From NCBI GenBank assembly GCA_018613055.1, contig JAGGQZ010000017.1:1-64000 (forward strand): a DNA stretch of 64,000 nucleotides, written 5' to 3'. The position numbers and the translations under genes were made by a program. Shown piece after piece: positions 1 to 64,000 of this stretch (position 1 is the stretch's first letter; every line of letters starts with the position of its first letter). The notes below the pieces were generated by a model, which was given only the letters and a program-made list of their open reading frames with translations, was not told where the DNA came from and did no database searches. Source of the DNA: Chryseobacterium sp. ISL-80. Its GTDB lineage: Bacteria; Bacillota; Bacilli; Bacillales; Cytobacillaceae.

Positions 1-14
1 AATTGGCGAACCTT

Positions 15-308
15 TCAGTAGCCCTTTAGGGTTTGGTCAGTAACAAAGGCTTTCAGCCGCAGAGAAAACCACCCGTTCTCACGGGTGGTTTTTATTTTTT
101 TCTTTTGCAGCTCATCGATCAGCTGCTTCGTCCGTTTTGCATTGCCTTCGGCGAAGTTCTCCAGACGGTCCTTCAGTTCAGGGTCACCATGGATGCGCTC
201 GGCCGTGATCAAGTAGGTCCTCATCAAATCCTCTTCCATTTGGACCGAGTTTTCCAATATTTCTTCAATGGTTTCCTTTTTGCTGTCTTGGTGAAAAGGA
301 TTCTTCAT
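15..308 (-). CDS. Small hypothetical helical protein
   Basis: A 97-residue acidic and basic, apparently all-helical protein with no signal peptide or membrane segment. I do not recognise the family. The start ATG follows GGGAGG at 6 nt, so initiation is well supported. A perfect 12-bp hairpin (65-92) lies inside the last fifth of the frame, so the final residues are encoded by the terminator stem and beyond. The functional protein may therefore end near residue 75, or the terminator may have arisen inside the gene. It is the last gene of a minus-strand series starting near 6 kb. Confidence 0.6.
   Translation of the reverse strand: MKNPFHQDSKKETIEEILENSVQMEEDLMRTYLITAERIHGDPELKDRLENFAEGNAKRTKQLIDELQKKKIKTTRENGWFSLRLKAFVTDQTLKGY
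65..105. terminator. Strong rho-independent terminator, best on + strand
   Basis: Perfect arms AAAACCACCCGT (65-76) and ACGGGTGGTTTT (81-92) surround a 4-nt loop. A long T-rich tract follows on the + strand to about 105. It would stop + strand transcription entering from left of the window, and it sits inside the 3' part of the minus-strand gene 15-308. On the minus strand the tail is only TTTTCTCT, so it would work less well there. Confidence 0.75.
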
Positions 309-362
309 CTCAATCCTCCCTTTTAGATTGAAAGAAACTCTCCTTTTATCTTCGCCGGCAGA

Positions 363-560
363 TTACTTTTTATACTCTGCTTTCCTCCAGATGAAGAAAG
401 CTGTTGTCGCCAAAATCGTGGAAATCAAAGCGACGATCACCGCACCATATACACGCTCATCTTCCTGGCCATAATAACCCTCAATCGCGTTTGAGAGGGA
501 GACGACATTGACCGCAAGGAACAGGAAAATCGAGAAAAATGCTGCTCTTTTTTTATCCAT
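363..560 (-). CDS. Small two-helix membrane protein
   Basis: A 65-residue protein with two predicted membrane helices (about residues 8-24 and 38-58) joined by an acidic loop, and a basic C-terminus. The family is not recognised. Its ATG overlaps the stop of the upstream Rieske gene by 8 nt and follows GGGAGG, so the two are probably translationally coupled. The coupling suggests it is a membrane partner or assembly factor for the Rieske protein, but this is inferred only from position. Confidence 0.6.
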   Translation of the reverse strand: MDKKRAAFFSIFLFLAVNVVSLSNAIEGYYGQEDERVYGAVIVALISTILATTAFFIWRKAEYKK

Positions 561-1080
561 GCCTTACTTCCCTCCCAACTGCAAACACCTTTCCATCCTT
601 GATTTCAAGCAGGATTTTTGGAAGCTCGCGCTGCGGCGGTCCCGCCATCGGCTGCCCGCTGTCTACGTTGAAATAACCTTTGTGGCATGGGCAAAGAAGG
701 ACATTTTCCTTATGCTCGTAAAAAACAGGGCATTGCAGGTGTGTACATTTATTGTTGTAAGCGACGAATTTGTCGTCCGGTGTCCTGACCAGAATCGCCG
801 GTTCATTTTTCGTCGGGTAGTTGAAGTTCCTGGATTCACCGATTGCCAGGTCATTGACATCGGTGACTTCCACTCTCTTCACTTCACCGTTTTCATCCCG
901 CAGGAAAGTGAAAATTCCGAACGGTGTCGTCGCCAGCCCGATCGCGACGGTTGCACCAAAGGAAGCCTTCAGGAACGCCCTTCTGTTCAAATGGACGTCG
1001 TCTTTCCTGTTCAGGTTTTCGATCAGCTTGATCATATCTTTATCATCTTCATGATGGTTCTGTTTTTTATCATCACTCAT
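553..1080 (-). CDS. Tat-exported Rieske [2Fe-2S] protein
   Basis: A 175-residue ubiquinol/menaquinol-type Rieske protein. A twin-arginine motif (NRRAFLK, about residues 32-38) precedes a hydrophobic stretch that looks like a Tat signal anchor. The cluster-binding boxes are complete: C112-T-H114-L-Q-C117 and C130-P-C132-H133. It should sit on the outer face of the membrane and carry single electrons. I chose ATG at 1080 because AGGAGG lies 8 nt upstream; the TTG two codons earlier would be too close. It is not beside a cytochrome bc or b6f operon. Upstream genes encode an Mrp-like ATPase and a molybdopterin oxidoreductase cluster, so a role in that chain is inferred. Confidence 0.85.
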   Translation of the reverse strand: MSDDKKQNHHEDDKDMIKLIENLNRKDDVHLNRRAFLKASFGATVAIGLATTPFGIFTFLRDENGEVKRVEVTDVNDLAIGESRNFNYPTKNEPAILVRTPDDKFVAYNNKCTHLQCPVFYEHKENVLLCPCHKGYFNVDSGQPMAGPPQRELPKILLEIKDGKVFAVGREVRHG

Positions 1081-1098
1081 GGCCAAATCCTCCTGTTC

Positions 1099-1839
1099 CT
1101 AGAGCTGAAACCTCGCATCGATTTTTTTTGCCAGGTTCAAGTATTCCTTGAATAGCGCAGTATTTTCCGCCGCAATCGCAGGCGTCTCGCTGTTCTCATC
1201 CGCTTCCTGGATCGGCAGCCGGCCCAGCAATTCCGTGTCAAGCTGGGAAGCCAGTTCCTCGCCGCCGCCTTTTCCGAAAATATAGTACTTCTGGTCGCTG
1301 TCTTCAGGCTTGAAGTAAGACATATTCTCGACCACGCCGATGACCTCATGCTTACTCTTGATCGCCATCGCGCCGGCCCGTTCCGCAACGAATGATGCTG
1401 CTTTATGTGGCGTTGTCACGACGATTTCCTTGCTCTCTGGAAGCATCAGATGCATATCCAGCGCGACATCCCCCGTTCCAGGCGGCATATCAAGAATGAA
1501 ATAATCCATTTCTCCCCACAGCACATCCTCGGTAAAATGCTGAATCATTTTTCCAAGCATTGGGCCGCGCCAGACGATTGGCTCATTGTCCTTCACGAGA
1601 AAACCCATGGACATCACTTTAATTCCGTTCGCTTCAACCGGGATGATTTTTCCGTTAAACGTTTTTGGCTTTGTATTTATATTCAGGATTTTCGGTACAC
1701 TGAATCCATATATATCAAGGTCGATGATCGCCACTGATTTGCCGAGCTTTTGCAGTGCAAGCGCAAGATTTACTGATAATGAAGACTTGCCGACTCCGCC
1801 TTTTCCGCTCGTAACCGCCAGCACATTTCCTTTTAACAT
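1099..1839 (-). CDS. Mrp/NBP35-type P-loop ATPase
   Basis: A 246-residue ParA/MinD-superfamily ATPase. It has a deviant Walker A (GKGGVGKSS, residues 12-20), the IIDLDIYG switch and a DMPPGTGD motif, which together mark the Mrp/ApbC/NBP35 group of Fe-S cluster carriers. It lacks the N-terminal DUF59 domain found in longer Mrp/SalA proteins. The region around residues 165-180 shows no CPxC motif of the kind that binds the cluster in classical NBP35 proteins, so its carrier role is uncertain. Its position between an Fe-S/Mo enzyme cluster and a Rieske gene suggests maturation of those proteins. RBS AGAGGTG precedes ATG 1839. Confidence 0.8.
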
Positions 1840-1904
1840 TTAAAAGCACCTCTTTTTTGGATGGGTTATTATTCCCTACCTTATATAAAATTGGTTGAAA
1901 CCTT

Positions 1905-2045
1905 AACTGGAAAAAATCGCTGAAAATTTCCAGTTCGCTATATAATTTGGTTTTTCGCTATAAAAATCTCATTTTCGCTATATTATTTGGATTTTCGCTA
2001 TTAAAATAATTTTTTCGCTATAAAAATCTGTTTTTCGCTATTATC
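1905..2045. repeat. Phased 20-bp repeat array with leader inverted repeat (array 1)
   Basis: A 9-bp perfect inverted repeat, AACTGGAAA (1905-1913) and TTTCCAGTT (1927-1935), is followed at once by six copies of CGCTA starting at 1936, 1956, 1976, 1996, 2016 and 2036. The period is exactly 20 bp. The unit consensus is close to TTTTTCGCTATAAAAATCTG. It lies between the terminator of the Fe-S gene and the start of the mrp-like gene. Related arrays occur at 36361, 46059 and 47507. Confidence 0.85.
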
Positions 2046-2064
2046 CTTATCGGAGGAATAAAAC

Positions 2065-2112
2065 AGAGCCGGCCCTAATGAACTTAGCGCTCTTTTCCGG
2101 CCGGCTCTTATT
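2065..2112 (-). terminator. Terminator after the Mo/Fe-S operon
   Basis: Arms AGAGCCGGCC (2065-2074) and GGCCGGCTCT (2099-2108) form a GC-rich hairpin with a long loop. On the minus strand it is followed by GTTTTATT. It lies just past the stop of the Fe-S protein gene. Confidence 0.65.
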
Positions 2113-2114
2113 AA

Positions 2115-2666
2115 TTAGGACTGTGAATCAGTATAAACACCGAAGAATTCAGGCACGTAGTCCCATTTGTTGCCCTCTTGAGGCTTTTTGCCTTCGACAA
2201 GGTTCATCTGGGTGCGTTTTCTGCGCAGCTGCTGCATTTCGTCGAAGTCGATGAAGCGGATCGCTTCACTCGGGCAAACAGACGCACACATTGGCGCGAT
2301 ATCGTAGCGTGTTCTGTCATAGCACATATCGCACTTATACATTTTGTTTTTCTCGAAGTCGAATTTAGGGATACCGAATGGGCAGCCAAATGTACAGTTG
2401 CGGCAGCCGATGCACTTCTCTTCCATCGCGGAAAGCACGACGCCTTCATCCGTGATTTGAATCGCATTTGCCGGGCAGACGCGGGCACATGCCGGGTCTT
2501 TACATTGCATGCACAGCATCGGGAAGGTCTGGCGTGATTCGGTAAAATCAACATATTCTACATAGTTCCGTTCTTTTGCATCATGGTCTCCGCACTCACG
2601 GCAGGCTGCCTGGCAGGCACGGCATCCGATACAGCGTTCAAATTCAAGGTACATTATTTTATTCAT
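2115..2666 (-). CDS. Polyferredoxin-type [4Fe-4S] electron-transfer subunit
   Basis: A 183-residue DMSO-reductase-B/NrfC-type protein with four cysteine clusters. The first, CIGCRACQAAC, is near residue 12. CMQCKDPACARVCP is near 52, CIGCRNCTFGCP near 86, and CDMCYDRTRYDIAPMCASVCP near 111-131. This predicts up to four [4Fe-4S] clusters passing electrons to or from the molybdopterin subunit encoded 15 nt upstream. There is no signal peptide, so it is cytoplasmic. Start ATG 2666 follows AGGAGG at 10 nt. Confidence 0.88.
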   Translation of the reverse strand: MNKIMYLEFERCIGCRACQAACRECGDHDAKERNYVEYVDFTESRQTFPMLCMQCKDPACARVCPANAIQITDEGVVLSAMEEKCIGCRNCTFGCPFGIPKFDFEKNKMYKCDMCYDRTRYDIAPMCASVCPSEAIRFIDFDEMQQLRRKRTQMNLVEGKKPQEGNKWDYVPEFFGVYTDSQS

Positions 2667-2680
2667 AATGGCCGTTCCTC

Positions 2681-4810
2681 CTATTTAGTCAGTTTTTCAA
2701 GTTTTACAGCACAGACTTTAAATTCAGGCATCCGTGAGATTGGGTCCAGTGCCGGGCTGGTCAATTGGTTGACCGCCAGCTTTTTGCCCCAGTGATAAGG
2801 GACGAACATTGTATCTTTGCGGATTGCTTTCGTTATTTTTACCGGAGCGATCATATCGCCTCGCGGAGTGGTAAGCTTCACTCTTTCGCCGTTCTCGATC
2901 TGGTACTGGCTGGCCAGTTCAGGATGCATTTCAACGAATGGCTCAGGACATTGCTCCTTCAGGAAGTCGACGCGTCTTGTCTGGTTTCCTGAAAGGTAAT
3001 GGAATACAACACGGCCTGTAGTAAGCCAAAGTGGATATTGTTTTGACTGCACTTCTGCAGGTCCTCTGTAATCACAAACGGCGAGATTCGCTTTGCCGTC
3101 TGGTGTTTCGAATTTCTCTTTGAACATCGAAGGAGTTCCCTGATGGTCAAGTGCAGGAGCCGGCCAGAAAACACCGTCCTGTTCATCGATCTTTTCGTAT
3201 GTGACACCATAGTAATCGGCTTTGCCGCCCTTTGATGCAAGACGAAGTTCATCGAAGATTTCTCTTGGCTCGTTATATTGGAAGTGCTGGCCTTTACCAA
3301 GACGTTCAGCAATCAGGCTCATGATCTCCCAGTCTGGTTTGGATTCACCGATCGGATCCACTACTTTGCGGATGTGGATGATCCGGCCTTCGGTATTCGT
3401 CGTTGTTCCTTCATCCTCAGCCCATGTTGTTGCAGGAAGGACTACATCTGCCAACTCTGCAGTCTCAGAAAGGAAGAAATCATTTACGACTAAGAAATCG
3501 AGGTTTTCAAGCTGTTCTTGCACATAGTTGATATTTGGCGATGATACAACCGGGTTCGAGCAAATGACATGAAGTCCGCGAATCGTCTTCGCCTCCATGA
3601 GGTGGAACATTTCATAAGCAGAGACACCTGGCTGCGGCATTTCCTCCGGCTTGATGCCCCAAACTCCTGAAATATACTCAACCGCCTTAGGATCCGTAAG
3701 CTTGCGGTATCCTGGAAGCAAATCTGCTTTTTGGCCGTGTTCACGACCACCCTGGCCATTTCCCTGTCCTGTAAAAGTGGCTACTCCAGAAGCAAATTTG
3801 CCGATCTGGCCGCGCAATAATGCCATGGATGTGTAAAGACTTACGTTATCAACACCTGCTGTCTGCTGTTCCGCTCCGCGAGCGAACATTACGACTGAAC
3901 GAGGTGACTTTCCAAAGATGTGTGCAGCTTTGATGATCTTTTCAGCTGCGACACCAGTAATTTTCGATGTATATTCTGGCGTGAATTTAGCCGTCATTTC
4001 TTTCAATTCTTCGAAATTATTGCAGCGCTCCTGGACATATTCGTGATCCACATAATCATGTTTGATCAGCAAGTGCATGATTCCGTTTGCTAACGCGGAG
4101 TCTGTTCCAGGAAGAAGATCAAGGTGAACATCAGCAACCCTTGCAGTTGCGGTTTCACGCGGATCGGCAACAATGAGCTTTGCGCCTTTGTCCTTCGCTT
4201 TCCAGAACCACTGGATACTAGTCGGGTGACATTCTGCCGTGTTAGAGCCTGCCATGAAGAAGCAGTCGCTATGCTCGAGTTCCGTCCATGGAAGCGATGA
4301 TCCCCGGTCAATTCCAAGCGTCTTATTGAATCCGCCGGCAGCAGAACTCATGCAGTAGCGGCCATTATAATCGATATAACGAGTGCCCAGTCCGACACGT
4401 GCGTACTTTCCTACAAGGTAGCATTTTTCATTTGTCATCGACACGCCGCCATACACAGCGAGCGCATCCTTGCCGTATGTTCCCTGGATCTCTTTATACT
4501 TTCTTTCAATCAGATCAAGCGCTTCGTCCCAGGTTGCAGCAACGAACTTTCCATTCTTTTTGATCAAAGGTGTCTTGATGCGGTCTGGATGGTCGATCGT
4601 CTGGTACGCCGTAACCCCTTTAGGGCACATTTTCCCTCTGGTCAAAACCCAGTCATAACGCGGTTCCACACCCATGACCTTATTCGTTTTTTCATCAACG
4701 CGGATGTGCATCCCGCACTGCATTCCGCAGTAGCAGCAATGTGTTGTAACTAATTTTTCTCCTTTGCGAATCTGGTTCTTTACGCCTTCTTTAACGAGAA
4801 ACTGGCTCAT
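2681..4810 (-). CDS. Molybdopterin oxidoreductase catalytic subunit, nitrate-reductase-like
   Basis: A 709-residue bis-MGD enzyme of the DMSO reductase family. The N-terminal [4Fe-4S] motif is C25-x2-C28-x3-C32 with the last ligand at C62 (KMCPKG). The likely Mo ligand is Cys153 in RYCMSSA, the form seen in Nas/Nap nitrate reductases rather than the VCHG context of many formate dehydrogenases. The C-terminal molybdopterin dinucleotide-binding domain spans about residues 590-700. No Tat signal is present, so it acts in the cytoplasm. It overlaps the membrane-subunit gene by 20 nt and precedes the ferredoxin subunit, giving a membrane-anchor, catalytic and Fe-S set. The substrate cannot be fixed from sequence: nitrate or another oxyanion is likely, formate less so. 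Confidence 0.88.
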   Translation of the reverse strand: MSQFLVKEGVKNQIRKGEKLVTTHCCYCGMQCGMHIRVDEKTNKVMGVEPRYDWVLTRGKMCPKGVTAYQTIDHPDRIKTPLIKKNGKFVAATWDEALDLIERKYKEIQGTYGKDALAVYGGVSMTNEKCYLVGKYARVGLGTRYIDYNGRYCMSSAAGGFNKTLGIDRGSSLPWTELEHSDCFFMAGSNTAECHPTSIQWFWKAKDKGAKLIVADPRETATARVADVHLDLLPGTDSALANGIMHLLIKHDYVDHEYVQERCNNFEELKEMTAKFTPEYTSKITGVAAEKIIKAAHIFGKSPRSVVMFARGAEQQTAGVDNVSLYTSMALLRGQIGKFASGVATFTGQGNGQGGREHGQKADLLPGYRKLTDPKAVEYISGVWGIKPEEMPQPGVSAYEMFHLMEAKTIRGLHVICSNPVVSSPNINYVQEQLENLDFLVVNDFFLSETAELADVVLPATTWAEDEGTTTNTEGRIIHIRKVVDPIGESKPDWEIMSLIAERLGKGQHFQYNEPREIFDELRLASKGGKADYYGVTYEKIDEQDGVFWPAPALDHQGTPSMFKEKFETPDGKANLAVCDYRGPAEVQSKQYPLWLTTGRVVFHYLSGNQTRRVDFLKEQCPEPFVEMHPELASQYQIENGERVKLTTPRGDMIAPVKITKAIRKDTMFVPYHWGKKLAVNQLTSPALDPISRMPEFKVCAVKLEKLTK

Positions 4811-5960
4811 CGATTTTTTCCTCCTTCAAATCCTGGTCGATTCCGTAAAACTCTTCCGAACGTTTTTTACTGAAGCCTGATATATGAATTCCGTTATTTG
4901 TACTGACCGGTCCGTATGGGTTTCCTTTTGGTGATTCAAGATTCATTTGCTTCATTGCCCTCATCCTGCGGCGGCAGCCTGTGCAATAATCCGAAAGATA
5001 GGATCCGTCCGCTAACTGCAGATCAAAATTCTGGCTTTTTAAAATGGCCTGGACATCGGCGATCTGGTCGTCATTGCTGTATGGCTGTCCGCAGCTCTTA
5101 CATGATTTCGTATCCACTTTGATCACCTCTTGATAACTCATTGGTACGGCTGTAGCCAGCGGCCTGATTGGCACGTGGAACAGTTTTCCGAATGGGAAGT
5201 ACATCAGCATGATGATGACTGTAACCTGATGGATCAGCGACATGTAATGATGCATCCAGCCATCAAGGAATGTGTACATGATTGTTAAAATCAAACCTGT
5301 AACTGTTACCGATAATAAAATGATCAATGGCAGGATATCGAATTCGAATCGCTGGGTTACTTTAACATCGTAGTTCGTGATCCGTCGATAAAGGGCCATT
5401 CCGGCTCCAATCAAAACCATGATTGCCCCGATATTCAATCCGTTATAGACGATTTCAGCAAAAAGTCCGTGGGCCGCCATTGTGATGGTTGGCATGTCGA
5501 ACACGATGATCTGGTACGTTTCTGAATCGATCAAGTCGAATCGCATCCAGCCGAATGTAAGCCCGAAGGTGATCCCGAAGGAAATGATGCAGCCCCATGA
5601 AATCATCAAGTGCTGAATTCCGCGGTATAATCCGCGCTGAAAAATGAATTTCTGTAAGATAATGTTATCGATCAATGTTTTGACTAGTGCTTTTGAATTG
5701 CGTTTCATTCTTTCTTTATTAAAAAGGTTCTCAACACTTCGCTTAGCCACTCTGTTCGTCGCTTTACGCCACATCCAGAAGCTCATCCTGATTGAAAGCC
5801 CGATGGCAAATACTGCTGAAGAAATTGCATATCCCAGAAGCGCCATGTCAATATGGACAAACTTCGAAGTCGAATACCACATTGAGAAAAATAATATCAT
5901 CACAGCGACAAAGGAATACATGCTTGTTTTGGAGTAAAAGGATTTCTCGAATTTGTACAA
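4791..5960 (-). CDS. Multi-TM membrane subunit with Cys-rich tail
   Basis: About 389 residues. It has roughly six to seven predicted membrane helices with conserved-looking histidines in the later ones (HHYMSLIHQV, then KLFHVPIRP), as expected of a NarI/HdrE-like quinone-reactive cytochrome b. The soluble tail carries two cysteine pairs, CKSCG and CTGCR, about 37 residues apart, resembling a rubredoxin-like or zinc-ribbon knuckle. I chose TTG 5960 because AGGGAGG lies 8 nt upstream; the longer frame to 5996 has no such site. It is the first gene of the operon and overlaps the Mo subunit. Heme binding is inferred. Confidence 0.75.
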   Translation of the reverse strand: MYKFEKSFYSKTSMYSFVAVMILFFSMWYSTSKFVHIDMALLGYAISSAVFAIGLSIRMSFWMWRKATNRVAKRSVENLFNKERMKRNSKALVKTLIDNIILQKFIFQRGLYRGIQHLMISWGCIISFGITFGLTFGWMRFDLIDSETYQIIVFDMPTITMAAHGLFAEIVYNGLNIGAIMVLIGAGMALYRRITNYDVKVTQRFEFDILPLIILLSVTVTGLILTIMYTFLDGWMHHYMSLIHQVTVIIMLMYFPFGKLFHVPIRPLATAVPMSYQEVIKVDTKSCKSCGQPYSNDDQIADVQAILKSQNFDLQLADGSYLSDYCTGCRRRMRAMKQMNLESPKGNPYGPVSTNNGIHISGFSKKRSEEFYGIDQDLKEEKIDEPVSR

Positions 5961-6431
5961 CTTTGCTACCTCCCTATAAATCGTTTCCGATTTCAAAAAT
6001 CATCTTATCATGGAAAAACAGTCAAAAAAGGCTTAAATTGTAAACACTTTGTGAATAGTGAAAAATTGATTTGATAATGTTTTACAGCCCTAATCATCAC
6101 TGTATAACCGTTCATACCTAAATCTTAAGGGAGCAAGATTAAAAGATATGTGAAGTCCGTCACACCAATATAAGTGGACACAAAATCGTAATAAATTTGT
6201 GCGGGAGTTAACAATCTGGCACCAGCAAGATGGCAGGAAGGCGATTTGAAGAATCTGTTTTAATGGACATATACCGTTCTGCTAGTTCAGTCGAGGTAAT
6301 AGCAGTAACGAGTGCCATACCCACCCCATTTAAAAATTGCCAAAATGGATTGCTAATCTAAGTTGAGTTATTAGTAGCCAGGCAAAGTTTTCCTTATACT
6401 AGAACTATCAAGCCAAGAAAGGTTGGGAGTT
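5961..6431. other. Divergent intergenic region, no gene
   Basis: This 470-bp AT-rich stretch separates the minus-strand redox operon from the + strand oxidoreductase and must hold both promoters. No convincing ORF is present. An 11-bp sequence AAGTGGACACA (6172-6182) also occurs at the left edge of the IS3-family copy near 46.17 kb and could be a fossil insertion-sequence end, but it is too short to claim. No -10/-35 pair stood out. Confidence 0.4.
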
Positions 6432-7421
6432 ATGGACAATTTCAAAGCTTTTATGGTGAACAAAACGGAACAAGATTTTTCGGCCGAAGTGAAGACGATC
6501 ACATTGGAGGATCTTCCTGAAGGAGATGTGCTGATCAAGGTGGCGTACTCCAGTGTCAACTATAAGGACGGGCTGGCGAGCATTCCGAATGGCAAGATTG
6601 TCAGATCCTATCCTTTCATCCCTGGAATCGACCTTGCCGGTACAGTTGTCTCTTCTGATGACAGCCGCTTCAATGAAGGAGATGAAGTGATTGCGACCAG
6701 CTATGAGATAGGGGTTTCCCACTATGGCGGATACAGCGAGTATGCGAGGATTCCGGGGGACTGGATTGTCCCGCTGCCTGAAGGTCTTTCATTGAAGGAA
6801 GCGATGGTTTACGGAACTGCCGGTTTTACGGCAGCCTTATCTGTCCACCGACTGGAAGAAAACGGCCTGACTTCTGAAAAAGGGAAAGTCCTTGTGACAG
6901 GAGCAACCGGCGGTGTTGGAAGTGTCGCCGTGGCGATGCTAGCAAAGCGTGGCTATTACGTCGTAGCGAGCACAGGGAAAGAATCAGAGCATGAATACCT
7001 TCAAAAAATTGGCGCCTCAGATATCATCAGCCGCGAAGAGTTAGTCGGGGAAAAGATCAAGCCTTTAGATAAGCAGCTATGGGCAGCGGCCGTCGACCCG
7101 GTTGGCGGCAAGACATTGTCGGCAATCCTCAGCAAGCTCGAATACAACGGTTCAGTCGCAGTCAGCGGCTTGACTGGCGGAACAGATGTCCCAGCAACGG
7201 TGTTCCCGTTCATCCTCAGGGGAATCAATCTCCTTGGCATTGATTCCGTTTACTGCCCGATGGAAACGAGAAAGCTTCTATGGCAGCGAATGGCCACGGA
7301 CTTGAAGCCGGAGGGACTGCTGGAAGCCATCAAAAATGAAGTATCATTAGAAGAATTGCCAGGCGTCCTTACCAGCATCTTAAAAGGCGAGAACCGCGGC
7401 CGAACGGTTGTGAAGATGTAA
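6432..7421 (+). CDS. YhfP/YhdH-family quinone oxidoreductase (acryloyl-CoA reductase type)
   Basis: A 329-residue zinc-independent medium-chain dehydrogenase. It has the N-terminal GroES-like domain (SSVNYKDGLA near residue 42) and a Rossmann fold with VLVTGATGGVGSVAVA near residue 155, which binds NADPH. Proteins of this group reduce quinones or enoyl thioesters such as acryloyl-CoA. The length is normal. I chose ATG 6432 because AAAGG lies 9 nt upstream; TTG 6423 overlaps that site. It is a single gene followed by a strong terminator. Confidence 0.88.
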   Translation: MDNFKAFMVNKTEQDFSAEVKTITLEDLPEGDVLIKVAYSSVNYKDGLASIPNGKIVRSYPFIPGIDLAGTVVSSDDSRFNEGDEVIATSYEIGVSHYGGYSEYARIPGDWIVPLPEGLSLKEAMVYGTAGFTAALSVHRLEENGLTSEKGKVLVTGATGGVGSVAVAMLAKRGYYVVASTGKESEHEYLQKIGASDIISREELVGEKIKPLDKQLWAAAVDPVGGKTLSAILSKLEYNGSVAVSGLTGGTDVPATVFPFILRGINLLGIDSVYCPMETRKLLWQRMATDLKPEGLLEAIKNEVSLEELPGVLTSILKGENRGRTVVKM

Positions 7422-7425
7422 AAAA

Positions 7426-7466
7426 ACAGCCCGAATCCAGTCAATAACTGGGTCCGGGCTGTCTTT
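7426..7466 (+). terminator. Terminator after the YhfP-like gene
   Basis: Arms ACAGCCCG-aat-CCAG (7426-7440) and CTGG-gt-CCGGGCTGT (7448-7462) form a long hairpin followed by CTTTC. A-rich sequence on the other side would let it work on both strands. Confidence 0.75.
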
Positions 7467-7483
7467 CATCCAAATTAATTTAG

Positions 7484-7611
7484 TACTGTGCTGCAAGTTT
7501 TCTGAATCTAGTTTTTAACTTTGTGCTGCAAGCTCCTGTGATTCTACTTTTTAACTTTGTGCTGCAAGCTCCTCTGAATCTACTTTTAATTTTATATCGC
7601 AAGCTCCTCTG
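7484..7611. repeat. Four ~36-bp tandem copies of the adjacent gene's 3' end
   Basis: Read on the minus strand, the last codons of the histidine phosphatase gene, TCAGAGGAGCTTGC, recur downstream at a 35-36-bp period. The GCAAG cores on the + strand are at 7493, 7528, 7564 and 7599. Each unit spells roughly S-E-E-L-A-A-Q-S followed by TAA. The fourth, most distal copy is the most decayed. The copies lie beyond the functional stop codon. Confidence 0.85.
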
Positions 7612-8221
7612 AACTGACTTTTGCCAGATGACCACAGTCATTCAGGAACAGCACTGCTTTTTTCCCGTTTTCATTCACTTTCAGTAAATGGATTCCTGTG
7701 TCTCCTGTCGGGAAATAAATATCATTGGATACAGGCAGGTTCAAAAATGACCTCAGAAGATTGGAGATCATACCGCCATGGGAGACAATCGCGATTCGCT
7801 CCCTGCCCTCACTCTCAGCAAGAATCCTGGAAAAAACCGTCTGGGCCCGGAAGCGGAATTGAAGCTCGGATTCTCCTTCCTCGATCGGAACATGCGGCTT
7901 CCTTCCGCCCTCCGGTTCGGGATAGCGCAGCTTGGCCTCGGCAAAGGGCAGCCCTGCCAAAACTCCATTATTGAATTCTCTTAATTCATCATCTTCAATC
8001 ACCGCAATCCCGGTTTCGCTGCTGAGGATTTCGGCTGTCTCCCTTGCTCTTTTCAATGTGCTCGCCCAGATCACTTCCGGCATATATTTTTCTTTGACGA
8101 CTTTAGCCATCTCCCTTGCCTGCCTGCGGCCGTGTTCCGTCAGGAGCAAATCGGCTCGCCCTTCATGCACCTGCAAGATATCCCCTTCAGATTCACCATG
8201 CCTGATCAAAAGAATTTCCAT
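7592..8221 (-). CDS. Histidine phosphatase family protein (phosphoglycerate mutase-like)
   Basis: A 209-residue branch-1 histidine phosphatase. The catalytic LIRHGES motif (residues 5-11) supplies the phospho-acceptor His8. A later arginine (STLKRARETAE) and SHGG near residue 147 supply the other pocket residues. The substrate cannot be read from sequence; relatives include PhoE/YhfR-type phosphatases and cobalamin CobC. The start is ATG 8221. The 3' end has been copied in tandem downstream (7484-7611). Confidence 0.85.
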   Translation of the reverse strand: MEILLIRHGESEGDILQVHEGRADLLLTEHGRRQAREMAKVVKEKYMPEVIWASTLKRARETAEILSSETGIAVIEDDELREFNNGVLAGLPFAEAKLRYPEPEGGRKPHVPIEEGESELQFRFRAQTVFSRILAESEGRERIAIVSHGGMISNLLRSFLNLPVSNDIYFPTGDTGIHLLKVNENGKKAVLFLNDCGHLAKVSSEELAI

Positions 8222-8300
8222 ACCCTCACCCTTTGTTAATCTTTTACCTAATCAATTCTCCACTGCTCGCCAAAACCCCTTTTACATCAAAAGAAAAAAA

Positions 8301-8325
8301 GACCCGCACTCATTGTGCGAATCTT
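8301..8325 (-). terminator. Terminator of the two-gene exporter operon
   Basis: On the minus strand GATTCGCAC and GTGCGGGTC pair around AATGA and are followed by TTTTTTTC. It sits 10 nt past the stop of the gene starting at 8777. Confidence 0.75.
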
Positions 8326-8333
8326 TTCCTTGA

Positions 8334-8777
8334 TTATTTTACCGGTCCCAGGCTTGACCTTCTGATTACCTGGTTGATCACTTCAGAAAAGACAAGGCCA
8401 ACTGCGATCGCTCCGGATATCATCGATGCCTTCGCTGCTAAAGATAGGGCAACGCCATAATCATTCTCCACAAAATTCCTCATCGCATCATACGCCAGTC
8501 CGCCCGGAACGAGTGGAATAATTCCGGCGACACTAAAAATAATGATTGGCGTCCGATATGCCTTCGCGAACATCTGGCTGACAACCGCAATTAAAAACGA
8601 GGCCATCAATGTCGCAAAAATGGTGCCGAATCCATTTGTATCCAGGGCAAAATAAACAATCCAGCCGACCATCCCGGATATCCCGCACTTGACCAGGGAC
8701 TCCCTCGGTGCGTTAAAAATGATCCCAAACGCTGCCGAGGCAATAAAACTCGTAATTAGCTGCTCTATATAAACCAT
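8334..8777 (-). CDS. Threonine/serine exporter small subunit (ThrE C-terminal half, YjjB-like)
   Basis: A 147-residue protein with about four membrane helices and the GIIPLVPGGLAYDAMR signature of the ThrE_2/YjjB domain. In Corynebacterium this half is fused to the YjjP-like half in one ThrE protein that exports threonine and serine. Here the halves are separate adjacent genes, the usual split form in Bacilli. It lies 15 nt after the partner gene and shares its terminator. The substrate is inferred from the family. Confidence 0.82.
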   Translation of the reverse strand: MVYIEQLITSFIASAAFGIIFNAPRESLVKCGISGMVGWIVYFALDTNGFGTIFATLMASFLIAVVSQMFAKAYRTPIIIFSVAGIIPLVPGGLAYDAMRNFVENDYGVALSLAAKASMISGAIAVGLVFSEVINQVIRRSSLGPVK

Positions 8778-8792
8778 CGCTTTTTCTCCAGT

Positions 8793-9551
8793 CTACAAGA
8801 AAGATAAAATAGCCGCAATGCCTGAACCAATCGCAAACGCCGTCAACAGCGCTTCTGCTCCTTTTGACAATCCTGAAACCAAATGGCCGGCCATCAGGTC
8901 CCTGACTGCATTCGTGATCAGCAGGCCGGGCACTAGCGGCATCACTGAACCAATGATGATTTTATCAAGCTCCTGGCCGAGCCCGAATTTCACAAAGAAA
9001 AAGGCAATCATCCCGATAAAGAAAGACGACAGGAATTCAGCAAAGAATTTTACCGGAACAATCCTGTGAAAATAAACGACCAGGAAAAAGCCGATCCCTC
9101 CTGCGGCCATAGAAGGAAGGAAATCGAGCCAGCTGCCGAGGAACATGATGGTGAAACAGCCGCTTGCAATCGCAGCCGCTATGATTTGAATCGTAAACGA
9201 GTAGGCTAGATTCGCTTCCTCAATCTCCTCAAGGAGCCGGCACGCTTCAGCAAGCCCTACCTCGCCGCTGCTTATTTTTCGTGAAACAGCGTTGACCATG
9301 GCCACTTTCCTGAGGTCCGTCGTCCTGTCTGAAATCCTTACAAGCTTCGTCCTCTCCGGGCCGACACCTTCCACGGAAAAAATGATCCCGGTCGGCGTCA
9401 CATAACTATGGGTCTTATCGATGCCAAGAGCAGAAGCCATCCGCGACATCGTATCCTCGACGCGATACGTTTCTGCGCCGCTTCGTAGCATGATTTTCCC
9501 GGCCAGCAAACAGGCCCGCATCACTTCAAATGTTTGATCCTGATTATCCAT
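8793..9551 (-). CDS. Threonine/serine exporter large subunit (ThrE N-terminal half, YjjP-like)
   Basis: A 252-residue DUF1212/ThrE protein. A soluble N-terminal part of about 110 residues holds the LRSGAETYRVEDTM signature. About five membrane helices follow, including a VMPLVPGLLITNAVRD motif that mirrors the partner subunit. I chose ATG 9551 with GTGAGG 6 nt upstream; GTG 9563 overlaps that site. It forms an operon with the small subunit at 8334-8777. Confidence 0.82.
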   Translation of the reverse strand: MDNQDQTFEVMRACLLAGKIMLRSGAETYRVEDTMSRMASALGIDKTHSYVTPTGIIFSVEGVGPERTKLVRISDRTTDLRKVAMVNAVSRKISSGEVGLAEACRLLEEIEEANLAYSFTIQIIAAAIASGCFTIMFLGSWLDFLPSMAAGGIGFFLVVYFHRIVPVKFFAEFLSSFFIGMIAFFFVKFGLGQELDKIIIGSVMPLVPGLLITNAVRDLMAGHLVSGLSKGAEALLTAFAIGSGIAAILSFL

Positions 9552-9635
9552 AATGATCCTCACATACCAATCCGTACGATGTAAATTTCTTTATCAGTTT
9601 AAATCAAAAGAGTGCATATTAGCAACCATAGAAAA

Positions 9636-9664
9636 AGCCAGCCATGATACGGCTGGCTAAGGCC
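9636..9664 (-). terminator. Terminator after the MFS gene
   Basis: AGCCAGCC (9636-9643) pairs with GGCTGGCT (9651-9658). On the minus strand the hairpin is followed by TTTTTC. It lies just beyond the MFS stop codon. Confidence 0.75.
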
Positions 9665-10864
9665 TCAGGACACAGCTTCCTTCGGCTGGCAAACTTCCTT
9701 TTTCGGTTTGCCTTTCACAATCGTCAGAATCAGGGCGAGTACGACAAAACCACTTGAAATCTGGAACAAGGTTCCCAGATCAACATATTGCGCCAGAACC
9801 CCGAAAAACAGTCCACTCAAACCAATCCCAAGGTCAATGGATGAGAAGAACATCCCGTTGGCTACTCCTCGACGATTTGGCGGTGTCATTGATAACGTCC
9901 ATGATTGTAAGGTTGGGATCAATGAACCGAATCCAATTCCAAACAATACGCCTGCTAAAGCGATCATCATATTGGAGTGAGCAAATGAAAGCACCCACAT
10001 GCCCGCAAATGTAATGCTGATCGTTAAAATAACAAGCCCGACAGGTCCTTTTTGGTCAAACCATTTTCCGGCTACCGGACGTGACAATGAAGCAAGAATC
10101 GCGTTGCACAGATAGAATAAAAAGATTTGGTCGATCCCGCGTTCCTCACCAAATATAACGATGAAGGTTACAATCGTTCCATATCCAAGGTTGATCAGCA
10201 ATGTCAGCATGGCCGGGAACCAGCCTGACTTTTCAACAAGCGAACCAAGATAAGAGAATTTTAAATCTTCCTTGCTCGTTTTCACTACCTGTTCAGGTGT
10301 GTGATAATGAACGGTTCCGAGCAGCACAAGGGCAATGACACCAAGCGCACCAGAAATGTAAATCAGATTTTCAAATGACGTTACTTGAAATAAGAATATC
10401 CCTAGGCTCGGCGCAATGATCATCCCTATTGTAATGGACAGGCCGTAGTATCCCATCCCTTCTCCAAGCCTGGAGTTCGGAATCACGTCAACCGCTGCCG
10501 TGCCGTTGACAGTCGTCGACCATCCCCATGCAAGCCCGTGCAGCAGCCGGACGGCAAGGAAAATGACCACCACCTGGGACAGCGGATATAGGAATGTAAT
10601 GAGCAGCAGCATAACGGCTCCAATCAAAACGAGCGGCCTTCTGTGTTTATATTCAAGCATAAATCCGATGAACGGCCTGCTCAGCACGGCCCCAATGGAA
10701 AATAAGGCGGTAACCAAACCGATCTCCGTTCCATTCGCACCAATCGATTTTATATAAGGCGGCAATGTCGGAATGAGCATCTGGAAGGACATGAATACAA
10801 ACAGGTTTCCAACCATCAGCTTTATGAATGAAGAGGTCCATAATGGCTCTTTTATTTGTGGCAA
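9665..10864 (-). CDS. MFS transporter, drug-efflux-like
   Basis: A 399-residue major facilitator protein with about 12 predicted membrane helices. The loop 2-3 region (GAVLSRPFIGFMLEYKHRRP) has the family A-motif character, and AGKWFDQKGP marks the corresponding loop 8-9. The N-half motif GEGMGYYGLSITIGMIIAPS is motif-C-like, as in antiporters. It begins with TTG 10864, preceded by AAAGGGGAG at 7 nt. It is paralogous to the marR-linked transporter at 55084. The substrate is unknown. A promoter and hairpin lie in its leader (10957-11032). Confidence 0.83.
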   Translation of the reverse strand: MPQIKEPLWTSSFIKLMVGNLFVFMSFQMLIPTLPPYIKSIGANGTEIGLVTALFSIGAVLSRPFIGFMLEYKHRRPLVLIGAVMLLLITFLYPLSQVVVIFLAVRLLHGLAWGWSTTVNGTAAVDVIPNSRLGEGMGYYGLSITIGMIIAPSLGIFLFQVTSFENLIYISGALGVIALVLLGTVHYHTPEQVVKTSKEDLKFSYLGSLVEKSGWFPAMLTLLINLGYGTIVTFIVIFGEERGIDQIFLFYLCNAILASLSRPVAGKWFDQKGPVGLVILTISITFAGMWVLSFAHSNMMIALAGVLFGIGFGSLIPTLQSWTLSMTPPNRRGVANGMFFSSIDLGIGLSGLFFGVLAQYVDLGTLFQISSGFVVLALILTIVKGKPKKEVCQPKEAVS

Positions 10865-10956
10865 ATTGTTTCTCCCCTTTACTTTGTATCTTCGAATGCA
10901 GGCATCTTAACCGTGAAAATCACTCTGCCTTACAAAAAATGCCCTTAAACAAACAA

Positions 10957-11032
10957 AAAATCTTCCGCACGAGAAGATTTTCCATGTATTTCGCATTTCT
11001 AAATAATAGCACATTCCATAGCATGATTGAAA
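10957..11032 (-). promoter_or_regulatory. Promoter and leader hairpin upstream of the MFS gene
   Basis: On the minus strand TTTCAA (11027-11032) and TATTAT (11003-11008), 18 bp apart, form a reasonable sigma-A promoter. About 20 nt past the -10 a perfect 9-bp hairpin AAAATCTTC/GAAGATTTT (10957-10981) is followed by a T-rich tail, so it resembles an intrinsic terminator within the 5' leader. It could attenuate the MFS gene, or simply end transcripts from the DUF421 gene upstream. Confidence 0.5.
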
Positions 11033-11150
11033 GGGGAAATTTGTTTTTGACAGTTGCTTTACTAACATATAACTTTTCTTAACATTACTGGTCTCAGTAC
11101 TTTGTTCATCCAAAACTGATAAGCAAAACAAGCGCCATCGAAAATAGCCT

Positions 11151-11750
11151 TTACTGAAGATATTTCGGATTATCCTTGATGGTCGACTGGTTCAACTCCT
11201 GAAAAATATCCGGCTTTGCTGGTTCTTGGCTGCTTTCCATCTTCATCACCATTGCTGGAAGGTAATCATTCAGGATTTTTCTGAACTCACCGACCGTCAA
11301 TGGCTTCGCGTCATCGGTGAGCTCATACCCCAGCTGGCCATTCGGTTCAATTGTTGCGAATTTCACGTCTTCCATTTTGGTAATCCCATTATTCCTCAAT
11401 CTCATCTCCAACTGGTCGACCGTCAGCCGCATCCTCTTCATCGTTTTGATATTCAACTGGCCATTCTGGATAATGACCTTCGATTTTCCGGTGATGAATT
11501 TTTCAAAAGCATTGAACTTCAGTTCCAAATATTCAATTATTACAATTGCTGCAACAAAGATGGCTGCCCCGGCAATTGCCTTCCACATACTCTTATCTAC
11601 AATCGGCTGGACGATGATGGTTCCAAGTGAAATCATCACGACCGTCTGTGCCAGCGTCATTTGCGAGATCGACTTCCTCCCCGCGATTCTCAACAATAAA
11701 ATTCCAGAAAGGATCAAGAATGCCGTTTCCCAGATAAAAGTGAAATTCAT
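11151..11750 (-). CDS. DUF421 (YetF-type) membrane protein
   Basis: A 199-residue protein with three N-terminal membrane helices. These are followed by the cytoplasmic DUF421 fold containing GRKSISQMT near residue 25 and IEPNGQLGYE near residue 133. The C-terminal 50 residues extend past the usual short YkjA-like forms. Family members are linked to spore germination and stress physiology in Bacillus, but their biochemical role is unsettled. It is a monocistronic minus-strand gene. A second paralogue lies at 36660. Confidence 0.82.
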   Translation of the reverse strand: MNFTFIWETAFLILSGILLLRIAGRKSISQMTLAQTVVMISLGTIIVQPIVDKSMWKAIAGAAIFVAAIVIIEYLELKFNAFEKFITGKSKVIIQNGQLNIKTMKRMRLTVDQLEMRLRNNGITKMEDVKFATIEPNGQLGYELTDDAKPLTVGEFRKILNDYLPAMVMKMESSQEPAKPDIFQELNQSTIKDNPKYLQ

Positions 11751-12018
11751 AAGCGCCTCCTAAAAAAATGCTAACCTTATTTTTCTCCATTGACGGACAT
11801 ATTATGAGGCACAAAACAGCACTCCTCTAGAATGAAGTGGGACATTAATGCTTGTTTCTCCGGATCCTCAATAACAATCTTAATTCTTGATACATTCCCC
11901 GGATTTGCAATTTCACGGGATAGACAGGTTTAAATTTTCCCAACCCATTTAAGGTTTCTTGCTAACGTGCTCTGGATAAATGAAAATGTATGAATTTTCA
12001 AACATTTAAGGAGGAACT

Positions 12019-13350
12019 ATGAAAAAATTCAGTGTCATTGCGTTAGCACTCATGTTATTCAGTTTGGTTTTATCTCCCTCATTCTCCAGCCCAAAGGCAT
12101 CCTTGCTTACAGCAGAACTGGATCCAAAGGTCGAACGCCTGCTGGCTAATCCTTTGAGCAATGAAGAAGTTGAACTTATCATTACTTATAAAGACATGCC
12201 AGTACTCTCGGATATCAAGCTTCTGAAACTATTAGGTTTCGAAGTGAACCCCTTCAGCGAGCTTCCAATTGTAGCGGTTAAAGGGAAGATTGGCCTTGTC
12301 AATGAGCTGCTTCTTACGGCAAGCAATATCCTCTCAATTTATGCGAATGATGATCTGCACTATTTCCTTCGAGACAGCAGGGCTCTCATCGGCGCAGAAG
12401 CGGTTTGGAATGACCTTGGTTTTACCGGAAAAGGAGTAACTGTAGCGGTAATCGACAGCGGTATTGATGCCACCCATCCAGATTTGCAGTATGGTGAAAA
12501 GGTCGTTCAGAATGTAAAATTCGTTGCCGGAGACCTTTTTGGCAATCAGCCTCTATACCTTGAGAACCAGCTGAACACAGACACCACCTCTGGCCATGGC
12601 ACCCATGTTGCCGGAACGATTGCCGGTAGCGGGACCTCTAGCAACGGATTGTATAAAGGAATTGCTCCCGATGCAAAATTAGTCGGTCTTGGCGTTGGCG
12701 AAGCCATCAACATCCTTTGGTCACTGGAAGCTTTTGATTATGCCATTAAGAATCAAGAAAAGTACGGAATCGACATCATCAGCAACAGCTGGGGCTCAAC
12801 CGGGGAATATTCTCCTGATCACCCTATCAATGTCGCTTCCAAAAAAGCGCATGACGCAGGTATGACCGTTGTGTTTGCCGCTGGAAATGAAGGTCCTGAA
12901 GATAATACGCTAAACCCATACTCAGCTGCTCCCTGGGTCATCAGTGTGGCGGCTGGAACCAAGGATAAGCAACTAGCCGACTTCTCCTCACGCGGTGTTG
13001 CAGGAGACGAATTCCTGCATCCTGATATCACGGCTCCAGGCGTCGATATCGTGGCAACCCGATCTTCCACTGGACTTGTCATGAATCTATTAGGTACAGT
13101 AACCGATGTCTCATATATAGAAGCGACTCACCTGCCTTTCTATACAACTTCAAGCGGCACAAGCATGGCCGCGCCACATATCTCTGGTGTAGCTGCATTG
13201 ATGAAGGAAGCCAACCCTTCCCTTAGCCCGGATCAGGCACTTGATCTGATGATCCAAACAGCTGACCCGATGCCTGGTTACCAGCTACATGAAGCCGGCT
13301 CAGGCTATGTGAACGCTTATGAAGCAGTCCAGGCCGCTCTTATCCAGTAG
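12019..13350 (+). CDS. Secreted subtilisin-family (S8) serine protease
   Basis: A 443-residue preproprotease. A Sec signal peptide (residues 1-27) is followed by an inhibitor-like prodomain to about residue 118 and then the S8 catalytic domain. The triad is complete: Asp146 in VIDSGID, His193 in SGHGTHVAG and Ser382 in GTSMAAPH. The oxyanion-hole Asn290 is in AAGNEG. It should act outside the cell, probably in nutrient scavenging. RBS AAGGAGG precedes ATG 12019. It stands alone with its own terminator. Confidence 0.92.
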   Translation: MKKFSVIALALMLFSLVLSPSFSSPKASLLTAELDPKVERLLANPLSNEEVELIITYKDMPVLSDIKLLKLLGFEVNPFSELPIVAVKGKIGLVNELLLTASNILSIYANDDLHYFLRDSRALIGAEAVWNDLGFTGKGVTVAVIDSGIDATHPDLQYGEKVVQNVKFVAGDLFGNQPLYLENQLNTDTTSGHGTHVAGTIAGSGTSSNGLYKGIAPDAKLVGLGVGEAINILWSLEAFDYAIKNQEKYGIDIISNSWGSTGEYSPDHPINVASKKAHDAGMTVVFAAGNEGPEDNTLNPYSAAPWVISVAAGTKDKQLADFSSRGVAGDEFLHPDITAPGVDIVATRSSTGLVMNLLGTVTDVSYIEATHLPFYTTSSGTSMAAPHISGVAALMKEANPSLSPDQALDLMIQTADPMPGYQLHEAGSGYVNAYEAVQAALIQ

Positions 13351-13366
13351 GCATCCGACTTTTTAA

Positions 13367-13398
13367 AATCCTTCCCGTTAACGGGGAGGATTTTTTCT
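13367..13398 (+). terminator. Terminator after the subtilase gene
   Basis: AATCCTTCCCGTT pairs with AACGGGGAGGATT (13367-13392) almost without a loop and is followed by a TTTTTTC tract. Confidence 0.75.
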
Positions 13399-13498
13399 TC
13401 CTTCAAATTCCTATGGCAGAAGGACCCTCTTGTATTTCCCCCACTTTTGAGTTAGGTTTGAATAAAAAACCTGAATATTCGGAAAGGGGTTGCTTTAG

Positions 13499-15151
13499 AT
13501 GCTTGATTGCCAGGATGAGGTTTTATTTTATACAAAACAGCTTGTGAACATCGGGAGCATTGTCAATACAACTGGAGAGAACGAAATTGCTCAGGCACTT
13601 TATACGATGATTTCATCGTTTCCTTATTTTATAGAGAACCCAACCCACGTCATTAAACCGCAAACTCAGAATGATGTGCTTGAACGGTACAATGTACTGG
13701 CTTTTGTAAAAGGAACCAAAGGCCACAGCAACCGGACTGTTATTCTGATGGGGCATCTGGATACGGTCGGGATAGATGATTTCACACAACTTACTGGCCT
13801 GGCGTTCAATCCTGATGAACTTCTTGTTGAGCTTAAAAAAGAAAAATTGCCTCCTCATGTGAAGGAGCAGGCTGAATCAGGCGATTGGATGTTTGGACGC
13901 GGAGTGCTGGACATGAAAAGCGGAGTGGCCTCCAATCTTTATCTGCTGAAGTATTATTCCGAGCATCCGGATGAACTCGAGGGAAATCTTGTCTTTTTGG
14001 CAGAATGTGATGAGGAAGACAGTTCATACGGCATCCTTTCAGGAGTCAAAGATCTGAATGCCTGGAAGGAAGAGCATGGCTTTGAGTATATTGCCCTGAT
14101 TAACAGTGATTTCGTTTCACCAAGGTTTCCCGGTGACAGGAATCGCTATATTTATAAAGGAACTGTCGGGAAGCTTTTGCCTTCATTTTTTATAACGGGG
14201 GCCGAAACCCATGTCGGGTCAGCGTTTGAAGGCCTGGATCCAAATCTGATCGCCGCTGAGTTGACAAGGCAAATCGACTATAATCCTGAACTCTGCAACG
14301 AAGCTTTCGGGGAAACGACCATGCCGCCAGTCTCCCTGAAACAGATGGACCTCAAGCCGAACTACACCGTGCAAACAGCGCTGGCCGCGTATGTATATTA
14401 CAATTTCTTCATTCATTCCTGGACCCCAAAGGATGTACTCGAAAAATTGAAGGAGCAGGCCCGCATTGCTTTTGCCAACGGATTGGAGCTGTACGAGGAG
14501 CGCTACAAGCATTTCTGTAAAATCAGCGGCGAGCCTTGCAGGGATCTTCAATGGCAGCCCAGGGTAATGACTTATGAAGAGATGGAATCTGAATTGATTA
14601 AGGTGCATGGTACTGAATACACAGCCCATATGGTCGAGTTCAAGGAAAACCTGCTTCTGGACGCTACACTTGACCTGAGGATGTACGCTGCGAGAGTTGT
14701 TGAGGAAGCATGGAAGTGGATGCCCGACCAGAGTCCGGCAATCATCGTCTTCTACTCCTCGCTTTATTCGCCAAGAATCGAAGTGAATGGTGAGACCGAG
14801 GATGAACGGAATTTGATAGAAGCACTCGATGCGGCTGTTAAAAGTGTTCAGCCTGAATATGACGAATCCATCGTCGTCCGCAATTTCTTTCCTTATATAT
14901 CCGATATGAGTTTTGTCGCTTTGAGCGATGATGACGAAGCATTGGATGCTGCATCCCGCAATAACCCAAGCTGGGGAACGAAATTTTTTGTGGATTACCA
15001 GGAAATCCGTGAACTGAATGTCCCAGTGGTCAATATCGGGCCATACGGGCTGGATGCCCATAAACGCTATGAACGGATGGAAATAGACTATTCTGTCAGA
15101 ATTGTCCCGAATCTCACCAATGAGGTCATCAAGAATCTATTGGCAAAATAA
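13499..15151 (+). CDS. M20-family metallohydrolase, RocB-like
   Basis: A 550-residue zinc-dependent hydrolase matching the large RocB-type M20 peptidases linked with arginine utilisation in Bacillus. Visible metal and catalytic motifs are GHLDTV (about residue 85), RGVLDMKSG (about 138) and ECDEEDS (about 180), then a lid domain with GAETHVGSAFEGLDPN. Neither rocABC nor arginase genes lie nearby, so the substrate is open. ATG 13500 region is preceded by GAAAGGGG. It is monocistronic. Confidence 0.82.
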   Translation: MLDCQDEVLFYTKQLVNIGSIVNTTGENEIAQALYTMISSFPYFIENPTHVIKPQTQNDVLERYNVLAFVKGTKGHSNRTVILMGHLDTVGIDDFTQLTGLAFNPDELLVELKKEKLPPHVKEQAESGDWMFGRGVLDMKSGVASNLYLLKYYSEHPDELEGNLVFLAECDEEDSSYGILSGVKDLNAWKEEHGFEYIALINSDFVSPRFPGDRNRYIYKGTVGKLLPSFFITGAETHVGSAFEGLDPNLIAAELTRQIDYNPELCNEAFGETTMPPVSLKQMDLKPNYTVQTALAAYVYYNFFIHSWTPKDVLEKLKEQARIAFANGLELYEERYKHFCKISGEPCRDLQWQPRVMTYEEMESELIKVHGTEYTAHMVEFKENLLLDATLDLRMYAARVVEEAWKWMPDQSPAIIVFYSSLYSPRIEVNGETEDERNLIEALDAAVKSVQPEYDESIVVRNFFPYISDMSFVALSDDDEALDAASRNNPSWGTKFFVDYQEIRELNVPVVNIGPYGLDAHKRYERMEIDYSVRIVPNLTNEVIKNLLAK

Positions 15152-15156
15152 TTTGC

Positions 15157-15184
15157 AGGTGCCTTGTCAGGGGCACCTTTTTTG
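15157..15184 (+). terminator. Terminator after the RocB-like gene
   Basis: AGGTGCC (15157-15163) and GGCACCT (15172-15178) flank a short loop and are followed by T6. Confidence 0.75.
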
Positions 15185-15310
15185 TATAAACATAGCCGAA
15201 CACCTCTTGTTTTTCAGCTTTTTTCTTATTACTATATAGTTCAGTGGAAATATATTATAGTAATCATTAAAATAAACATAAGAGACTGATCAAAGGAAAG
15301 GCTGATTTAA

Positions 15311-16969
15311 TTGGAAGAAAACTCGAATTTTATAAAAACGATCATTAAGGAAGATTTGGAGAGCGGCAAGCGTGATACAGTCTTGACCCGATTCCCTCCA
15401 GAACCAAACGGATACTTACATATCGGTCACGCAAAATCGATTGTCATCAACTTCGGGCTAGCAGATGAGTTCGGCGGCAAGACAAACCTCCGCTTTGATG
15501 ACACGAATCCGCTGAAGGAAGACCAGGAGTACGTGGACTCCATCAAGGAAGACGTCGAATGGCTTGGGTACGAATGGGAAGGCTTGTTCTTCGCATCTGA
15601 CTACTTCGATGAAATGTACGACCGCGCTGTCCTTTTGATCAAAAAAGGATTGGCATATGTCGATGATTTATCCGCCGATGAAATCCGTGAATATCGCGGC
15701 ACCCTTTCTGAGCCTGGCAAGGAAAGTCCGTACCGCAATCGTTCGGTTGAAGAGAACCTTGAACTGTTCGAACGCATGAAGAACGGCGAATTTGCCAATG
15801 GCGAAAAAGTATTGCGCGCAAAGATTGATATGTCTTCACCAAATATCAACCTGCGTGATCCGGTCATCTACCGAATTTCGCATGCGACACACCATAACAC
15901 TGGGGATAAGTGGTGCATCTATCCGATGTACGCGTTTGCCCATCCGATTGAGGATGCAATCGAAGGCGTTACCCACAGCTTGTGCACAACCGAGTTCGAA
16001 GACCAGCGTCCTCTATACGATTGGGTTGTACGTGAAACCGAAATGGAAGCAACTCCGCAGCAAATCGAGTTTGGCCGCCTGAACCTGACAAATACGGTTA
16101 TGAGCAAGCGCAAACTGAAGCAGCTTGTTGAAGAAAAGTATGTCGATGGCTGGGATGATCCACGCCTGCCAACAATCTCCGGATTGAGAAGACGGGGCTT
16201 CACACCAGAAGCGATTCGTGAATTCGTGAAAGCAGCTGGCGTTTCCAAAGGATACTCTGTGGTTGACGAGCAGATGCTTGAGCACTTTGTACGTGAAGAC
16301 CTTAAGCTGAAGGCTCCGCGTACGATGGGTGTACTTCGTCCGCTGAAAGTTGTTATTACGAACTATCCCGAAGGCGAAGTCGAATGGCTTGATGCAGAAA
16401 TCAATCCTGAGAACCCAGAAATGGGCACACGTAAAATTCCATTCTCCCGTGAGATTTATGTCGAGCAGGACGACTTCATGGAAAACCCGCCAGCGAAGTA
16501 CTTCCGCCTATTCCCTGGCAATGAAGTCCGTCTGAAGCATGCTTACTTCATTAAATGCGATGACGTCATCAAGGATGAAAATGGCGAAGTGGTGGAACTG
16601 CACTGCACATATGACCCTGAGACTAAGAGCGGATCAGGCTTCACTGGCCGCAAAGTAAAAGGAACACTGCACTGGGTTGACGCAACACATGCCCTTCCAG
16701 CAGAATTCCGCCTGTATGAGCCGCTGATTCTTGATGATGAAGAAGAAAGCGAAGATGAAGCCGAGAACAAATCCTTCCTGGATCAGGTGAATGAAAAATC
16801 CCTGGAAATCCTGAACGGCTTTATCGAGCCAAACATGAAGGACGCCCAGCCGCAGGACAAATTCCAGTTCTTCCGCCACGGCTACTTCAACGTCGATCCG
16901 AAGCACACAACAGAAGACAAGAAAGTCTTTAACCGGATTGTATCGCTTAAGAGCTCGTTTAAGCTTTAA
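15311..16969 (+). CDS. glnS: Glutaminyl-tRNA synthetase
   Basis: A 552-residue class I synthetase that charges tRNA-Gln with glutamine. [16 protein letters not shown] holds the HIGH box (residues 37-40). VMSKRKL is the KMSKS equivalent. The long C-terminal beta-barrel anticodon-binding region is present to the end. [15 protein letters not shown] and the two-barrel layout separate it from GltX. It starts at TTG 15311 with GGAAAGG upstream. No T-box leader is visible in the 160 bp before it, unlike many native Bacillus synthetase genes. Most Bacillaceae make Gln-tRNA through GatCAB and lack this enzyme, so lateral origin is likely. Confidence 0.93.
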
Positions 16970-16985
16970 TATGTAGATGACTTGG

Positions 16986-17023
16986 CCTCCCCGAATGAGT
17001 GTTTGATTCCGGGGAGGTTTTTT
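16986..17023 (+). terminator. Terminator after glnS
   Basis: CCTCCCCGAAT pairs with ATTCCGGGGAGG (16986-17017), followed by T7. Confidence 0.82.
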
Positions 17024-17105
17024 TGTGGTTATTCGGTTGCCGGTGGACGGCGAGCTGGTATAGCGGTAGGTCTTACACCAAAGCTGTCATGGTAACGGTT
17101 GGATT

Positions 17106-17940
17106 TTGACAGCTTTCACCTAATTTTCTTCGAACCTATCAAAATAACGGCGGTTTCTTGACAGCTTTACCGTACTTCCTCTCAAACCTGTCAAAATAAA
17201 GGCGGTTTCTTGACAGCTTTACCGTACTTCCCCTCAAACTTGTCAAAATAACGGCTGGTTTTTGACAGCTTTCACCTGAATCACTTCAAACCTGTCAAAA
17301 TAACGGCAGTTTCTTGACAGCTTTCACCTGCTTCCCATCAAACCTGTCAAAATAACGATGGATTCTTGACAGCTTTACCGTACTTCCTCTCAAACCTGTC
17401 AAAATAAAGGCGGATTCTTGACAGCTTTACCGTATTTCCCCTCAAACTTGTCAAAATAACGGCTGGTTTTTGACAGCTTTCACCTGAATCACTTCAAACC
17501 TGTCAAAATAACGGCAGTTTCTTGACAGCTTTCACCTGCTTCCCCTCAAACCTGTCAAAATAACAACGGTTTCTTGACAGCTTTCACCTGCTTCCCCTCA
17601 AACCTGTCAAAATAACGATGGATTCTTGACAGCTTTACCGTACTTCCTTTCAAACTTGTCAAAATAACGGCGGTTTCTTGACAGCTTTTCCGTACTTCCT
17701 CTCAAACCTGTCAAAATAACGATGGATTCTTGACAGCTTTTACCTGCTTCCCTCAAACCTGTCAAAATAACAACGGTTTCTTGACAGCTTTCACCTGCTT
17801 CCCCTCAAACCTGTCAAAATAACGATGGATTCTTGACAGCTTTACCGTACTTCACTTTAAACCTGTCATAATAACGATCAATTCTTGACAGCTTGCACCT
17901 GCCCCCTTCAAATCCGTCAAAATAACGGACAACTTATAAC
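17106..17940. repeat. Sixteen-unit 52-bp tandem repeat
   Basis: TTGACAGC recurs at 17106, 17158, 17210, 17262, 17314, 17366 and so on to 17885. The spacing is 52 bp throughout except for one 51-bp unit at 17730. Degenerate half-units lie at each end. Every unit holds TTGACAG, about 22 variable bases, CTGTCAAAATAA and a GGCGGTTTC-like spacer, so arms TTGACAG/CTGTCAA alternate and could pair within or between units. Four consecutive units (17158-17365) are re-copied as the next four (17366-17573), a 208-bp higher-order repeat. Since 52 is not a multiple of 3, no repeated protein frame exists. Confidence 0.95.
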
Positions 17941-18053
17941 AGCTGCCTGCTTCACCCTTTATACCTGATTCAGACAACATGCTCTCCTTTTAAAGGAAAT
18001 CTGCTTTTAATCTAGAATTTAATTATGCAACCAATTTTTCAGAGGTGAGTATT

Positions 18054-18551
18054 ATGGAAATCCGAAAATTAACAAGCGAGGATGCAGAGAATTATCGTGC
18101 CCTTCGCCATGAAGCTTTGCTAAAGAATCCTGAGGCGTTCAGCTCCAGTTATGAAGATGAGAAGGGCAACGAAGCGGAGCATTACGGGCAAAGGCTAGAT
18201 AATAAATCAACATATACGTTTGGCGCATTTGACGAAGATCAGCTTGTTGGGGTCGTCACGCTCGTACCAGAAGGAAAGGTCAAGCTGAAGCACCGGGCAA
18301 ATATTTTTGCCATGTATGTAACTTCCTCACAACGCAGTAGAGGCATTGGCAAGGAACTTGTAAAAACCGCCATTCAACAAGCGGCAGAATTAAACAGTGT
18401 GGAACAGATCCACCTCACAGTGACCTCAAGCAATGAACCGGCAAAAAAACTTTATGCTTCTCTTGGTTTCAAAGAATATGGGGTCGAAAAGAACGCGATG
18501 CGGATTGAGGGGACATATTATGATGAAGATTTAATGGTGTTATTTTTATAG
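18054..18551 (+). CDS. GNAT-family N-acetyltransferase
   Basis: A 165-residue acetyltransferase. The acetyl-CoA pyrophosphate-binding motif is RSRGIGKELV (near residue 105), with strands IFAMYVT before it and ANEPAKKLYASLGF-like motif B after it. The substrate is unknown. ATG 18054 has GAGG 8 nt upstream; GTG 18045 is too close to it. It is a single gene with its own terminator, located just after the 52-bp repeat array. Confidence 0.85.
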   Translation: MEIRKLTSEDAENYRALRHEALLKNPEAFSSSYEDEKGNEAEHYGQRLDNKSTYTFGAFDEDQLVGVVTLVPEGKVKLKHRANIFAMYVTSSQRSRGIGKELVKTAIQQAAELNSVEQIHLTVTSSNEPAKKLYASLGFKEYGVEKNAMRIEGTYYDEDLMVLFL

Positions 18552-18574
18552 AAGGCCAATCTTGGCCTTTTTTT
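18552..18574 (+). terminator. Terminator after the GNAT gene
   Basis: AAGGCCAA and TTGGCCTT pair around TC and are followed by T6. Confidence 0.75.
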
Positions 18575-18638
18575 CATGTTTATTTTTCGCTGAAAAAGGA
18601 AGTAGGTAAAGGATAAGGTTTTGGAAAGGAGAATGCTC

Positions 18639-18989
18639 ATGTTTTTAGATGCTTATGTTAATCAAAAGGTGCAAGTTAAACTGAAAAATTTCCCCGAAAA
18701 TATGATTGGCGAAATTACCGGTATCTTTCAGCCTGATGAATGGTACCTGGTAAAGCTGGTCCATGCCGAGAGTATGGGAATTTGGGTTGAGAACCCTTGC
18801 TATAAACGGACGCCAGTCCAGAAGGAAGATGGTACCGCGATTCCTTCAGAAGACCAGGTCGAAGAAACCTGCACCACGCACATGTTCCTTCGCTGGGAGT
18901 ACATTGCATCCATCATTACCTTCCCTGACTCTGATCCTAAGGCTGACAAAAAAGCCAAGCTTATTGGGTTCCAGCCTGATATTGATTAG
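18639..18989 (+). CDS. Hypothetical protein, Sm-like beta-rich
   Basis: A 116-residue soluble protein beginning MFLDAYVNQKVQVKL. Its predicted strands near the start (VQVKL, IGEITGIF, WYLVKLV) loosely resemble an Sm/Hfq-type barrel, and two cysteines lie in the middle. I do not recognise a named family. ATG 18639 is chosen because AAAGGAG lies 8 nt upstream. It converges on inhA with a shared terminator. Confidence 0.65.
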   Translation: MFLDAYVNQKVQVKLKNFPENMIGEITGIFQPDEWYLVKLVHAESMGIWVENPCYKRTPVQKEDGTAIPSEDQVEETCTTHMFLRWEYIASIITFPDSDPKADKKAKLIGFQPDID

Positions 18990-18998
18990 AAGGTACAA

Positions 18999-19026
18999 AA
19001 ACGCTGCCGAAGATCCGGCAGCGTTT
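18999..19026. terminator. Bidirectional terminator between converging genes
   Basis: AAACGCTGCCG (18999-19009) pairs with CGGCAGCGTTT (19016-19026). T-rich sequence on the right and A-rich sequence on the left let it serve both the hypothetical gene and inhA. Confidence 0.82.
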
Positions 19027-19034
19027 CTTCATTT

Positions 19035-21407
19035 TTACTTAAAGATTAATACCTTACCCACAGTACCGTCAGCACTTTGTCCTACTACACGGAATTTCAA
19101 ACCTTGTTTTGGAACATTGCGACCTGCGTCGACCATTCCCACATTACTGTAATCAGCACTGTCATCAAATAATGGATTACGCTTTGTAAAGTTATCCTTC
19201 ATTGTTGCAGCAACGGTTGGATAATTTGAATAATCCAAGAACATTTTTTCGGATTTTTCAAGTCCAAATGCAGCATCATGCAACTGGTAGCGTGTAGAAC
19301 CGGCTGCTTTATCACTCCAGTAGTTAGTATGCTGATCTGCATCTACTACCCCCAAGAAACCTTCCCCTGGGTGAACTCCTGTCCAGTTGTTATCGTAAGT
19401 CTCATCGACATACCATACGACTAAGCCTTGATCGTATGTCATTATGCTATCTCCGCGGCGGATGTTTTTCAGTCCTTCATCAACACCGTTATGGGATCTC
19501 CACTCTAGTAAATAGTAGTTTTTAGAATAGAATTTACCGATATCCTTTTTAAAACCATCAAGGGTAAACTTGGAGTCACCTTCTGCATCATCTGTTAAAA
19601 CCTGATTACCGTCAACTGAAACGGTAATATCATCAACATAAAAACCTGGATTTGCTACATATGGGTCTGTCCAATAGTTAAATTCAACTGTGACCTTTTC
19701 CCCAACATAAGCTGATAGGTCAAATTCTGCATCAACCCAATCTCCATTTGAAGACCCGGTAATACCGTTACCTGGATTTTGGTCATTAGGATCATCCGCA
19801 GTTGTAATATTACCAGCAACCGATTCACCATTTACCTTTACAGAAGCATAATCCCACTCTGTTTCAATATCATACCATGCCTTGAAGTTTAGTGTAGCAT
19901 TAGTCGCATTTGTTAGATCAACTGTTGCAACCATAGAATTGTCTAATAGATTTCCACTACCACTGAAATACTCATACTTACCACTTGCTGGAGTATTAAC
20001 CGTATTTTCTTTATCAGGCAGGTCAATTCTAACTGCATCATTATTAGTACCCTTAGTAACACCTTCATCAAGTAGAATAGTTGTACCTTCACTTGTAATG
20101 TCATTAGAGTTCAATGTGGTTCCACTTAACCAATTACCACCATGCCATTGCTGAAGTTTTTCTTTTGCATATGGGCTAAATCCTGGTGGCTCCGTTCCAC
20201 CAATCTTACCTGCCCAGCTACCGCTCGCCATAACTGACCAATACGCAACAGCTTCACCTGTACCACTATAAATAGTGTCATATTCATCAGGCAGACCTAA
20301 ATCGTGACCGTATTCATGAATAAACACACCTGCTGCACCGTCTTCAGGTTCAATCGTATAATCCCAAGCTGCTAATACACCACCCCAGCGATCACTGTCA
20401 GATAATCCACCAGGAACCCCGATTGGACCAGAACCTAATTTCGAACGGTGAGACCAGATAGCGTCTGCTCCAAGAGCACCCCCGCCTGCTTCTTCACCCA
20501 CACCAGCATGGATAACCATTAAATGGTCAATTATGCCGTCTGGCTCCGCATATATACCATCATCATCATAATCATCTCGGTCCCATTGATCGTATTCGCT
20601 TAAATCTACGTTAGGATCCTGAGCCGCTTGACTAAGTGCTTCGTAAACCAACATTTGAGGGAAATAATCATTTCCATCTGGAGCAGGATCGTTGTGTCCG
20701 TAAAATGCCGCAGGCTGGGCTGCAGTATACCAACCGGCTACATTTCCTTCTACAGTATAGCTATCACCGGATTGCTGTTCATAATACTGTTTCATGGAAA
20801 CGAAGTCTTCACCATTAGGACCCTTATATCCATTTTCTCCAAAAATCATATTTTGGTAATGTTCATCAGTATAATTGTCATAATAAAAATCTGTTTCATT
20901 TTCTTTAATTGAATTTCTTGGATAATCAGGGAAGTCAATTTTAAGAACTAGGACATTATCTTTTCGGACTTCGTCGTTATACGGTTCTTTTTCTACTCCA
21001 TCTACTGCATTCTTTTTAGCTTGCCCTAACTTATTTCCTTTACCATTTTTAAGAGAAGTAGTTTTGGAGTCTTTAGATCCATCCTTCACATTATCAATTG
21101 GTTTAGGTAATCCATCTCTTACTTTTAAACCACTTTTAGCTCTTGCGTTTAAGTACTTCTGCAACCCCTTCTCAGCCTCAGCAGGCGTTGCATCCTTAGA
21201 AATCTTTCCTTGTTTCTTCAGCATTTCTATCAATCTCTCATCGTTCGCGATGCCTAAATCGATTGGTGCTCCTCCGTTGGCCTGGTAGCTTGGTTTTTCT
21301 ACTGCTTTGACTGTTGCTGGTCCAGCAGACGCGAATGATAGCGTGCTTGCAAGCATTGCGGTCATCGTAATGCTTGATAGGACCTTAAGACCTAAATTTT
21401 TCTTCAA
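19035..21407 (-). CDS. inhA: Immune inhibitor A, secreted M6 metalloprotease
   Basis: A 790-residue secreted zinc protease. A signal peptide (about residues 1-28) is followed by a propeptide. The catalytic domain holds HEYGHDLGLPDEYD (HExxHxxGxxD, His364, Glu365, His368). The upstream stretch DRDDYDDDGIYAEPDGIID looks like a calcium site. C-terminal InhA/MAM-like beta domains run to the end. In B. cereus-group species InhA cleaves host peptides and spore coat or exosporium proteins; here an environmental role is equally possible. It starts at TTG 21407 after GAGAGGGG. The sequence is visibly more AT-rich than its neighbours, which may reflect separate acquisition. Confidence 0.92.
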   Translation of the reverse strand: MKKNLGLKVLSSITMTAMLASTLSFASAGPATVKAVEKPSYQANGGAPIDLGIANDERLIEMLKKQGKISKDATPAEAEKGLQKYLNARAKSGLKVRDGLPKPIDNVKDGSKDSKTTSLKNGKGNKLGQAKKNAVDGVEKEPYNDEVRKDNVLVLKIDFPDYPRNSIKENETDFYYDNYTDEHYQNMIFGENGYKGPNGEDFVSMKQYYEQQSGDSYTVEGNVAGWYTAAQPAAFYGHNDPAPDGNDYFPQMLVYEALSQAAQDPNVDLSEYDQWDRDDYDDDGIYAEPDGIIDHLMVIHAGVGEEAGGGALGADAIWSHRSKLGSGPIGVPGGLSDSDRWGGVLAAWDYTIEPEDGAAGVFIHEYGHDLGLPDEYDTIYSGTGEAVAYWSVMASGSWAGKIGGTEPPGFSPYAKEKLQQWHGGNWLSGTTLNSNDITSEGTTILLDEGVTKGTNNDAVRIDLPDKENTVNTPASGKYEYFSGSGNLLDNSMVATVDLTNATNATLNFKAWYDIETEWDYASVKVNGESVAGNITTADDPNDQNPGNGITGSSNGDWVDAEFDLSAYVGEKVTVEFNYWTDPYVANPGFYVDDITVSVDGNQVLTDDAEGDSKFTLDGFKKDIGKFYSKNYYLLEWRSHNGVDEGLKNIRRGDSIMTYDQGLVVWYVDETYDNNWTGVHPGEGFLGVVDADQHTNYWSDKAAGSTRYQLHDAAFGLEKSEKMFLDYSNYPTVAATMKDNFTKRNPLFDDSADYSNVGMVDAGRNVPKQGLKFRVVGQSADGTVGKVLIFK

Positions 21408-21663
21408 ATTCCTACCCCTCTCCTTGAATAGATTTCAGAATATTTAGTGCAATACTATTTTAGCAATTAAACTTTTAATTTACAATATTTTAAATTATCA
21501 AATCATTCAACTTTTTTCGTGCAAACTTTCCATAAAACTACCAAAACACTCCATTTATAGTCCTATAATTCGACATTATAAATTTTAGACTTACGAAACT
21601 ATTTAATTTTTAAAATAATTTGTATAATGAAGAAAAAGAACTATTATACTTGGAGGTCTCCCT

Positions 21664-22608
21664 ATGATAAAAGTTGGAATCATCGGCCTTGGTGCAATTG
21701 GCCAGCGTTTGATAAAAGGTTTTCAGAGTCATGCTGAAACTGAAATTGCAGCGGTATGTGACACTATGGAAGAAAGGGCAAATGAGGTGGCGGCTGAGTT
21801 GGGCGGAATTCCGTCATTCATGAACCATAAAGAGATGCTTGAAACTACTGAACTTGATCTTGTGTATGTTGCGGTGCCGCCGAAGTTTCACCATGCTGTG
21901 GCGTCTGATGTCATCCAAAAAGGGATACATATTTTGTGTGAGAAACCGCTGGCCAATTCGATCGAGGAAGCTGAGAGCCTATTAAAACAGGCACAGGAAG
22001 CGGGTATCGTCCATGCAATGAATTTTCCGCTTAATTACAGTGCCGGCAGCAGGACTTTTGAAAAGTTAATCAAGGAAAACTATGTTGGAAAGCTGAGAAG
22101 AGTTCAACTGAAGATGCATTTCCCTGAATGGCCGCGCCCATGGCAGCAGAATGCCTGGGTTGCAAGCAAGGAGCAGGGCGGCTATGTGCTCGAGGTGGGC
22201 GTTCATTTCATCCAGCAGCTGCAGAAGGTTTTTGGCGAGGTTACAGTGAAGAATGTTCAATTGCAATTCCCTCAAGATCCGAACGCTAGTGAGATTGCTA
22301 TTTTAGCTGTTTTGGAATTAGCAGACGGAACTCCAGTATTGATTGACGGCATGAGCCAAATTGCTGGCAAGGAGGAAATTGCCTTTACCGCTTACGGCAG
22401 CGAAGGAACGTTATCATTGCTGAACTGGGGGCAGCTGGAAGGCGGCAAGCTTGGCGAAGAAATCCTGCCTTTGCAAGCCGATGATTCCCTGACAGATTCA
22501 TTGATTGATCATCTTGTAAAAGCTGTAAAAGGCGATGAGGCGACAATCATTGATTTTGCTGCAGGATATGATGCTCAGGTCGTATTGGAACAGCTGCGGA
22601 AAGGCTGA
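21664..22608 (+). CDS. Gfo/Idh/MocA-family oxidoreductase
   Basis: A 314-residue NAD(P)-dependent dehydrogenase. The N-terminal Rossmann motif GIIGLGAIGQR (residues 5-15) is followed by LCEKPLANS (near residue 96), whose lysine is catalytic in this family. A C-terminal alpha/beta domain contains an EVGVHFIQQL segment with the usual active-site histidine. The substrate (a sugar, inositol or other polyol) cannot be told. RBS GGAGG precedes ATG 21664. Confidence 0.87.
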   Translation: MIKVGIIGLGAIGQRLIKGFQSHAETEIAAVCDTMEERANEVAAELGGIPSFMNHKEMLETTELDLVYVAVPPKFHHAVASDVIQKGIHILCEKPLANSIEEAESLLKQAQEAGIVHAMNFPLNYSAGSRTFEKLIKENYVGKLRRVQLKMHFPEWPRPWQQNAWVASKEQGGYVLEVGVHFIQQLQKVFGEVTVKNVQLQFPQDPNASEIAILAVLELADGTPVLIDGMSQIAGKEEIAFTAYGSEGTLSLLNWGQLEGGKLGEEILPLQADDSLTDSLIDHLVKAVKGDEATIIDFAAGYDAQVVLEQLRKG

Positions 22609-22637
22609 GAGCGCGATTGTCGCGCTCTCTTTTTTTT
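22607..22637 (+). terminator. Terminator after the Gfo/Idh gene
   Basis: GAGAGCGCG and CGCGCTCTC (22607-22629) pair around ATTGT and are followed by T8. Confidence 0.85.
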
Positions 22638-22651
22638 CAGATTCTCCTTCC

Positions 22652-23146
22652 CTATACCTTCACCCATCCCTCATCCCACTGAAACTCCGTCTTCTCACTA
22701 CACGTTTCAGTGAAAATGCTCTCTGGATAAGGCAGGGCCAATTCCGGCCTGTTTTCCGCGCTGAAGTAACGAAGTTCGGCTGTCTCACTGTCGATTGGAT
22801 TGTGGTCACCACCTCTTATCTTGCATTCAAACACAAACACTACATACTCGACCTTGTGTCCATTGGGATATTGGTAACGAAAGTCTTTCCCGCCAAAGAC
22901 ACCCAATATTTTTTCAGGGACAATATGCAGACCTGTTTCTTCCCACACTTCACGGACAACGGCTTCGGCCGGTGCTTCGCCTGGTTCGATCGCTCCTGCC
23001 GGCAGGCTCCACTTCTCCCCATTGCCTTTATTCTGGAATAAAATCTTCCCTTCTCCATCCCTGATGATCCCTGCCACGCTGGGCATGAAGATGAGCTCGC
23101 TTCCGACTTTCCTTCTAATCTCCTGATAATACTCTGACATTCCCAT
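22652..23146 (-). CDS. NUDIX hydrolase
   Basis: A 164-residue pyrophosphohydrolase with a complete Nudix box running from GAIEPGEAPAEA through REVWEETGL (about residues 47-70). The Glu pair in EETG binds the metal. Substrates are nucleoside diphosphates linked to another group and are not predictable here. ATG 23146 has GGTGG 8 nt upstream. It converges with the preceding gene's terminator. Confidence 0.9.
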   Translation of the reverse strand: MGMSEYYQEIRRKVGSELIFMPSVAGIIRDGEGKILFQNKGNGEKWSLPAGAIEPGEAPAEAVVREVWEETGLHIVPEKILGVFGGKDFRYQYPNGHKVEYVVFVFECKIRGGDHNPIDSETAELRYFSAENRPELALPYPESIFTETCSEKTEFQWDEGWVKV

Positions 23147-23281
23147 TCAATTCACCACCTGAATATCCATTCGCCGCCGCCCCATTTTTTCCCTTCTTCA
23201 GATTAAACCTTGCACTCACTGGGTTCACCTACATATTTTATAGAGTATTTACCATGAGCTTAAAATAAGGAGTGTGCCCAA

Positions 23282-23653
23282 GTGAACCCTTATCAATATT
23301 ACAACCCAAAGTATTACGACCCGTATACAAACTATGACTTTGGTTATCACGCACAGCAACAGAATTTTCACGACTTTGACCGACAGCCTGCCCTGGAACG
23401 TCGAGTGAACCAGCTTGAACGGCAGTTCCAGGTTCAGAAAACAGAGCTTGACAGACAAAATAAAGAAATTGCCCGCCAAAACAGGGAGATTGCCAGGATC
23501 AATAAGGAAATCAGCCGTCTTAACAATGAGATTTCCCGCTTGAATCAAAATGACGAGCGCCATACCCGCCGTCTAAACCGGTTGAACCAGAGGCTTCGTA
23601 CGGTTGAGAACCGACTGAACATACCATTCCAAGCAACAGATGGCGAGTTTTAA
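23282..23653 (+). CDS. Hypothetical coiled-coil protein with Tyr-rich N-terminus
   Basis: A 123-residue protein. The first 30 residues are rich in Tyr, Asn and Pro (MNPYQYYNPKYYDPYTNYDF), resembling spore-coat proteins. Residues 36-112 form a long heptad-like coiled coil of repeating RQNxEIxRxNxEI segments. It starts at GTG 23282 with AAGGAG 8 nt upstream. A spore-coat or surface role is a guess from composition. Confidence 0.72.
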   Translation: MNPYQYYNPKYYDPYTNYDFGYHAQQQNFHDFDRQPALERRVNQLERQFQVQKTELDRQNKEIARQNREIARINKEISRLNNEISRLNQNDERHTRRLNRLNQRLRTVENRLNIPFQATDGEF

Positions 23654-23665
23654 TATCGAATAATA

Positions 23666-23702
23666 AAGGACTGAAGCCGTATCAGTCCTTTGTATCTTTT
23701 TT
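23666..23702 (+). terminator. Terminator after the coiled-coil gene
   Basis: AAGGACTGA and TCAGTCCTT (23666-23690) pair and are followed by a T-rich tail (TTTGTATCTTTTTT). Confidence 0.75.
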
Positions 23703-23824
23703 CCATTTAATAGAAATAATGATATGGAAATAATATTCATTAAAATAGACAAAATTGTGCTACTATAGATGAATAACCCATTTTGAAATCACGTAAGCTT
23801 TTCCGCTTACTTTAGGAGCAGGAT

Positions 23825-25486
23825 ATGAAAAAAAAGCAATATGTCCTTATCTTTTTCATTCTGAGCATTGTCTGGATTTTCGGGACAAACTATCTGCTGA
23901 GTTTATACGCACCTTCAAACTTTGTTGAGGTGATTGAACACTCGAAGGAAATTCTTTATGTTTTGCTGGCAGGAGGGTTTTTCTATTATTTCATCTCGAA
24001 AATGGAAGAACTGAGTGCTGCAAAAGAAGAAGAGAAGCGACTTTCTACATTGATCAATTCGATGGTGGATTTTGTCAACTTCAAGGATGGAGAAGGCCGA
24101 TGGATACAAGCCAATGACTTCGGTTTGAAATTATTTGACATTGAGAACGTTGACTATAGAGGCAAAAAGGATTCAGAGCTGGCAGAGTATAGCAACTATT
24201 TCAGCGATGCGCTGAGATATTGCGAGATTTCCGATGAAGAAGCCTGGAAAGCAGGCGGGATCATTCGTGTCGAGGAAGTTTTGCCCCAGCCTGATGGATC
24301 TGTCAAGACATTTGATACGATTAAAGTCCCCCTCTTCAATGATGATGGCAGCCGGCAGGGACTTGTTATCATCGGCCGGGACATTACCGAACGAAAAAAT
24401 GTCGAAACCCTTCTTGAAGAAAGCAGGCAGCAATACCGTTCCCTGTTTGAATACAGTCCGGATATTGTGTCGATGCTTGACTTGAATGGGACAATCACTA
24501 ATCTAAATCCACAGTTCGAAAAAATAACTGGATACAGCCGTGATGAATATATCGGAAAAAACCTTGCTGACTTGATTCCAGAAACCTACAGGCAGAAGGT
24601 TTTGGAAAAGGTAGCGAGTGTGGTTGAAAACCGCTGTCCGCAAATGTTCGAGCTGGAGTTAATGCATAAGAACGGGAAACCGCTCATTTTCCAGAGCACT
24701 TCACTTCCAATTATCGTGAACGAAAAAATCGCGGGCATTATCTGCAATTCCAGGGATGTGACAGAGCTCCGCGAGACAGAGGAGCGTTTGCGCCGTACGG
24801 ATAAGCTGTCTGTAGTCGGCGAGTTATCCGCAAGCGTCGCGCATGAAATCCGCAACCCGCTCACTTCCTTAAAAGGACTCGTCCAATTGCTTCAAATGGA
24901 AGATGAGAAGCATCAGCTTTACTACCAGATCATGATCGATGAACTGAACCGGATCAATCATATCGTCAGCGAGCTGCTCTTGTTGGCCAAGCCGCAGCAG
25001 ATCAAATACACAGAAGCAGACATACAGATGATTCTGCACGATGTGATTTCCCTATTAAAAACAGAAGCAAGCCTCCATAATATTCAAATTGAGTTCCAGG
25101 TCAAAGATCATCCTGTCATGATCGAATGTGAACCAAACCAGCTAAAGCAGCTATTCATTAACATTGTCAAAAATGCAATTGAGGCTTCTACTGGTGAAGA
25201 TACCGTCCTCATCACTCTGGAGAGTTTTGATAATAATGTCTCAATCAGAGTCAAGGACGAGGGCATCGGAATCTCGAAAGAATTGCTGGAAAGAATCGGG
25301 GAGCCTTTTTATTCTTCCAAGGAAAAAGGAACCGGACTTGGAATGACCGTCAGCTTCAAAATCGTCCAATCCCATAATGGCACCATCAAGTTCACCAGCG
25401 AGCCTGAAAAAGGGACAGAAGTCATTGTCCAATTGCCAATCAAGCATGAAGACAAAATGAAGAACCTTGAGAAATCAACCAAGTAA
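23825..25486 (+). CDS. PAS-domain membrane sensor histidine kinase, sporulation-kinase type
   Basis: A 553-residue kinase. Two N-terminal membrane helices (about 7-28 and 41-58) are followed by two PAS domains (about 72-185 and 198-310; GRDITERK and SRDVTELR mark their ends). The HisKA box is SVAHEIRNPLTSLKG (His near 340) and the HATPase_c domain carries N, G1 (DEGIGIS) and G2 (GTGLGM) boxes. The layout matches KinB/KinC/KinE-type orphan kinases that feed the Spo0 phosphorelay. No response regulator is adjacent, which fits that reading. The signal is unknown. Confidence 0.87.
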   Translation: MKKKQYVLIFFILSIVWIFGTNYLLSLYAPSNFVEVIEHSKEILYVLLAGGFFYYFISKMEELSAAKEEEKRLSTLINSMVDFVNFKDGEGRWIQANDFGLKLFDIENVDYRGKKDSELAEYSNYFSDALRYCEISDEEAWKAGGIIRVEEVLPQPDGSVKTFDTIKVPLFNDDGSRQGLVIIGRDITERKNVETLLEESRQQYRSLFEYSPDIVSMLDLNGTITNLNPQFEKITGYSRDEYIGKNLADLIPETYRQKVLEKVASVVENRCPQMFELELMHKNGKPLIFQSTSLPIIVNEKIAGIICNSRDVTELRETEERLRRTDKLSVVGELSASVAHEIRNPLTSLKGLVQLLQMEDEKHQLYYQIMIDELNRINHIVSELLLLAKPQQIKYTEADIQMILHDVISLLKTEASLHNIQIEFQVKDHPVMIECEPNQLKQLFINIVKNAIEASTGEDTVLITLESFDNNVSIRVKDEGIGISKELLERIGEPFYSSKEKGTGLGMTVSFKIVQSHNGTIKFTSEPEKGTEVIVQLPIKHEDKMKNLEKSTK

Positions 25487-25520
25487 AAACGCGAAAGGAC
25501 TTGTCCTCTCGCGTTTTTTT
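25487..25520. terminator. Bidirectional terminator
   Basis: AAACGCGA and TCGCGTTT form the outer stem with GGAC/GTCC inside (25487-25516), then T9. It lies between the kinase and the convergent excisionase-like gene. Confidence 0.8.
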
Positions 25521-25751
25521 TTAATCTTCATCTTTAATGTCGATGTCTTCAGGCACTGGTTCATTCATGATTTCTTCTACCAGCTTTTTGTAATTCTCGA
25601 CCTGTTTCAGATGGGTATTGAATTGGTCTTTATAAATCAAATATTGCTCTCCGTCATGAATCGCCCTGATTTTCCGCTGAAAGACCAGGTTCTCCACCTG
25701 TGCCTCTGGGATCGATAAATATTCTGCTGCTTCTTTTATTGTCAAATACAC
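25521..25751 (-). CDS. Excisionase-family (MerR-like HTH_17) DNA-binding protein
   Basis: A 76-residue protein. Residues 1-50 match the winged-helix excisionase fold (MYLTIKEAAEYLSI, then RKIRAIHDGEQYLIYK); a short acidic tail follows. There is no integrase or prophage nearby, so it is probably a domesticated regulator working with the DUF1836 gene 6 nt upstream, which also has a MerR-like HTH. Confidence 0.75.
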   Translation of the reverse strand: MYLTIKEAAEYLSIPEAQVENLVFQRKIRAIHDGEQYLIYKDQFNTHLKQVENYKKLVEEIMNEPVPEDIDIKDED

Positions 25752-25757
25752 AATAGT

Positions 25758-26342
25758 TCAGTCCTTTTTTTCTTTTTTGGCCGCAAGCTGATCGACAAGC
25801 TTCTCGGCTGTCTTTCTGTAAAAATTGCTGATATTGATCAACGATGCAATCAATAATACTGTTTCGAGTTCTTCAGGTTCATCTTCCTGAAGCGTCTTCA
25901 CTTCTTGTTTGACATCCTGTTCCGTTTTAAGGACGTCCTCATTAAAAATCTCAATATTCTTCTCGTGCAGCTTTAAATAGCTCTGATAAAACTTATTCAA
26001 TTGAAATTGTCCAGACTCTGTCCTCTCGTTGATGCCTTCCAGTGTCTGCTTGATATCCTGGATGGACAGGCCTCCTTTCAACTGGTAAATCAAGCTGATC
26101 AGGATCAGCTGCTCCTTTGAATACTTTTTATTTTTGACAGGAAAGAATAACTTCCCCTTCGCATAATTGTTGATCATCGTTTTCGTCAGGACTTTCTCAT
26201 CTTCATTCCTTGTCGAGCTGCCGAAATTCTTTTCGAACAACTGGATGACTTGATCCATGTATAAGTCGATTTCAGGAATGTCCTCAAGCGCAATATTATT
26301 TTCAAGATTAAGCTCCGCAAGCAAGCTCGCTAAATTTTTCAA
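25758..26342 (-). CDS. DUF1836 family protein
   Basis: About 194 residues with the DUF1836 core KVLTKTMINNYAKGKLF and KYSKEQLILISLIYQLK near the middle, which resembles a MerR-type helix-turn-helix. The C-terminus is a charged helix ending in lysines. I chose TTG 26342 because GAGG lies 8 nt upstream; the frame is open to 26381 but has no ribosome site there. It is likely cotranscribed with the excisionase-like gene. Function unknown. Confidence 0.75.
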   Translation of the reverse strand: MKNLASLLAELNLENNIALEDIPEIDLYMDQVIQLFEKNFGSSTRNEDEKVLTKTMINNYAKGKLFFPVKNKKYSKEQLILISLIYQLKGGLSIQDIKQTLEGINERTESGQFQLNKFYQSYLKLHEKNIEIFNEDVLKTEQDVKQEVKTLQEDEPEELETVLLIASLINISNFYRKTAEKLVDQLAAKKEKKD

Positions 26343-26475
26343 TATGAATCCCTCATGTTTTTTATTTTCATTATAATGCAAAAAAAGAAGGACGTAAACA
26401 TTGACTACTTGATGTAATAATAATATTATAATAAGTAGTTATTGAAACTATATATAGAGACATGGAGGTTATATT

Positions 26476-27123
26476 ATGAATAGCTACATCCGCGAACCTA
26501 TTAATGGACTTACCCATCTGGCCGGTGCTTTACTATCCTTTGCAGGTCTGCTTGCACTTGTCATCAAGGCTTCAATCACCACCGGTTCACCACTTGTGAT
26601 CACATCCGTGACGATTTTTGGACTCAGCATGATCCTGCTTTACACAGCCTCGGCCACTTACCATATGGTCATCAGCAGGGATAGCATCATCGCCTTCCTT
26701 CGAAAAATCGACCATTCGATGATTTTTGTACTGATTGCCGGAACCTATGCCCCTTTTTGCCTGATCAGTCTCAATGGCGCAACAGGCTGGACGCTTTTTG
26801 GCATCATCACTTTTGCAGCTGTGTGCGGGATTCTGTTTAAAATGATCTGGTTCAGGAGTCCAAGATGGCTATCGACCTCCATCTATATCATCATGGGCTG
26901 GATGGTGATTTTCGTGGTGTCTCCCCTCTCGTCCATATTGAATCCCGGAGGAATTTTCTGGCTTGTTGCCGGTGGTATCCTCTACACAATCGGAGGCGTC
27001 ATTTATGCGTTAAAGCCTGATTTCCTCCGCTCAAAGCATCTCGGTTTCCATGAAATATTCCATATCTTCATCATGCTTGGAAGCCTTGCACATTTTTTCA
27101 GTGTTTATTTTTATGTCTTATAA
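26476..27123 (+). CDS. Hemolysin III / TrhA-family (PAQR) membrane protein
   Basis: A 215-residue protein with seven predicted membrane helices. Conserved PAQR/HlyIII motifs are visible: NGLTHLAGALL near the start, TASATYHM near 63, DHSMIFVLIAGTYAPF near 82 and HEIFHIFIMLGSLAHF near the end, whose His and Asp residues bind zinc in this superfamily. Bacterial TrhA proteins affect membrane energetics and lipid homeostasis; hemolysis is not implied. RBS GGAGG precedes ATG 26476. Confidence 0.88.
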   Translation: MNSYIREPINGLTHLAGALLSFAGLLALVIKASITTGSPLVITSVTIFGLSMILLYTASATYHMVISRDSIIAFLRKIDHSMIFVLIAGTYAPFCLISLNGATGWTLFGIITFAAVCGILFKMIWFRSPRWLSTSIYIIMGWMVIFVVSPLSSILNPGGIFWLVAGGILYTIGGVIYALKPDFLRSKHLGFHEIFHIFIMLGSLAHFFSVYFYVL

Positions 27124-27127
27124 GAAC

Positions 27128-27290
27128 AAAAAGCGCAAGCGCCTTGGTCAGCCCCGACAAGCGCTGGAGGGCCTGACAGTGAAGTCGTTTTTTTGACTTC
27201 ATTGGCAGGACCGAAACGTCTCGAGGAGTTAGGAGCCGCAGCTAGCCAGTCGACTCGAGGGGCTAGGCGCTGGAGCTGGATTAAGACTCC
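27128..27290. repeat. GC-rich intergenic repeat element
   Basis: About 160 bp, GC-rich against an AT-rich surround, with internal inverted repeats (AAGCGCAAGCGC, GACAAGCGCTGGAG, and GAAGTC/GACTTC around a T-run at 27182-27201). From memory, closely related CAAGCGCCTTGGTCAGCCCC-type units recur between genes in many Bacillus genomes. Only one copy is in this window, so the repeat status rests on prior knowledge. Confidence 0.55.
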
Positions 27291-27340
27291 CATATTTAGT
27301 TATCCACACAAAAATACTTTTATAATTTCCAAAACAATTA

Positions 27341-27380
27341 AAATACGCCTGCTCTCCAACAAGGAAGAGCAGGCGTATTT
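27341..27380. terminator. Bidirectional terminator after the permease gene
   Basis: A perfect 14-bp stem AAATACGCCTGCTC (27341-27354) and GAGCAGGCGTATTT (27367-27380), with T-rich flanks on both strands. Confidence 0.82.
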
Positions 27381-27383
27381 AGT

Positions 27384-28775
27384 TTACCCTACATTTGAAA
27401 TGTTTGTTTCCTGATCTTTTTTATGAAAACCTTTAGCATAGTAAAAACCCGTAAGAAGTGCCAGCCAAAGCGGCCCGATGAAAAGGGCGATTTTCGTATC
27501 AGGGCTGAAGGCCATCAGTACGACTACAAAAGCCAAGAACGCCAATGATAAATAGGAAGTGAACGGGAACAATGGCAGCTTATACTTCAGCTTGTCCACT
27601 TCATTCTGGCGCAGGCTTTTGCGGTAACGAATCTGTGAAAGGAGAATGATTCCCCAGGTCCAAATTGCCCCAAATGTCGCAATACTTGTCACCCAGGCAA
27701 ATACTTTTGCCGGGACAATATAATTCAAGGCGACTCCAATCAGCAGTGCCCCAGCCGAGGCCAGAATGGCAAATCCCGGAACCCCGTTCTTCGTCAACTT
27801 GCTGAATTTCTGTGGCGCTTCCCCGTGGTTGGCAAGATTGAACAGCATCCGGCCTGTGCTGAAGATCCCGCTATTGCAGGATGATAGTGCAGCAGTCAGC
27901 ACGACGAAATTGATGATGCCAGCTGCAGCAGGAATTCCTAATTGTTCAAAAGTGATAACAAAAGGACTTCCCTTTTCCCCAATCTCATTCCATGGAAAAA
28001 TAGACATAATCACAAACAATGCTCCGACATAGAAAATCAGGATGCGCCAGAATACTGAATCAATCGCTCTGGAAAGGGATTTCTCAGGATTCTTGACTTC
28101 ACCAGCGGTAATGCCGATCATCTCGATTCCCAGGTAAGCAAACATGACCATTTGCAACGATAACAGAACACCTTTAATCCCGTTAGGAAATAAGCCGCCG
28201 TTCTCCCATAAATTTTGGATCCCTGTTGGAATGCCACCATTGCCGATTCCCCATATGATCATGCCGGCTCCTGAAACAATCATCGCTAAAATCGTGACAA
28301 TTTTAATCAACGCAAACCAGAATTCAAGTTCCCCATATGCTTTCACAGCCAGGAAATTGACTGATGCCATTATCACCAGGGCAGCCAGCGCCCAAATCCA
28401 GCGTGGCGTTTCCGGAAACCAGAATTCCATGTATATACCGACTGCAGTGATCTCCGCCATGCCAGTTACAATCCATAAAAACCAATAGTTCCAGCCAGTA
28501 ATATACCCTGCCAGCGGACCAAGATAATCCCTGGCATATTTGCTGAATGATCCGGCAACCGGCTTTTGGATTGCCATTTCCCCCAACGCTCTCATAATGA
28601 AGAACATGATCATTCCACTGAAAGCATATCCCAGCAGGATTCCTGGTCCCGCCAGTTTGATGGCAGAAGCTGATCCCAGGAACAGTCCGACCCCAATGGC
28701 TGCGCCTAAAGACATTAGTGTTACGTGCCTCTGCTCCAACCCTCGCTGCAGTTCATTCTCTTGTGTTTTCTCCAT
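27384..28775 (-). CDS. APC-family amino acid permease
   Basis: A 463-residue transporter with 12 predicted membrane helices. The TM1 signature GAAIGVGLFLGSA marks the AAT (amino acid transporter) subfamily that includes RocE, AlaP and ProY. The substrate is not determinable from sequence; alanine, serine, proline and aromatic amino acids all occur among relatives. I chose ATG 28775 with GAGG 9 nt upstream; the frame is open for another 31 codons that look non-coding. It is monocistronic. Confidence 0.87.
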   Translation of the reverse strand: MEKTQENELQRGLEQRHVTLMSLGAAIGVGLFLGSASAIKLAGPGILLGYAFSGMIMFFIMRALGEMAIQKPVAGSFSKYARDYLGPLAGYITGWNYWFLWIVTGMAEITAVGIYMEFWFPETPRWIWALAALVIMASVNFLAVKAYGELEFWFALIKIVTILAMIVSGAGMIIWGIGNGGIPTGIQNLWENGGLFPNGIKGVLLSLQMVMFAYLGIEMIGITAGEVKNPEKSLSRAIDSVFWRILIFYVGALFVIMSIFPWNEIGEKGSPFVITFEQLGIPAAAGIINFVVLTAALSSCNSGIFSTGRMLFNLANHGEAPQKFSKLTKNGVPGFAILASAGALLIGVALNYIVPAKVFAWVTSIATFGAIWTWGIILLSQIRYRKSLRQNEVDKLKYKLPLFPFTSYLSLAFLAFVVVLMAFSPDTKIALFIGPLWLALLTGFYYAKGFHKKDQETNISNVG

Positions 28776-29071
28776 GGTGTCTGTCCTCGTTTCTAAACCC
28801 GATTTTAATATTTGGTATAATAATCTTCCCGACTCCTGCCAATCCCTTCGGTAGTTGAGGATCGGCAACTTAACCTACTTCTTATAAACATATAAAAACA
28901 AACTTAAACCTTTTTTATTAGAAAATTACTATTCTTAAAAAATTTCCTTGTGCCATTTTACCATGAAAACGCCGCTTTAAAAATATGTAAATATTCTTAA
29001 AAAGAAAATGCCTTTTCAACCAGCACATGGTCGAAAAGGCAGATGGTCTTCAATTCATTTTCATAAAAAAC
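28776..29071. other. AT-rich intergenic region with one terminator
   Basis: It holds the permease promoter region and, at 29009-29041, the terminator of the exonuclease gene: TGCCTTTTC-g-ACC pairs with GGT-t-GAAAAGGCA, followed on the minus strand by ATTTTCTTTTT. I see no other gene or riboswitch. Confidence 0.6.
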
Positions 29072-29695
29072 CTAATAAAACATTCGTCTTCTTTGTTTGG
29101 CGGCAGGCTGGTACTTTCGCATAGGGCCGTAATCCAGCACTTCTTTTAAATAATAATCGCCATTTGGATTTTGCTGCTTCAAAAGTTCCGTCAAATATGT
29201 AATATCATCCATCGCTCTGTGGGTTTGGAATTTCGAGATGTTGTGCGCCTGCAGCAGCGTCAGCAGCTTGCTGTTTGGAAACCCATGGTTTTTCCATTGC
29301 ACATTTTTCATCGTGCAATACCACTGCATCTCATTGACTTCGGGATACATCCTGAAAAGGAAGCTTCTGTCGAAGGAAGCATTATGGGCAAAAATCGCAT
29401 CAGTGCGATTGAAGTATTCCATGATTTTTTCATCGTAAAATGTTTTCCCGCGCACCATATCATAATGAATGCCATGAATCCGGTATGCCCTGTCATAATT
29501 TCTTTGCGCTGTTGTCGACAGCGGCTCCCTTAAATAAGAATCTTCATCAAGAATATCGATGATTTCTCCTGATTCTTCATCAAAGGAAAAAAGCTTCAAA
29601 GCCAATTCTATGATTTCATCCGAATCCGGGCCCAGTCCGGTTGTCTCTACGTCCACTACCAATCCAAGCTTGTTCTCTTTGTTCAAAAATGTCAC
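29072..29695 (-). CDS. 3'-5' exonuclease, DEDDh type (DnaQ-like)
   Basis: A 207-residue nuclease. Motif ExoI is VVDVETTGLG (Asp15, Glu17 near the start), ExoII is HNASFDRSF (near 104) and ExoIII is HRAMDDI (near 160), completing the DEDDh set. It lacks a polymerase domain, so it is a stand-alone proofreading-like or RNA/DNA-trimming enzyme. It ends with a basic QRRR tail. It has its own terminator at 29009-29041. Confidence 0.88.
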   Translation of the reverse strand: MTFLNKENKLGLVVDVETTGLGPDSDEIIELALKLFSFDEESGEIIDILDEDSYLREPLSTTAQRNYDRAYRIHGIHYDMVRGKTFYDEKIMEYFNRTDAIFAHNASFDRSFLFRMYPEVNEMQWYCTMKNVQWKNHGFPNSKLLTLLQAHNISKFQTHRAMDDITYLTELLKQQNPNGDYYLKEVLDYGPMRKYQPAAKQRRRMFY

Positions 29696-29789
29696 CCTTT
29701 TCAGCTGGAGTATATGATTCTATTTATCATCATATAGCAGAAATTCTCCCATTTCCAGCTAAAGGCAGCAGGATGAAATCATTTCCAGA

Positions 29790-30293
29790 CTACGTTCTAT
29801 TGGTTATCTCCAATCTACCCGCAGCATTCTTCATAAAAATTTTCAGAAGCGCGAAGCCGATTGCTGCACCACCAAGTGAACTGGTGAGAAATGCCGGTAC
29901 CATACCAAACAACGCTGCTTCTTTACCCAGGAACAATGCAGCGATTGGATAGCTGGCAATAGCGCCAATGATGCCGGTGCCAACTACTTCCCCTGCAAAC
30001 GCAAAGCCCAATTTCGTCGTTTTTTTATACAAATAGGCTGCCAGAAAAGCGCCGATCATGCTGCCAGGAAACGCGAAGACAGATCCGGTGCCCATTAAAT
30101 TCCTGAGCAAGGAAATGCCAAATGCCTGGGCAACAGCGTAGTATGGTCCAAGCAGAACGGCGGTCAAAACATTGATAAAATGCTGCACTGGAAACACCTT
30201 GACGATTCCGAGCGGGATAAACAACATATGGCTCGTCAATGTACCGATCGCCATCATCATGGCGGTGAGGGTAAGCTTTTGAGTGTGTCTCAT
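29790..30293 (-). CDS. thiW: ThiW, ECF transporter substrate-binding S component for thiazole
   Basis: A 167-residue membrane protein with five to six helices and the GPYYAVAQAFGISLLRN and FPGSMIGAFLAAYLY motifs of the ThiW family. ThiW is the predicted S component for uptake of the thiazole moiety and uses the shared EcfAAT energising module encoded elsewhere. It is the last gene of the riboswitch-controlled salvage operon and starts 3 nt after thiE, with GGAGG upstream. Confidence 0.88.
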   Translation of the reverse strand: MRHTQKLTLTAMMMAIGTLTSHMLFIPLGIVKVFPVQHFINVLTAVLLGPYYAVAQAFGISLLRNLMGTGSVFAFPGSMIGAFLAAYLYKKTTKLGFAFAGEVVGTGIIGAIASYPIAALFLGKEAALFGMVPAFLTSSLGGAAIGFALLKIFMKNAAGRLEITNRT

Positions 30294-30296
30294 TTT

Positions 30297-30947
30297 TCAC
30301 CTCCGTGTAGTGTTTTCTCTTAATCTTGCTGTGGCTTCCTTGACGTCATCGGCATGGCTGATCGCTGTGATCACAGAAACTCCATCCGCTCCGGCCTTCA
30401 TTACAGCTGCTGCATTGTCCGCATTGATACCGCCGATTCCGACAATGGGTATGCCAAAGGCTTTTAACTCTTCGATCATAGCTGTTCCCTGGACCGCTCT
30501 TGCATCCGTCTTTGTTGCCGTTGGAAAAACCGGACCGACACCGAAATAATCTGCTCCAGATTGCTTAGCTTTTTCCGCTTCCTCCAGGTTGTGTACAGAA
30601 ACTCCAAGTATCTTATCGCCGATTTTTTCTCGGACCTGTGCGGCATCTTCATCCTCCTGGCCGATATGAACGCCATCCGCATCAAGCTCCAATGCCAGTT
30701 CAATATCATCATTCACAATGAAGGGGATTCCGTTCTCCTTGCAAACTTTTTGCAGCCTCTTGCCAAGCTCCAGCTTTTCCGAATCAAAAAGACAGCCTTC
30801 TCCTTTTTCCCGATACTGAAAAATCGTGATCCCTCCGCGGATTGCTTCTTCAACCACTTTAACGGGTTCCTGAAGACAATTCGTGCTGCCAGCGATAAAA
30901 TAAACCTTCAGCAAGCTTTTCATTTTTTCAGGACTGATTCTTGCCAT
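30297..30947 (-). CDS. thiE: Thiamine-phosphate synthase
   Basis: A 216-residue TIM-barrel enzyme joining HMP-PP and HET-P into thiamine monophosphate. Motifs visible are QYREKGE, VNDDIELALELDADGVHIGQED and GIGGINADNAAAV for pyrophosphate and phosphate binding. It overlaps thiD by 28 nt, so translation is coupled. ATG 30947 has GAGG at 7 nt. Confidence 0.93.
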   Translation of the reverse strand: MARISPEKMKSLLKVYFIAGSTNCLQEPVKVVEEAIRGGITIFQYREKGEGCLFDSEKLELGKRLQKVCKENGIPFIVNDDIELALELDADGVHIGQEDEDAAQVREKIGDKILGVSVHNLEEAEKAKQSGADYFGVGPVFPTATKTDARAVQGTAMIEELKAFGIPIVGIGGINADNAAAVMKAGADGVSVITAISHADDVKEATARLRENTTRR

Positions 30948-31756
30948 GAGATGACCTCGCTTTCCTTTTTCAAATTGTAGGCCCAGTGATTAGTCGGTCC
31001 ATGTCCATTCCCTATATTCAATGGGTTGGCAATGGCGGCCTGGATGAAATCCTTCCCTGCAGACACCGCTTCATGGACCGAAGACCCTTTTGCAAGCTGT
31101 GCTGTGATTGCAGCGGAAAATGTACACCCTGTGCCATGGGTATTCTTCGTCTCAATCCTTGGTGCGAAGAAATAAGAAAATTCCCTTCCGTCAAACAGGA
31201 CATCAACAGATTCGTTTGTTTCCTCATCATGCCCGCCTTTGATGACTACATTTTTCGCTCCAAGGGCATGAATTCGTTTTGCCGCTTCCTTTTTCTCATC
31301 CATACTTTTTATAGACATGCCTGTCAGCACTTCGGCTTCGGGAATATTCGGGGTGATGATGAGACATAGCGGGAGCAAATGTTTTTTCAGTGCCGATACA
31401 GCCTCCTGTTGAAGCAATGAGGCTCCTCCCTTCGCAATCATGACCGGATCGATAACGACCTTTTCCCAGCCAAACTGCTTTATTTTTTCCGAGACCGCTT
31501 GTATGATTTCCGCGTTAAAAAGCATTCCTGTTTTTAATGCGTCCGTTCCAATGTCCTCACCAACAGATTGAATCTGATCCGCTACCGCCTCTGGTTCTAT
31601 TGGAAAAACTCCCTGGACACCAAGCGTATTTTGCGCGGTAACAGCAGTCAGTGCTGATGTGCCAAAGACCTTCAGTTCCTGGAATGTCTTCAGGTCGGCC
31701 TGGATTCCGGCTCCGCCGCCGCTGTCCGAGCCTGCGATGGTAAGTGCTCGTTTCAT
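30920..31756 (-). CDS. thiD: Hydroxymethylpyrimidine (phospho)kinase
   Basis: A 278-residue ribokinase-fold enzyme that phosphorylates HMP to HMP-PP. The N-terminal [20 protein letters not shown] and the C-terminal catalytic [10 protein letters not shown] are intact. I chose ATG 31756 (GGAGG 9 nt upstream) over ATG 31762, which is only 3 nt from it. It follows thiM directly and overlaps thiE. Confidence 0.93.
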
Positions 31757-31762
31757 ATTCAT

Positions 31763-32572
31763 TTACCTCCATTTTTCGAAAGAACTTTTATTGTAGATTT
31801 CCTCAGCATCCAAATGGTAGAGCTGGTTCAGCAACTCCACCTGAAAACTTCCCGGTCCCTGCATGGCGCTTTTATCAGCGGCAACTTCAGCTGCTACTCC
31901 GTAAATAGTCAGTGCAGCAGTTGCTGCTTTCAAAAAATCCTTTTCAATTGCAGTGAACGCCCCGATTACTGAAGTCAGCAGACATCCGGTACCCGTAACC
32001 TTTGTCAGGATTGGGTGTCCATTTTTGACCACAAACGTGGATTCCCCATCTGTAATGATGTCTTCCTTCCCTGTCAGCGCCACAATTGTATTCAATTTTT
32101 GAGCAGCCGATTCAGCGAGCTCGGTTACATCCCCCTCCGAATCTCCTGCGTCAACACCGCGTATGTTCCAAGCTTCACCTGCTACATTAGCAATTTCCGC
32201 GGCATTTCCTCTGATGATCGCAATCTCCAATTCTTCCATCAGCCTTCTTGCGGTTTCCGTCCGATAAGAAGTAGCACCGGCACCGACCGGATCAAGAACG
32301 ACTGGCACTCCATGCTCATTTGCCGCTTTGCCGGCAATCAACATCGACTGTACGACTTCAGGCCGCAACGTTCCGATATTCAGCACAAGGCTACCCGCCA
32401 TGCCTGCCATTTCAGCAACCTCTTCTTGTGCATAGGCCATCACTGGCGATGCTCCCAGAGCCAGAAGCCCATTAGCGGTAAAATTCGTGACCACAACATT
32501 AGTGATGTTGTGTACAAGCGGATTCTCCCTGCGGACCTTTTCTAGCAAACCCGCAATCTCTCGTTTTTCCAT
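31763..32572 (-). CDS. thiM: Hydroxyethylthiazole kinase
   Basis: A 269-residue enzyme phosphorylating hydroxyethylthiazole for salvage. [20 protein letters not shown] near the start binds substrate, and [13 protein letters not shown] near residue 200 carries the catalytic cysteine-containing anion hole. ATG 32572 is chosen with AAGGAGG 8 nt upstream. That ribosome site lies in a decayed copy of the 3' end of the preceding SDR gene (32590-32690). Confidence 0.93.
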
Positions 32573-32587
32573 TCCAATTTCCTCCTT

Positions 32588-32690
32588 CATCCATCCTCAG
32601 GCCGCCATCTACAACCAGAATTCCTTCTCGTTAATCCATCACAGGACGCCAATTCCTCCCCTTTAATCCATCACCAGGCCGCCGTCGACG
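32588..32690. repeat. Tandem remnants of the SDR gene's 3' end
   Basis: On the minus strand the SDR terminal codons GGCGGCCTGGTGATGGATTAA are followed by two degraded copies: GGCGTCCTGTGATGGATTAA, then a version starting CTGGTTGTAGATGGCGGCCTG and continuing AGGATGGATGAAGG. The last copy contributes the AAGGAGG used by thiM. The pattern parallels the 3'-end repeats at 7484. Confidence 0.75.
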
Positions 32691-33424
32691 ACCAGATTTT
32701 GTCCGGTAACCGCTCGTGACCATGGTGAGGCAAAAAACAAGATCGAGTCTGCTACTTCTTCCGGATCGGTCACCTTTCGAAGCGGTGTTGACGATTCGAT
32801 GAGCTGGAACACTTCCTCCGAAGTAGCAGAACTTGCGTCGGTCATTTTTAGCAGTCCGCCAGAAAGCATATTGACGGTGATGCCATACTTTCCAAGTTCA
32901 TTCGCCATATTCCTCGTGAATCCCAGCAAAGCTGCCTTGCTTGTTGTGTAGTCATGATAGGCGACAACCGGGTTCTGGAACAGGTTCGTGCCAATATTGA
33001 CGATTCTGCCAAACTTCACTTCTTTCATATCCGGCAGTCCCGCCTGGATGGTATTCAATGCGCCGCGGATCGCTCCTTCAAGCTGCTGGTGATAATCCTC
33101 CCAGCCCAATGCAAAAGCATCCTTGTTCGCCACCGGGTCAAATTTGAAATTGACAAGCGCATTATTGACGATGGTCGTAATCGGTGCCCCGAAATGTTCT
33201 TTTGCCAGCCTGAACATGCTTTGGACCTGTGCTGGGTCCCTTACATCCGCCCCGACAGCAAGTGCATTTTCACCAATGCTTTCTGCCAGAATCTTTGCCT
33301 TTTCTTCATTCTGAAAATAGTTGATGACAACCTTCGCACCTTCCCTTGCAAAAGCTTTAACCGTTTCTGCCCCAAGGCCACGGCTTCCTCCGGTTACTAA
33401 CACAACTTGATCTTTTAATTCCAT
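32663..33424 (-). CDS. SDR-family oxidoreductase (FabG-like), first gene of the thi operon
   Basis: A 253-residue short-chain dehydrogenase. The cofactor motif TGGSRGLGAE (residues 11-20) favours NADP(H), and the active-site YTTSK (Tyr-x3-Lys) is present near residue 158; the usual Ser position falls in NIGTN. It resembles 3-oxoacyl-ACP reductases but sits directly under a TPP riboswitch ahead of thiM, thiD, thiE and thiW, so a role on a thiamine precursor or analogue is possible. RBS AAGGAGG precedes ATG 33424. Confidence 0.85.
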   Translation of the reverse strand: MELKDQVVLVTGGSRGLGAETVKAFAREGAKVVINYFQNEEKAKILAESIGENALAVGADVRDPAQVQSMFRLAKEHFGAPITTIVNNALVNFKFDPVANKDAFALGWEDYHQQLEGAIRGALNTIQAGLPDMKEVKFGRIVNIGTNLFQNPVVAYHDYTTSKAALLGFTRNMANELGKYGITVNMLSGGLLKMTDASSATSEEVFQLIESSTPLRKVTDPEEVADSILFFASPWSRAVTGQNLVVDGGLVMD

Positions 33425-33450
33425 TTGTTTAAACCTCCTTAAAATATAAA

Positions 33451-33481
33451 AAGCCAGATCCCTAAATAATGGACCTGGCTT
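33451..33481 (-). terminator. Riboswitch expression-platform terminator
   Basis: On the minus strand AAGCCAGGTCC pairs with GGATCTGGCTT and is followed by TTTATATTT. It lies between the TPP aptamer and the SDR ribosome site, as expected for transcriptional attenuation when TPP is bound. Confidence 0.82.
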
Positions 33482-33510
33482 AAAAGCAAAGTAAGAAAAC
33501 TTCTCTCACA

Positions 33511-33605
33511 CTACTTTCCTACGCTGGTATTACCCAGATCAGGTCCGAAGGGTTAAAAGACTTAGCGTCTTCCTCTCAGCCCGCAGCAGGGCACCCCTAG
33601 TAGTT
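33511..33605 (-). promoter_or_regulatory. TPP (thi-box) riboswitch
   Basis: Read on the minus strand it contains the aptamer blocks in order: ACTAGGGGTGCCC, GGGCTGAGAGGAAGA, ACCCTTCGGACCTGATCTGG and GTAATACCAGCGTAGGAAAG. This is the full thi-box with the CUGAGA thiamine-binding loop. It should shut off the SDR-thiM-thiD-thiE-thiW operon when thiamine pyrophosphate is abundant. Confidence 0.96.
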
Positions 33606-33665
33606 CATCGAATATTCAGTTGTCTTTATCCTAGCTCTATCTGCTATATATGTAAAGTAAGAAGT

Positions 33666-33821
33666 TCATATTCTGCTATTTTTCAGTTCTTCCTTGATTT
33701 CTTCCAGAAGCTTGAGTTGCTGGTCCTGCTTTTGGTTGATACTTGCAGCCAATTTTTGCAGTGTAATCGTAACCGACCAGAGTGACAGCATCAAAACAAT
33801 GATGACGCCAAGATCAATCAT
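33666..33821 (-). CDS. Small membrane-anchored coiled-coil protein (51 aa)
   Basis: This short frame starts at ATG 33821, inside the stop region of the upstream gene (ATGATTGA overlap), with GAAGG upstream. It encodes one N-terminal membrane helix (IDLGVIIVLMLSLWSVTITL) and a charged helical tail (QQLKLLEEIKEELKNSRI). I do not recognise the family. The overlap implies translational coupling with the 45-aa membrane protein. Confidence 0.65.
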   Translation of the reverse strand: MIDLGVIIVLMLSLWSVTITLQKLAASINQKQDQQLKLLEEIKEELKNSRI

Positions 33822-33951
33822 CTTTCTTTTTTCCTTCGGTTAAATCGTCAAATGGAGTGTAATGATTGCTTGGCAGTTTTCCTGAGCGGATTATTTTGAA
33901 AATCAAATAAAACACGACAAACAATACAACGAACGTGAAAACATATCCCAT
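33814..33951 (-). CDS. Small single-TM protein, DUF3951-like
   Basis: A 45-residue protein with one membrane helix (residues 3-21) and a short tail NHYTPFDDLTEGKKK. The NHYTPFDD motif recalls the DUF3951 family of tiny Bacillus proteins, from memory. I chose ATG 33951 with AGGAGG 9 nt upstream. Its stop overlaps the start of the 51-aa partner. It diverges from pepT. Confidence 0.7.
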   Translation of the reverse strand: MGYVFTFVVLFVVFYLIFKIIRSGKLPSNHYTPFDDLTEGKKKDD

Positions 33952-34084
33952 AATGACCAGCCTCCTTCTATTTATTAAACAATAATCCCAATACAAAAAA
34001 TGGAATTTTCATTCTTTTTAAAATGGTGTTCCAGACGATCTGTGCTAATATGAAAATATACATAGTAATAGGAGATGAAAGGAC

Positions 34085-35317
34085 ATGAAAAACGAGATTA
34101 TCGAAAGATTCACTTCTTATGTAAAAGTTGATACTCAATCGAATGAAAACAGTGAAACCACTCCATCGACAGAAGGGCAGCTCACCCTTGCCAATATGCT
34201 TGTCGAAGAGTTGAAAACAATCGGAATGGAAGACGTCACGATTGATGAGAATGGTTATGTGATGGCGACACTTCCTGCCAATATCGATAAGGATGTCCCA
34301 ACCATCGGTTTCCTTGCCCACGTTGATACAGCTACTGATTTTACCGGCAAAAATGTTAATCCGCAGATAGTGGAAAACTTCGATGGCAACGAAATCATCC
34401 TGAATAAGGAGCAGAATATTATTCTGTCGCCAGCTGATTTCCCTGAACTTCCTCAATATAAAGGCCACACTTTGATTACGACAGATGGAACGACTCTTCT
34501 CGGCGCTGACAACAAAGCAGGGATAGCTGAAATCATGACAGCAATGGCTTATTTGATCAAGCATCCGGAGATCGAGCATGGTAAGATCCGTGTTGCTTTC
34601 ACTCCGGATGAGGAAATCGGCAGAGGGCCTCATAAATTCGATGTTGAAGCGTTCAATGCAAAATTCGCCTACACTGTGGACGGCGGCCCGCTTGGCGAGC
34701 TGGAGTATGAAAGCTTTAACGCAGCCAGCGCTAAAGTGACTTTTAAAGGAAAGAACGTTCACCCCGGCACGGCAAAGGGCAAAATGGTGAACTCCGCCAA
34801 AATCGCGATGGAATTCAACAGCAAGCTCCCTGCAGAAGAAGCGCCTGAGCACACTGCAGGATATGAAGGTTTCTTCCACCTCAGCTCGATTAATGGGGAT
34901 GTCGAGGAAACGACGCTGAGCTATATCATCCGTGATTTTGACCGTGACAGCTTCCAGGCACGCAAGGAATTGATGCAGAAAATCACCAATGAACTGAAGC
35001 TTACTTACGGCGAAACCCGCGTTGAACTTGAAATGAACGACCAGTACTACAATATGAAAGATAAAATCGAGCCTGTGAAAGAAATCGTCGACATCGCTTA
35101 TGAGGCTATGGAAAACCTCGGCATCAAGCCGATCGTTAAACCAATCCGCGGCGGCACCGACGGCTCACAGCTTAGCTATATGGGATTGCCGACTCCGAAC
35201 ATTTTTACCGGCGGAGAGAACTTCCACGGGAGGTTCGAATATATCTCTGTGGATAACATGATGAAATCTGTTGAAACCATCGTGGAAATCGCGAAACTTT
35301 TTGAAGCAAAAGCTTAA
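34085..35317 (+). CDS. pepT: Peptidase T (tripeptide aminopeptidase)
   Basis: A 410-residue M20B zinc aminopeptidase that removes N-terminal residues from tripeptides in the cytoplasm. Metal-binding and catalytic motifs are AHVDTA (near 77), LGADNKAG (near 140) and TPDEEIGRG (near 175). The C-terminal [18 protein letters not shown] is typical. RBS GAGATGAAAGG precedes ATG 34085. It is monocistronic. Confidence 0.94.
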
Positions 35318-35331
35318 TTAATTACACCATG

Positions 35332-35371
35332 AAGCCAGATTCCCAAACTAAAAGGAATCTGGCTTTTTTTC
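35332..35371 (+). terminator. Terminator after pepT
   Basis: AAGCCAGATTCC (35332-35343) and GGAATCTGGCTT (35354-35365) form a perfect 12-bp stem followed by T7. Confidence 0.87.
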
Positions 35372-35494
35372 ATGAGCGACTTACACCGAAATCAGCCTCA
35401 GGTCGCATCATGATTTAAACCCGTGGTGCATTGGGAAGAGGAATGATTTGCCTTATTCTGAATATAGAAAGAGTTGGAAGGGAGATTTTTTATA

Positions 35495-36358
35495 ATGCAG
35501 CGGATTTTAGTTATTTTCCTGGTGATTACCGGGGCTTATATCGGTTGGAATTATTGGTTCGACGGAGATGGACTTAACTTTGCAAGAGCGGAAGATTCTG
35601 TAAAGGTAAGCAATGGTACGGAAAAAATCACGGTCGATGTTTCGAGTGTCGCGTCGAAGATTGTGCAAGAGGACCGAAATGATGTCCACGCTGAACTGGA
35701 AGGCAAAGGCTCGGTAAAAGTTATGCGTCACGGAGATGAAATCCAGGTAACTGTTAAGCGAAAAGGCTTCTTCTGGTTCAACTGGTTTGAGATGGATCAG
35801 ACTTCACTTACCATCTATATCCCGGAAGATTATGAAAAAGATATGGACATCGAGCTCGGTTCCGGGAAGATTGCTTTTAAAGGCAACTCAGCCGACCAAC
35901 CTGTGAAACTGAGAAACCTGGCAATCAATATTGGTTCAGGCAGCATGACCCTGGAAAATTTCGATGTTGAAAATCTGGAGCACCAGAGTTCATCCGGAGA
36001 GGTTAGCATGGATTCGATTTCTGCCAGCAGCGGTTCTTTTGATGTCAGCTCCGGAAGCGTCCATGTCAAAAACTATTCTGGAAAGCTTGATGCAGACGTA
36101 TCATCCGGTGAACTAGACATCCAGATGAAGCAGTTGATCGATGATGTTGACTTGAACGTCAGTTCCGGTTATATCGAATTGGATTTGCCTAATGAAGCAG
36201 ATTTTACTTTGGACGGAAAAATAAGCAGTGGCAACCTATCAAGCGATTTTTCGCTCAAAAATAAAGAGGCATCCAAAAACCGAATTCGCGGGAAATACGG
36301 AAGCGGGAAATTCCAAATCAACGCTGATGTTTCAAGCGGGAATATCAAAATAAAGTAA
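35495..36358 (+). CDS. DUF4097 beta-strand repeat protein, LiaG-like
   Basis: A 287-residue protein with an N-terminal membrane anchor or signal (residues 1-18) and a right-handed beta-helix-like body. The body is made of repeated short units such as IGSGSMTLEN, SSGEVSMDS, SSGSFDVSSGSVHV and ISSGNLSSDFS. LiaG in B. subtilis sits in the cell-envelope-stress lia operon, but no liaFSR genes are here. ATG 35495 has GGAAGGGAG upstream. It is followed by a phased repeat array rather than a normal terminator. Confidence 0.8.
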   Translation: MQRILVIFLVITGAYIGWNYWFDGDGLNFARAEDSVKVSNGTEKITVDVSSVASKIVQEDRNDVHAELEGKGSVKVMRHGDEIQVTVKRKGFFWFNWFEMDQTSLTIYIPEDYEKDMDIELGSGKIAFKGNSADQPVKLRNLAINIGSGSMTLENFDVENLEHQSSSGEVSMDSISASSGSFDVSSGSVHVKNYSGKLDADVSSGELDIQMKQLIDDVDLNVSSGYIELDLPNEADFTLDGKISSGNLSSDFSLKNKEASKNRIRGKYGSGKFQINADVSSGNIKIK

Positions 36359-36360
36359 CC

Positions 36361-36515
36361 ATTGGCGAACTGGAAAAAAACAATCATAATTACCAGTTCG
36401 CCAATAAATTTTCATTTTCGCCAATAAATCAGGTGATATCGCCAAAAAAAAAAATTTCGCCAATAAAATTGTGAACTCCGCCAATAAAATAGTTTTTTCG
36501 CCAAAAAAAATTCCC
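36361..36515. repeat. Phased ~20-bp repeat array with leader inverted repeat (array 2)
   Basis: A perfect 13-bp inverted repeat ATTGGCGAACTGG (36361-36373) and CCAGTTCGCCAAT (36393-36405) leads into six CGCCAA motifs at 36399, 36419, 36440, 36458, 36479 and 36499. Each lies in a TTTTCGCCAATAAAA context. It begins 2 bp after the stop of the DUF4097 gene. A 35-bp block (36455-36489) is identical to 47524-47558 in array 4. Confidence 0.88.
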
Positions 36516-36659
36516 TACTCTGACCATATCCAGATTGATATGGGTTTCCCCACCTCATTTCTTCAATTTTTTCCTTAACTATTTACAAAACTGACATATA
36601 GAACATTTTTTCCATTAAAAGAGGCAAAATAATCAAAAATACCTTTTTTAAGGAGTATC

Positions 36660-37346
36660 ATGGAAACCATATTGACTACCATTTTGAGAACCCTTTTAGG
36701 CTTTGGTGTATTATTCCTTCTTACCCGTGTACTTGGCAAAAAGCAGCTCAGCCAGATGACCTTTTTTACTTATATCACCGGAATTGCTCTGGGAAATATA
36801 GCCGGTGATATGGTAGTGCATAGAGATATTAAATTAATTGATGGTGTTACTGGTTTGGCGCTCTGGGCCTTTTTAACGCTGACCATTGAATACATCGCTC
36901 TTAAATCGCCTAAAGCGAGAATTTTGCTGGACGGTGAACCGACCATCATTATCAAACAGGGAAAAATAAATGAAAAAGCAATGAAGTCCAATAAGCTAAA
37001 TATGGATGACCTTACCATGCTGCTAAGAATCAAAAATGTATTTTCGATAAAAGAAGTCGATTATGCAATCCTTGAACCAAATGGACAAATCAGTGTTTTA
37101 AAGAAAGTGGAATTTGAAAACGTTATTAATAAAAATGCTGGTATCCCCCTTACACCACGAACATTCTTGCCTTCGGAATTAGTTGTCGACGGCCGTATCG
37201 TTAAAAAGAATCTGAAGGAGTTAAGCTTGAGTGAAGACTGGCTGGCAAATGAATTAAAAAAGAAAGGGATCAATCGGCTGGAGGATGTCTTTTATGCTGA
37301 GCTCGAGAGTGATGGAACAGTAGTTGCAGAACAACGCTCTAAATAA
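36660..37346 (+). CDS. DUF421 (YetF-type) membrane protein
   Basis: A 228-residue paralogue of the product of 11151-11750. Three N-terminal membrane helices contain GKKQLSQMTFFTYITGIALGN. The tandem C-terminal DUF421 beta domains carry ILEPNGQISVLKK and AELESDGTVV. The length fits full YetF/YdfR-like proteins, which accumulate in spores in B. subtilis. Function unsettled. The start ATG 36660 has AAGGAG just upstream. Confidence 0.85.
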   Translation: METILTTILRTLLGFGVLFLLTRVLGKKQLSQMTFFTYITGIALGNIAGDMVVHRDIKLIDGVTGLALWAFLTLTIEYIALKSPKARILLDGEPTIIIKQGKINEKAMKSNKLNMDDLTMLLRIKNVFSIKEVDYAILEPNGQISVLKKVEFENVINKNAGIPLTPRTFLPSELVVDGRIVKKNLKELSLSEDWLANELKKKGINRLEDVFYAELESDGTVVAEQRSK

Positions 37347-37380
37347 CCATCCCATCACGTGATGGGAGGTTTTTTATTTT
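37345..37380 (+). terminator. Terminator after the DUF421 gene
   Basis: ACC-a-TCCCATCAC and GTGATGGGA-GGT pair, then T6ATTTT. Confidence 0.8.
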
Positions 37381-37480
37381 ACTATGCCTTTGTTCCGTGT
37401 AAGCTCATACTCTTTTACTTTACATCTCTTTCTATTAAAATGAGTTCAGATATCATATTAACTTTTCAAGGAGAGCGGGT

Positions 37481-39217
37481 ATGTTTGAATTACTCATCAC
37501 AATGCTCGAGCGTCTCGGCATCATTGTGACAATCGCCTTCATTTTAACAAGATTCCGCTTTTTCCGGGGTTTGATTTACCATGATTCGCTGAACCGCCGG
37601 CAGCAATATTTTGCGATTATCTTCTTTGGATTTTTCGGAATCATTGGTACATATTCAGGCATGAGCTTCTCTACTGATAACCTGCAGTTCAACCCATGGG
37701 CTGCGGATCTTGCTTCAGATGAGGCGATTGCCAATTCGCGTGTCATCGGCATTGTCATCGCCGGATTGCTTGGCGGCTACAAGGTTGGGATTGGCGCGGG
37801 GCTTATTGCAGGGCTGCATCGTTTTACGCTTGGCGGCTTTACTGCTCTTGCCTGCGGACTTGCGGCAATCGTTGCCGGCGTCATTTCCGGCCGTTTTCAA
37901 AAAAAGAAAAACAATATCAACCTGAGAACAGCCTTCCTTGTCGGGGCCATTGCCGAGACGGTGCAAATGATGATCATCCTCTTGATCGCGAAGCCTTATC
38001 ATCAGGCGCAAACTCTCGTTGAAATCATTGGTGTCCCGATGATCCTGGCGAATGGACTTGGCTCTGCCCTATTTTTAATGGTCATAAAGAATGTTGTTTC
38101 CGAAGAAGAAAAGACAGGAGCGTTGCTTGCCCAGAAAACGCTGCGGATTGCTGATCAGACACTTGCGTACTTACGCAAGGGCATCAATCCGGATTCAGCC
38201 CGGGCAGTCTGCCAGATACTACATAATGAAGTCCAGACAAGCGCGGTTGCGATGACGAATAAGACGGAAATTCTGGCCCATATCGGCCTGGCGGATGACC
38301 ATCACCGTTCAACCAGCCCGATTCAGACCCAGATTACCCGAGATGTGCTGAAAAGCGGAAAAATGGTCGTTGCCAATGATGAGACGATCCACTGCCGGGA
38401 TCAGAGCTGCCCGCTTGGCGCGGCGGTGATTGCCCCGTTGAAGCATCGTGATGAAACGATTGGCACCCTTAAGTTTTATTTTAAATCGGAAAAAGAAATC
38501 ACCAATGTTGTCATTGAATTGATTTCCGGACTGAGCAACCTGCTCAGCAACCAGCTCGAATCCGCCGAAGCGGAAAAAGCTTATCAGCTTGCCAAGGAAG
38601 CCGAGGTAAAGGCCCTTCAGGCCCAAATCAGCCCGCACTTCCTTTTCAACTCAATGAATGTCATAACTTCGCTGATCAGGATTGACCCGAATAAAGCGAG
38701 GACGCTTCTTGTTTCGCTTTCCCATTTCCTGCGTCAGAACCTGAATGCCACCACAGTCACGACGACCACACTTGAACAGGAATTGCGTCATGTGAAAGCC
38801 TATCTATCCATTGAAGAGGCTCGTTTTGTGGAAAAGCTGAAGGTTACTTATGATATTGAGGATGACGCCCTGCTTGTAAAAATCCCGCCGCTGACATTGC
38901 AGCCGATCGTCGAAAACGCAGTGAAGCACGGCATAAAAAATATGGACCAGGATTGCCACATCCATATCTCCATCCAAAAAGGGCAGAATGGGACAATTGT
39001 GTCTGTTGAAGATAATGGGCAGGGAATGGACAAGGAACGAATGGAGCAACTGGGAAAGCGGATGATTGAATCTGATACAGGAAGCGGGATTGCCCTTTTC
39101 AACGTCAATAGAAGGCTTGCGATGAACTTTGGGGAAGAATCCTCCTTGAGGATCGCCAGCGAACCTGGAAAAGGCACAAAGATTTCTTTTACGATTCCAC
39201 AAGTGGAGGAACGATAG
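37481..39217 (+). CDS. lytS: LytS-type sensor histidine kinase
   Basis: A 578-residue kinase. The 5TM-5TMR_LYT sensor module (about residues 1-205, five to six helices) is followed by a GAF-like domain (about 225-360) and a His_kinase domain with QAQISPHFLFNSMNVI (His near 388). A HATPase_c domain holds DNGQGMDKE and GSGIALFNVNRRL. In Bacillus, LytS senses extracellular pyruvate and partners LytT. Its stop abuts the regulator start. RBS AAGGAG precedes ATG 37481. Confidence 0.92.
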   Translation: MFELLITMLERLGIIVTIAFILTRFRFFRGLIYHDSLNRRQQYFAIIFFGFFGIIGTYSGMSFSTDNLQFNPWAADLASDEAIANSRVIGIVIAGLLGGYKVGIGAGLIAGLHRFTLGGFTALACGLAAIVAGVISGRFQKKKNNINLRTAFLVGAIAETVQMMIILLIAKPYHQAQTLVEIIGVPMILANGLGSALFLMVIKNVVSEEEKTGALLAQKTLRIADQTLAYLRKGINPDSARAVCQILHNEVQTSAVAMTNKTEILAHIGLADDHHRSTSPIQTQITRDVLKSGKMVVANDETIHCRDQSCPLGAAVIAPLKHRDETIGTLKFYFKSEKEITNVVIELISGLSNLLSNQLESAEAEKAYQLAKEAEVKALQAQISPHFLFNSMNVITSLIRIDPNKARTLLVSLSHFLRQNLNATTVTTTTLEQELRHVKAYLSIEEARFVEKLKVTYDIEDDALLVKIPPLTLQPIVENAVKHGIKNMDQDCHIHISIQKGQNGTIVSVEDNGQGMDKERMEQLGKRMIESDTGSGIALFNVNRRLAMNFGEESSLRIASEPGKGTKISFTIPQVEER

Positions 39218-39949
39218 ATGGACAATAGTATTCGGACATTGATAGCAGATGATGAAATGTACAGCCGGGATGAACTGAAGCATTTACTGAAGTCCTTTCC
39301 TTCCATCCAGGTTGTCGGAGAAGCAGAGACCGGTGAAGCCGCAGTCGTCAAAGCCCTGCACCTCCACCCCGATGTGGTATTCCTTGATGTTGAAATGCCA
39401 AAGATGACCGGAATGGAAGCCGCTAAATCGCTGATGGCTTTAAAAAAAGCGCCATTGATCGTTTTTGCTACCGCATATCCGCAATTTGCCGCTGAGGCGT
39501 TTCGATATGAAGCGGTTGATTACTTGCTGAAGCCGTATGACGAGAACCAGCTGAACGAAACCATCCTCAGAATCGAGAAGCATTTCCTCCAGCCGACCGG
39601 GCAAGAGGCAGGAAAACCATCTGGCAAGCTCGCCGTTGAAGGAGATGGCGAAATTTTTTATCTTGAGCCAAAAGATATCCTTTATATTTCCCGGGAAGAG
39701 AAATTTTCAAAAATCGTAACGGAAGCAAAAGAGTATGAAACAAAGACTCCATTAAAGGATCTTGAAAGCCGGCTCCTTCCCTATTCCTTTTTCCGTATCC
39801 ATAAAAGCTATCTTGTGAACCTGGAATATGTCACCCGGCTCACCCCCTGGTTCAACGGCGCCTATCAGCTTGAAATCAAGGGCCGGAATGAAATGCTGTC
39901 AGTGAGCCGGAATTATGTTAAGGCATTAAGGACCCAGCTTGAACTATAA
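39218..39949 (+). CDS. lytT: LytT-type response regulator (LytTR)
   Basis: A 243-residue regulator. The receiver domain has acidic residues DDE (about 10-12), the phospho-acceptor Asp in VVFLDVEMPK (near 55) and a conserved Lys in LLKPYD. The LytTR DNA-binding domain (about 140-240) holds LYISREEKFSKIVT and RIHKSYLVNLEYV. It probably activates cstA immediately downstream, as LytTR regulators do for pyruvate transporters. It starts at the base after the lytS stop. Confidence 0.92.
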   Translation: MDNSIRTLIADDEMYSRDELKHLLKSFPSIQVVGEAETGEAAVVKALHLHPDVVFLDVEMPKMTGMEAAKSLMALKKAPLIVFATAYPQFAAEAFRYEAVDYLLKPYDENQLNETILRIEKHFLQPTGQEAGKPSGKLAVEGDGEIFYLEPKDILYISREEKFSKIVTEAKEYETKTPLKDLESRLLPYSFFRIHKSYLVNLEYVTRLTPWFNGAYQLEIKGRNEMLSVSRNYVKALRTQLEL

Positions 39950-39962
39950 ACACGCACTGTTC

Positions 39963-39992
39963 AAAAAGCATCAGATCAGATGCTTTTTTGCA
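39963..39992 (+). terminator. Terminator after lytST
   Basis: AAAAAGCATC and GATGCTTTTT pair around AGATCA (39963-39988), followed by a T. Confidence 0.8.
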
Positions 39993-40093
39993 TTTTAATA
40001 GAATCAGGATGCATCTAAATCGACAAATTCTGCACTTCAAGCCCATATTCCTGCATCTTGTTCACAAAACCGCCACATGAAACCGTTTTCTTT

Positions 40094-40116
40094 TATAATG
40101 ATTGCAAACGCATACA
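40094..40116 (+). promoter_or_regulatory. cstA promoter -10 and candidate cre site
   Basis: TATAAT (40094-40099) is a perfect -10 without a good -35 at 17 bp, which fits an activator-dependent promoter. TGCAAACGCATACA (40103-40116) matches the CcpA cre consensus at 12 of 14 positions and overlaps the expected start site, so glucose repression by CcpA is plausible. A loose pair TCTGCACTTCA / CCTGCATCTTG about 21 bp apart near 40030-40061 could be a LytT site, but I cannot confirm it. Confidence 0.5.
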
Positions 40117-40138
40117 TTAAAACTCAAGGAGGTTTCCT

Positions 40139-41590
40139 ATGTATACCTTTCTAGCTGGTATTGCACTTTTAATCATTGGATATTTTACGTATGGAAAGTT
40201 TGTAGAAAAGGTTTTCGGCGTGAACGAGGGTCGTTCCACTCCGGCTTATACACATAAGGATGATGTTGACTATGTGCCAATGTCGACAGCAAAGAACTCA
40301 CTGATCCAACTTCTCAACATCGCTGGTGTCGGACCGATTTTCGGACCGATCATGGGTGCTTTATATGGACCGGTCGCTTTCCTTTGGATCGTTCTTGGCG
40401 CAATCTTCGCCGGTGCTGTCCATGACTACCTCACAGGGATGATTTCCATCCGCAACCGAGGTGCCCACCTTCCTGAACTTGCAGGAAAATTCCTTGGCAA
40501 GGTGATGAAACACGTTGTCAATGCATTCGCGGTGCTTCTTTTGCTTTTGGTTGGTACCGTGTTCGTCACAGCTCCTGCTGGTTTGCTTCATACTTTGATG
40601 GACGGTAAGGTAACAATGGGTATCATCGTTGCTGCAATTTTTGTTTACTATATTTTAGCGACTTTGCTTCCTGTAGATAAAATCATTGGCCGCTTGTATC
40701 CAATCTTCGGCGCATTGCTTTTGATCAGTGCGGTTGGAGTAGGCGCCATGCTGGTGATTACAGGTGCACCAATTCCTGAATTATCATTAACGAATTTCCA
40801 TCCTGATAATGCAGCGATTTTCCCGCTGTTATTTTTAACAATCTCTTGCGGAGCGCTGTCAGGTTTCCATGCAACACAAACACCAATCATTTCACGTACT
40901 ACACAAAATGAAAAACAAGGACGCAAGATTTTCTACGGCATGATGATCGCTGAAGGTGTGATCGCGATGATCTGGGCTGCTGCTGCAATGAGCTTGTTCG
41001 ATGGCTACAATGGCCTGAACGATATGTTGGCAAACGGCGGACCTGCTGCGATCGTAAGCGAAGCTTCCACATTGATGCTTGGCGCAATCGGCGGAACACT
41101 TGCTGTACTAGGTGTAATCGTACTGCCTATCACTTCTGGTGATACTGCATTCCGAAGTGCACGTATGATCATTGCTGACTACTTTAATTTTTCTCAAAAG
41201 AAATTCACTAGCCGTCTTTGGATCGCTGTTCCGTTATTCGTTATCTCTTTCGCACTGACAAAAGTAGATTTCACAATACTATGGAGATACTTCTCCTGGG
41301 CTAACCAGTCAACTGCAGTCATCGCGCTGTGGGTTGGTGCCATGTACCTGTTCATCGCCAAGAAGAACTACTGGATCGCAATGATTCCTGGCATGTTCAT
41401 GACAGCGGCTGTCACATCTTATATCCTTAATGCACAAATCGGATTCGGTCTGTCTCTGACAATTTCCAATATCGGTGCGCTAATCGTCACAGCTGTCATC
41501 ACGGTCATGTTCTTCAACGCTGCGAAAAAAGCACGAGCTAAGAACATCCCGCTTGATGAAGACATCTCCAACTATAACAGGGTGGCGTAA
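40139..41590 (+). CDS. cstA: CstA-family transporter (carbon starvation protein, likely pyruvate uptake)
   Basis: A 483-residue membrane protein with about 13-14 helices. CstA signatures include GPIFGPIMGALYGP, GAVHDYLTGMISIRNRG, SGFHATQTPIISRT and the late ITSGDTAFRSARMI. This is the short Bacillus form without the long C-terminal part of E. coli CstA. Family members import pyruvate or peptides on carbon limitation. The neighbouring LytST pair supports pyruvate. RBS AAGGAGG precedes ATG 40139. Confidence 0.9.
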   Translation: MYTFLAGIALLIIGYFTYGKFVEKVFGVNEGRSTPAYTHKDDVDYVPMSTAKNSLIQLLNIAGVGPIFGPIMGALYGPVAFLWIVLGAIFAGAVHDYLTGMISIRNRGAHLPELAGKFLGKVMKHVVNAFAVLLLLLVGTVFVTAPAGLLHTLMDGKVTMGIIVAAIFVYYILATLLPVDKIIGRLYPIFGALLLISAVGVGAMLVITGAPIPELSLTNFHPDNAAIFPLLFLTISCGALSGFHATQTPIISRTTQNEKQGRKIFYGMMIAEGVIAMIWAAAAMSLFDGYNGLNDMLANGGPAAIVSEASTLMLGAIGGTLAVLGVIVLPITSGDTAFRSARMIIADYFNFSQKKFTSRLWIAVPLFVISFALTKVDFTILWRYFSWANQSTAVIALWVGAMYLFIAKKNYWIAMIPGMFMTAAVTSYILNAQIGFGLSLTISNIGALIVTAVITVMFFNAAKKARAKNIPLDEDISNYNRVA

Positions 41591-41592
41591 CG

Positions 41593-41748
41593 ATGAGCGG
41601 ATGCTGCAGTCCTGAATACCGCAAGACAGTCAATGAGAAAGAAGAACAAGTCAACAGTAAAGGGAAAGAACAGCTTCCCCTTATTGCCAAAATCATCATT
41701 GTCCTTATTATTGCAGGAGGTCTGCTGGCAGCCATCCTTGCAAATTAG
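41593..41748 (+). CDS. Small CstA-linked membrane protein (51 aa)
   Basis: ATG 41593 lies 2 nt after the cstA stop and encodes MSGCCSPEYRKTVNEKEE, a lysine-rich linker and one C-terminal membrane helix (IAKIIIVLIIAGGLLAAILAN), ending at TAG 41748 just before a strong terminator. Position implies cotranslation with cstA and possibly an accessory subunit, as tiny partners occur beside other CstA/BtsT carriers. The twin cysteines at residues 4-5 could bind metal or be lipidated, though there is no lipobox. Confidence 0.72.
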   Translation: MSGCCSPEYRKTVNEKEEQVNSKGKEQLPLIAKIIIVLIIAGGLLAAILAN

Positions 41749-41753
41749 GTCAA

Positions 41754-41792
41754 AAAAGTGCACGCTTACATTAGGCGTGCACTTTTATTTAG
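41754..41792 (+). terminator. Terminator of the cstA operon
   Basis: AAAAGTGCACGC (41754-41765) and GCGTGCACTTTT (41775-41786) form a perfect 12-bp stem, followed by ATTT. Confidence 0.85.
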
Positions 41793-41809
41793 TCAGGAGG
41801 TTAAAAAAT

Positions 41810-42733
41810 ATGAAAATATTAATTGTTGGTGCAGGCGCAATCGGCGGCTATTTCGGCGGAAGGCTCCTTGAAAAAGGAGCAGACGTGACATTTCTTGTGC
41901 GTGAAAGAAGGCAGAAGCAGCTTAAGGAAAACGGTCTGGTTGTTTCCAGCATCCACGGCGATCTGCATTTTCCTGACCCGCAGACAATTGGATCAGAATC
42001 GCAAGCTGAGCCGTATGATGTCATTCTCGTTTCAACCAAGTCCTATCATTTGGGTGGCGCGATTGAAAGCATTCGTCCATTTGTTGGCGACAGGACGATG
42101 ATTCTCCCTTTGCTGAACGGAATTGCCCATCTTGAAGCTTTAACCGAAGCTTTCGGACCGGAAAAGGTGATCGGAGGGCTATGTTTTATCGAAACAACGC
42201 TGGATGAAAGCGGCAAGGTGATTCAAACCAGCCCGATTCAGGATTTGGTTTTTGGGGAACGAAATGGGGAGCGTTCAGAAAGAATCTTACAGCTCCATGC
42301 TGCTTTTGATGGCACGAAGGCTAACTTCCGTCTTTCTGAAAAAATCGAACAGGAAATGTGGCAGAAATATTTATTCATCACATCGTTAAGCGGCATTACC
42401 TCACTTTTCAGGTCCCCGATCGGCCCCATTCGAGATCAAACGCAGGGAGCGGAAACGGTCAAACGCCTGCTGCATGAGACGGTCGAAATTATGACAGCGA
42501 TTGGTGCCCCACTTTCAGAAGGGGCTACGGATGCGACATGGAACAGGCTGAACGAAATTGGCCACGGCATGAAGTCCTCCCTACAGCGTGATATGGAAAA
42601 ATCACTCCCGACAGAAGGAGACCACCTGTTTGGCTTTTTGCTGAAGAAGGCAGCCGAGCTTCGGATGGACGCACCTACACTGGCTGCTGTTTATGCGAAT
42701 GTTGATATTTACGATAGTATGCTCACCTCATGA
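41810..42733 (+). CDS. Ketopantoate reductase family protein (PanE/ApbA-like)
   Basis: A 307-residue NADPH-dependent reductase. The Rossmann motif ILIVGAGAIGGYFGGRL opens the protein, and the C-terminal helical domain has the family's KYLFITSLSGIT-type region with the conserved lysine. True PanE reduces 2-dehydropantoate for coenzyme A synthesis, but many paralogues exist and no other pan gene is here, so the symbol is withheld. The real start is ATG 41810, after AGGAGG; upstream open frame is non-coding. Confidence 0.82.
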   Translation: MKILIVGAGAIGGYFGGRLLEKGADVTFLVRERRQKQLKENGLVVSSIHGDLHFPDPQTIGSESQAEPYDVILVSTKSYHLGGAIESIRPFVGDRTMILPLLNGIAHLEALTEAFGPEKVIGGLCFIETTLDESGKVIQTSPIQDLVFGERNGERSERILQLHAAFDGTKANFRLSEKIEQEMWQKYLFITSLSGITSLFRSPIGPIRDQTQGAETVKRLLHETVEIMTAIGAPLSEGATDATWNRLNEIGHGMKSSLQRDMEKSLPTEGDHLFGFLLKKAAELRMDAPTLAAVYANVDIYDSMLTS

Positions 42734-42742
42734 AAAACATAA

Positions 42743-42797
42743 ATGCCTGAATCTATGAGTTTCCCCTGGTAACTTCATAGATTCAGGCATTTTTTTA
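42743..42797. terminator. Bidirectional terminator between converging genes
   Basis: A perfect 16-bp stem ATGCCTGAATCTATGA (42743-42758) and TCATAGATTCAGGCAT (42775-42790), then T7 on the + strand. Confidence 0.88.
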
Positions 42798-43853
42798 ATA
42801 TATCTTTGCTTTTTCATGCCCTGTCAGCACTCTCAAGGCACCCAATGCCAGGGCTTCCATTTCTGCTTCACCCGGGATGACAAATACTTCACCTATGAAA
42901 CTCACTTTCTCGCGGATCCAATCTGTGATCATTCCTGATTGGGAGATGCCTCCTGTAAGAATGATGCCGTCTACCTTCCCATCCAAAACGGTTGCCATTG
43001 CCCCGATTTCTTTGCCGATCTGATGGACCATTGCCTTCAATACAAGTTTCGCTTCCGGATCCCCTGTCTGTATTCGCTCTTGTATTTCAATGACGTTTTT
43101 TGTACCCAGATAGGAAAAAATCCCGCCCTGCTTGGTCATCCGCTGGATCAGTTCCTTTTCACTGTATTTCCCTGAAAAACAAAGCTGGACAAGCTGCTTT
43201 GCCGGCAGTCCGCCAGCCCGCTCCGGAGAGAATGGACCCTCGTTTTCAGCATTGTTCACATCGATCATCCTGCCGCCCTTTAACGCTGCAACCGATATGC
43301 CACCGCCGAGATGCGCGGCAATAAAACTTGTATCAGCTAATTCCTTCCCTAGCCCAGCTGCAATTTTGCGTGATGCTGCCTTGATGTTGAGCGCATGGAC
43401 GTGGCTCTTTCTTTCAATATCTGCAAGACCGGAAACCCTCGCTTCATCAATCAATTCATCCACTCCGACAGGGTCGACGATAAAGGCGGGCAGATGATAT
43501 TCTCTGGCTATTTCAGCAGCGATGATGGCCCCGAGATTGGATGCATGATTGCCATATTTTCCTGAACGCGCATCTTCCAACAGGTTATCATCCACAAGAT
43601 AGGTCCCGCTGCTCATCGGCTTCAGCATTCCTCCCCGGCCAACGACAGCGTCCAGTGAGGAAAGCTTGAAATCCCGTTTTCCCAGTACCCTCATAATGGC
43701 TTCAAGCCGATATGGAAGCTGCGCTGTCAGATCCGCCAGCTTCATGAGTTCAGCATCGTCATGCCGAATATTCTCCACAAACTGCAATTTTTCATATTCA
43801 TAAACAGCCAGTTTCGTAGAGGTCGATCCAGGGTTAATACCTAAAACATTCAT
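42795..43853 (-). CDS. buk: Butyrate kinase
   Basis: A 352-residue ASKHA-fold kinase converting butyryl or branched-chain acyl phosphate plus ADP to the acid and ATP. GINPGSTSTKLAVY is the N-terminal phosphate motif. VVGRGGMLKP and HLGGGISVAA bind phosphate groups, and GGISQS is the adenosine motif. It follows ptb and bcd as in Bacillus branched-chain acid degradation, but no lpdV/bkd genes follow it. Confidence 0.92.
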   Translation of the reverse strand: MNVLGINPGSTSTKLAVYEYEKLQFVENIRHDDAELMKLADLTAQLPYRLEAIMRVLGKRDFKLSSLDAVVGRGGMLKPMSSGTYLVDDNLLEDARSGKYGNHASNLGAIIAAEIAREYHLPAFIVDPVGVDELIDEARVSGLADIERKSHVHALNIKAASRKIAAGLGKELADTSFIAAHLGGGISVAALKGGRMIDVNNAENEGPFSPERAGGLPAKQLVQLCFSGKYSEKELIQRMTKQGGIFSYLGTKNVIEIQERIQTGDPEAKLVLKAMVHQIGKEIGAMATVLDGKVDGIILTGGISQSGMITDWIREKVSFIGEVFVIPGEAEMEALALGALRVLTGHEKAKIY

Positions 43854-43870
43854 TGATCTTCACCTATCCT

Positions 43871-44791
43871 TCATACGCTGACCGTTGAATTTGAAGCAGC
43901 AACAACTGCCAGGGCAATAGAAGCTAATTTTGCCTCAGCTGAATCTGACCGTGAGTTCAAGACCAATGGCACCCTGGCGCCAAGTACGATTCCCGCCATC
44001 GTTCCCCTGGCGAAATACGTTATCGCCTTTCCAAGGAAATTGCCCGCCTCAATGGTTGGTACAATCAGCAAGTCTGCCCTCCCGCCAAGTTCACTGTCCA
44101 GCTTTTTGTGCAAAAGTGATTCCCTGCTGATCGCCAGGTCCAATGGAAGCGGTCCTTCGATCAGCAGCGGCTGGCTGGATTCTTTTTTTATCAGGATGGC
44201 CAGTTCGTCTGCCTCCACGGTAACAGGCATTGTCTCGCTGACACGTTCATTCGCTGCCAGAATGGCAACACGCGGCTGGTCCACGCCAATCCTCGCGAGA
44301 AACTCGACTCCATTCAGGATGATCTGCTTTTTTTGCTGAAAATTTGGGGCTATATTGATGCCGCCATCTGTCATGCAAATCAACCTTTCACTTCCCGGTA
44401 TATCAAACACTGAAAGATGGCTGATCACTCGGTCTGTTTTTAAATGGAGACCCTTGTCCAGCACTCCTTTTAAAAATGGCGTACTGTTCAAAAACCCTTT
44501 CATGATTGCCTGAACATGCCCATCGCTCGCCTGCTTAGCAGCGATGTAGGCATTCTCCTTTTCTGTATAGGCAGGATAGACAGGAAAGTCCTCTACTGAA
44601 AAATCAAGTTCCCTTGCCAGCTCAAAGATTTTTTGCGGGTCGCCGACGAGGTATGGTTCAATGATTCCCAGCTCGAAGGCCTCCTTGACAGCGACTAGCA
44701 CATCGCTGTCATGGGCAGCCGCGATGCTCATTTTTACCGGCGGTCTTGTCTGTGCTGCGGCAATGACCTCCTTAAAGCTTCGATAGCGCAT
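43871..44791 (-). CDS. ptb: Phosphate butyryltransferase
   Basis: A 306-residue PTA/PTB-family enzyme exchanging CoA for phosphate on butyryl or branched-chain acyl-CoA. The C-terminal half carries ADLLIVPTIEAGNFLGKAI and ARVPLVLNSRSDSAEAKL, diagnostic of the family. CAGGAGG precedes ATG 44791. It sits 18 nt from bcd upstream and from buk downstream, clearly one operon. Confidence 0.92.
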   Translation of the reverse strand: MRYRSFKEVIAAAQTRPPVKMSIAAAHDSDVLVAVKEAFELGIIEPYLVGDPQKIFELARELDFSVEDFPVYPAYTEKENAYIAAKQASDGHVQAIMKGFLNSTPFLKGVLDKGLHLKTDRVISHLSVFDIPGSERLICMTDGGINIAPNFQQKKQIILNGVEFLARIGVDQPRVAILAANERVSETMPVTVEADELAILIKKESSQPLLIEGPLPLDLAISRESLLHKKLDSELGGRADLLIVPTIEAGNFLGKAITYFARGTMAGIVLGARVPLVLNSRSDSAEAKLASIALAVVAASNSTVSV

Positions 44792-44809
44792 CTTCTCACC
44801 TCCTGTTGC

Positions 44810-45886
44810 TTATCCTCTGTATTTGCTCTGGATCCTGCTGATCTTTTCAATCTTCTCTTCTACTAATATATTTGCAGCTTTATACGTTGGTATATCGTGA
44901 TTTTTGGCGATTTTGTAGATTTTCCCGAGGATGTCATAGATCATGCTTGCATTCTTGAATGCACGGTCCTTGCTGTACTCATGCAATTCATCCGCAACCT
45001 GGATCAGCCCGCCAGCATTTGCGACATAGTCGGGTGCATACAGGATTCCCTTATGATGCAGCATGTCGCCGTGCCGTTCTTCCGCCAGTACATTGTTCGC
45101 AGCACCGGCGACTCCCAGGCATTTCAGCTTTGGAATCGTGATGTCATTGATCACAGCACCAAGAGCATTCGGCGAAAAAACATCGCATTCAACGGTGTAA
45201 ATGTCCAAAGGTTCAACTGTCTCAATATCCGGATATTGCTCTAAAACTTCTTTTACATTTTCCTCAAAAATATCTGTGACGACCAGGTTTGCTCCTTCTC
45301 CATGAAGATGCCCCACCAGGAAGCGACCAACCTTGCCAAGTCCCTGCACGGCAATTTTGCGCCCCGCCAGTGAATCTGTACCGAAGATCTCTTTTGCGGT
45401 CGCTTTGATTGCCTTCCACACTCCATAGGCCGTGATGATGGCAGAGTTGCCGCTGCCGCCATATTCTTCCGGCAGGCCAACCAGATAGGAAGTTTGCTTT
45501 GAAGCAGACACGAAATCCATGCCAACTGTTCCCACATCTGTCCCGGTGTAAAAACGTCCCTTCAATGTTTCGACGAACGAGCCAAAAGCCTGGAAAAGCT
45601 CATCCGATTTTTCGGACTTGGGATCGCCGATGATGACAGCCTTCCCGCCCCCGTAGGTCACTCCTGAAACACCGCATTTATAGGTCATCCCTTTAGAAAG
45701 ACGCAGTACATCCCGCAGTGCTTCATCGGTCGACTCATAATCCCACATCCGGCAGCCGCCCAGTGCCGGGCCAAGAGTCGTATCGTGGATCGCAACAATC
45801 GATTTTAGACCGGTGGCTTTGTCATAATTGAAAATCACCTGTTCATGGCCCTGATTCTTCATTTCTTCAAAAAGATCAAGCACCAT
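44810..45886 (-). CDS. bcd: Leucine (branched-chain amino acid) dehydrogenase
   Basis: A 358-residue NAD-dependent Glu/Leu/Phe/Val dehydrogenase that deaminates leucine, valine and isoleucine to keto acids. The substrate domain holds LGPALGGCRMW and SKGMTYKCGVSGVTYGGGKAVI with both catalytic lysines. The NAD domain holds VQGLGKVGRFL. It starts at ATG 45886 with CGGAGG 8-9 nt upstream. The operon promoter region has a cre-like dyad at 45980. Confidence 0.92.
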   Translation of the reverse strand: MVLDLFEEMKNQGHEQVIFNYDKATGLKSIVAIHDTTLGPALGGCRMWDYESTDEALRDVLRLSKGMTYKCGVSGVTYGGGKAVIIGDPKSEKSDELFQAFGSFVETLKGRFYTGTDVGTVGMDFVSASKQTSYLVGLPEEYGGSGNSAIITAYGVWKAIKATAKEIFGTDSLAGRKIAVQGLGKVGRFLVGHLHGEGANLVVTDIFEENVKEVLEQYPDIETVEPLDIYTVECDVFSPNALGAVINDITIPKLKCLGVAGAANNVLAEERHGDMLHHKGILYAPDYVANAGGLIQVADELHEYSKDRAFKNASMIYDILGKIYKIAKNHDIPTYKAANILVEEKIEKISRIQSKYRG

Positions 45887-45979
45887 TTTCTGTTCCTCCG
45901 TTAGCAACACAAACATCCCCTCCCGTAATCGGACCTGGCAAAGCTGTGTTTATCTGCAGGATGTATCCAGATCTTAAAA

Positions 45980-46006
45980 TGTAAGCCCTTACACAGTTAC
46001 ATTATA
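45980..46006 (-). promoter_or_regulatory. bcd operon -10 and cre-like dyad
   Basis: On the minus strand TATAAT (complement of 46001-46006) is followed by TGTAAGGGCTTACA (45980-45993), a near-palindrome that matches the CcpA cre consensus at most positions, at the expected transcription start. The -35 is poor. CcpA repression of amino-acid catabolism is a reasonable inference. No sigma-54 -12/-24 pair was found, although the B. subtilis bkd operon uses one. Confidence 0.45.
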
Positions 46007-46058
46007 AAGAGTTTCGCTTTCGCTAACGGTGATATATCTTACACTTCTGTGGCAAAGC

Positions 46059-46145
46059 AACTGGAAAAAACCAAGGAAAATTTCCAGGTCGCCAATAAAG
46101 TTGTGAACATCGCAAATAAAATGTTTTTTTCGCCAAAATACTTGT
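46059..46145. repeat. Phased repeat array, three units (array 3), left of the IS
   Basis: CTGGAAA (46061-46067) and TTTCCAG (46081-46087) form the leader inverted repeat, followed by CGCCAA, CGCAAA and CGCCAA motifs at 46090, 46111 and 46131. It is the same motif family as arrays 1 and 2 and lies between the bcd promoter and the insertion sequence. Confidence 0.8.
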
Positions 46146-46228
46146 TGAAATGAAGTTAGTATAAAAAGTGGACACAGGCATTGGCGTCATGTTTTAATCA
46201 TAACCAACAATAAAAGGGACGTGTAAAC

Positions 46229-46469
46229 ATGGCGGAAAAGTATAAGAAATATCCTATAGAATTTAATTTCATATGACACCCTACAGAAATGGGTAGCTGC
46301 CTATCGGAAAAGACAACAGGATGCAGAGAAAGACCGTCAGAACCGCTTATTAACCGCTTCAGAATACAAAAAATTATATGAAGCAGAAAGATTAAGAAAG
46401 TTGGAACTGGAGGAGGAAAATACAATCTTAAAAAAGGCGATGCACATCTTCACGCAAGAAAAGAAGTAA
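46229..46469 (+). pseudogene. IS3-family orfA, internally deleted and frameshifted
   Basis: The frame starts MAEKYKKYPIEFN and reaches TGA after 15 codons. The C-terminal part resumes in another frame as LQKWVAAYRKRQQDAEK to LEEENTILKKAMHIF with the leucine-zipper-like end of OrfA. The N-terminal helix-turn-helix region in between is missing, so the protein cannot bind IS ends and the copy is probably immobile unless helped in trans. Confidence 0.8.
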
Positions 46470-46510
46470 AGTTTGCTTTCATCCATTCAGAGAGGGATGA
46501 GCACACCATC

Positions 46511-47377
46511 GTGAGGATGTGCAAAGTACTAGGTGTTACTACTTCAGGTTATTATGCATGGCTAAAGCGTCAGGAACAGGGTGAAACAGAAAAGCAGAAA
46601 CAAGACAGACAGTTGGATGAACTCATCATTTCTCACTTTTATGAGAACCTTTCTACATTTGGTAGTCCTAGGATCCACAAAAAGCTTTTGACAGAGAATA
46701 ATATAAAGGTCTCACAAAAGAAAGTAGCCAATCGTATGAGAGCGCTTAGCCTCTATGCGACGCCACCGAAAAAATATGTTCATACTACCGATTCAAACCA
46801 TGACAAGAGAACATATCCAAATGTACTAGACCGTAACTTCAACCCCAAGGCGCCTAATAAAGTATGGGTAACTGATATTACCTATATCCATACAGGAGAA
46901 GGTTTTATTTACATGAACCCTGTTATTGACTTATTTTCACGCCGGGTTATAAGCTACGCCATTGACGATAATATGGAGCATACTCTGCCACTCCGTGCCT
47001 TAAATGAAGCTATTGCATTACGAAACCCCGAAGAGGGTTGGATCCACCATTCAGATCGTGGATCACAATATTGTTCGAACAATTATATCGAAACCCTTAA
47101 GACAGCTAAAGCCACAATCAGTATGAGCAGGAAAGCGACTCCTTATGATAATGCCTGTGTAGAGTCCTTTTTTGCTTCATTGAAAAAAGAATACCTTTAT
47201 AAATTTGTATTTCCCACAAAGGCAGCCGCGGTAGCAGCTGTCGAGTTTTATGTGCAATTTTATAACAGGAAACGGATTCATTCCACACTTGAATACGCCA
47301 CTCCAGTTGAGTGTGAATTGGCGTTCGAAAAGGCGCAAAGAGAAGACGCCAATAAAAAAGAGTTGCCCTCAGCCTAA
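46511..47377 (+). CDS. IS3-family transposase OrfB
   Basis: A 288-residue DDE integrase-core transposase. Asp in VTDITYIHTGEG, Asp in WIHHSDRGSQY and Glu in CVESFFASLKKEYLY form the catalytic triad. FSRRVISYAIDDNM and FYNRKRIHSTL are also typical. The frame is open upstream to about 46469, where a -1 frameshift from orfA would normally make the fusion OrfAB. GTG 46511 is only the first possible start. Confidence 0.9.
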   Translation: MRMCKVLGVTTSGYYAWLKRQEQGETEKQKQDRQLDELIISHFYENLSTFGSPRIHKKLLTENNIKVSQKKVANRMRALSLYATPPKKYVHTTDSNHDKRTYPNVLDRNFNPKAPNKVWVTDITYIHTGEGFIYMNPVIDLFSRRVISYAIDDNMEHTLPLRALNEAIALRNPEEGWIHHSDRGSQYCSNNYIETLKTAKATISMSRKATPYDNACVESFFASLKKEYLYKFVFPTKAAAVAAVEFYVQFYNRKRIHSTLEYATPVECELAFEKAQREDANKKELPSA

Positions 47378-47506
47378 TGGAATAATCGGTTTTTGATTTT
47401 TCCTTTAGGCTGAGGCATCCAAACGAAGTGTAAACGGAGTGCGGAATAAAAAATACGCCAATCCCTGGCATAAAATAATCTATTTTATTGACAGAAGTCC
47501 AGAAAT

Positions 47507-47568
47507 CGCCATTAAAAATAAATTTTCGCCAATAAAATTGTGAACTCCGCCAATAAAACAAAATTCCC
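47507..47568. repeat. Phased repeat array, three units (array 4), right of the IS
   Basis: CGCCAT/CGCCAA motifs at 47507, 47527 and 47548 with a weak leader pair CTGG (47464 region) and CCAG. The block 47524-47558 is identical over 35 bp to array 2. An extra CGCCAA lies at 47456 near the IS end. Confidence 0.75.
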
Positions 47569-47575
47569 TCAAAAA

Positions 47576-47606
47576 AAGAACCAAAGCGCAGCTGCTTTGG
47601 TTCTTC
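47576..47606. terminator. Terminator after the OYE gene
   Basis: AGAACCAAAGC and GCTTTGGTTCT pair around GCAGCT. On the minus strand T7 follows. Confidence 0.8.
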
Positions 47607-47619
47607 TAAAAGCAATTTT

Positions 47620-48744
47620 TTATTGTACACCCGGAAACCAGCCTGGTGTATTGACGATTGCCTGCCATAATGGATCCGGAACGACTAGTCGGGCCTGCGC
47701 ACCTGTATCAAGCTTCGTTTCAATTTCATTTTCACGGCCGGTTTCGACTTTTTCTACCCAATCTGGATCAATGATCAGTTCACGTCCAAGCGCAAGCAGA
47801 GGCACTCCTGTTCCGAATGCCTTGATCACATCTTCCGCACTGTAAAGTGATCCCACACCAATGACAGGTACTTTATTTCCGACTCGTTCGTGGATGATTT
47901 CCATCCGTGAACGGTCATCATCCACACCCCTTCTTGGCTTTGACCAGAAATCATTCAATGATACGTGCAGGTAATCAAGATTCTTTTCTGCAAGGGCATC
48001 AATCAATTCAAGGGTGTCTGCCATCGTAATACCCGGCTCCTCCGGCTCTTCGGGGGAGAATCTGTATCCGACGATGAACGGTTCTTTGGCATGCTCAGCT
48101 GTTACCTTCTTCACCTCATCGACAACCGCCAGCGGAAAGGCCATCCTTTTTTCCAGTGAGCCACCCCATTGATCTTCACGCCTGTTTGAATGTGGGGAGA
48201 AGAATTGCTGAATCAAATAGCCATTGGCTCCATGGATTTCGACTCCATCAAAGCCTGCCTGTATTGCCCGGCGGGTGGTCTCGCCAAAGGCAGAAATGAT
48301 CTTCTCAATTTCTTCTCCTGTCAATTCACGCGGTGCCTTTGCACTGTTCCGCTCTGACTGAACGGCACTTGCGCTGACAATGTCTCCATCCGGCACAAGT
48401 TCCGGCGGACATTCGCGGCCACCATGGAAAATTTGCAGCACTGCTTTAGCGCCTTCCGCTTTAATAGCTGAAGCCAGCTTACGCAAACTTGGAATCATGT
48501 CATCTGTATCTGCGCCAAACTCACCTTTGAAGCCTTTCCCATCTCTGGTCACGTATGTACACGCCGTCACTACCATGCTTACATCTTTTGAGCGGCGGGC
48601 ATAATACTTTACCTCTGCGTCTGTCACGGTTCCATCCTCATTGGATGAGAAGTTTGTCATCGGTGCCATGACCAGTCTATTCTTCAGGCTGACTCCATTG
48701 GGGAATGAAAAAGAATCGAATAACGGTTTATATTTTTCGTTCAT
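47620..48744 (-). CDS. NADH:flavin oxidoreductase, Old Yellow Enzyme family
   Basis: A 374-residue FMN-dependent TIM-barrel enzyme. The N-terminal LKNRLVMAPMTNFSS, the catalytic-region GANGYLIQQFFSPHSNRR and the C-terminal VIGVGSLYSAEDV are the family's FMN and active-site signatures. It could reduce activated alkenes or nitro compounds; the substrate is unknown. RBS AAGGAGG precedes ATG 48744. Confidence 0.9.
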   Translation of the reverse strand: MNEKYKPLFDSFSFPNGVSLKNRLVMAPMTNFSSNEDGTVTDAEVKYYARRSKDVSMVVTACTYVTRDGKGFKGEFGADTDDMIPSLRKLASAIKAEGAKAVLQIFHGGRECPPELVPDGDIVSASAVQSERNSAKAPRELTGEEIEKIISAFGETTRRAIQAGFDGVEIHGANGYLIQQFFSPHSNRREDQWGGSLEKRMAFPLAVVDEVKKVTAEHAKEPFIVGYRFSPEEPEEPGITMADTLELIDALAEKNLDYLHVSLNDFWSKPRRGVDDDRSRMEIIHERVGNKVPVIGVGSLYSAEDVIKAFGTGVPLLALGRELIIDPDWVEKVETGRENEIETKLDTGAQARLVVPDPLWQAIVNTPGWFPGVQ

Positions 48745-48840
48745 TAACTATGTACCTCCTTTTTCGATATACGAAAGATTTTACCTAAACTGCTGCTAGC
48801 TAAACATCTCAGTTATTATTTGTATCTTTCCTGAAAAAAA

Positions 48841-48866
48841 CAGCGGGAAATTATTTTTCCGCTGTC
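48841..48866 (-). terminator. Terminator after the DUF1259 gene
   Basis: CAGCGG and CCGCTG pair around a 12-nt loop. The minus-strand tail is T7. Confidence 0.65.
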
Positions 48867-48871
48867 ATCCA

Positions 48872-49333
48872 TTACTTGCTTGTCTTTTCGATTGCTGCCT
48901 TGATGGTCTCTGCCTGCTGCTCCATATCGCCAATTCCCTGAAAATGGAGATACATGATTCTCGGTTTCTCAAACAGCATATGGTTGTGCAAAGCGGAGAC
49001 TTCCAGCTTCCCCTTTGCCAATTCCTCCAGGACAGGGTTTACTTCATCCTGTAGCAAAGCGAGTTCTCCCATCACGGCTGTTTGCCCATCAACCTTTTCA
49101 AAACTGAAATGGAAGGCTAGTTCCATCATTTCCATGGACAGTTTTTTACCCATAAACGTCGCTTGTTTAATATGTTCACGGATGATTTCCACCTTGCAGA
49201 CACCATTTACGGATTCAACATCTGTATTGAAAACATTCTTCAGCTTTTCACAATCTGTATTTCCCTGAGCCTGTGCTGCAGCAGGTAAAAATAATGAAAA
49301 AACCAACAAAACTGCCATCGTCATTCTTTTCAC
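48872..49333 (-). CDS. Secreted DUF1259 protein
   Basis: A 153-residue protein with a Sec signal peptide (about residues 1-23) and a DUF1259 domain, marked by VSALHNHMLFEKPRIMYLHF with its metal-binding-like His residues. Two cysteines (near 29 and 47) may form a disulphide outside the cell. I chose GTG 49333 with AAGGAG 8 nt upstream. Function of the family is unknown. Confidence 0.82.
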   Translation of the reverse strand: MKRMTMAVLLVFSLFLPAAAQAQGNTDCEKLKNVFNTDVESVNGVCKVEIIREHIKQATFMGKKLSMEMMELAFHFSFEKVDGQTAVMGELALLQDEVNPVLEELAKGKLEVSALHNHMLFEKPRIMYLHFQGIGDMEQQAETIKAAIEKTSK

Positions 49334-49466
49334 GTCAGGCACTCCTTTTTTTCCTTTAGCATCCCTATTTCCTTTTTTCAATATTCCTGCACTATATTAA
49401 AAAGACACTCTGCCTCAGCAGAATGCCTTTTTCATGCTGCCCCACATGGAAAAGCACGCTTCCATC

Positions 49467-50771
49467 CTAAAGTGCTATTCCCAATACGGTTGAAAGTTCT
49501 TGTTTCTTCTCATTCAAATAGAGCTGGTCCAATTCCTTCAGTTCGTCTTTATTAAATTTTTCCATATTGTAAATATAAAGTTCCCAGATGCTTTTCTTCA
49601 ATGATTCATCTGCTGATCTTCCGATTAACAGATACGCATCGATCAGAGCTGTTAGAATCGAAAAATCCTCGCTGCCATAATGGATGATTTGATAAAAGGA
49701 TAAATATAAGATATCCATAGTCCTTTTTTGTTTGCCAATGATTCTTGGCTGCATCTCTTCGTCATAATAGGCGATATAGCGGCCATTCGAACGAATCCGG
49801 CAAAGATGTGACAACGCCATGCCCAGATACGAGATACAGACTCTTGCTGTATTCGGGTCGTTGACCGCAGGTGATATAGCCCTTAATGCCACTTCGACGA
49901 TTTTCTGCAGGGCGAATTCCGGATCCTGAATCGATGAACGTTCCTTCCCAAGCTTCAAGTACTGATTCAGCACACCATCTATGTCCTCGTCCAGTTCACC
50001 ACTATGATGGACCCTGAACGCAATACTGTCCTCGGTAAGAAAATCTCCATTCAAAAAATTCGCCTCAACCCCGATTCTATGCTGGGATGCATATTTCAAA
50101 AGACCGTGATAGTCTGTCAGCTGTACATAGCCATATCCCCTGCATTTTACATCCCTGACGAATTCATAAGTGAAATCGGCATCTTTCCTGTCATCAATCA
50201 CATTAGTAAATTTGCTTTCCAGCGTCTCTTCCTGCCTTTTGATGACCTTCATACTGCCCTCAGTTATTTCTCGGATCAGCGTACTGACCTGAATGGACGT
50301 AGCCACATTATGGATAAAATAGGCGAAAACACCAAGGCAGATGAACGCGATCACCACCCCAACTGATGCAGAAATCACCTCACTTTCGTACCAGTTTTCA
50401 CTCATGAAGAGTAAAGACAGGACTGAATAGACAAACCCTCCCATAAAGATTCCAAGCACCCGCATTGTCAAAGGATCTTCAACGAAATTATTCAGCGTTC
50501 GCGGAGAGAATTGTGATGAATATGTAGTCAATACAACCATGATTGTCGAGAATGTAATCGTCGTCATCGTTAAAAGTGCCCCGGAAAGCGAACCCAAAAT
50601 CGTCTGGGCAAGGTCGACGCTGGTAAGCATGAATGATGGAACGACCTCCTGAGACAGTCCGTTGTGGTCAACATAAATCACAATCAATGCCAGCAGGAAT
50701 GCGAGCACACTATAAATAACGGGTCTCAGCCACATACTTTCCCTTATCCTTAAAGCCATTTTTCTCAACAA
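49467..50771 (-). CDS. DUF2254 membrane protein
   Basis: About 434 residues. Four membrane helices in the first 170 residues, with LTMTTITFSTIMVVLTTYSSQFSPR, mark DUF2254. The rest is cytoplasmic and ends in a charged helical region. The family is uncharacterised. I chose TTG 50771 because AAGGAG lies 9 nt upstream; the frame is open to 50795, and ATG 50759 is another option. It is monocistronic. Confidence 0.8.
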   Translation of the reverse strand: MLRKMALRIRESMWLRPVIYSVLAFLLALIVIYVDHNGLSQEVVPSFMLTSVDLAQTILGSLSGALLTMTTITFSTIMVVLTTYSSQFSPRTLNNFVEDPLTMRVLGIFMGGFVYSVLSLLFMSENWYESEVISASVGVVIAFICLGVFAYFIHNVATSIQVSTLIREITEGSMKVIKRQEETLESKFTNVIDDRKDADFTYEFVRDVKCRGYGYVQLTDYHGLLKYASQHRIGVEANFLNGDFLTEDSIAFRVHHSGELDEDIDGVLNQYLKLGKERSSIQDPEFALQKIVEVALRAISPAVNDPNTARVCISYLGMALSHLCRIRSNGRYIAYYDEEMQPRIIGKQKRTMDILYLSFYQIIHYGSEDFSILTALIDAYLLIGRSADESLKKSIWELYIYNMEKFNKDELKELDQLYLNEKKQELSTVLGIAL

Positions 50772-50936
50772 TCTCTCCAACTCCTTAGCTGCCAACTCTT
50801 TCCTTATTTATTTAGACCAAATAGGACGTGTTTAATCATTAACCTTACCAGTCTGGTTTTACCTCTTTAAAAAGACAGGGTGTTACGAGGCTTGAAAATA
50901 AACCCACAGTGGAATATTCTTAATTGTATACTTCAA

Positions 50937-51665
50937 ATGTTTAAGGGTGGGATTAACCTGCGTATCAATAAATTCATCAGCGAAACAGGAAAAACGTCAA
51001 GACGGGGCGCTGACCGCCTCATTGAGGAAGGACGAGTGACAATCAACGGCAAGGTTGCAAAAATCGGCAGCCAGGTCGAGCCTGGCGATGTCGTCAAGCT
51101 CAATGGCGAAGAAATCAGGGTGTCGCAGAACTATGTTTATATTGCCTTGAATAAACCGGTCGGCATCACAAGTACGACGGAAAGACATGTGAAGGGCAAC
51201 ATCATCGATCTTGTCAATCATCCGCTAAGGATTTTCAACATCGGGCGGCTCGATAAGGATTCAGAAGGCCTGATCCTGCTCACGAACGACGGAGATATCG
51301 TTAATGAAATCCTCAGGGCTGAGAACAAGCATGAAAAAGAGTATATTGTATCCGTGGACAAGCCAATTACTCCAGAATTCGTCAAGGCGATGTCTGAAGG
51401 CGTCAGGATCCTTGGGACGAAAACATTGCCGGCAAAAGTCGTCCAGCTTTCAAAATACGAATTCAATATCATTCTTACACAAGGATTGAACAGGCAAATC
51501 CGCCGCATGTGTGAAGCTCTTGGCTATGAAGTCCTCAGACTGCAGCGCATCCGGATCATGAATATCCATCTTGGCAGCCTTCCAATCGGCCAATGGCGCG
51601 ACTTGACCAAAAAGGAGAAACAGCAGCTTTTCAGCGATTTGAATTACGAACCGAAGCAATGGTAA
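50937..51665 (+). CDS. RsuA/RluF-family pseudouridine synthase
   Basis: The S4 RNA-binding domain starts at [25 protein letters not shown]. The catalytic domain has the [17 protein letters not shown] motif with the catalytic Asp and ends with [14 protein letters not shown]. It fits RluF/YmfC-like enzymes that modify 23S rRNA or tRNA-Tyr. ATG 50937 lacks a ribosome site. AAGGGTGGG lies 7 nt before CTG 50958, where homologous proteins usually begin, so a rare CTG start is possible. Confidence 0.87.
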
Positions 51666-51697
51666 AAGGATGAGCATTTATGGCTCATCCTTTTTAT
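51666..51697 (+). terminator. Terminator after the pseudouridine synthase gene
   Basis: AAGGATGAGC and GCTCATCCTT pair around ATTTATG and are followed by T4. Confidence 0.82.
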
Positions 51698-51824
51698 TGG
51701 CCGTTTTTTATAAGTAATTAGCTTCTTTCCTCTGTCACTAAAAATTAATGAATAAGTACTTTTTTTCAAAATATGAAAATAGAATTGGGAAACAAATGAA
51801 ATTTTTCAGAGAGGTGCAAAATCT

Positions 51825-52733
51825 TTGAGAAACATCCTGAATAAAATTGTTTTCTTCATCGTTGTTAGCATCTGCTTGATTTTAATCACTTTGTTCCCGA
51901 GGGAAGCGATGGTGACTGGAGAAGGACGGGCTGTAAAGGTCGTATATACCTACGATTTTTCCTGGGAGGAATATATGGGAAATATTATCCATTTCGCCGA
52001 AAGTTTCATTAAGAATGGCAGCTTTGGCGAAACCAGGTATCATAAGCCGGTCGAGGAGGAAGTCGCCATCTATTTCCCCCGCAGTTTAAAAATAATCGTT
52101 ACGGCGTTTTTCCTTAGTTTAGCAGCAGGAGTCCTGAAAGGGATCTATGATTTCAAGAACTCCACGAAACGAAAAAGTATTTTGGGAAATTGGAGCACAT
52201 GGCTCCTTCTGTCCATTCCAGATTTTCTCATCATCCTGCTGTTCCAGTGGATCATCATCTTCTATGTGAATTGGATTGATATCTTTGGCCATGAGCAGTG
52301 GTTCAATTTCTTCATCCCTTCGCTGCTGGCAGCAATCTATCCCGCGATGTACATCAGCAGGATTACTGCAGGTGCGGTTTCCAGTGAGGCGGGGAAACAA
52401 TATGTCCAGGTCGCGAAAGCCAAGGGGTTTAATGAAAACTACATCCTCTATCGACATATCCTAAAAAATTGTGGTGGTACCATCCTGAATTATGTGCCGA
52501 CGATGATGATTTACATATTATCAAATTTACTATTTTTAGAGTATCTGCTCGACTATAAAGGGGCAGCATACCGCCTATGGCTGGCGCTTGATTTTGAACC
52601 GCGCATCTTTATTGGCAGAGAGTCGTTCTATGAACCGAGCGTGATCATTTCCTTTGGGATATGCTTCATGGCCATTGTCTTGTTTGCCCAAATCTGCAGT
52701 CATCTGCTCAGCAGCCGGCTTGATCCGCGTTAG
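51825..52733 (+). CDS. ABC transporter permease, DppB/OppB-like
   Basis: A 302-residue inner-membrane permease with about six helices. The binding-protein-dependent permease EAA-type loop is recognisable as EAGKQYVQVAKAKGFNENYILYRHILKN, which contacts the ATPase. The periplasmic loop after helix 1 is long, as in DppB. It starts at TTG 51825 with GAGGTG 8 nt upstream. It pairs with the permease at 52746, but no ATPase or binding protein is nearby. Confidence 0.8.
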   Translation: MRNILNKIVFFIVVSICLILITLFPREAMVTGEGRAVKVVYTYDFSWEEYMGNIIHFAESFIKNGSFGETRYHKPVEEEVAIYFPRSLKIIVTAFFLSLAAGVLKGIYDFKNSTKRKSILGNWSTWLLLSIPDFLIILLFQWIIIFYVNWIDIFGHEQWFNFFIPSLLAAIYPAMYISRITAGAVSSEAGKQYVQVAKAKGFNENYILYRHILKNCGGTILNYVPTMMIYILSNLLFLEYLLDYKGAAYRLWLALDFEPRIFIGRESFYEPSVIISFGICFMAIVLFAQICSHLLSSRLDPR

Positions 52734-52745
52734 GAGGTTTGCGAA

Positions 52746-53642
52746 TTGAGGAATTGGCATTTCATCACCGGAACAATGTTGTTATCGATTTTTATATTGG
52801 TTGCCTTTATCGGTCCGCATTTTTCATTTGTAAAGGGCGGTATTGAGGAAAATCGGATGGTTATGGAAGATGGCAAATTTCAAAGGGCTCCCTTTGCTCC
52901 CTCATCCAAACACCTTCTCGGCACCGACCATGACGGCCGTGATTTATTAAGCATCCTTATAGCCGGGGCAAAGGATACCATTTTATTAGTCTTCGCCATC
53001 ACTATCATCAGATACCTTTTCTCACTGGTACTGGTTTTATTGGCGTTCATTTGGAAAAAGCCATTCACCTGGCTGATCAACTGGTGGAATCAGCTTTCCG
53101 CAGGCCTCCCAATCATTTTTGCCGCAATCTTATTCATTACTCTCCCCATCTTCACCTTTAGTCCAAATCGGATCGTCTGGGTCATTTTCATCCTCGCGCT
53201 CATTGAAGTTGGGAGAGTCAGCTATATCATGAAGCAGAAAGTCCTGTCGATCTCCAAGACTCCTTTTGTCGAGGCTGGGATTACAATCGGAAATGGACCG
53301 TTTCGCTTTTTTAAAAATTACTATGTTCCTAGTCTTTTGCCCGAAATCATCGTCAACTTTTGCATTGACCTGGGCAGGGTCGCTTTATTGCTCGGCCAGC
53401 TGGGAATTTTCAGTATTTTTGTGACCCAAGTATTTGTCCAGACAAGCTACGGATTTGGAGAATTGAGAAATACAAGTCTTAATTGGCCAACACTTCTGGG
53501 TGAAGCAAGAGGAGATTTGTTAAAAGCCTTTTGGATCCCTTTTTTCACCGCAAGTGCGATCACGTACATGATTCTGACATTCAATATACTGGGTGAAGGG
53601 CTTCGGCGTTATTTTGAAAAAGGAGAGTCTTCAAATTTATAA
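52746..53642 (+). CDS. ABC transporter permease, DppC/OppC-like
   Basis: A 298-residue permease. The N-terminal helix, then KHLLGTDHDGRDLLSILIAGAK, is the DppC-type signature, and SKTPFVEAGITIGNGPFRFFKNY is the ATPase-contact loop. It starts at TTG 52746 with AGGAGG 8 nt upstream, 12 nt after the partner. The pair diverges strongly from classical DppBC. The ATPases must be supplied from elsewhere, or the transporter has another energy partner. Confidence 0.8.
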   Translation: MRNWHFITGTMLLSIFILVAFIGPHFSFVKGGIEENRMVMEDGKFQRAPFAPSSKHLLGTDHDGRDLLSILIAGAKDTILLVFAITIIRYLFSLVLVLLAFIWKKPFTWLINWWNQLSAGLPIIFAAILFITLPIFTFSPNRIVWVIFILALIEVGRVSYIMKQKVLSISKTPFVEAGITIGNGPFRFFKNYYVPSLLPEIIVNFCIDLGRVALLLGQLGIFSIFVTQVFVQTSYGFGELRNTSLNWPTLLGEARGDLLKAFWIPFFTASAITYMILTFNILGEGLRRYFEKGESSNL

Positions 53643-53733
53643 CCATTCGCAGGTATGCGTGCTGGTGCGGACAAAGAATTTGTGTTGTAATAACTTATAT
53701 CAACGTTCTATAAGTTAGGAGCTATTTAAAGTC

Positions 53734-54495
53734 ATGAATACGACAAACCCGGTAAGCCAGGACGAACTGAAGATCATTTTGCTCGCTGCAAACGAAATTA
53801 TTATGTACGGAGGGAAGGGCCTGCTGGGCAAGATTCTCGCTGGTTCAAAAGACAAAAGGATTTATACAGGCGACCTTCACCTCTCCCCTTTTTACGGCTC
53901 ATTCGCAGACATAAAACAAAAGGAGATCATGGAAAAGGTAGAATGGGTGATGGCCAACGGCTACCTTTCAGCTGATGAAAAGCTCTCCCTCCTTATTTAC
54001 ACAGACAAAGGCTGGAACCTTATTAAAGATGAACTTGCGGAAGTGCTTTATACAGATCTCTCCCTCGCTGCTGAGTACGGCAGATATGAGTATGTTCAGG
54101 TTATCCTCAATCAGGATCCAGAATTAAAGATGGACTTACTCGATCTCATTGAGGAGAGAAAGGATAAGGAACTAATCGACACGCTGATGGAATGGCTGGA
54201 GCTTGAAACCTTCAAACCTGTTCCTGAAAGAATCAAAGAAGTGGTCCAGGGACTGACTAAAGAAGATTCCACCGCTCCTCAGGCACAAAGTGGCATTCTC
54301 TCTTTTGCAGCCAATAAAAAATGGCTGGCTATTCCTCAGGATATCCGGCAGATGCTTGTCCGGAACGTTTTTTGTGGACATTGCCGCGGCCCGGTTCAAA
54401 TCGAGAAATATGTGATCAAGGAGTTCAATGACACAGTTATACTCGAAGGAAAATGCAAGAACTGCGGCAATGATGTGGCAAGAGTAATAGATTAA
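53734..54495 (+). CDS. RQC-minor-1-like DNA-binding protein
   Basis: A 253-residue protein. Residues 10-85 resemble the RecQ C-terminal winged helix (LLAANEIIMYGGKGLLGKIL, then YGSFADIKQKEIMEKVEWVM). A helical middle follows, then a C-terminal zinc ribbon CGHCRG and CKNCGN. It matches what I remember as the RQC-minor-1 family, seen as stand-alone proteins in Bacillus. No RecQ helicase domain is present. Possible role in recognising DNA lesions or junctions is inferred from RQC domains. Confidence 0.68.
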   Translation: MNTTNPVSQDELKIILLAANEIIMYGGKGLLGKILAGSKDKRIYTGDLHLSPFYGSFADIKQKEIMEKVEWVMANGYLSADEKLSLLIYTDKGWNLIKDELAEVLYTDLSLAAEYGRYEYVQVILNQDPELKMDLLDLIEERKDKELIDTLMEWLELETFKPVPERIKEVVQGLTKEDSTAPQAQSGILSFAANKKWLAIPQDIRQMLVRNVFCGHCRGPVQIEKYVIKEFNDTVILEGKCKNCGNDVARVID

Positions 54496-54503
54496 TTCCG
54501 GTC

Positions 54504-54535
54504 ACCTGGCTTATAAGATGCCAGGTTTCTTTTTG
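54504..54535 (+). terminator. Terminator after the RQC-like gene
   Basis: ACCTGGC and GCCAGGT pair around TTATAAGAT, followed by TTCTTTTT. Confidence 0.75.
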
Positions 54536-54622
54536 GCCGAAATATAGTTTGTATACAAATTATATTTACACAAAATATTTATCGTGCTAAAATGATTTAA
54601 GGTAATTGAGGAGGTCACGCTC

Positions 54623-55069
54623 ATGAATATGTCTTTGGATAAAGCAATCGGCTCAGCTTCGGTTCGGTTAAGCAAGAAGCTCACACGAATCATCAATCAT
54701 CATTTGAAGCCTTACCATATTACGACTGAACAGTGGAGTGTCCTGCGCACACTGAACGAGTCTGATAAGATTTCACAAAAAGAATTATCGATCAGGTCAG
54801 ACAAGGACCAGGCAACACTGACTAAAATCCTTGATCTCCTTGTAAAACAGGAAAATGTTGAAAGGGTCCCTAATCCACAGGACCGGCGTTCTTTTCTGGT
54901 GGAAATCACTCCAAAGGGCACAAAGCTTGTCGAGGAAGTGACTCCTTATATCGAGGAAATCTACGTGAAGATCACCCATGGTATTGATGCAGCCCATCTT
55001 GATATTTTCAAAGAAGTTTTATCCAATCTGGAAGACAATATTGCAGGACTCCTGGAGGAAAACAATTAG
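54623..55069 (+). CDS. MarR-family transcriptional regulator
   Basis: A 148-residue winged-helix repressor. The recognition helix region is KISQKELSIRSDKDQATLTKIL and the wing is VPNPQDRRSFLVEIT, both canonical. It probably represses its own two-gene operon with the MFS gene starting 14 nt later, and responds to a drug-like ligand. RBS GAGGAGG precedes ATG 54623. The upstream AT-rich region holds TTTGTATACAAA-like dyad sequence near 54550 that could be its operator. Confidence 0.87.
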   Translation: MNMSLDKAIGSASVRLSKKLTRIINHHLKPYHITTEQWSVLRTLNESDKISQKELSIRSDKDQATLTKILDLLVKQENVERVPNPQDRRSFLVEITPKGTKLVEEVTPYIEEIYVKITHGIDAAHLDIFKEVLSNLEDNIAGLLEENN

Positions 55070-55083
55070 AAAGAAGGAATATA

Positions 55084-56286
55084 ATGAACACTACATCCAA
55101 GTTGTGGACAGCAAAGTTTATGGCCATTCTTTTGATGGCTTTTTTATTTTTTATTTGCCTGCAGCTTTTGACTGCGGGCTTCCCTGCTTTCATTACCGAC
55201 ATTAAAAACAATCCGGCGCAGGGCGGTTTGATGACAACGGTATTCATGGTTGCGGCCATCGTCACCCGTTTCTTTGTCGCTTCCTTGATGCAGAAGATGG
55301 ATTACAGGAAGTTGAGCCTCATTTCTCTCGGTCTGACAGCCATTACAGTTGCCCTAAGCTTCGGCCAGGATTCAGTCGCATTATTGCTTTTATTAAGAGT
55401 TTTTCATGGAATTGGTTTTGGGATCATTACAACGATCTTTTCGACTATGGCCACCAATATCATCCCTGCCCACCGTCTCGGTGAAGGAATCGGCTATTAT
55501 GGGATGGCAACAAGTGTAGGGACAAGTCTCGGACCGATGCTGGCACTGGCCCTGCTCCAGGTTTTTTCTTTTAATATACTGATCGCGATTTCAGTCGGAT
55601 TGACCCTGCTGATCATGATCTTGAATATCTTTGTAAAAAGCCCTCGAAAACCTGTCCCAGCAAAGCCACAGAAAATCAATTTCCGTGAGCATGCCTTTGA
55701 CAAGGACGCCTTTACGCCGGCAATCCTGACCGCTTTCTTTTCGATTACGCTTGGCGGAGTCGTAAGCTTCCTAAGGGAACTAGGCAAAGAGGCTAACCTC
55801 GGGGCAACCATCTCCCTGTTCTTTCTTGTCCTGACGATTGTGATGGTCGTCATCAGGCCGGTATCAGGAAGAATGTACGATAAATACGGACATAAATTTA
55901 TCATCTACCCTGCAGTCGCTTCAGGGATCATTGGATTGACACTTTTAGCTGTCACTCAAAATACATTAACCCTTTTAGTCGCGGCCGTTTTTTACGGTAC
56001 TGCATATGGGACGGTAGCACCTACACTTCAGGCAATTGCGGTAAGCTCAGTATCAAAAGAGAAACAAGGTACCGCAAATGCGATGTACTTTTCCTCAATG
56101 GATTTGGGCATGGCTCTCGGGTCGGCCGGGCTTGGCCTGCTTGCTTCCTACACGAGCTATCACTTCATATACGGATTCTCGGTTATCTTTCTAGCTGGGC
56201 TCATGCTTGCCTATACCTTGATTTTCGTGATGAAAAAGAAACATAAGAAACAATTTGCTGAAACAACAGAAGAAATTGGCTTTTAA
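55084..56286 (+). CDS. MFS transporter, drug-efflux-like
   Basis: A 400-residue major facilitator protein with 12 helices. GEGIGYYGMATSVGTSLGP is an antiporter-type motif C, and KYGHKFIIYP marks the central loop. It is clearly related to the transporter at 9665-10864. Its MarR regulator lies directly upstream, so inducible efflux is likely. RBS AAGAAGGAA precedes ATG 55084. Confidence 0.87.
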   Translation: MNTTSKLWTAKFMAILLMAFLFFICLQLLTAGFPAFITDIKNNPAQGGLMTTVFMVAAIVTRFFVASLMQKMDYRKLSLISLGLTAITVALSFGQDSVALLLLLRVFHGIGFGIITTIFSTMATNIIPAHRLGEGIGYYGMATSVGTSLGPMLALALLQVFSFNILIAISVGLTLLIMILNIFVKSPRKPVPAKPQKINFREHAFDKDAFTPAILTAFFSITLGGVVSFLRELGKEANLGATISLFFLVLTIVMVVIRPVSGRMYDKYGHKFIIYPAVASGIIGLTLLAVTQNTLTLLVAAVFYGTAYGTVAPTLQAIAVSSVSKEKQGTANAMYFSSMDLGMALGSAGLGLLASYTSYHFIYGFSVIFLAGLMLAYTLIFVMKKKHKKQFAETTEEIGF

Positions 56287-56319
56287 AAAACACGGTGGAA
56301 TCATTTCCACCGTGTTTTT
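56286..56319 (+). terminator. Terminator of the marR-MFS operon
   Basis: AAAACACGGTGGAAA and TTTCCACCGTGTTTT pair around TC-like loop bases, then T. Confidence 0.82.
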
Positions 56320-56374
56320 GGCTTTCATGGGATTCATATCTGATTTTCTGAAAGCGGGCTTTAGGTCCTGCTGT

Positions 56375-56497
56375 TTAATCCCTATCCCCATTCCTGACCT
56401 CATGCCTGCGGATATAAATCCACATCGAGATATAGGTCAAAAAGAGCAGAACAAGGAATACCGGCACAGATAATACATTCTGGATCAACAAATTCAT
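56375..56497 (-). CDS. Small single-TM protein (40 aa)
   Basis: A short frame starting at ATG 56497 encodes MNLLIQNVLSVPVFLVLLFL, one membrane helix of about 24 residues and a basic tail with IYIRRHEVRNGDRD. It begins 9 nt after the stop of the CBO0543-like gene, with AGAGGTGG overlapping the start; TTG 56491 would have better spacing. Unknown function. A partner role with the upstream membrane protein is inferred from position. Confidence 0.55.
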   Translation of the reverse strand: MNLLIQNVLSVPVFLVLLFLTYISMWIYIRRHEVRNGDRD

Positions 56498-56506
56498 CCA
56501 CCTCTT

Positions 56507-57022
56507 TTACTTTAGGCTATCCAGTGGGAACGGAAATAATAAGTAGAAGATCACGGCAACCGGTATGGCAATGATCCAGGCGATGACTGGTTTTCGGTAA
56601 TGAACCCATATGAAAACAAATAAAATCAGGTTGAGCCAAATATTATGCCAGCTATTCCAGCCATTGTCGTACACGAACATCCCTTTATGGGCAAATAATG
56701 CTTCTATAATGGAGTAAAAGACCACCCAGGTTCCCAGGTAGATCAGCTGATTTCTCCTTGTTGACGGAAACCGCTGAAGATAGATCATCAATCCGACCGG
56801 ACATATGAAAAACGTGAATGCGATATTAATGATCGAGTGGTTCAGCCACTCAGCGGTAATTCCGCGGAAAGCCCATAAAGTGTAATTATAATACAGCGTA
56901 TTGTAGAGCAGATTAATCATCATAAAAAAAAGAATCGTCGAGTACTGCTTCTTCCATTGGGACCAATCAACAAACTTATAAGCGAAAAAAATCCAGACTG
57001 CTATGACTAATAATAGATACAT
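56507..57022 (-). CDS. CBO0543 family membrane protein
   Basis: A 171-residue membrane protein with five predicted helices. KFVDWSQWKKQYSTILFFMMINLLYN-type sequence near the start and YDNGWNSWHNIWLNLILF near residue 120 match the CBO0543 family as I recall it. Function unknown. ATG 57022 is chosen with GGGGAGAG 7 nt upstream; earlier open frame is non-coding. Confidence 0.75.
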   Translation of the reverse strand: MYLLLVIAVWIFFAYKFVDWSQWKKQYSTILFFMMINLLYNTLYYNYTLWAFRGITAEWLNHSIINIAFTFFICPVGLMIYLQRFPSTRRNQLIYLGTWVVFYSIIEALFAHKGMFVYDNGWNSWHNIWLNLILFVFIWVHYRKPVIAWIIAIPVAVIFYLLFPFPLDSLK

Positions 57023-57083
57023 ATTGCTTCTCTCCCCGTGAATCCTGATTTTATCAGTTATTTCCGGTGGACAGTTTTTTATA

Positions 57084-57117
57084 CAAAAAAAGACCTGCAC
57101 CATAAAATGAGCAGGTC
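57084..57117 (-). terminator. Terminator of the pyroglutamate operon
   Basis: GACCTGC (57092-57098) pairs with GCAGGTC (57111-57117). On the minus strand T7 follows. Confidence 0.8.
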
Positions 57118-57131
57118 ACGCGATTGGATAT

Positions 57132-58067
57132 TCAATTGATAAACAAAAACTTAAACAGTCTTTTCTGTTTCTGGTATTCTTTTTGCGCTTCTTCGATCGT
57201 GATTTCCTGGAAGCGGATTTTTGTCCTTGGCAATGCCTGGGCGAGAAGTGGAATATCAACAGAAATAACAGTGGCAATACGGGCATAGCCCCCGGTCGTC
57301 TGACGTTCTGACAGCAGGATGATTGGCTGCCCGTTAGATGGCACCTGGATGCCTCCGAGCGGGATGGCATCGGAAATAATATCGGAGCCGCCAATTGTCT
57401 CCAGCTTCGGCCCCTCAAGCCGGTATCCCATCCTATTGGATTGGCTTGACATTGTATACTCGCTGGCTAAAAATTGATTCATGGTCTTTTGAGTGAATTT
57501 ACCAAGATGAGGCCCAAGAATCACTCTTATGTCCAGCTGTTTTTGGTATGAAGGGATTAAATCTTTATGTAAAAACCGTTTTTGCCTGACAAACGGGGTC
57601 CCAGATAATAAATCACCCGCTTCCAATGCCCGGCCGTGAAAACCGCCGAGCTGACCATTGATAAAGGTAGATTTGCTGCCGAGCACGAGCGGGACATCAA
57701 TTCCTCCAGCAACGCCGATGTACGCCCTTGCTCCGCTCTTCACATCTCCAAATGTCAAAGTTTCTCCTTTTTTTAGAACGAAACTTTTCCACATCATTAC
57801 TTCTTTGTTTTCCACCTTCGGCTGCAAGTCGCCGCCGCAAATGGCGATTGACACATCACTCAAAGCTTCAAGACCGGGACCGAGCATCGCTGCCTCCAGC
57901 CCTGCTTCACCTGGAAGGTTCCCCACAAGCAGATTGGCCATTCTTAATGAGTAAGTGTCCATCGCTCCTGATGGACTGATGCCGTATTGTTGATACCCTG
58001 ACCTTCCTAAATCCTGGACTGTTGTCTGCAAGCCTGGTTTGATGACTTTAAAAAGAGGCTCTGTCAT
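57132..58067 (-). CDS. pxpC: 5-oxoprolinase subunit C (biotin-dependent carboxyltransferase family)
   Basis: A 311-residue AHS2/KipA-type protein. GLQTTVQDLGRSGYQQYGI near the start and SDIISDAIPLGGIQVPSNGQPIILLSE-like sequence near residue 220 are diagnostic. With PxpA and PxpB it hydrolyses 5-oxoproline to glutamate using ATP. It overlaps pxpA by 4 nt (ATGA). Confidence 0.9.
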   Translation of the reverse strand: MTEPLFKVIKPGLQTTVQDLGRSGYQQYGISPSGAMDTYSLRMANLLVGNLPGEAGLEAAMLGPGLEALSDVSIAICGGDLQPKVENKEVMMWKSFVLKKGETLTFGDVKSGARAYIGVAGGIDVPLVLGSKSTFINGQLGGFHGRALEAGDLLSGTPFVRQKRFLHKDLIPSYQKQLDIRVILGPHLGKFTQKTMNQFLASEYTMSSQSNRMGYRLEGPKLETIGGSDIISDAIPLGGIQVPSNGQPIILLSERQTTGGYARIATVISVDIPLLAQALPRTKIRFQEITIEEAQKEYQKQKRLFKFLFIN

Positions 58068-58831
58068 TTTGCATCCCAGCTTCTTCCTACTTCAATGCCT
58101 TCTGATAACAATGTTTCCTTCAATTTCACTGCAAAGTCAAGGGCCTGCGGCTCGTCTCCATGGATGCAGATGGTGTCGGCCTGGATGTCAATGTCTGTCC
58201 CATCAACCGCCGCGATTTTACCTTCCTTCACCATCCGAATGACTCTTTCCATTGCCAGCCTCTCGTCATGAATCATGGCATTAGCCTGGGAACGCGGTGT
58301 CAACGTTGCATCAGGCTGATAGGTACGGTCTGCAAACACCTCTTGCGCCACCTGCAGTCCTGCCTCCTTGCCCAACTTTACAAGGCAGCTCCCGGCGAGA
58401 CCGAATAATACCAAATTGCTATCGACATCTGCCACAGCACGGGCAATCGCTTCCGCCACTGTGCGATTCTTTGCGGCTATATTGTAAAGGGCTCCATGCG
58501 GTTTCACATGGACGATGCTTGTATCGCAAGCCTTTGCAGCGGCTGCGAGCGCGCCGATTTGATAGACGGTAAGATTGTATATTTCCCTGGCGCTCATCTT
58601 GATTTCTCTGCGGCCAAACCCATGCAGGTCAGGAAAGCCAGGATGCGCGCCGATTTTCACTCCGTGTGCTTTCGCCATTTTTACCGTTTCCATCATGACA
58701 TTATGGTCACCTGCATGGTAGCCGCAGGCGATGTTGGCCGAAGTGATATGCTTCAGCACTTCGCTGTCGTTGCCAATTTTAAATACACCGTAGCTTTCCC
58801 CTAAGTCACAATTAAGGTCAACCGAAACCAC
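58064..58831 (-). CDS. pxpA: 5-oxoprolinase subunit A (LamB/YcsF family)
   Basis: A 255-residue TIM-barrel-like protein beginning VSVDLNCDLGESYG. SANIACGYHAGDHNVM and GAHPGFPDLHGFGRR are strong family signatures. It is the catalytic core of 5-oxoprolinase. I chose GTG 58831 (AGAGG 8 nt upstream); GTG 58840 overlaps the pxpB stop but lies against the ribosome site. It is translationally linked to both neighbours. Confidence 0.92.
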   Translation of the reverse strand: MVSVDLNCDLGESYGVFKIGNDSEVLKHITSANIACGYHAGDHNVMMETVKMAKAHGVKIGAHPGFPDLHGFGRREIKMSAREIYNLTVYQIGALAAAAKACDTSIVHVKPHGALYNIAAKNRTVAEAIARAVADVDSNLVLFGLAGSCLVKLGKEAGLQVAQEVFADRTYQPDATLTPRSQANAMIHDERLAMERVIRMVKEGKIAAVDGTDIDIQADTICIHGDEPQALDFAVKLKETLLSEGIEVGRSWDAK

Positions 58832-58836
58832 TTGCC

Positions 58837-59553
58837 TCACCTCTTTTCATACGTCTTGACCCGATAGGTGTCACCCATTTTTTTAATACTTAAAAACTGC
58901 TCCTTATTGATTGGCACAAATTTTATATAATGTCCTGAACTCAACAAGAACGGCTCTTTCTTTTTCGGTGAAAATAAATTAACAGGTGTTGTACCGATGA
59001 TCCTCCATCCGGAAGGAACGTCAGCAGGGTAAATCCCCGTCTGGTTCCCGCCAATTCCGACAGCACCCGGTTTCACACTTTGTCTCGGCTTCTCCAGTCT
59101 CGGGACAGCCAGGTTTTCCGGAAGCCCTCCAAGATAAGGGAAACCAGGCATGAACCCCATCATATAGATGAGATATTCTCTATCCGCATGAAGGTCAATG
59201 ACTTCCTGCTCCCCTAAACCATGATACTCTGCGACATACCTTAAATCCTCTCCGTACTCTCCTCCGTAACAGACCGGGATTTCATAAACAAGCTGCCTGT
59301 CTTGCCGGGATGTTCCCGGAGATAGATGTATCATTTTAAGTTGATTGATAAGCGAATCATAGAAAATGACATCTGGTTCATAATAAATCGTTAAGGTCGT
59401 GTAGGCAGGAACGCATTCAATAATGCCTTCGACCCTGGCCTGTTCAAGCTTTTTTAAAAATGCATTAATCTGTCTGTTAATCTTTTCATCTATTGTATCC
59501 CCAAAAGAAACGCGTACCGCCGAGTCACCCAGCGGCAAGATTTCAAAACGCAT
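58837..59553 (-). CDS. pxpB: 5-oxoprolinase subunit B (AHS1/KipI family)
   Basis: A 238-residue protein with PLGDSAVRVSFGD at the start and YLIYMMGFMPGFPYLGGLPENLAVPRLEKPR in the middle (given here only as landmarks LIYMMGFMPGFPYLGG and VPRLEKPR). KipI-like members can also inhibit KinA, but the operon context supports oxoprolinase. ATG 59553 follows AAGGAGG at 6 nt. Confidence 0.9.
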   Translation of the reverse strand: MRFEILPLGDSAVRVSFGDTIDEKINRQINAFLKKLEQARVEGIIECVPAYTTLTIYYEPDVIFYDSLINQLKMIHLSPGTSRQDRQLVYEIPVCYGGEYGEDLRYVAEYHGLGEQEVIDLHADREYLIYMMGFMPGFPYLGGLPENLAVPRLEKPRQSVKPGAVGIGGNQTGIYPADVPSGWRIIGTTPVNLFSPKKKEPFLLSSGHYIKFVPINKEQFLSIKKMGDTYRVKTYEKR

Positions 59554-59580
59554 CTTTTCCTCCTTAAACTTCATGATTAA

Positions 59581-60201
59581 TTATGCTGAAACACATGTCT
59601 CGACAATCACCTTCAAGGCCTTTGTCATCACATTCTGCGGCAAGGACGGCAAAGAAGGATTGCGGGCAGACATTTCTGTCGATGCCGGAAAATGGATAAA
59701 ACCAGCTTTGATTGGCAGGTTATTTTTATGGATATGATTCAAAACCGCATACAATGTGTTATTGCAGATGAATGTACCCGCACTGTTCGAAATTGACGCC
59801 GGGATCTGCAGCTCCTTCAGGTTCTTTTCGATTAAACGGTTTGGCAACGTAGAGAATAAGCCATCCGGCCCTTCCTCATCAATCGCCTCATCCGTTGGGA
59901 TATTGCCTCTATTATCAGGATAAGGATCACCTGAACCGGTATCCTTGATATTGATGCCAATCCGTTCAGGGGTTATTGCCGTCCTGCCTGCTGCGAGTCC
60001 ACAGGAAATCACCACATCTGGCTGGGTTTCTTCAATTTTCTTGATCAGTTCTTCCGCACACTCGTCATAATTGACCGGCAGCAAAATCGTTTCGATTTCC
60101 ACATTCTCCATCAAAAACTTCTCAGCTTCCGAAAGTAATTTTTCAGTAGGATTGATACTCATCTTTCCAAAAGGCTCAAAGCCCGAGATTAAAATTTTCA
60201 T
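59581..60201 (-). CDS. pcp: Pyrrolidone-carboxylate peptidase
   Basis: A 206-residue C15 cysteine peptidase that removes N-terminal pyroglutamate from peptides. GFEPFGKMSINPTE, VISCGLAAGRTAITPERIG (active Glu) and SNSAGTFICNNTLY with the catalytic Cys near 143 are intact; the His is in FIHFPAS. It is the first gene of pcp-pxpB-pxpA-pxpC, so released pyroglutamate is converted to glutamate by the next three products. Confidence 0.93.
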   Translation of the reverse strand: MKILISGFEPFGKMSINPTEKLLSEAEKFLMENVEIETILLPVNYDECAEELIKKIEETQPDVVISCGLAAGRTAITPERIGINIKDTGSGDPYPDNRGNIPTDEAIDEEGPDGLFSTLPNRLIEKNLKELQIPASISNSAGTFICNNTLYAVLNHIHKNNLPIKAGFIHFPASTEMSARNPSLPSLPQNVMTKALKVIVETCVSA

Positions 60202-60443
60202 GAATGAACACTACTTTCTTTAGAGTTTTCGATTTTAACAAAGATCATTTATTATTATTCTACCAGAATATTAAGACTTTAATGAAATCTTATATGATTT
60301 TATTAATTGTAAACAAACCTAAGAAAATGTTCCTAAAAATTTTTATAATACCATTACTCTCTTTAAACAGTATTGAAACAGGGTCTTAATACTTCTCCGT
60401 TAATCTGACATTGTTACATAAAACATGCAGAGGAGATGGAGAA

Positions 60444-61271
60444 ATGAAGAAAACATTAATCGGAACTGGATTTGCCTTAACCCTCATGCTCAGTCCTTTT
60501 CATCAGGCCTTTGCTGCGGAACCTACCACTGGGGAACTGAGACAGTTTGATACTGTCGCCCACCGCGGGGCTGCAGGTTATGCGCCCGAGAATACGATTG
60601 CCGCATTCGATAAAGGGCTTGAACTGAAAGCAGATTACATTGAACTCGATGTCCAGCGCAGTAAGGACGGGGAATTGGTCGTAATCCACGACACGACTGT
60701 CGACCGGACAACAGATGGTACTGGAAAAGTTGGCGATTTGACTTTAGAAGAGCTGCGCAGCCTTGATGCCGGGAGCTTCAAAGGCGAGCAATTTGCCGGT
60801 GAAAGAATCCCTACCTTTGAGGAAGTGCTTGACCGCTATCATGGAAAAATTGGTATTTTAATAGAATTGAAGTCACCGGAGTTATATCCGGGAATCGAAG
60901 AAGCTGTAGCACAGGAATTGAAGGAGAGAAACCTGGACAAGCCGCAGAATGACAAGATCATTCTCCAATCCTTCAATTTTGAATCAATGAAAAAGATGGA
61001 TGCACTTCTTCCAAAAGTTCCGATTGGCGTCTTAACCTCTTCAAAACTTCACGCAACCGACGCTGCCCTGGAAGAATTCGCAGCCTACGCCGATTTCTTC
61101 AATCCAAGCTATGGCCTCGTTTCCAGAGAGCTTGTCGAAAAGGTCCATAGTCTCGGGATGGAAATTCAGTCCTGGACGGTACGAAGCCCTGAATCGGCAC
61201 AGTTCCTGATTGATATGAAGGTAGATGGTATTATTACGGATTATCCGGATTATGTAGACCCACGAAACTAA
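60444..61271 (+). CDS. glpQ: Glycerophosphodiester phosphodiesterase, secreted
   Basis: A 275-residue enzyme with a Sec signal peptide (about residues 1-23, cut near AFAAEP). AHRGAAGYAPENTIAAFDKG holds the catalytic His, ELDVQRSKDGELVVIHD the metal-binding residues. It releases glycerol-3-phosphate from lipid head groups or teichoic acid. ATG 60444 has GGAGATGGAG upstream. It resembles GlpQ but no glpT is adjacent. Confidence 0.9.
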   Translation: MKKTLIGTGFALTLMLSPFHQAFAAEPTTGELRQFDTVAHRGAAGYAPENTIAAFDKGLELKADYIELDVQRSKDGELVVIHDTTVDRTTDGTGKVGDLTLEELRSLDAGSFKGEQFAGERIPTFEEVLDRYHGKIGILIELKSPELYPGIEEAVAQELKERNLDKPQNDKIILQSFNFESMKKMDALLPKVPIGVLTSSKLHATDAALEEFAAYADFFNPSYGLVSRELVEKVHSLGMEIQSWTVRSPESAQFLIDMKVDGIITDYPDYVDPRN

Positions 61272-61278
61272 ACTAAAA

Positions 61279-61308
61279 AACCTGTCCTTCTAGGATAGGT
61301 TCCTTTGT
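61279..61308 (+). terminator. Probable terminator after glpQ
   Basis: AACCTGTCCT and AGGATAGGTT pair around TCT with one mismatch, followed by CCTTTGTTT. Confidence 0.55.
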
Positions 61309-61394
61309 TTGGTTGGTTGCGGTGACTTAATTATGACAAAAGAGGGATTTTTTTGTTTTTATTTTTCTTTAAAAAAGTTTAGAAACCTGAGTTG

Positions 61395-61610
61395 ATTGGA
61401 GTGGAAGGCGCGAAGACTCCTCGAAAATGCTAACGCATTTCCTTCGTGCGTGGGCAGGTTCAAGGAAGCCCATCAATGTCCTGCGGGCTCAGCTGGACAG
61501 GTGAGACCCCGCAGACGCCAACGGCGGCGAGGAGGTTCAGCGCCAGCCCCGCGGAAAGCGAAGTGCCTGGAACGGAAATCAACGTACCATTTTTATAAGT
61601 TGTCCTAAAA
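61395..61610. repeat. GC-rich intergenic repeat element, ~215 bp
   Basis: A GC-rich block in AT-rich surroundings with phrases GCGCGAAGACTCCTCG, CAGCTGGACAGGTGAGACCC, CCCCGCGGAAAGCGAAGTGC and GGAACGGAAATCAACG. From memory, near-identical elements occur dozens of times in many Bacillus genomes between genes. It has no convincing ORF. It differs from the element at 27128. Confidence 0.6.
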
Positions 61611-61617
61611 AGAAAGA

Positions 61618-61658
61618 GGGTGCCCAAAAGTTTATACTTTTTGGACACCCCCTTTTTA
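61618..61658 (+). terminator. Hairpin terminator next to the repeat
   Basis: GGGTGCCCAAAAG pairs with CTTTTTGGACACCC with small mismatches, followed by CCTTTTTAT. Confidence 0.65.
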
Positions 61659-61773
61659 TATTTTCAAATATTTAATATCGAAATTAAATTTATTAATTAT
61701 TTTTCAATTAAATATTTACATTTTTAATTTCAACAAATAAAATATAGTTAATCACCGCTGAAAGGAGGCAGTC

Positions 61774-62139
61774 ATGGCATATCCTGTCTTAACTAATTGT
61801 CCCGTTTGCAGCCAAACTCTTAAAATTACCAAGCTGCACTGCAATCATTGTGATACGACAATCGAAAATGAATTCGAACTTTCAAAGCTCGCTTCTTTAA
61901 CAAAGGAACAGCTTCAGTTCATCGAAATCTTCCTTGTATCCCGCGGAAATATTAAAGAAGTGGAAAAAGAGCTCGGAATTTCCTATCCGACTGTCCGTGG
62001 AAAGCTTAACGATATTATCATTGCACTTGGATATGACACTCAAAAGAAAAGTGAGCTGGATGAGAAGAAAATCGTTGCAATGCTGGAGAAGGGTGAAATA
62101 TCACCAGAGGATGCAATCAAACTTTTAAAAGGTGAATAG
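61774..62139 (+). CDS. DUF2089 family zinc-ribbon/HTH protein
   Basis: A 121-residue protein. The N-terminal zinc ribbon CPVCSQTL with CNHCDTTI is followed by a helix-turn-helix (IKEVEKELGISYPTVRGKLNDII) and ends in a SHOCT-like helix pair, MLEKGEISPEDAIKLLKGE. It is likely the regulator of the three-gene operon that continues at 62151. AAAGGAGG precedes ATG 61774. Confidence 0.85.
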   Translation: MAYPVLTNCPVCSQTLKITKLHCNHCDTTIENEFELSKLASLTKEQLQFIEIFLVSRGNIKEVEKELGISYPTVRGKLNDIIIALGYDTQKKSELDEKKIVAMLEKGEISPEDAIKLLKGE

Positions 62140-62150
62140 GGGGAATTTTG

Positions 62151-62534
62151 ATGAGTGAAGAAATTTCAAGAATTTTAACGATGGTCCAAGAAGGAAAAAT
62201 TGATTCAGAAAAAGGTGCCCAGCTGATTGCTGTACTCAAGGAAAAAGAAACACCTGCTTTATCCCAAAAACAAAATAAATACTTAGATAAAACACTAAAA
62301 ATCCGTATTGTGTCCAAGGAGAATGACAATGTGAACGTCAATGTGCCAATCAAACTGGTGAAGGCGCTTCTCAAAACTGGGTACAGCATCGCTGCAGGAA
62401 TTCCTCAATCCCAGCAATACGTCAAAGACCTTGATATCAATATGCTGATTGATGCAATTGAAAATGAGCTGGATGGGAACATCGTCGACATCCAATCGGC
62501 AAATGGCGATACAGTTAAAGTCGTCATTGAGTAA
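62151..62534 (+). CDS. SHOCT-like domain protein (YvlB/LiaX-type)
   Basis: A 127-residue protein. The first 45 residues repeat the helix pair seen at the end of the DUF2089 protein (ILTMVQEGKIDSEKGAQLI). The second half is a predicted beta/alpha unit with VNVNVPIKLVKALLKTG, as in the SHOCT-like part of YvlB. ATG 62151 has AGGGGG 7 nt upstream. It starts 11 nt after the DUF2089 stop. Confidence 0.75.
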   Translation: MSEEISRILTMVQEGKIDSEKGAQLIAVLKEKETPALSQKQNKYLDKTLKIRIVSKENDNVNVNVPIKLVKALLKTGYSIAAGIPQSQQYVKDLDINMLIDAIENELDGNIVDIQSANGDTVKVVIE

Positions 62535-62539
62535 AGCAT

Positions 62540-62827
62540 ATGATGAAAATCAAAATCAAAACGAATAAAGTCGCATTTTCCCTCCCTGTCCCGTACACAA
62601 TCTTAAGAGCTGTCAGTTCGATTCTTGCATCTAAAAGATTCAAGAGCCAGATGCATAAATGGGCAAACCAGGATCTAGAACGTAACCAAGTTCCCGCCGT
62701 GCTTTTCACTACCATACTAAACAAGCATCTGATGAACGAAATCATCCGCGAACTGGGTAAGCATAAAGGGACTTTGCTTGTTGATGCAAAATTGCATGAT
62801 GGTACTGAAGTGCTTGTGAAATTATGA
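62540..62827 (+). CDS. Hypothetical protein in the DUF2089 operon
   Basis: A 95-residue basic protein starting MMKIKIKTNKVAFSLPVPY, with the pattern PVPYTILRAVSSIL that echoes VPIKLVKALL of the preceding protein, so the two may share a fold. No named family recognised. It begins 5 nt after the previous stop and lacks an obvious ribosome site, so translational coupling is likely. Confidence 0.7.
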   Translation: MMKIKIKTNKVAFSLPVPYTILRAVSSILASKRFKSQMHKWANQDLERNQVPAVLFTTILNKHLMNEIIRELGKHKGTLLVDAKLHDGTEVLVKL

Positions 62828-62834
62828 AAAGCAA

Positions 62835-62871
62835 GAAACCCTGGCTCCGTTTCTTCCGAAGGCAGGGTTTC
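62835..62871. terminator. Terminator between converging genes
   Basis: GAAACCCTG (62835-62843) and CAGGGTTTC (62863-62871) pair around an 19-nt loop. Confidence 0.65.
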
Positions 62872-62879
62872 AACCGATA

Positions 62880-63398
62880 TTAGAACAGCTTTTCAAAACA
62901 AACATATAATTCATGTCCCTCCGGCTTTCCGTCCATCCTGACAGTACCGGTCTGCTTATATCCTCTTTTTTCATAGAATCCAACTGCCCCCTTGTTTCCG
63001 GAGTATGTATCCAGCCGGAGTGCAGGATATCCATGGTCTCTGGCAAAGTCCTCGGCAAATTGAAGCATCTTGCTTCCAAATCCTCCGCCCTGTGCGGCAG
63101 GGTCGACACAAAACGAGTGAAGAACAAGCGGCTTCCCATCTGTATCGGTCCAGTTAGCCTTCTCCCATTCAGGAGCCTGCCATTCGTCGAGAACCATCAC
63201 TCCAATCGTGGCCTCTCCTTTTTTCATCACGAACAGCTCTTCCCCCTGCATCGCATTTTCAAAATACTCATGGTTTGGATATTTCTCATCCCATTGCAAA
63301 ATGCCTCTTGATTCAAGATATTCCTTGCAAATTGCAAACATTTCGCCAATTACAGGCAAATCGTCTTCTGTTGCACGTTCGATCTGTTCTTCTGCCAT
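62880..63398 (-). CDS. GNAT-family N-acetyltransferase
   Basis: A 172-residue acetyltransferase. VLHSFCVDPAAQGGGFGSKML (motif A, near 95-115) binds acetyl-CoA and GNKGAVGFYEKRGYKQTG is motif B. Start ATG 63398 has GGAGC upstream. Substrate unknown. It converges on the DUF2089 operon. Confidence 0.86.
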   Translation of the reverse strand: MAEEQIERATEDDLPVIGEMFAICKEYLESRGILQWDEKYPNHEYFENAMQGEELFVMKKGEATIGVMVLDEWQAPEWEKANWTDTDGKPLVLHSFCVDPAAQGGGFGSKMLQFAEDFARDHGYPALRLDTYSGNKGAVGFYEKRGYKQTGTVRMDGKPEGHELYVCFEKLF

Positions 63399-63417
63399 CT
63401 CGCTGCTCCTTGCTTTC

Positions 63418-63547
63418 CTATTCGCTGTCAGGTGTCATGTTAAAGAAGTTGGCGCTTTTGTCATTTTTCTTTGCATCTTTTTTCTCTTTATTCATTTTCC
63501 CATCTGATTCATAGCTTCGTTTAAACTGAACTTCCTTTTTTTGTCAT
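63418..63547 (-). pseudogene. Small ORF broken by one base in an A7 run
   Basis: ATG 63547 follows an excellent GGGAGGG at 6 nt, but the frame MTKKGSSV stops after eight codons. Dropping one A from the run of seven (63536-63542 on the + strand) restores a 42-residue hydrophilic frame starting MTKKEVQFKRSYESDGK and ending NDKSANFFNMTPDSE before TAG 63418. Either an indel, a sequencing error, or slippage on the A7 tract. Downstream ATG in the good frame gives only 25 residues. Confidence 0.55.
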
Positions 63548-63572
63548 GTCGGTCCCTCCCAGTTTGATACCA

Positions 63573-63633
63573 GAACAGCACGATTTGCTATCCCTTCCTG
63601 ACATAGTTTCTCAGAAGCTAGTTTGTGCCGTTC
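63573..63633 (-). other. Dyad-rich leader upstream of the small ORF
   Basis: On the minus strand GAACGGCAC (63625-63633) and GTGCTGTTC (63573-63581) could pair over 9 bp with one G-U. Inside, CTTCTGA and TCAGGAAG pair with one bulged G. The element lies directly before the ribosome site of the broken small ORF, so it may be a structured 5' UTR. I cannot match it to a named RNA family. Confidence 0.4.
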
Positions 63634-63651
63634 TTTACCTCTAAATGCATA

Positions 63652-63684
63652 AAAGCACCGGTTTTTCAATAAACCGGTGCTTTC
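63652..63684 (-). terminator. Terminator after the SleB-like gene
   Basis: AAAGCACCGGTTT (63652-63664) and AAACCGGTGCTTT (63671-63683) form a perfect 13-bp stem, with T on the minus strand tail. Confidence 0.82.
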
Positions 63685-63687
63685 AGT

Positions 63688-64000
63688 TCAGTATGCGAAG
63701 TTGTGATTGCCAATTTGTGTTGTGACTGTTCTTGTAAAAATCCATTGATTTGTGGCAAGATTCGGATTGTAGTAATAAACAGATCCACCGGAAGGGTCCC
63801 ATCCAAGCAACGCATCCTTCACGGCATTGTAAGCTATGTAATTTGGCTGAAGCTGATACTGTCCATCATGTACCGCGGTAAACGCGTTCCTTTGGAAGAT
63901 GACGTCGTAAACTGTATCCGGGAAATCCTTCGATTCCACCCTGTTTAAAATGACGGCTGCAACTGCTACCTGGCCCTGGTAGCTCTCTCCCCTTGATTCG
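63688..64000 (-). CDS. SleB/CwlJ-type cell wall (cortex) hydrolase, partial
   Basis: The frame runs off the right edge; the C-terminal 104 residues are visible. ESRGESYQGQVAVAAVILNRV carries the catalytic-type Glu of Hydrolase_2 proteins and SVYYYNPNLATNQWI is their conserved C-terminal motif. Such enzymes are lytic transglycosylase-like hydrolases of spore cortex or vegetative wall. Whether it is SleB, with a peptidoglycan-binding N-terminus, or another paralogue needs the missing part. Confidence 0.88.
   Translation of the reverse strand, partial: ESRGESYQGQVAVAAVILNRVESKDFPDTVYDVIFQRNAFTAVHDGQYQLQPNYIAYNAVKDALLGWDPSGGSVYYYNPNLATNQWIFTRTVTTQIGNHNFAY

Follow-up and report, generated by a model that had tools for sequence, protein, structure and literature searches.

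Intergenic arrays of 20/21-bp direct repeats with a 31-bp inverted-repeat leader in Mesobacillus-type genomes, candidate rows of protein-bound DNA sites

BOX elements of Streptococcus pneumoniae are built from an end module and repeated inner modules, of which the boxB modules are about 45 bp long and form RNA structure. REP/BIME elements consist of paired palindromes of 20 to 40 bp, CRISPR arrays hold near-identical repeats of about 25 to 40 bp with unique spacers of similar length, and the eukaryotic Sal boxes, sites for TTF-I, are tandem terminator-protein sites behind rRNA genes that stop polymerase. STAR repeats of Staphylococcus, according to the available part of their description, carry the 14-bp GC-rich consensus T(G/A/T)TGTTG(G/T)GGCCC(C/A) and leave 40 bp or more between one repeat and the next (PMC3532100). 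In Beggiatoaceae, as far as the available text goes, TAACTGA direct repeats form many short intergenic sets per genome with a patchy distribution, and the heptamers lie mostly a short way upstream of start codons (PMC4679880).

Here we describe arrays for which we found no description among the best-ranked papers of the openly accessible literature, subscription papers being outside that scope. A typical array comprises a 31-bp inverted-repeat leader followed by three to eight units with the core T-CGCCAATAAA or T-CGCTATAAAA. Its nearest analogues are the STAR and BOX repeats, and STAR, judged from the available part of its source, is the nearest described kind. STAR repeats and our arrays are alike in being direct repeats scattered over intergenic sites, each with a short conserved core, locus-specific spacers and a variable repeat number, but the core sequence and the 20/21-bp pitch set our arrays apart from STAR's longer core and wider spacing; the accessible STAR text mentions no fixed leader, and it describes STAR loci as differing between species (PMC3532100), whereas the arrays occupy 28 orthologous sites across several species. 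With BOX, the arrays share the plan of a modular small interspersed repeat that joins an end module to a variable number of inner modules, but their units measure 20 to 21 bp and are unstructured in the copy that was folded, and the end module lacks co-variation at the testable position. Like REP/BIME elements with RAYT, they are extragenic, often behind genes and present in many copies, with a palindromic part of fixed orientation, yet they are fixed-pitch direct repeats rather than paired palindromes. The likeness to Sal boxes and TTF-I is an analogy of repeated protein sites behind a gene, with no common sequence or protein claimed. A CRISPR array was rejected, because an 11-bp core, spacers of 9 to 10 bp and dozens of loci do not fit that definition. 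Finally, the arrays resemble the TAACTGA repeats, as far as these are described in the accessible text (PMC4679880), in their many intergenic direct-repeat sets per genome, patchy distribution and unnamed binder, but differ in lying mostly behind genes and in having a leader and a pitch of 20 to 21 bp.

The array at the center of this analysis (36368 to 36509) lies in what we call the window, the whole 64,000-nucleotide stretch of contig JAGGQZ010000017.1 that was analyzed, which belongs to a Mesobacillus-type genome (4.75-Mb draft). Its features are collected in Table 1, for which Pfam was run on six window genes, the two that flank the array and four others. As the preliminary description had it, six CGCCAA motifs, one at the start of each unit, are spaced 20, 21, 18, 21 and 20 bp apart. 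The 13-bp perfect inverted arms that it took for the leader are also present, but they differ from the leader of the family, a 31-bp inverted repeat starting AACTGG. As a leader type the extended arms proved local: of 92 leaders, 6 are preceded by the outer GGCG extension, and these come from two orthologous sites. Within its usual 9-bp arms, the window leader has an A.A mismatch, and it folds with 6 bp. Directly 3' of the array, a short inverted repeat seen by eye (CCATATC/GATATGG, 36524 to 36545) is possibly the terminator of the DUF4097 gene. In the third array of the window (46059 to 47557), a transposase-type gene (46511 to 47377, with rve and HTH_21 domains) separates the two halves, so that an IS3-family element looks to have inserted there. 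Elsewhere in the window lies a TPP riboswitch (RF00059; 33499 to 33608, minus strand, 79.7 bits).

Table 1. Positions of the window array, its flanking genes and the two sister arrays in the window
Feature	Position	Strand	Remark
Upstream gene, DUF4097 protein	35474..36358	+	stop codon ends 9 bp before leader
13-bp perfect arms of the preliminary description	36361..36405 (36361-36373 / 36393-36405)	+	outer 7 bp local to this site
Leader, 31-bp inverted repeat AACTGG...CCAGTT	36368..36398	+	same length in 43/43 leaders recognized among 48 units-only arrays
Unit 1, 20 bp, CGCCAATAAA core	36399..36418	+	
Unit 2, 21 bp	36419..36439	+	
Unit 3, off-length at 18 bp, core spelled CGCCAAAAAA (variant)	36440..36457	+	
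Unit 4, 21 bp	36458..36478	+	
Unit 5, 20 bp	36479..36498	+	
Unit 6, last core, variant CGCCAAAAAAA	36499..36509	+	
Downstream gene, YetF/DUF421 protein	36660..37346	+	
Sister array, CGCTAT type, six units	1905..2045; leader 1905-1935	+	
Sister array, leader end, apparently IS3-type-interrupted	46059..46146; leader 46059-46089	+	
Apparent far half of interrupted sister array	47507..47557	+	

The design recurs well beyond the window. A three-motif pattern gave 53 + 67 matches in the genome against 0 + 3 for its reversed control, which bears out the earlier proposal of a dispersed element that is not due to chance. BLAST of the window array found 23 places in its own genome, itself included, and 38 arrays were collected there; together with the pattern matches and the spacing counts, this supports a constant design that recurs at unlinked intergenic sites, and does so in two unit types. 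Spacing between adjacent complete cores closer than 30 bp is 20 or 21 bp in 391 of 393 cases and 19 bp in the other 2, and none of the 393 joins the CGCCAA type to the CGCTAT type. Some of the loci had been retrieved with patterns that permitted 18 to 24 or 19 to 22 bp. The 18-bp step of the window array falls outside this count because the adjoining core is a variant. Larger core distances below 70 bp cluster at 39 to 41 and 59 to 63, and the spacers vary freely in sequence while the 20/21-bp pitch is kept. Core positions 7 to 10 hold one base at 82 to 100% in 20-bp units, whichever their type, and in 21-bp units of the CGCCAA type, part of unit 1 being fixed by the search pattern in this count; the T before the core is present in 97% of 20-bp units versus 62% of 21-bp units (C in 35%). 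Variant units of other spelling occur in some arrays (e.g., L044 and L142).

The leader is equally regular. In 48 arrays of two genomes that were found by their units only, the 43 recognized leaders are all exactly 31 bp long (28 to 34 bp permitted); 40 of them abut unit 1, and the remaining three stand 20 bp away from it, the distance that a single decayed unit would leave. Among the 5 arrays without a recognized leader, one is cut by an IS and one is a chance coding-region match, which remains among the 48 as L029 but was dropped (L001, position 225) from the placement, unit and own-genome counts. The length rule rests on this units-only set because the other leader pattern could see only leaders of normal length or longer. 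In the same way, finding loci by the exact string TTTCCAGTTCGCYAWWAAA makes the inner arm look invariant, which is ascertainment, so the arm comparisons below also use the units-only arrays.

Co-variation of leader and motif had been put forward as a sign of selection on pairing, and such selection was not borne out. In the unbiased set, leader position 3 alone varies in both arms, and its two bases are independent (CG 13, CA 13, TG 8, TA 7, AA 1 and AG 1; Fisher p = 1 for CG/CA/TG/TA), which leaves an RNA hairpin leader with selected pairing unsupported. A tolerated leader hairpin is compatible with these counts, since a C.A pair on one strand reads as G.U on its complement and co-variation is judged at one position. 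By the measure of REP-type palindromes, the units are direct repeats that, in the window copy, fold no better than shuffles, and the leader is an inverted repeat without position-3 co-variation; the array RNA of that copy has no stable fold in either sense (z of 0.17 sense and −0.23 antisense). A mini-hairpin in each unit (TTTT-CGCCAAT-AAAA) was rejected by eye, since the T/A letters on either side change with no compensating partner. The inner arm instead follows the unit type: CCAATT precedes CGCTAT in 12 of 19 cases and CGCCAA in 0 of 24 (p = 3.3e-6), and among 110 matches listed it stands before CGCTAT 36 times and once each before CGCCAA and CGCTAA. The outer arm does not track unit type. 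The leader end and the unit travel together or are read together.

Within the genus, all 21 genomes have matches, G012 having few (6 versus 1 in its control). Among the matches listed, leader plus first core occurs in M. subterraneus, M. boroniphilus, M. selenatarsenatis, several Bacillus sp. ISL and Cytobacillus oceanisediminis, and single matches of this kind in unrelated bacteria are probably chance. Across the family, 64 of 151 genomes match, 21 of them from the genus; outside it, the units are others (TCCGCCAAACT, TCGCCAATAGAAC, TTCGCCAAA and TTCGCTAAA, at 20 to 22 bp), many genomes have one or two matches, and no 31-bp-type leader was seen in the copies inspected. A tighter pattern matched 10 of 199 genomes of the order, five of them from the genus; two from another family (G234 and G263) carry several CGCCAA/CGCTAA arrays of 20 to 21 bp, and each of the remaining three has a single place. 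A small number of matches outside the genus is not evidence alone, because reversed controls are high in some genomes (2 + 19 in G008, 20 + 45 in G040, 10 + 48 in G085 and 38 + 8 in G297). Arrays with a 20- to 22-bp period and other CGCYA(A/T) units are nevertheless found in other genera of the family and in one other family, and such unit diversity at a kept period would fit co-evolution of site and protein. Three further observations belong here. The reversed control motif is abundant in G035, G040, G047, G085 and G297, where other phased repeats may exist. In another genus, two loci (L178 in G090 and L179 in G118) hold 18 and 23 motifs in near-identical, CGCYATCCGCCAGTATTTCT-like 20-bp units, which might represent an expanded relative or, alternatively, a minisatellite of a separate kind. 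A locus of G116 (L182) has 21 motifs in mostly alternating 21- and 22-bp units (CGCTAAATTAGTGATACTTTAA / CGCTATATCGGTGATGGTTTA), i.e., two interleaved unit types.

Relative to genes, arrays are placed in a polar manner. By mechanical ORF calls, 93 of 106 arrays have an ORF on both sides, the 13 at locus edges being left out of the count, and in 72 of the 93 the upstream ORF runs in the direction of the array; the settings are tandem genes (50 sense, 15 antisense), convergent genes (22) and divergent genes (6). The window's own genome agrees (29 of 38 share the direction of the upstream gene), and no theme of shared function was apparent by eye among its 38 upstream products. The 21 of 93 arrays that oppose the upstream gene count against reading them as gene-end boundaries. 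Of 115 arrays, 53 have a terminator-like hairpin in the 100 nt that precede the leader, 49 of them within 26 nt (median 8), a count that omits arrays without a recognized leader or too near locus ends. In the controls, ends of ORFs that lack an array had a hairpin in 111 of 729 cases when the window was matched and in 138 of 729 when the 100 nt past the stop were taken, although these are mechanical ORF ends and some are not real gene ends. Random, mostly coding windows gave 150 of 3,000, and the opposite strand of the array windows gave 15 of 115. After the array, hairpins were found in 8 (sense) and 16 (antisense) of 115. By this crude detector, 62 of the 115, the window array included, lack a terminator-like hairpin before the leader. 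The window array may be transcribed, since its leader starts 9 bp after a stop codon with no hairpin in between.

Taken together, the one-base control of spacing, a fixed-length inverted repeat that gives no sign of selected pairing and a pitch kept across genera whose unit cores differ point to protein-bound double-stranded DNA, and the position behind genes, often right after a terminator, points to a boundary role. The explanation we favor, tentatively and at somewhat less than even confidence, is that each array is a row of double-stranded DNA sites for a putative sequence-specific protein, acting as a boundary behind genes. Such a protein would recognize the 11-bp core and fill neighboring sites side by side, each site taking up about two helical turns, and the 31-bp inverted repeat could serve as a fixed end site for nucleation or stop. 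The bound row, lying behind genes and often just past an intrinsic terminator, would then form a boundary, either as a roadblock to read-through RNA polymerase or as an insulator or anchor of the chromosome in its origin-proximal half. That DNA-bound LacI roadblocks polymerase in E. coli is established, according to the available part of the source (PMC4132739). The CGCTAT arrays count against phased binding, because their pitch of almost exactly 20 bp drifts by about half a turn over six units relative to 10.5 bp per turn, so that these rows leave a strict single helix face.

The main rival to protein-bound DNA is an RNA landing site such as Rut. Given its mostly sense position behind genes, the array might act at the level of RNA, whether read-through or 3'-UTR, as an open landing site poor in G that serves as a Rut backup terminator or binds an RNA-binding protein or small RNA, and the sense RNA of the window copy is indeed unstructured. 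Base composition agrees in part: C exceeds G on the array strand in both types (19.7% C and 12.2% G in 76 CGCCAA arrays, 13.7% and 10.6% in 44 CGCTAT arrays), and YC dinucleotides per 100 nt number 11.4 in sense versus 3.7 in antisense for CGCCAA, and 5.7 versus 3.7 for CGCTAT. Rut peaks of B. subtilis, in the part of the source available, average about 100 nt and are less structured, G-poor, richer in C than in G and pyrimidine-rich. By that measure the arrays have more C than G and are open, yet are A-rich rather than pyrimidine-rich: purines predominate in the conserved AATAAA half of the core, the arrays are 42 to 43% A, and the CGCTAT type is YC-poor. Furthermore, flexible single-stranded RNA would not need one-base spacing such as that of the 391 of 393 core spacings, a terminator-like hairpin stands ahead of 53 of 115 arrays, and no Rfam family matches the array above its gathering score, the TPP riboswitch being the sole match in the window. 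We infer that DNA rather than RNA is the likelier target of the putative protein, and consider an RNA-level element unlikely.

Orthologous sites bear on whether the arrays are instead a selfish or neutral interspersed repeat, MITE-like or STAR-like, that spreads by copying without host function and is homogenized by slippage and recombination. Arrays recur in the same gene neighborhoods of other species. For 28 orthologous sites we compared 114 distinct pairs (89 distinct leader starts), obtained from 275 by removing identical or repeated ones; both sets ranked the sequence classes alike. In units 2 and later, mismatch is 5.3% at positions 1 to 6, inside the search patterns, and 9.3% at positions 7 to 10, outside them. 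It is 10.5% in the outer leader arm minus TGG, and 2.8% in the inner arm and 2.4% in TGG, both of which are partly fixed by locus finding; elsewhere it reaches 31.2% in the leader middle, 30.2% in spacers, 26.1% in the 3' flank and 17.4% in the partly coding 5' flank. The preliminary description had made the element depend on copies at matching positions in close relatives. The window array is present at the same site in G006 and G007, but it has decayed to fragments in G004 and is absent from G012; G019 has a CGCTAT-type array farther upstream of the same downstream gene. A strong DNA match to the downstream gene was confined to G000, G004, G006, G007, G012 and G019; in the remaining 15 of 21 genomes the match was weak or missing. 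As the cores are able to erode, the low change elsewhere suggests, on this sequence comparison, that the core and the outer leader arm are under constraint.

This constraint relative to spacers and flanks is at odds with a selfish repeat, as are the spacers that stay alike in some orthologous arrays (L111 and L158), which argue against recent homogenization there. On the other side stand dozens of copies per genome, a unit number that varies between orthologous arrays, runs of identical units (e.g., L068 and L160), the decayed copy in G004, and a switch of unit type in 17 pairs at five sites (e.g., L018/L064/L109, and L038 versus L063, L082 and L083), one of which (L054) is uncertain because two arrays lie close together. 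Neither a target duplication nor a clean empty site speaks for transposition: apparent empty sites among the fetched loci mostly kept a leader or decayed units, and the sole gap without either, in G012, is too diverged to define an insertion point. An inverted repeat, expected of a MITE, is seen at one array end only. Matches to the Y1 transposase family (PF01797), the family tested for RAYT-type mobilization, occur in 18 of 21 genus genomes but not in G016, G019 and G020, all of which have many array matches and so apparently do without it. A comparison of the window array with 50,697 phage and 72,556 plasmid records also yielded no match at 1e-5, which leaves a phage or plasmid origin for it unsupported. 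Overall, a repeat without host function strikes us as improbable, to about the same degree as the RNA-level reading.

A third alternative keeps the protein-bound row but supposes that it is selected for structuring the origin-proximal chromosome, through nucleoid folding or supercoil domains, and not for transcription. Of 141 arrays listed for five closed genomes, 120 fall in the half of the chromosome nearer the origin, for which dnaA served as marker, and 83 in the second quarter of the way from origin to terminus. Lengths in this count are approximate in four genomes, where leader-bearing arrays alone were counted, G003 has at least the arrays listed, and the sites are partly orthologous between the five genomes and thus not independent; the bias may also partly reflect where conserved genes lie, core-gene density being a possible contributor. 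Co-orientation with the fork is modest (91 of 141 arrays listed), as gene direction alone could give, and a purely chromosome-organizing site leaves the enrichment of hairpins just before leaders unexplained. For these reasons we rate this alternative as less likely still. A coding repeat is dismissed because the 20-bp pitch shifts the frame.

Returning to the bound row behind genes, a bolder form of this reading, which we regard as doubtful, is that the arrays constitute an undescribed Bacillaceae chromosomal element: rows of sites kept in helical phase for one dedicated DNA-binding protein. Its motif and the sites would have diversified jointly between genera, two specificities per genome would swap at the same landing sites, and the rows would form gene-end boundaries concentrated origin-proximally. 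The use of small interspersed bacterial repeats is mostly obscure, and these arrays offer testable features: a one-base spacing rule, sequence signs of constraint at orthologous sites, a preferred orientation relative to genes and terminators, a gradient along the chromosome and unit types that have switched naturally at a shared site. If a protein binds the rows, they would represent a gene-boundary or chromosome-structuring system unfamiliar from Bacillus subtilis; if none does, the arrays would still present a striking constraint on noncoding periodic sequence.
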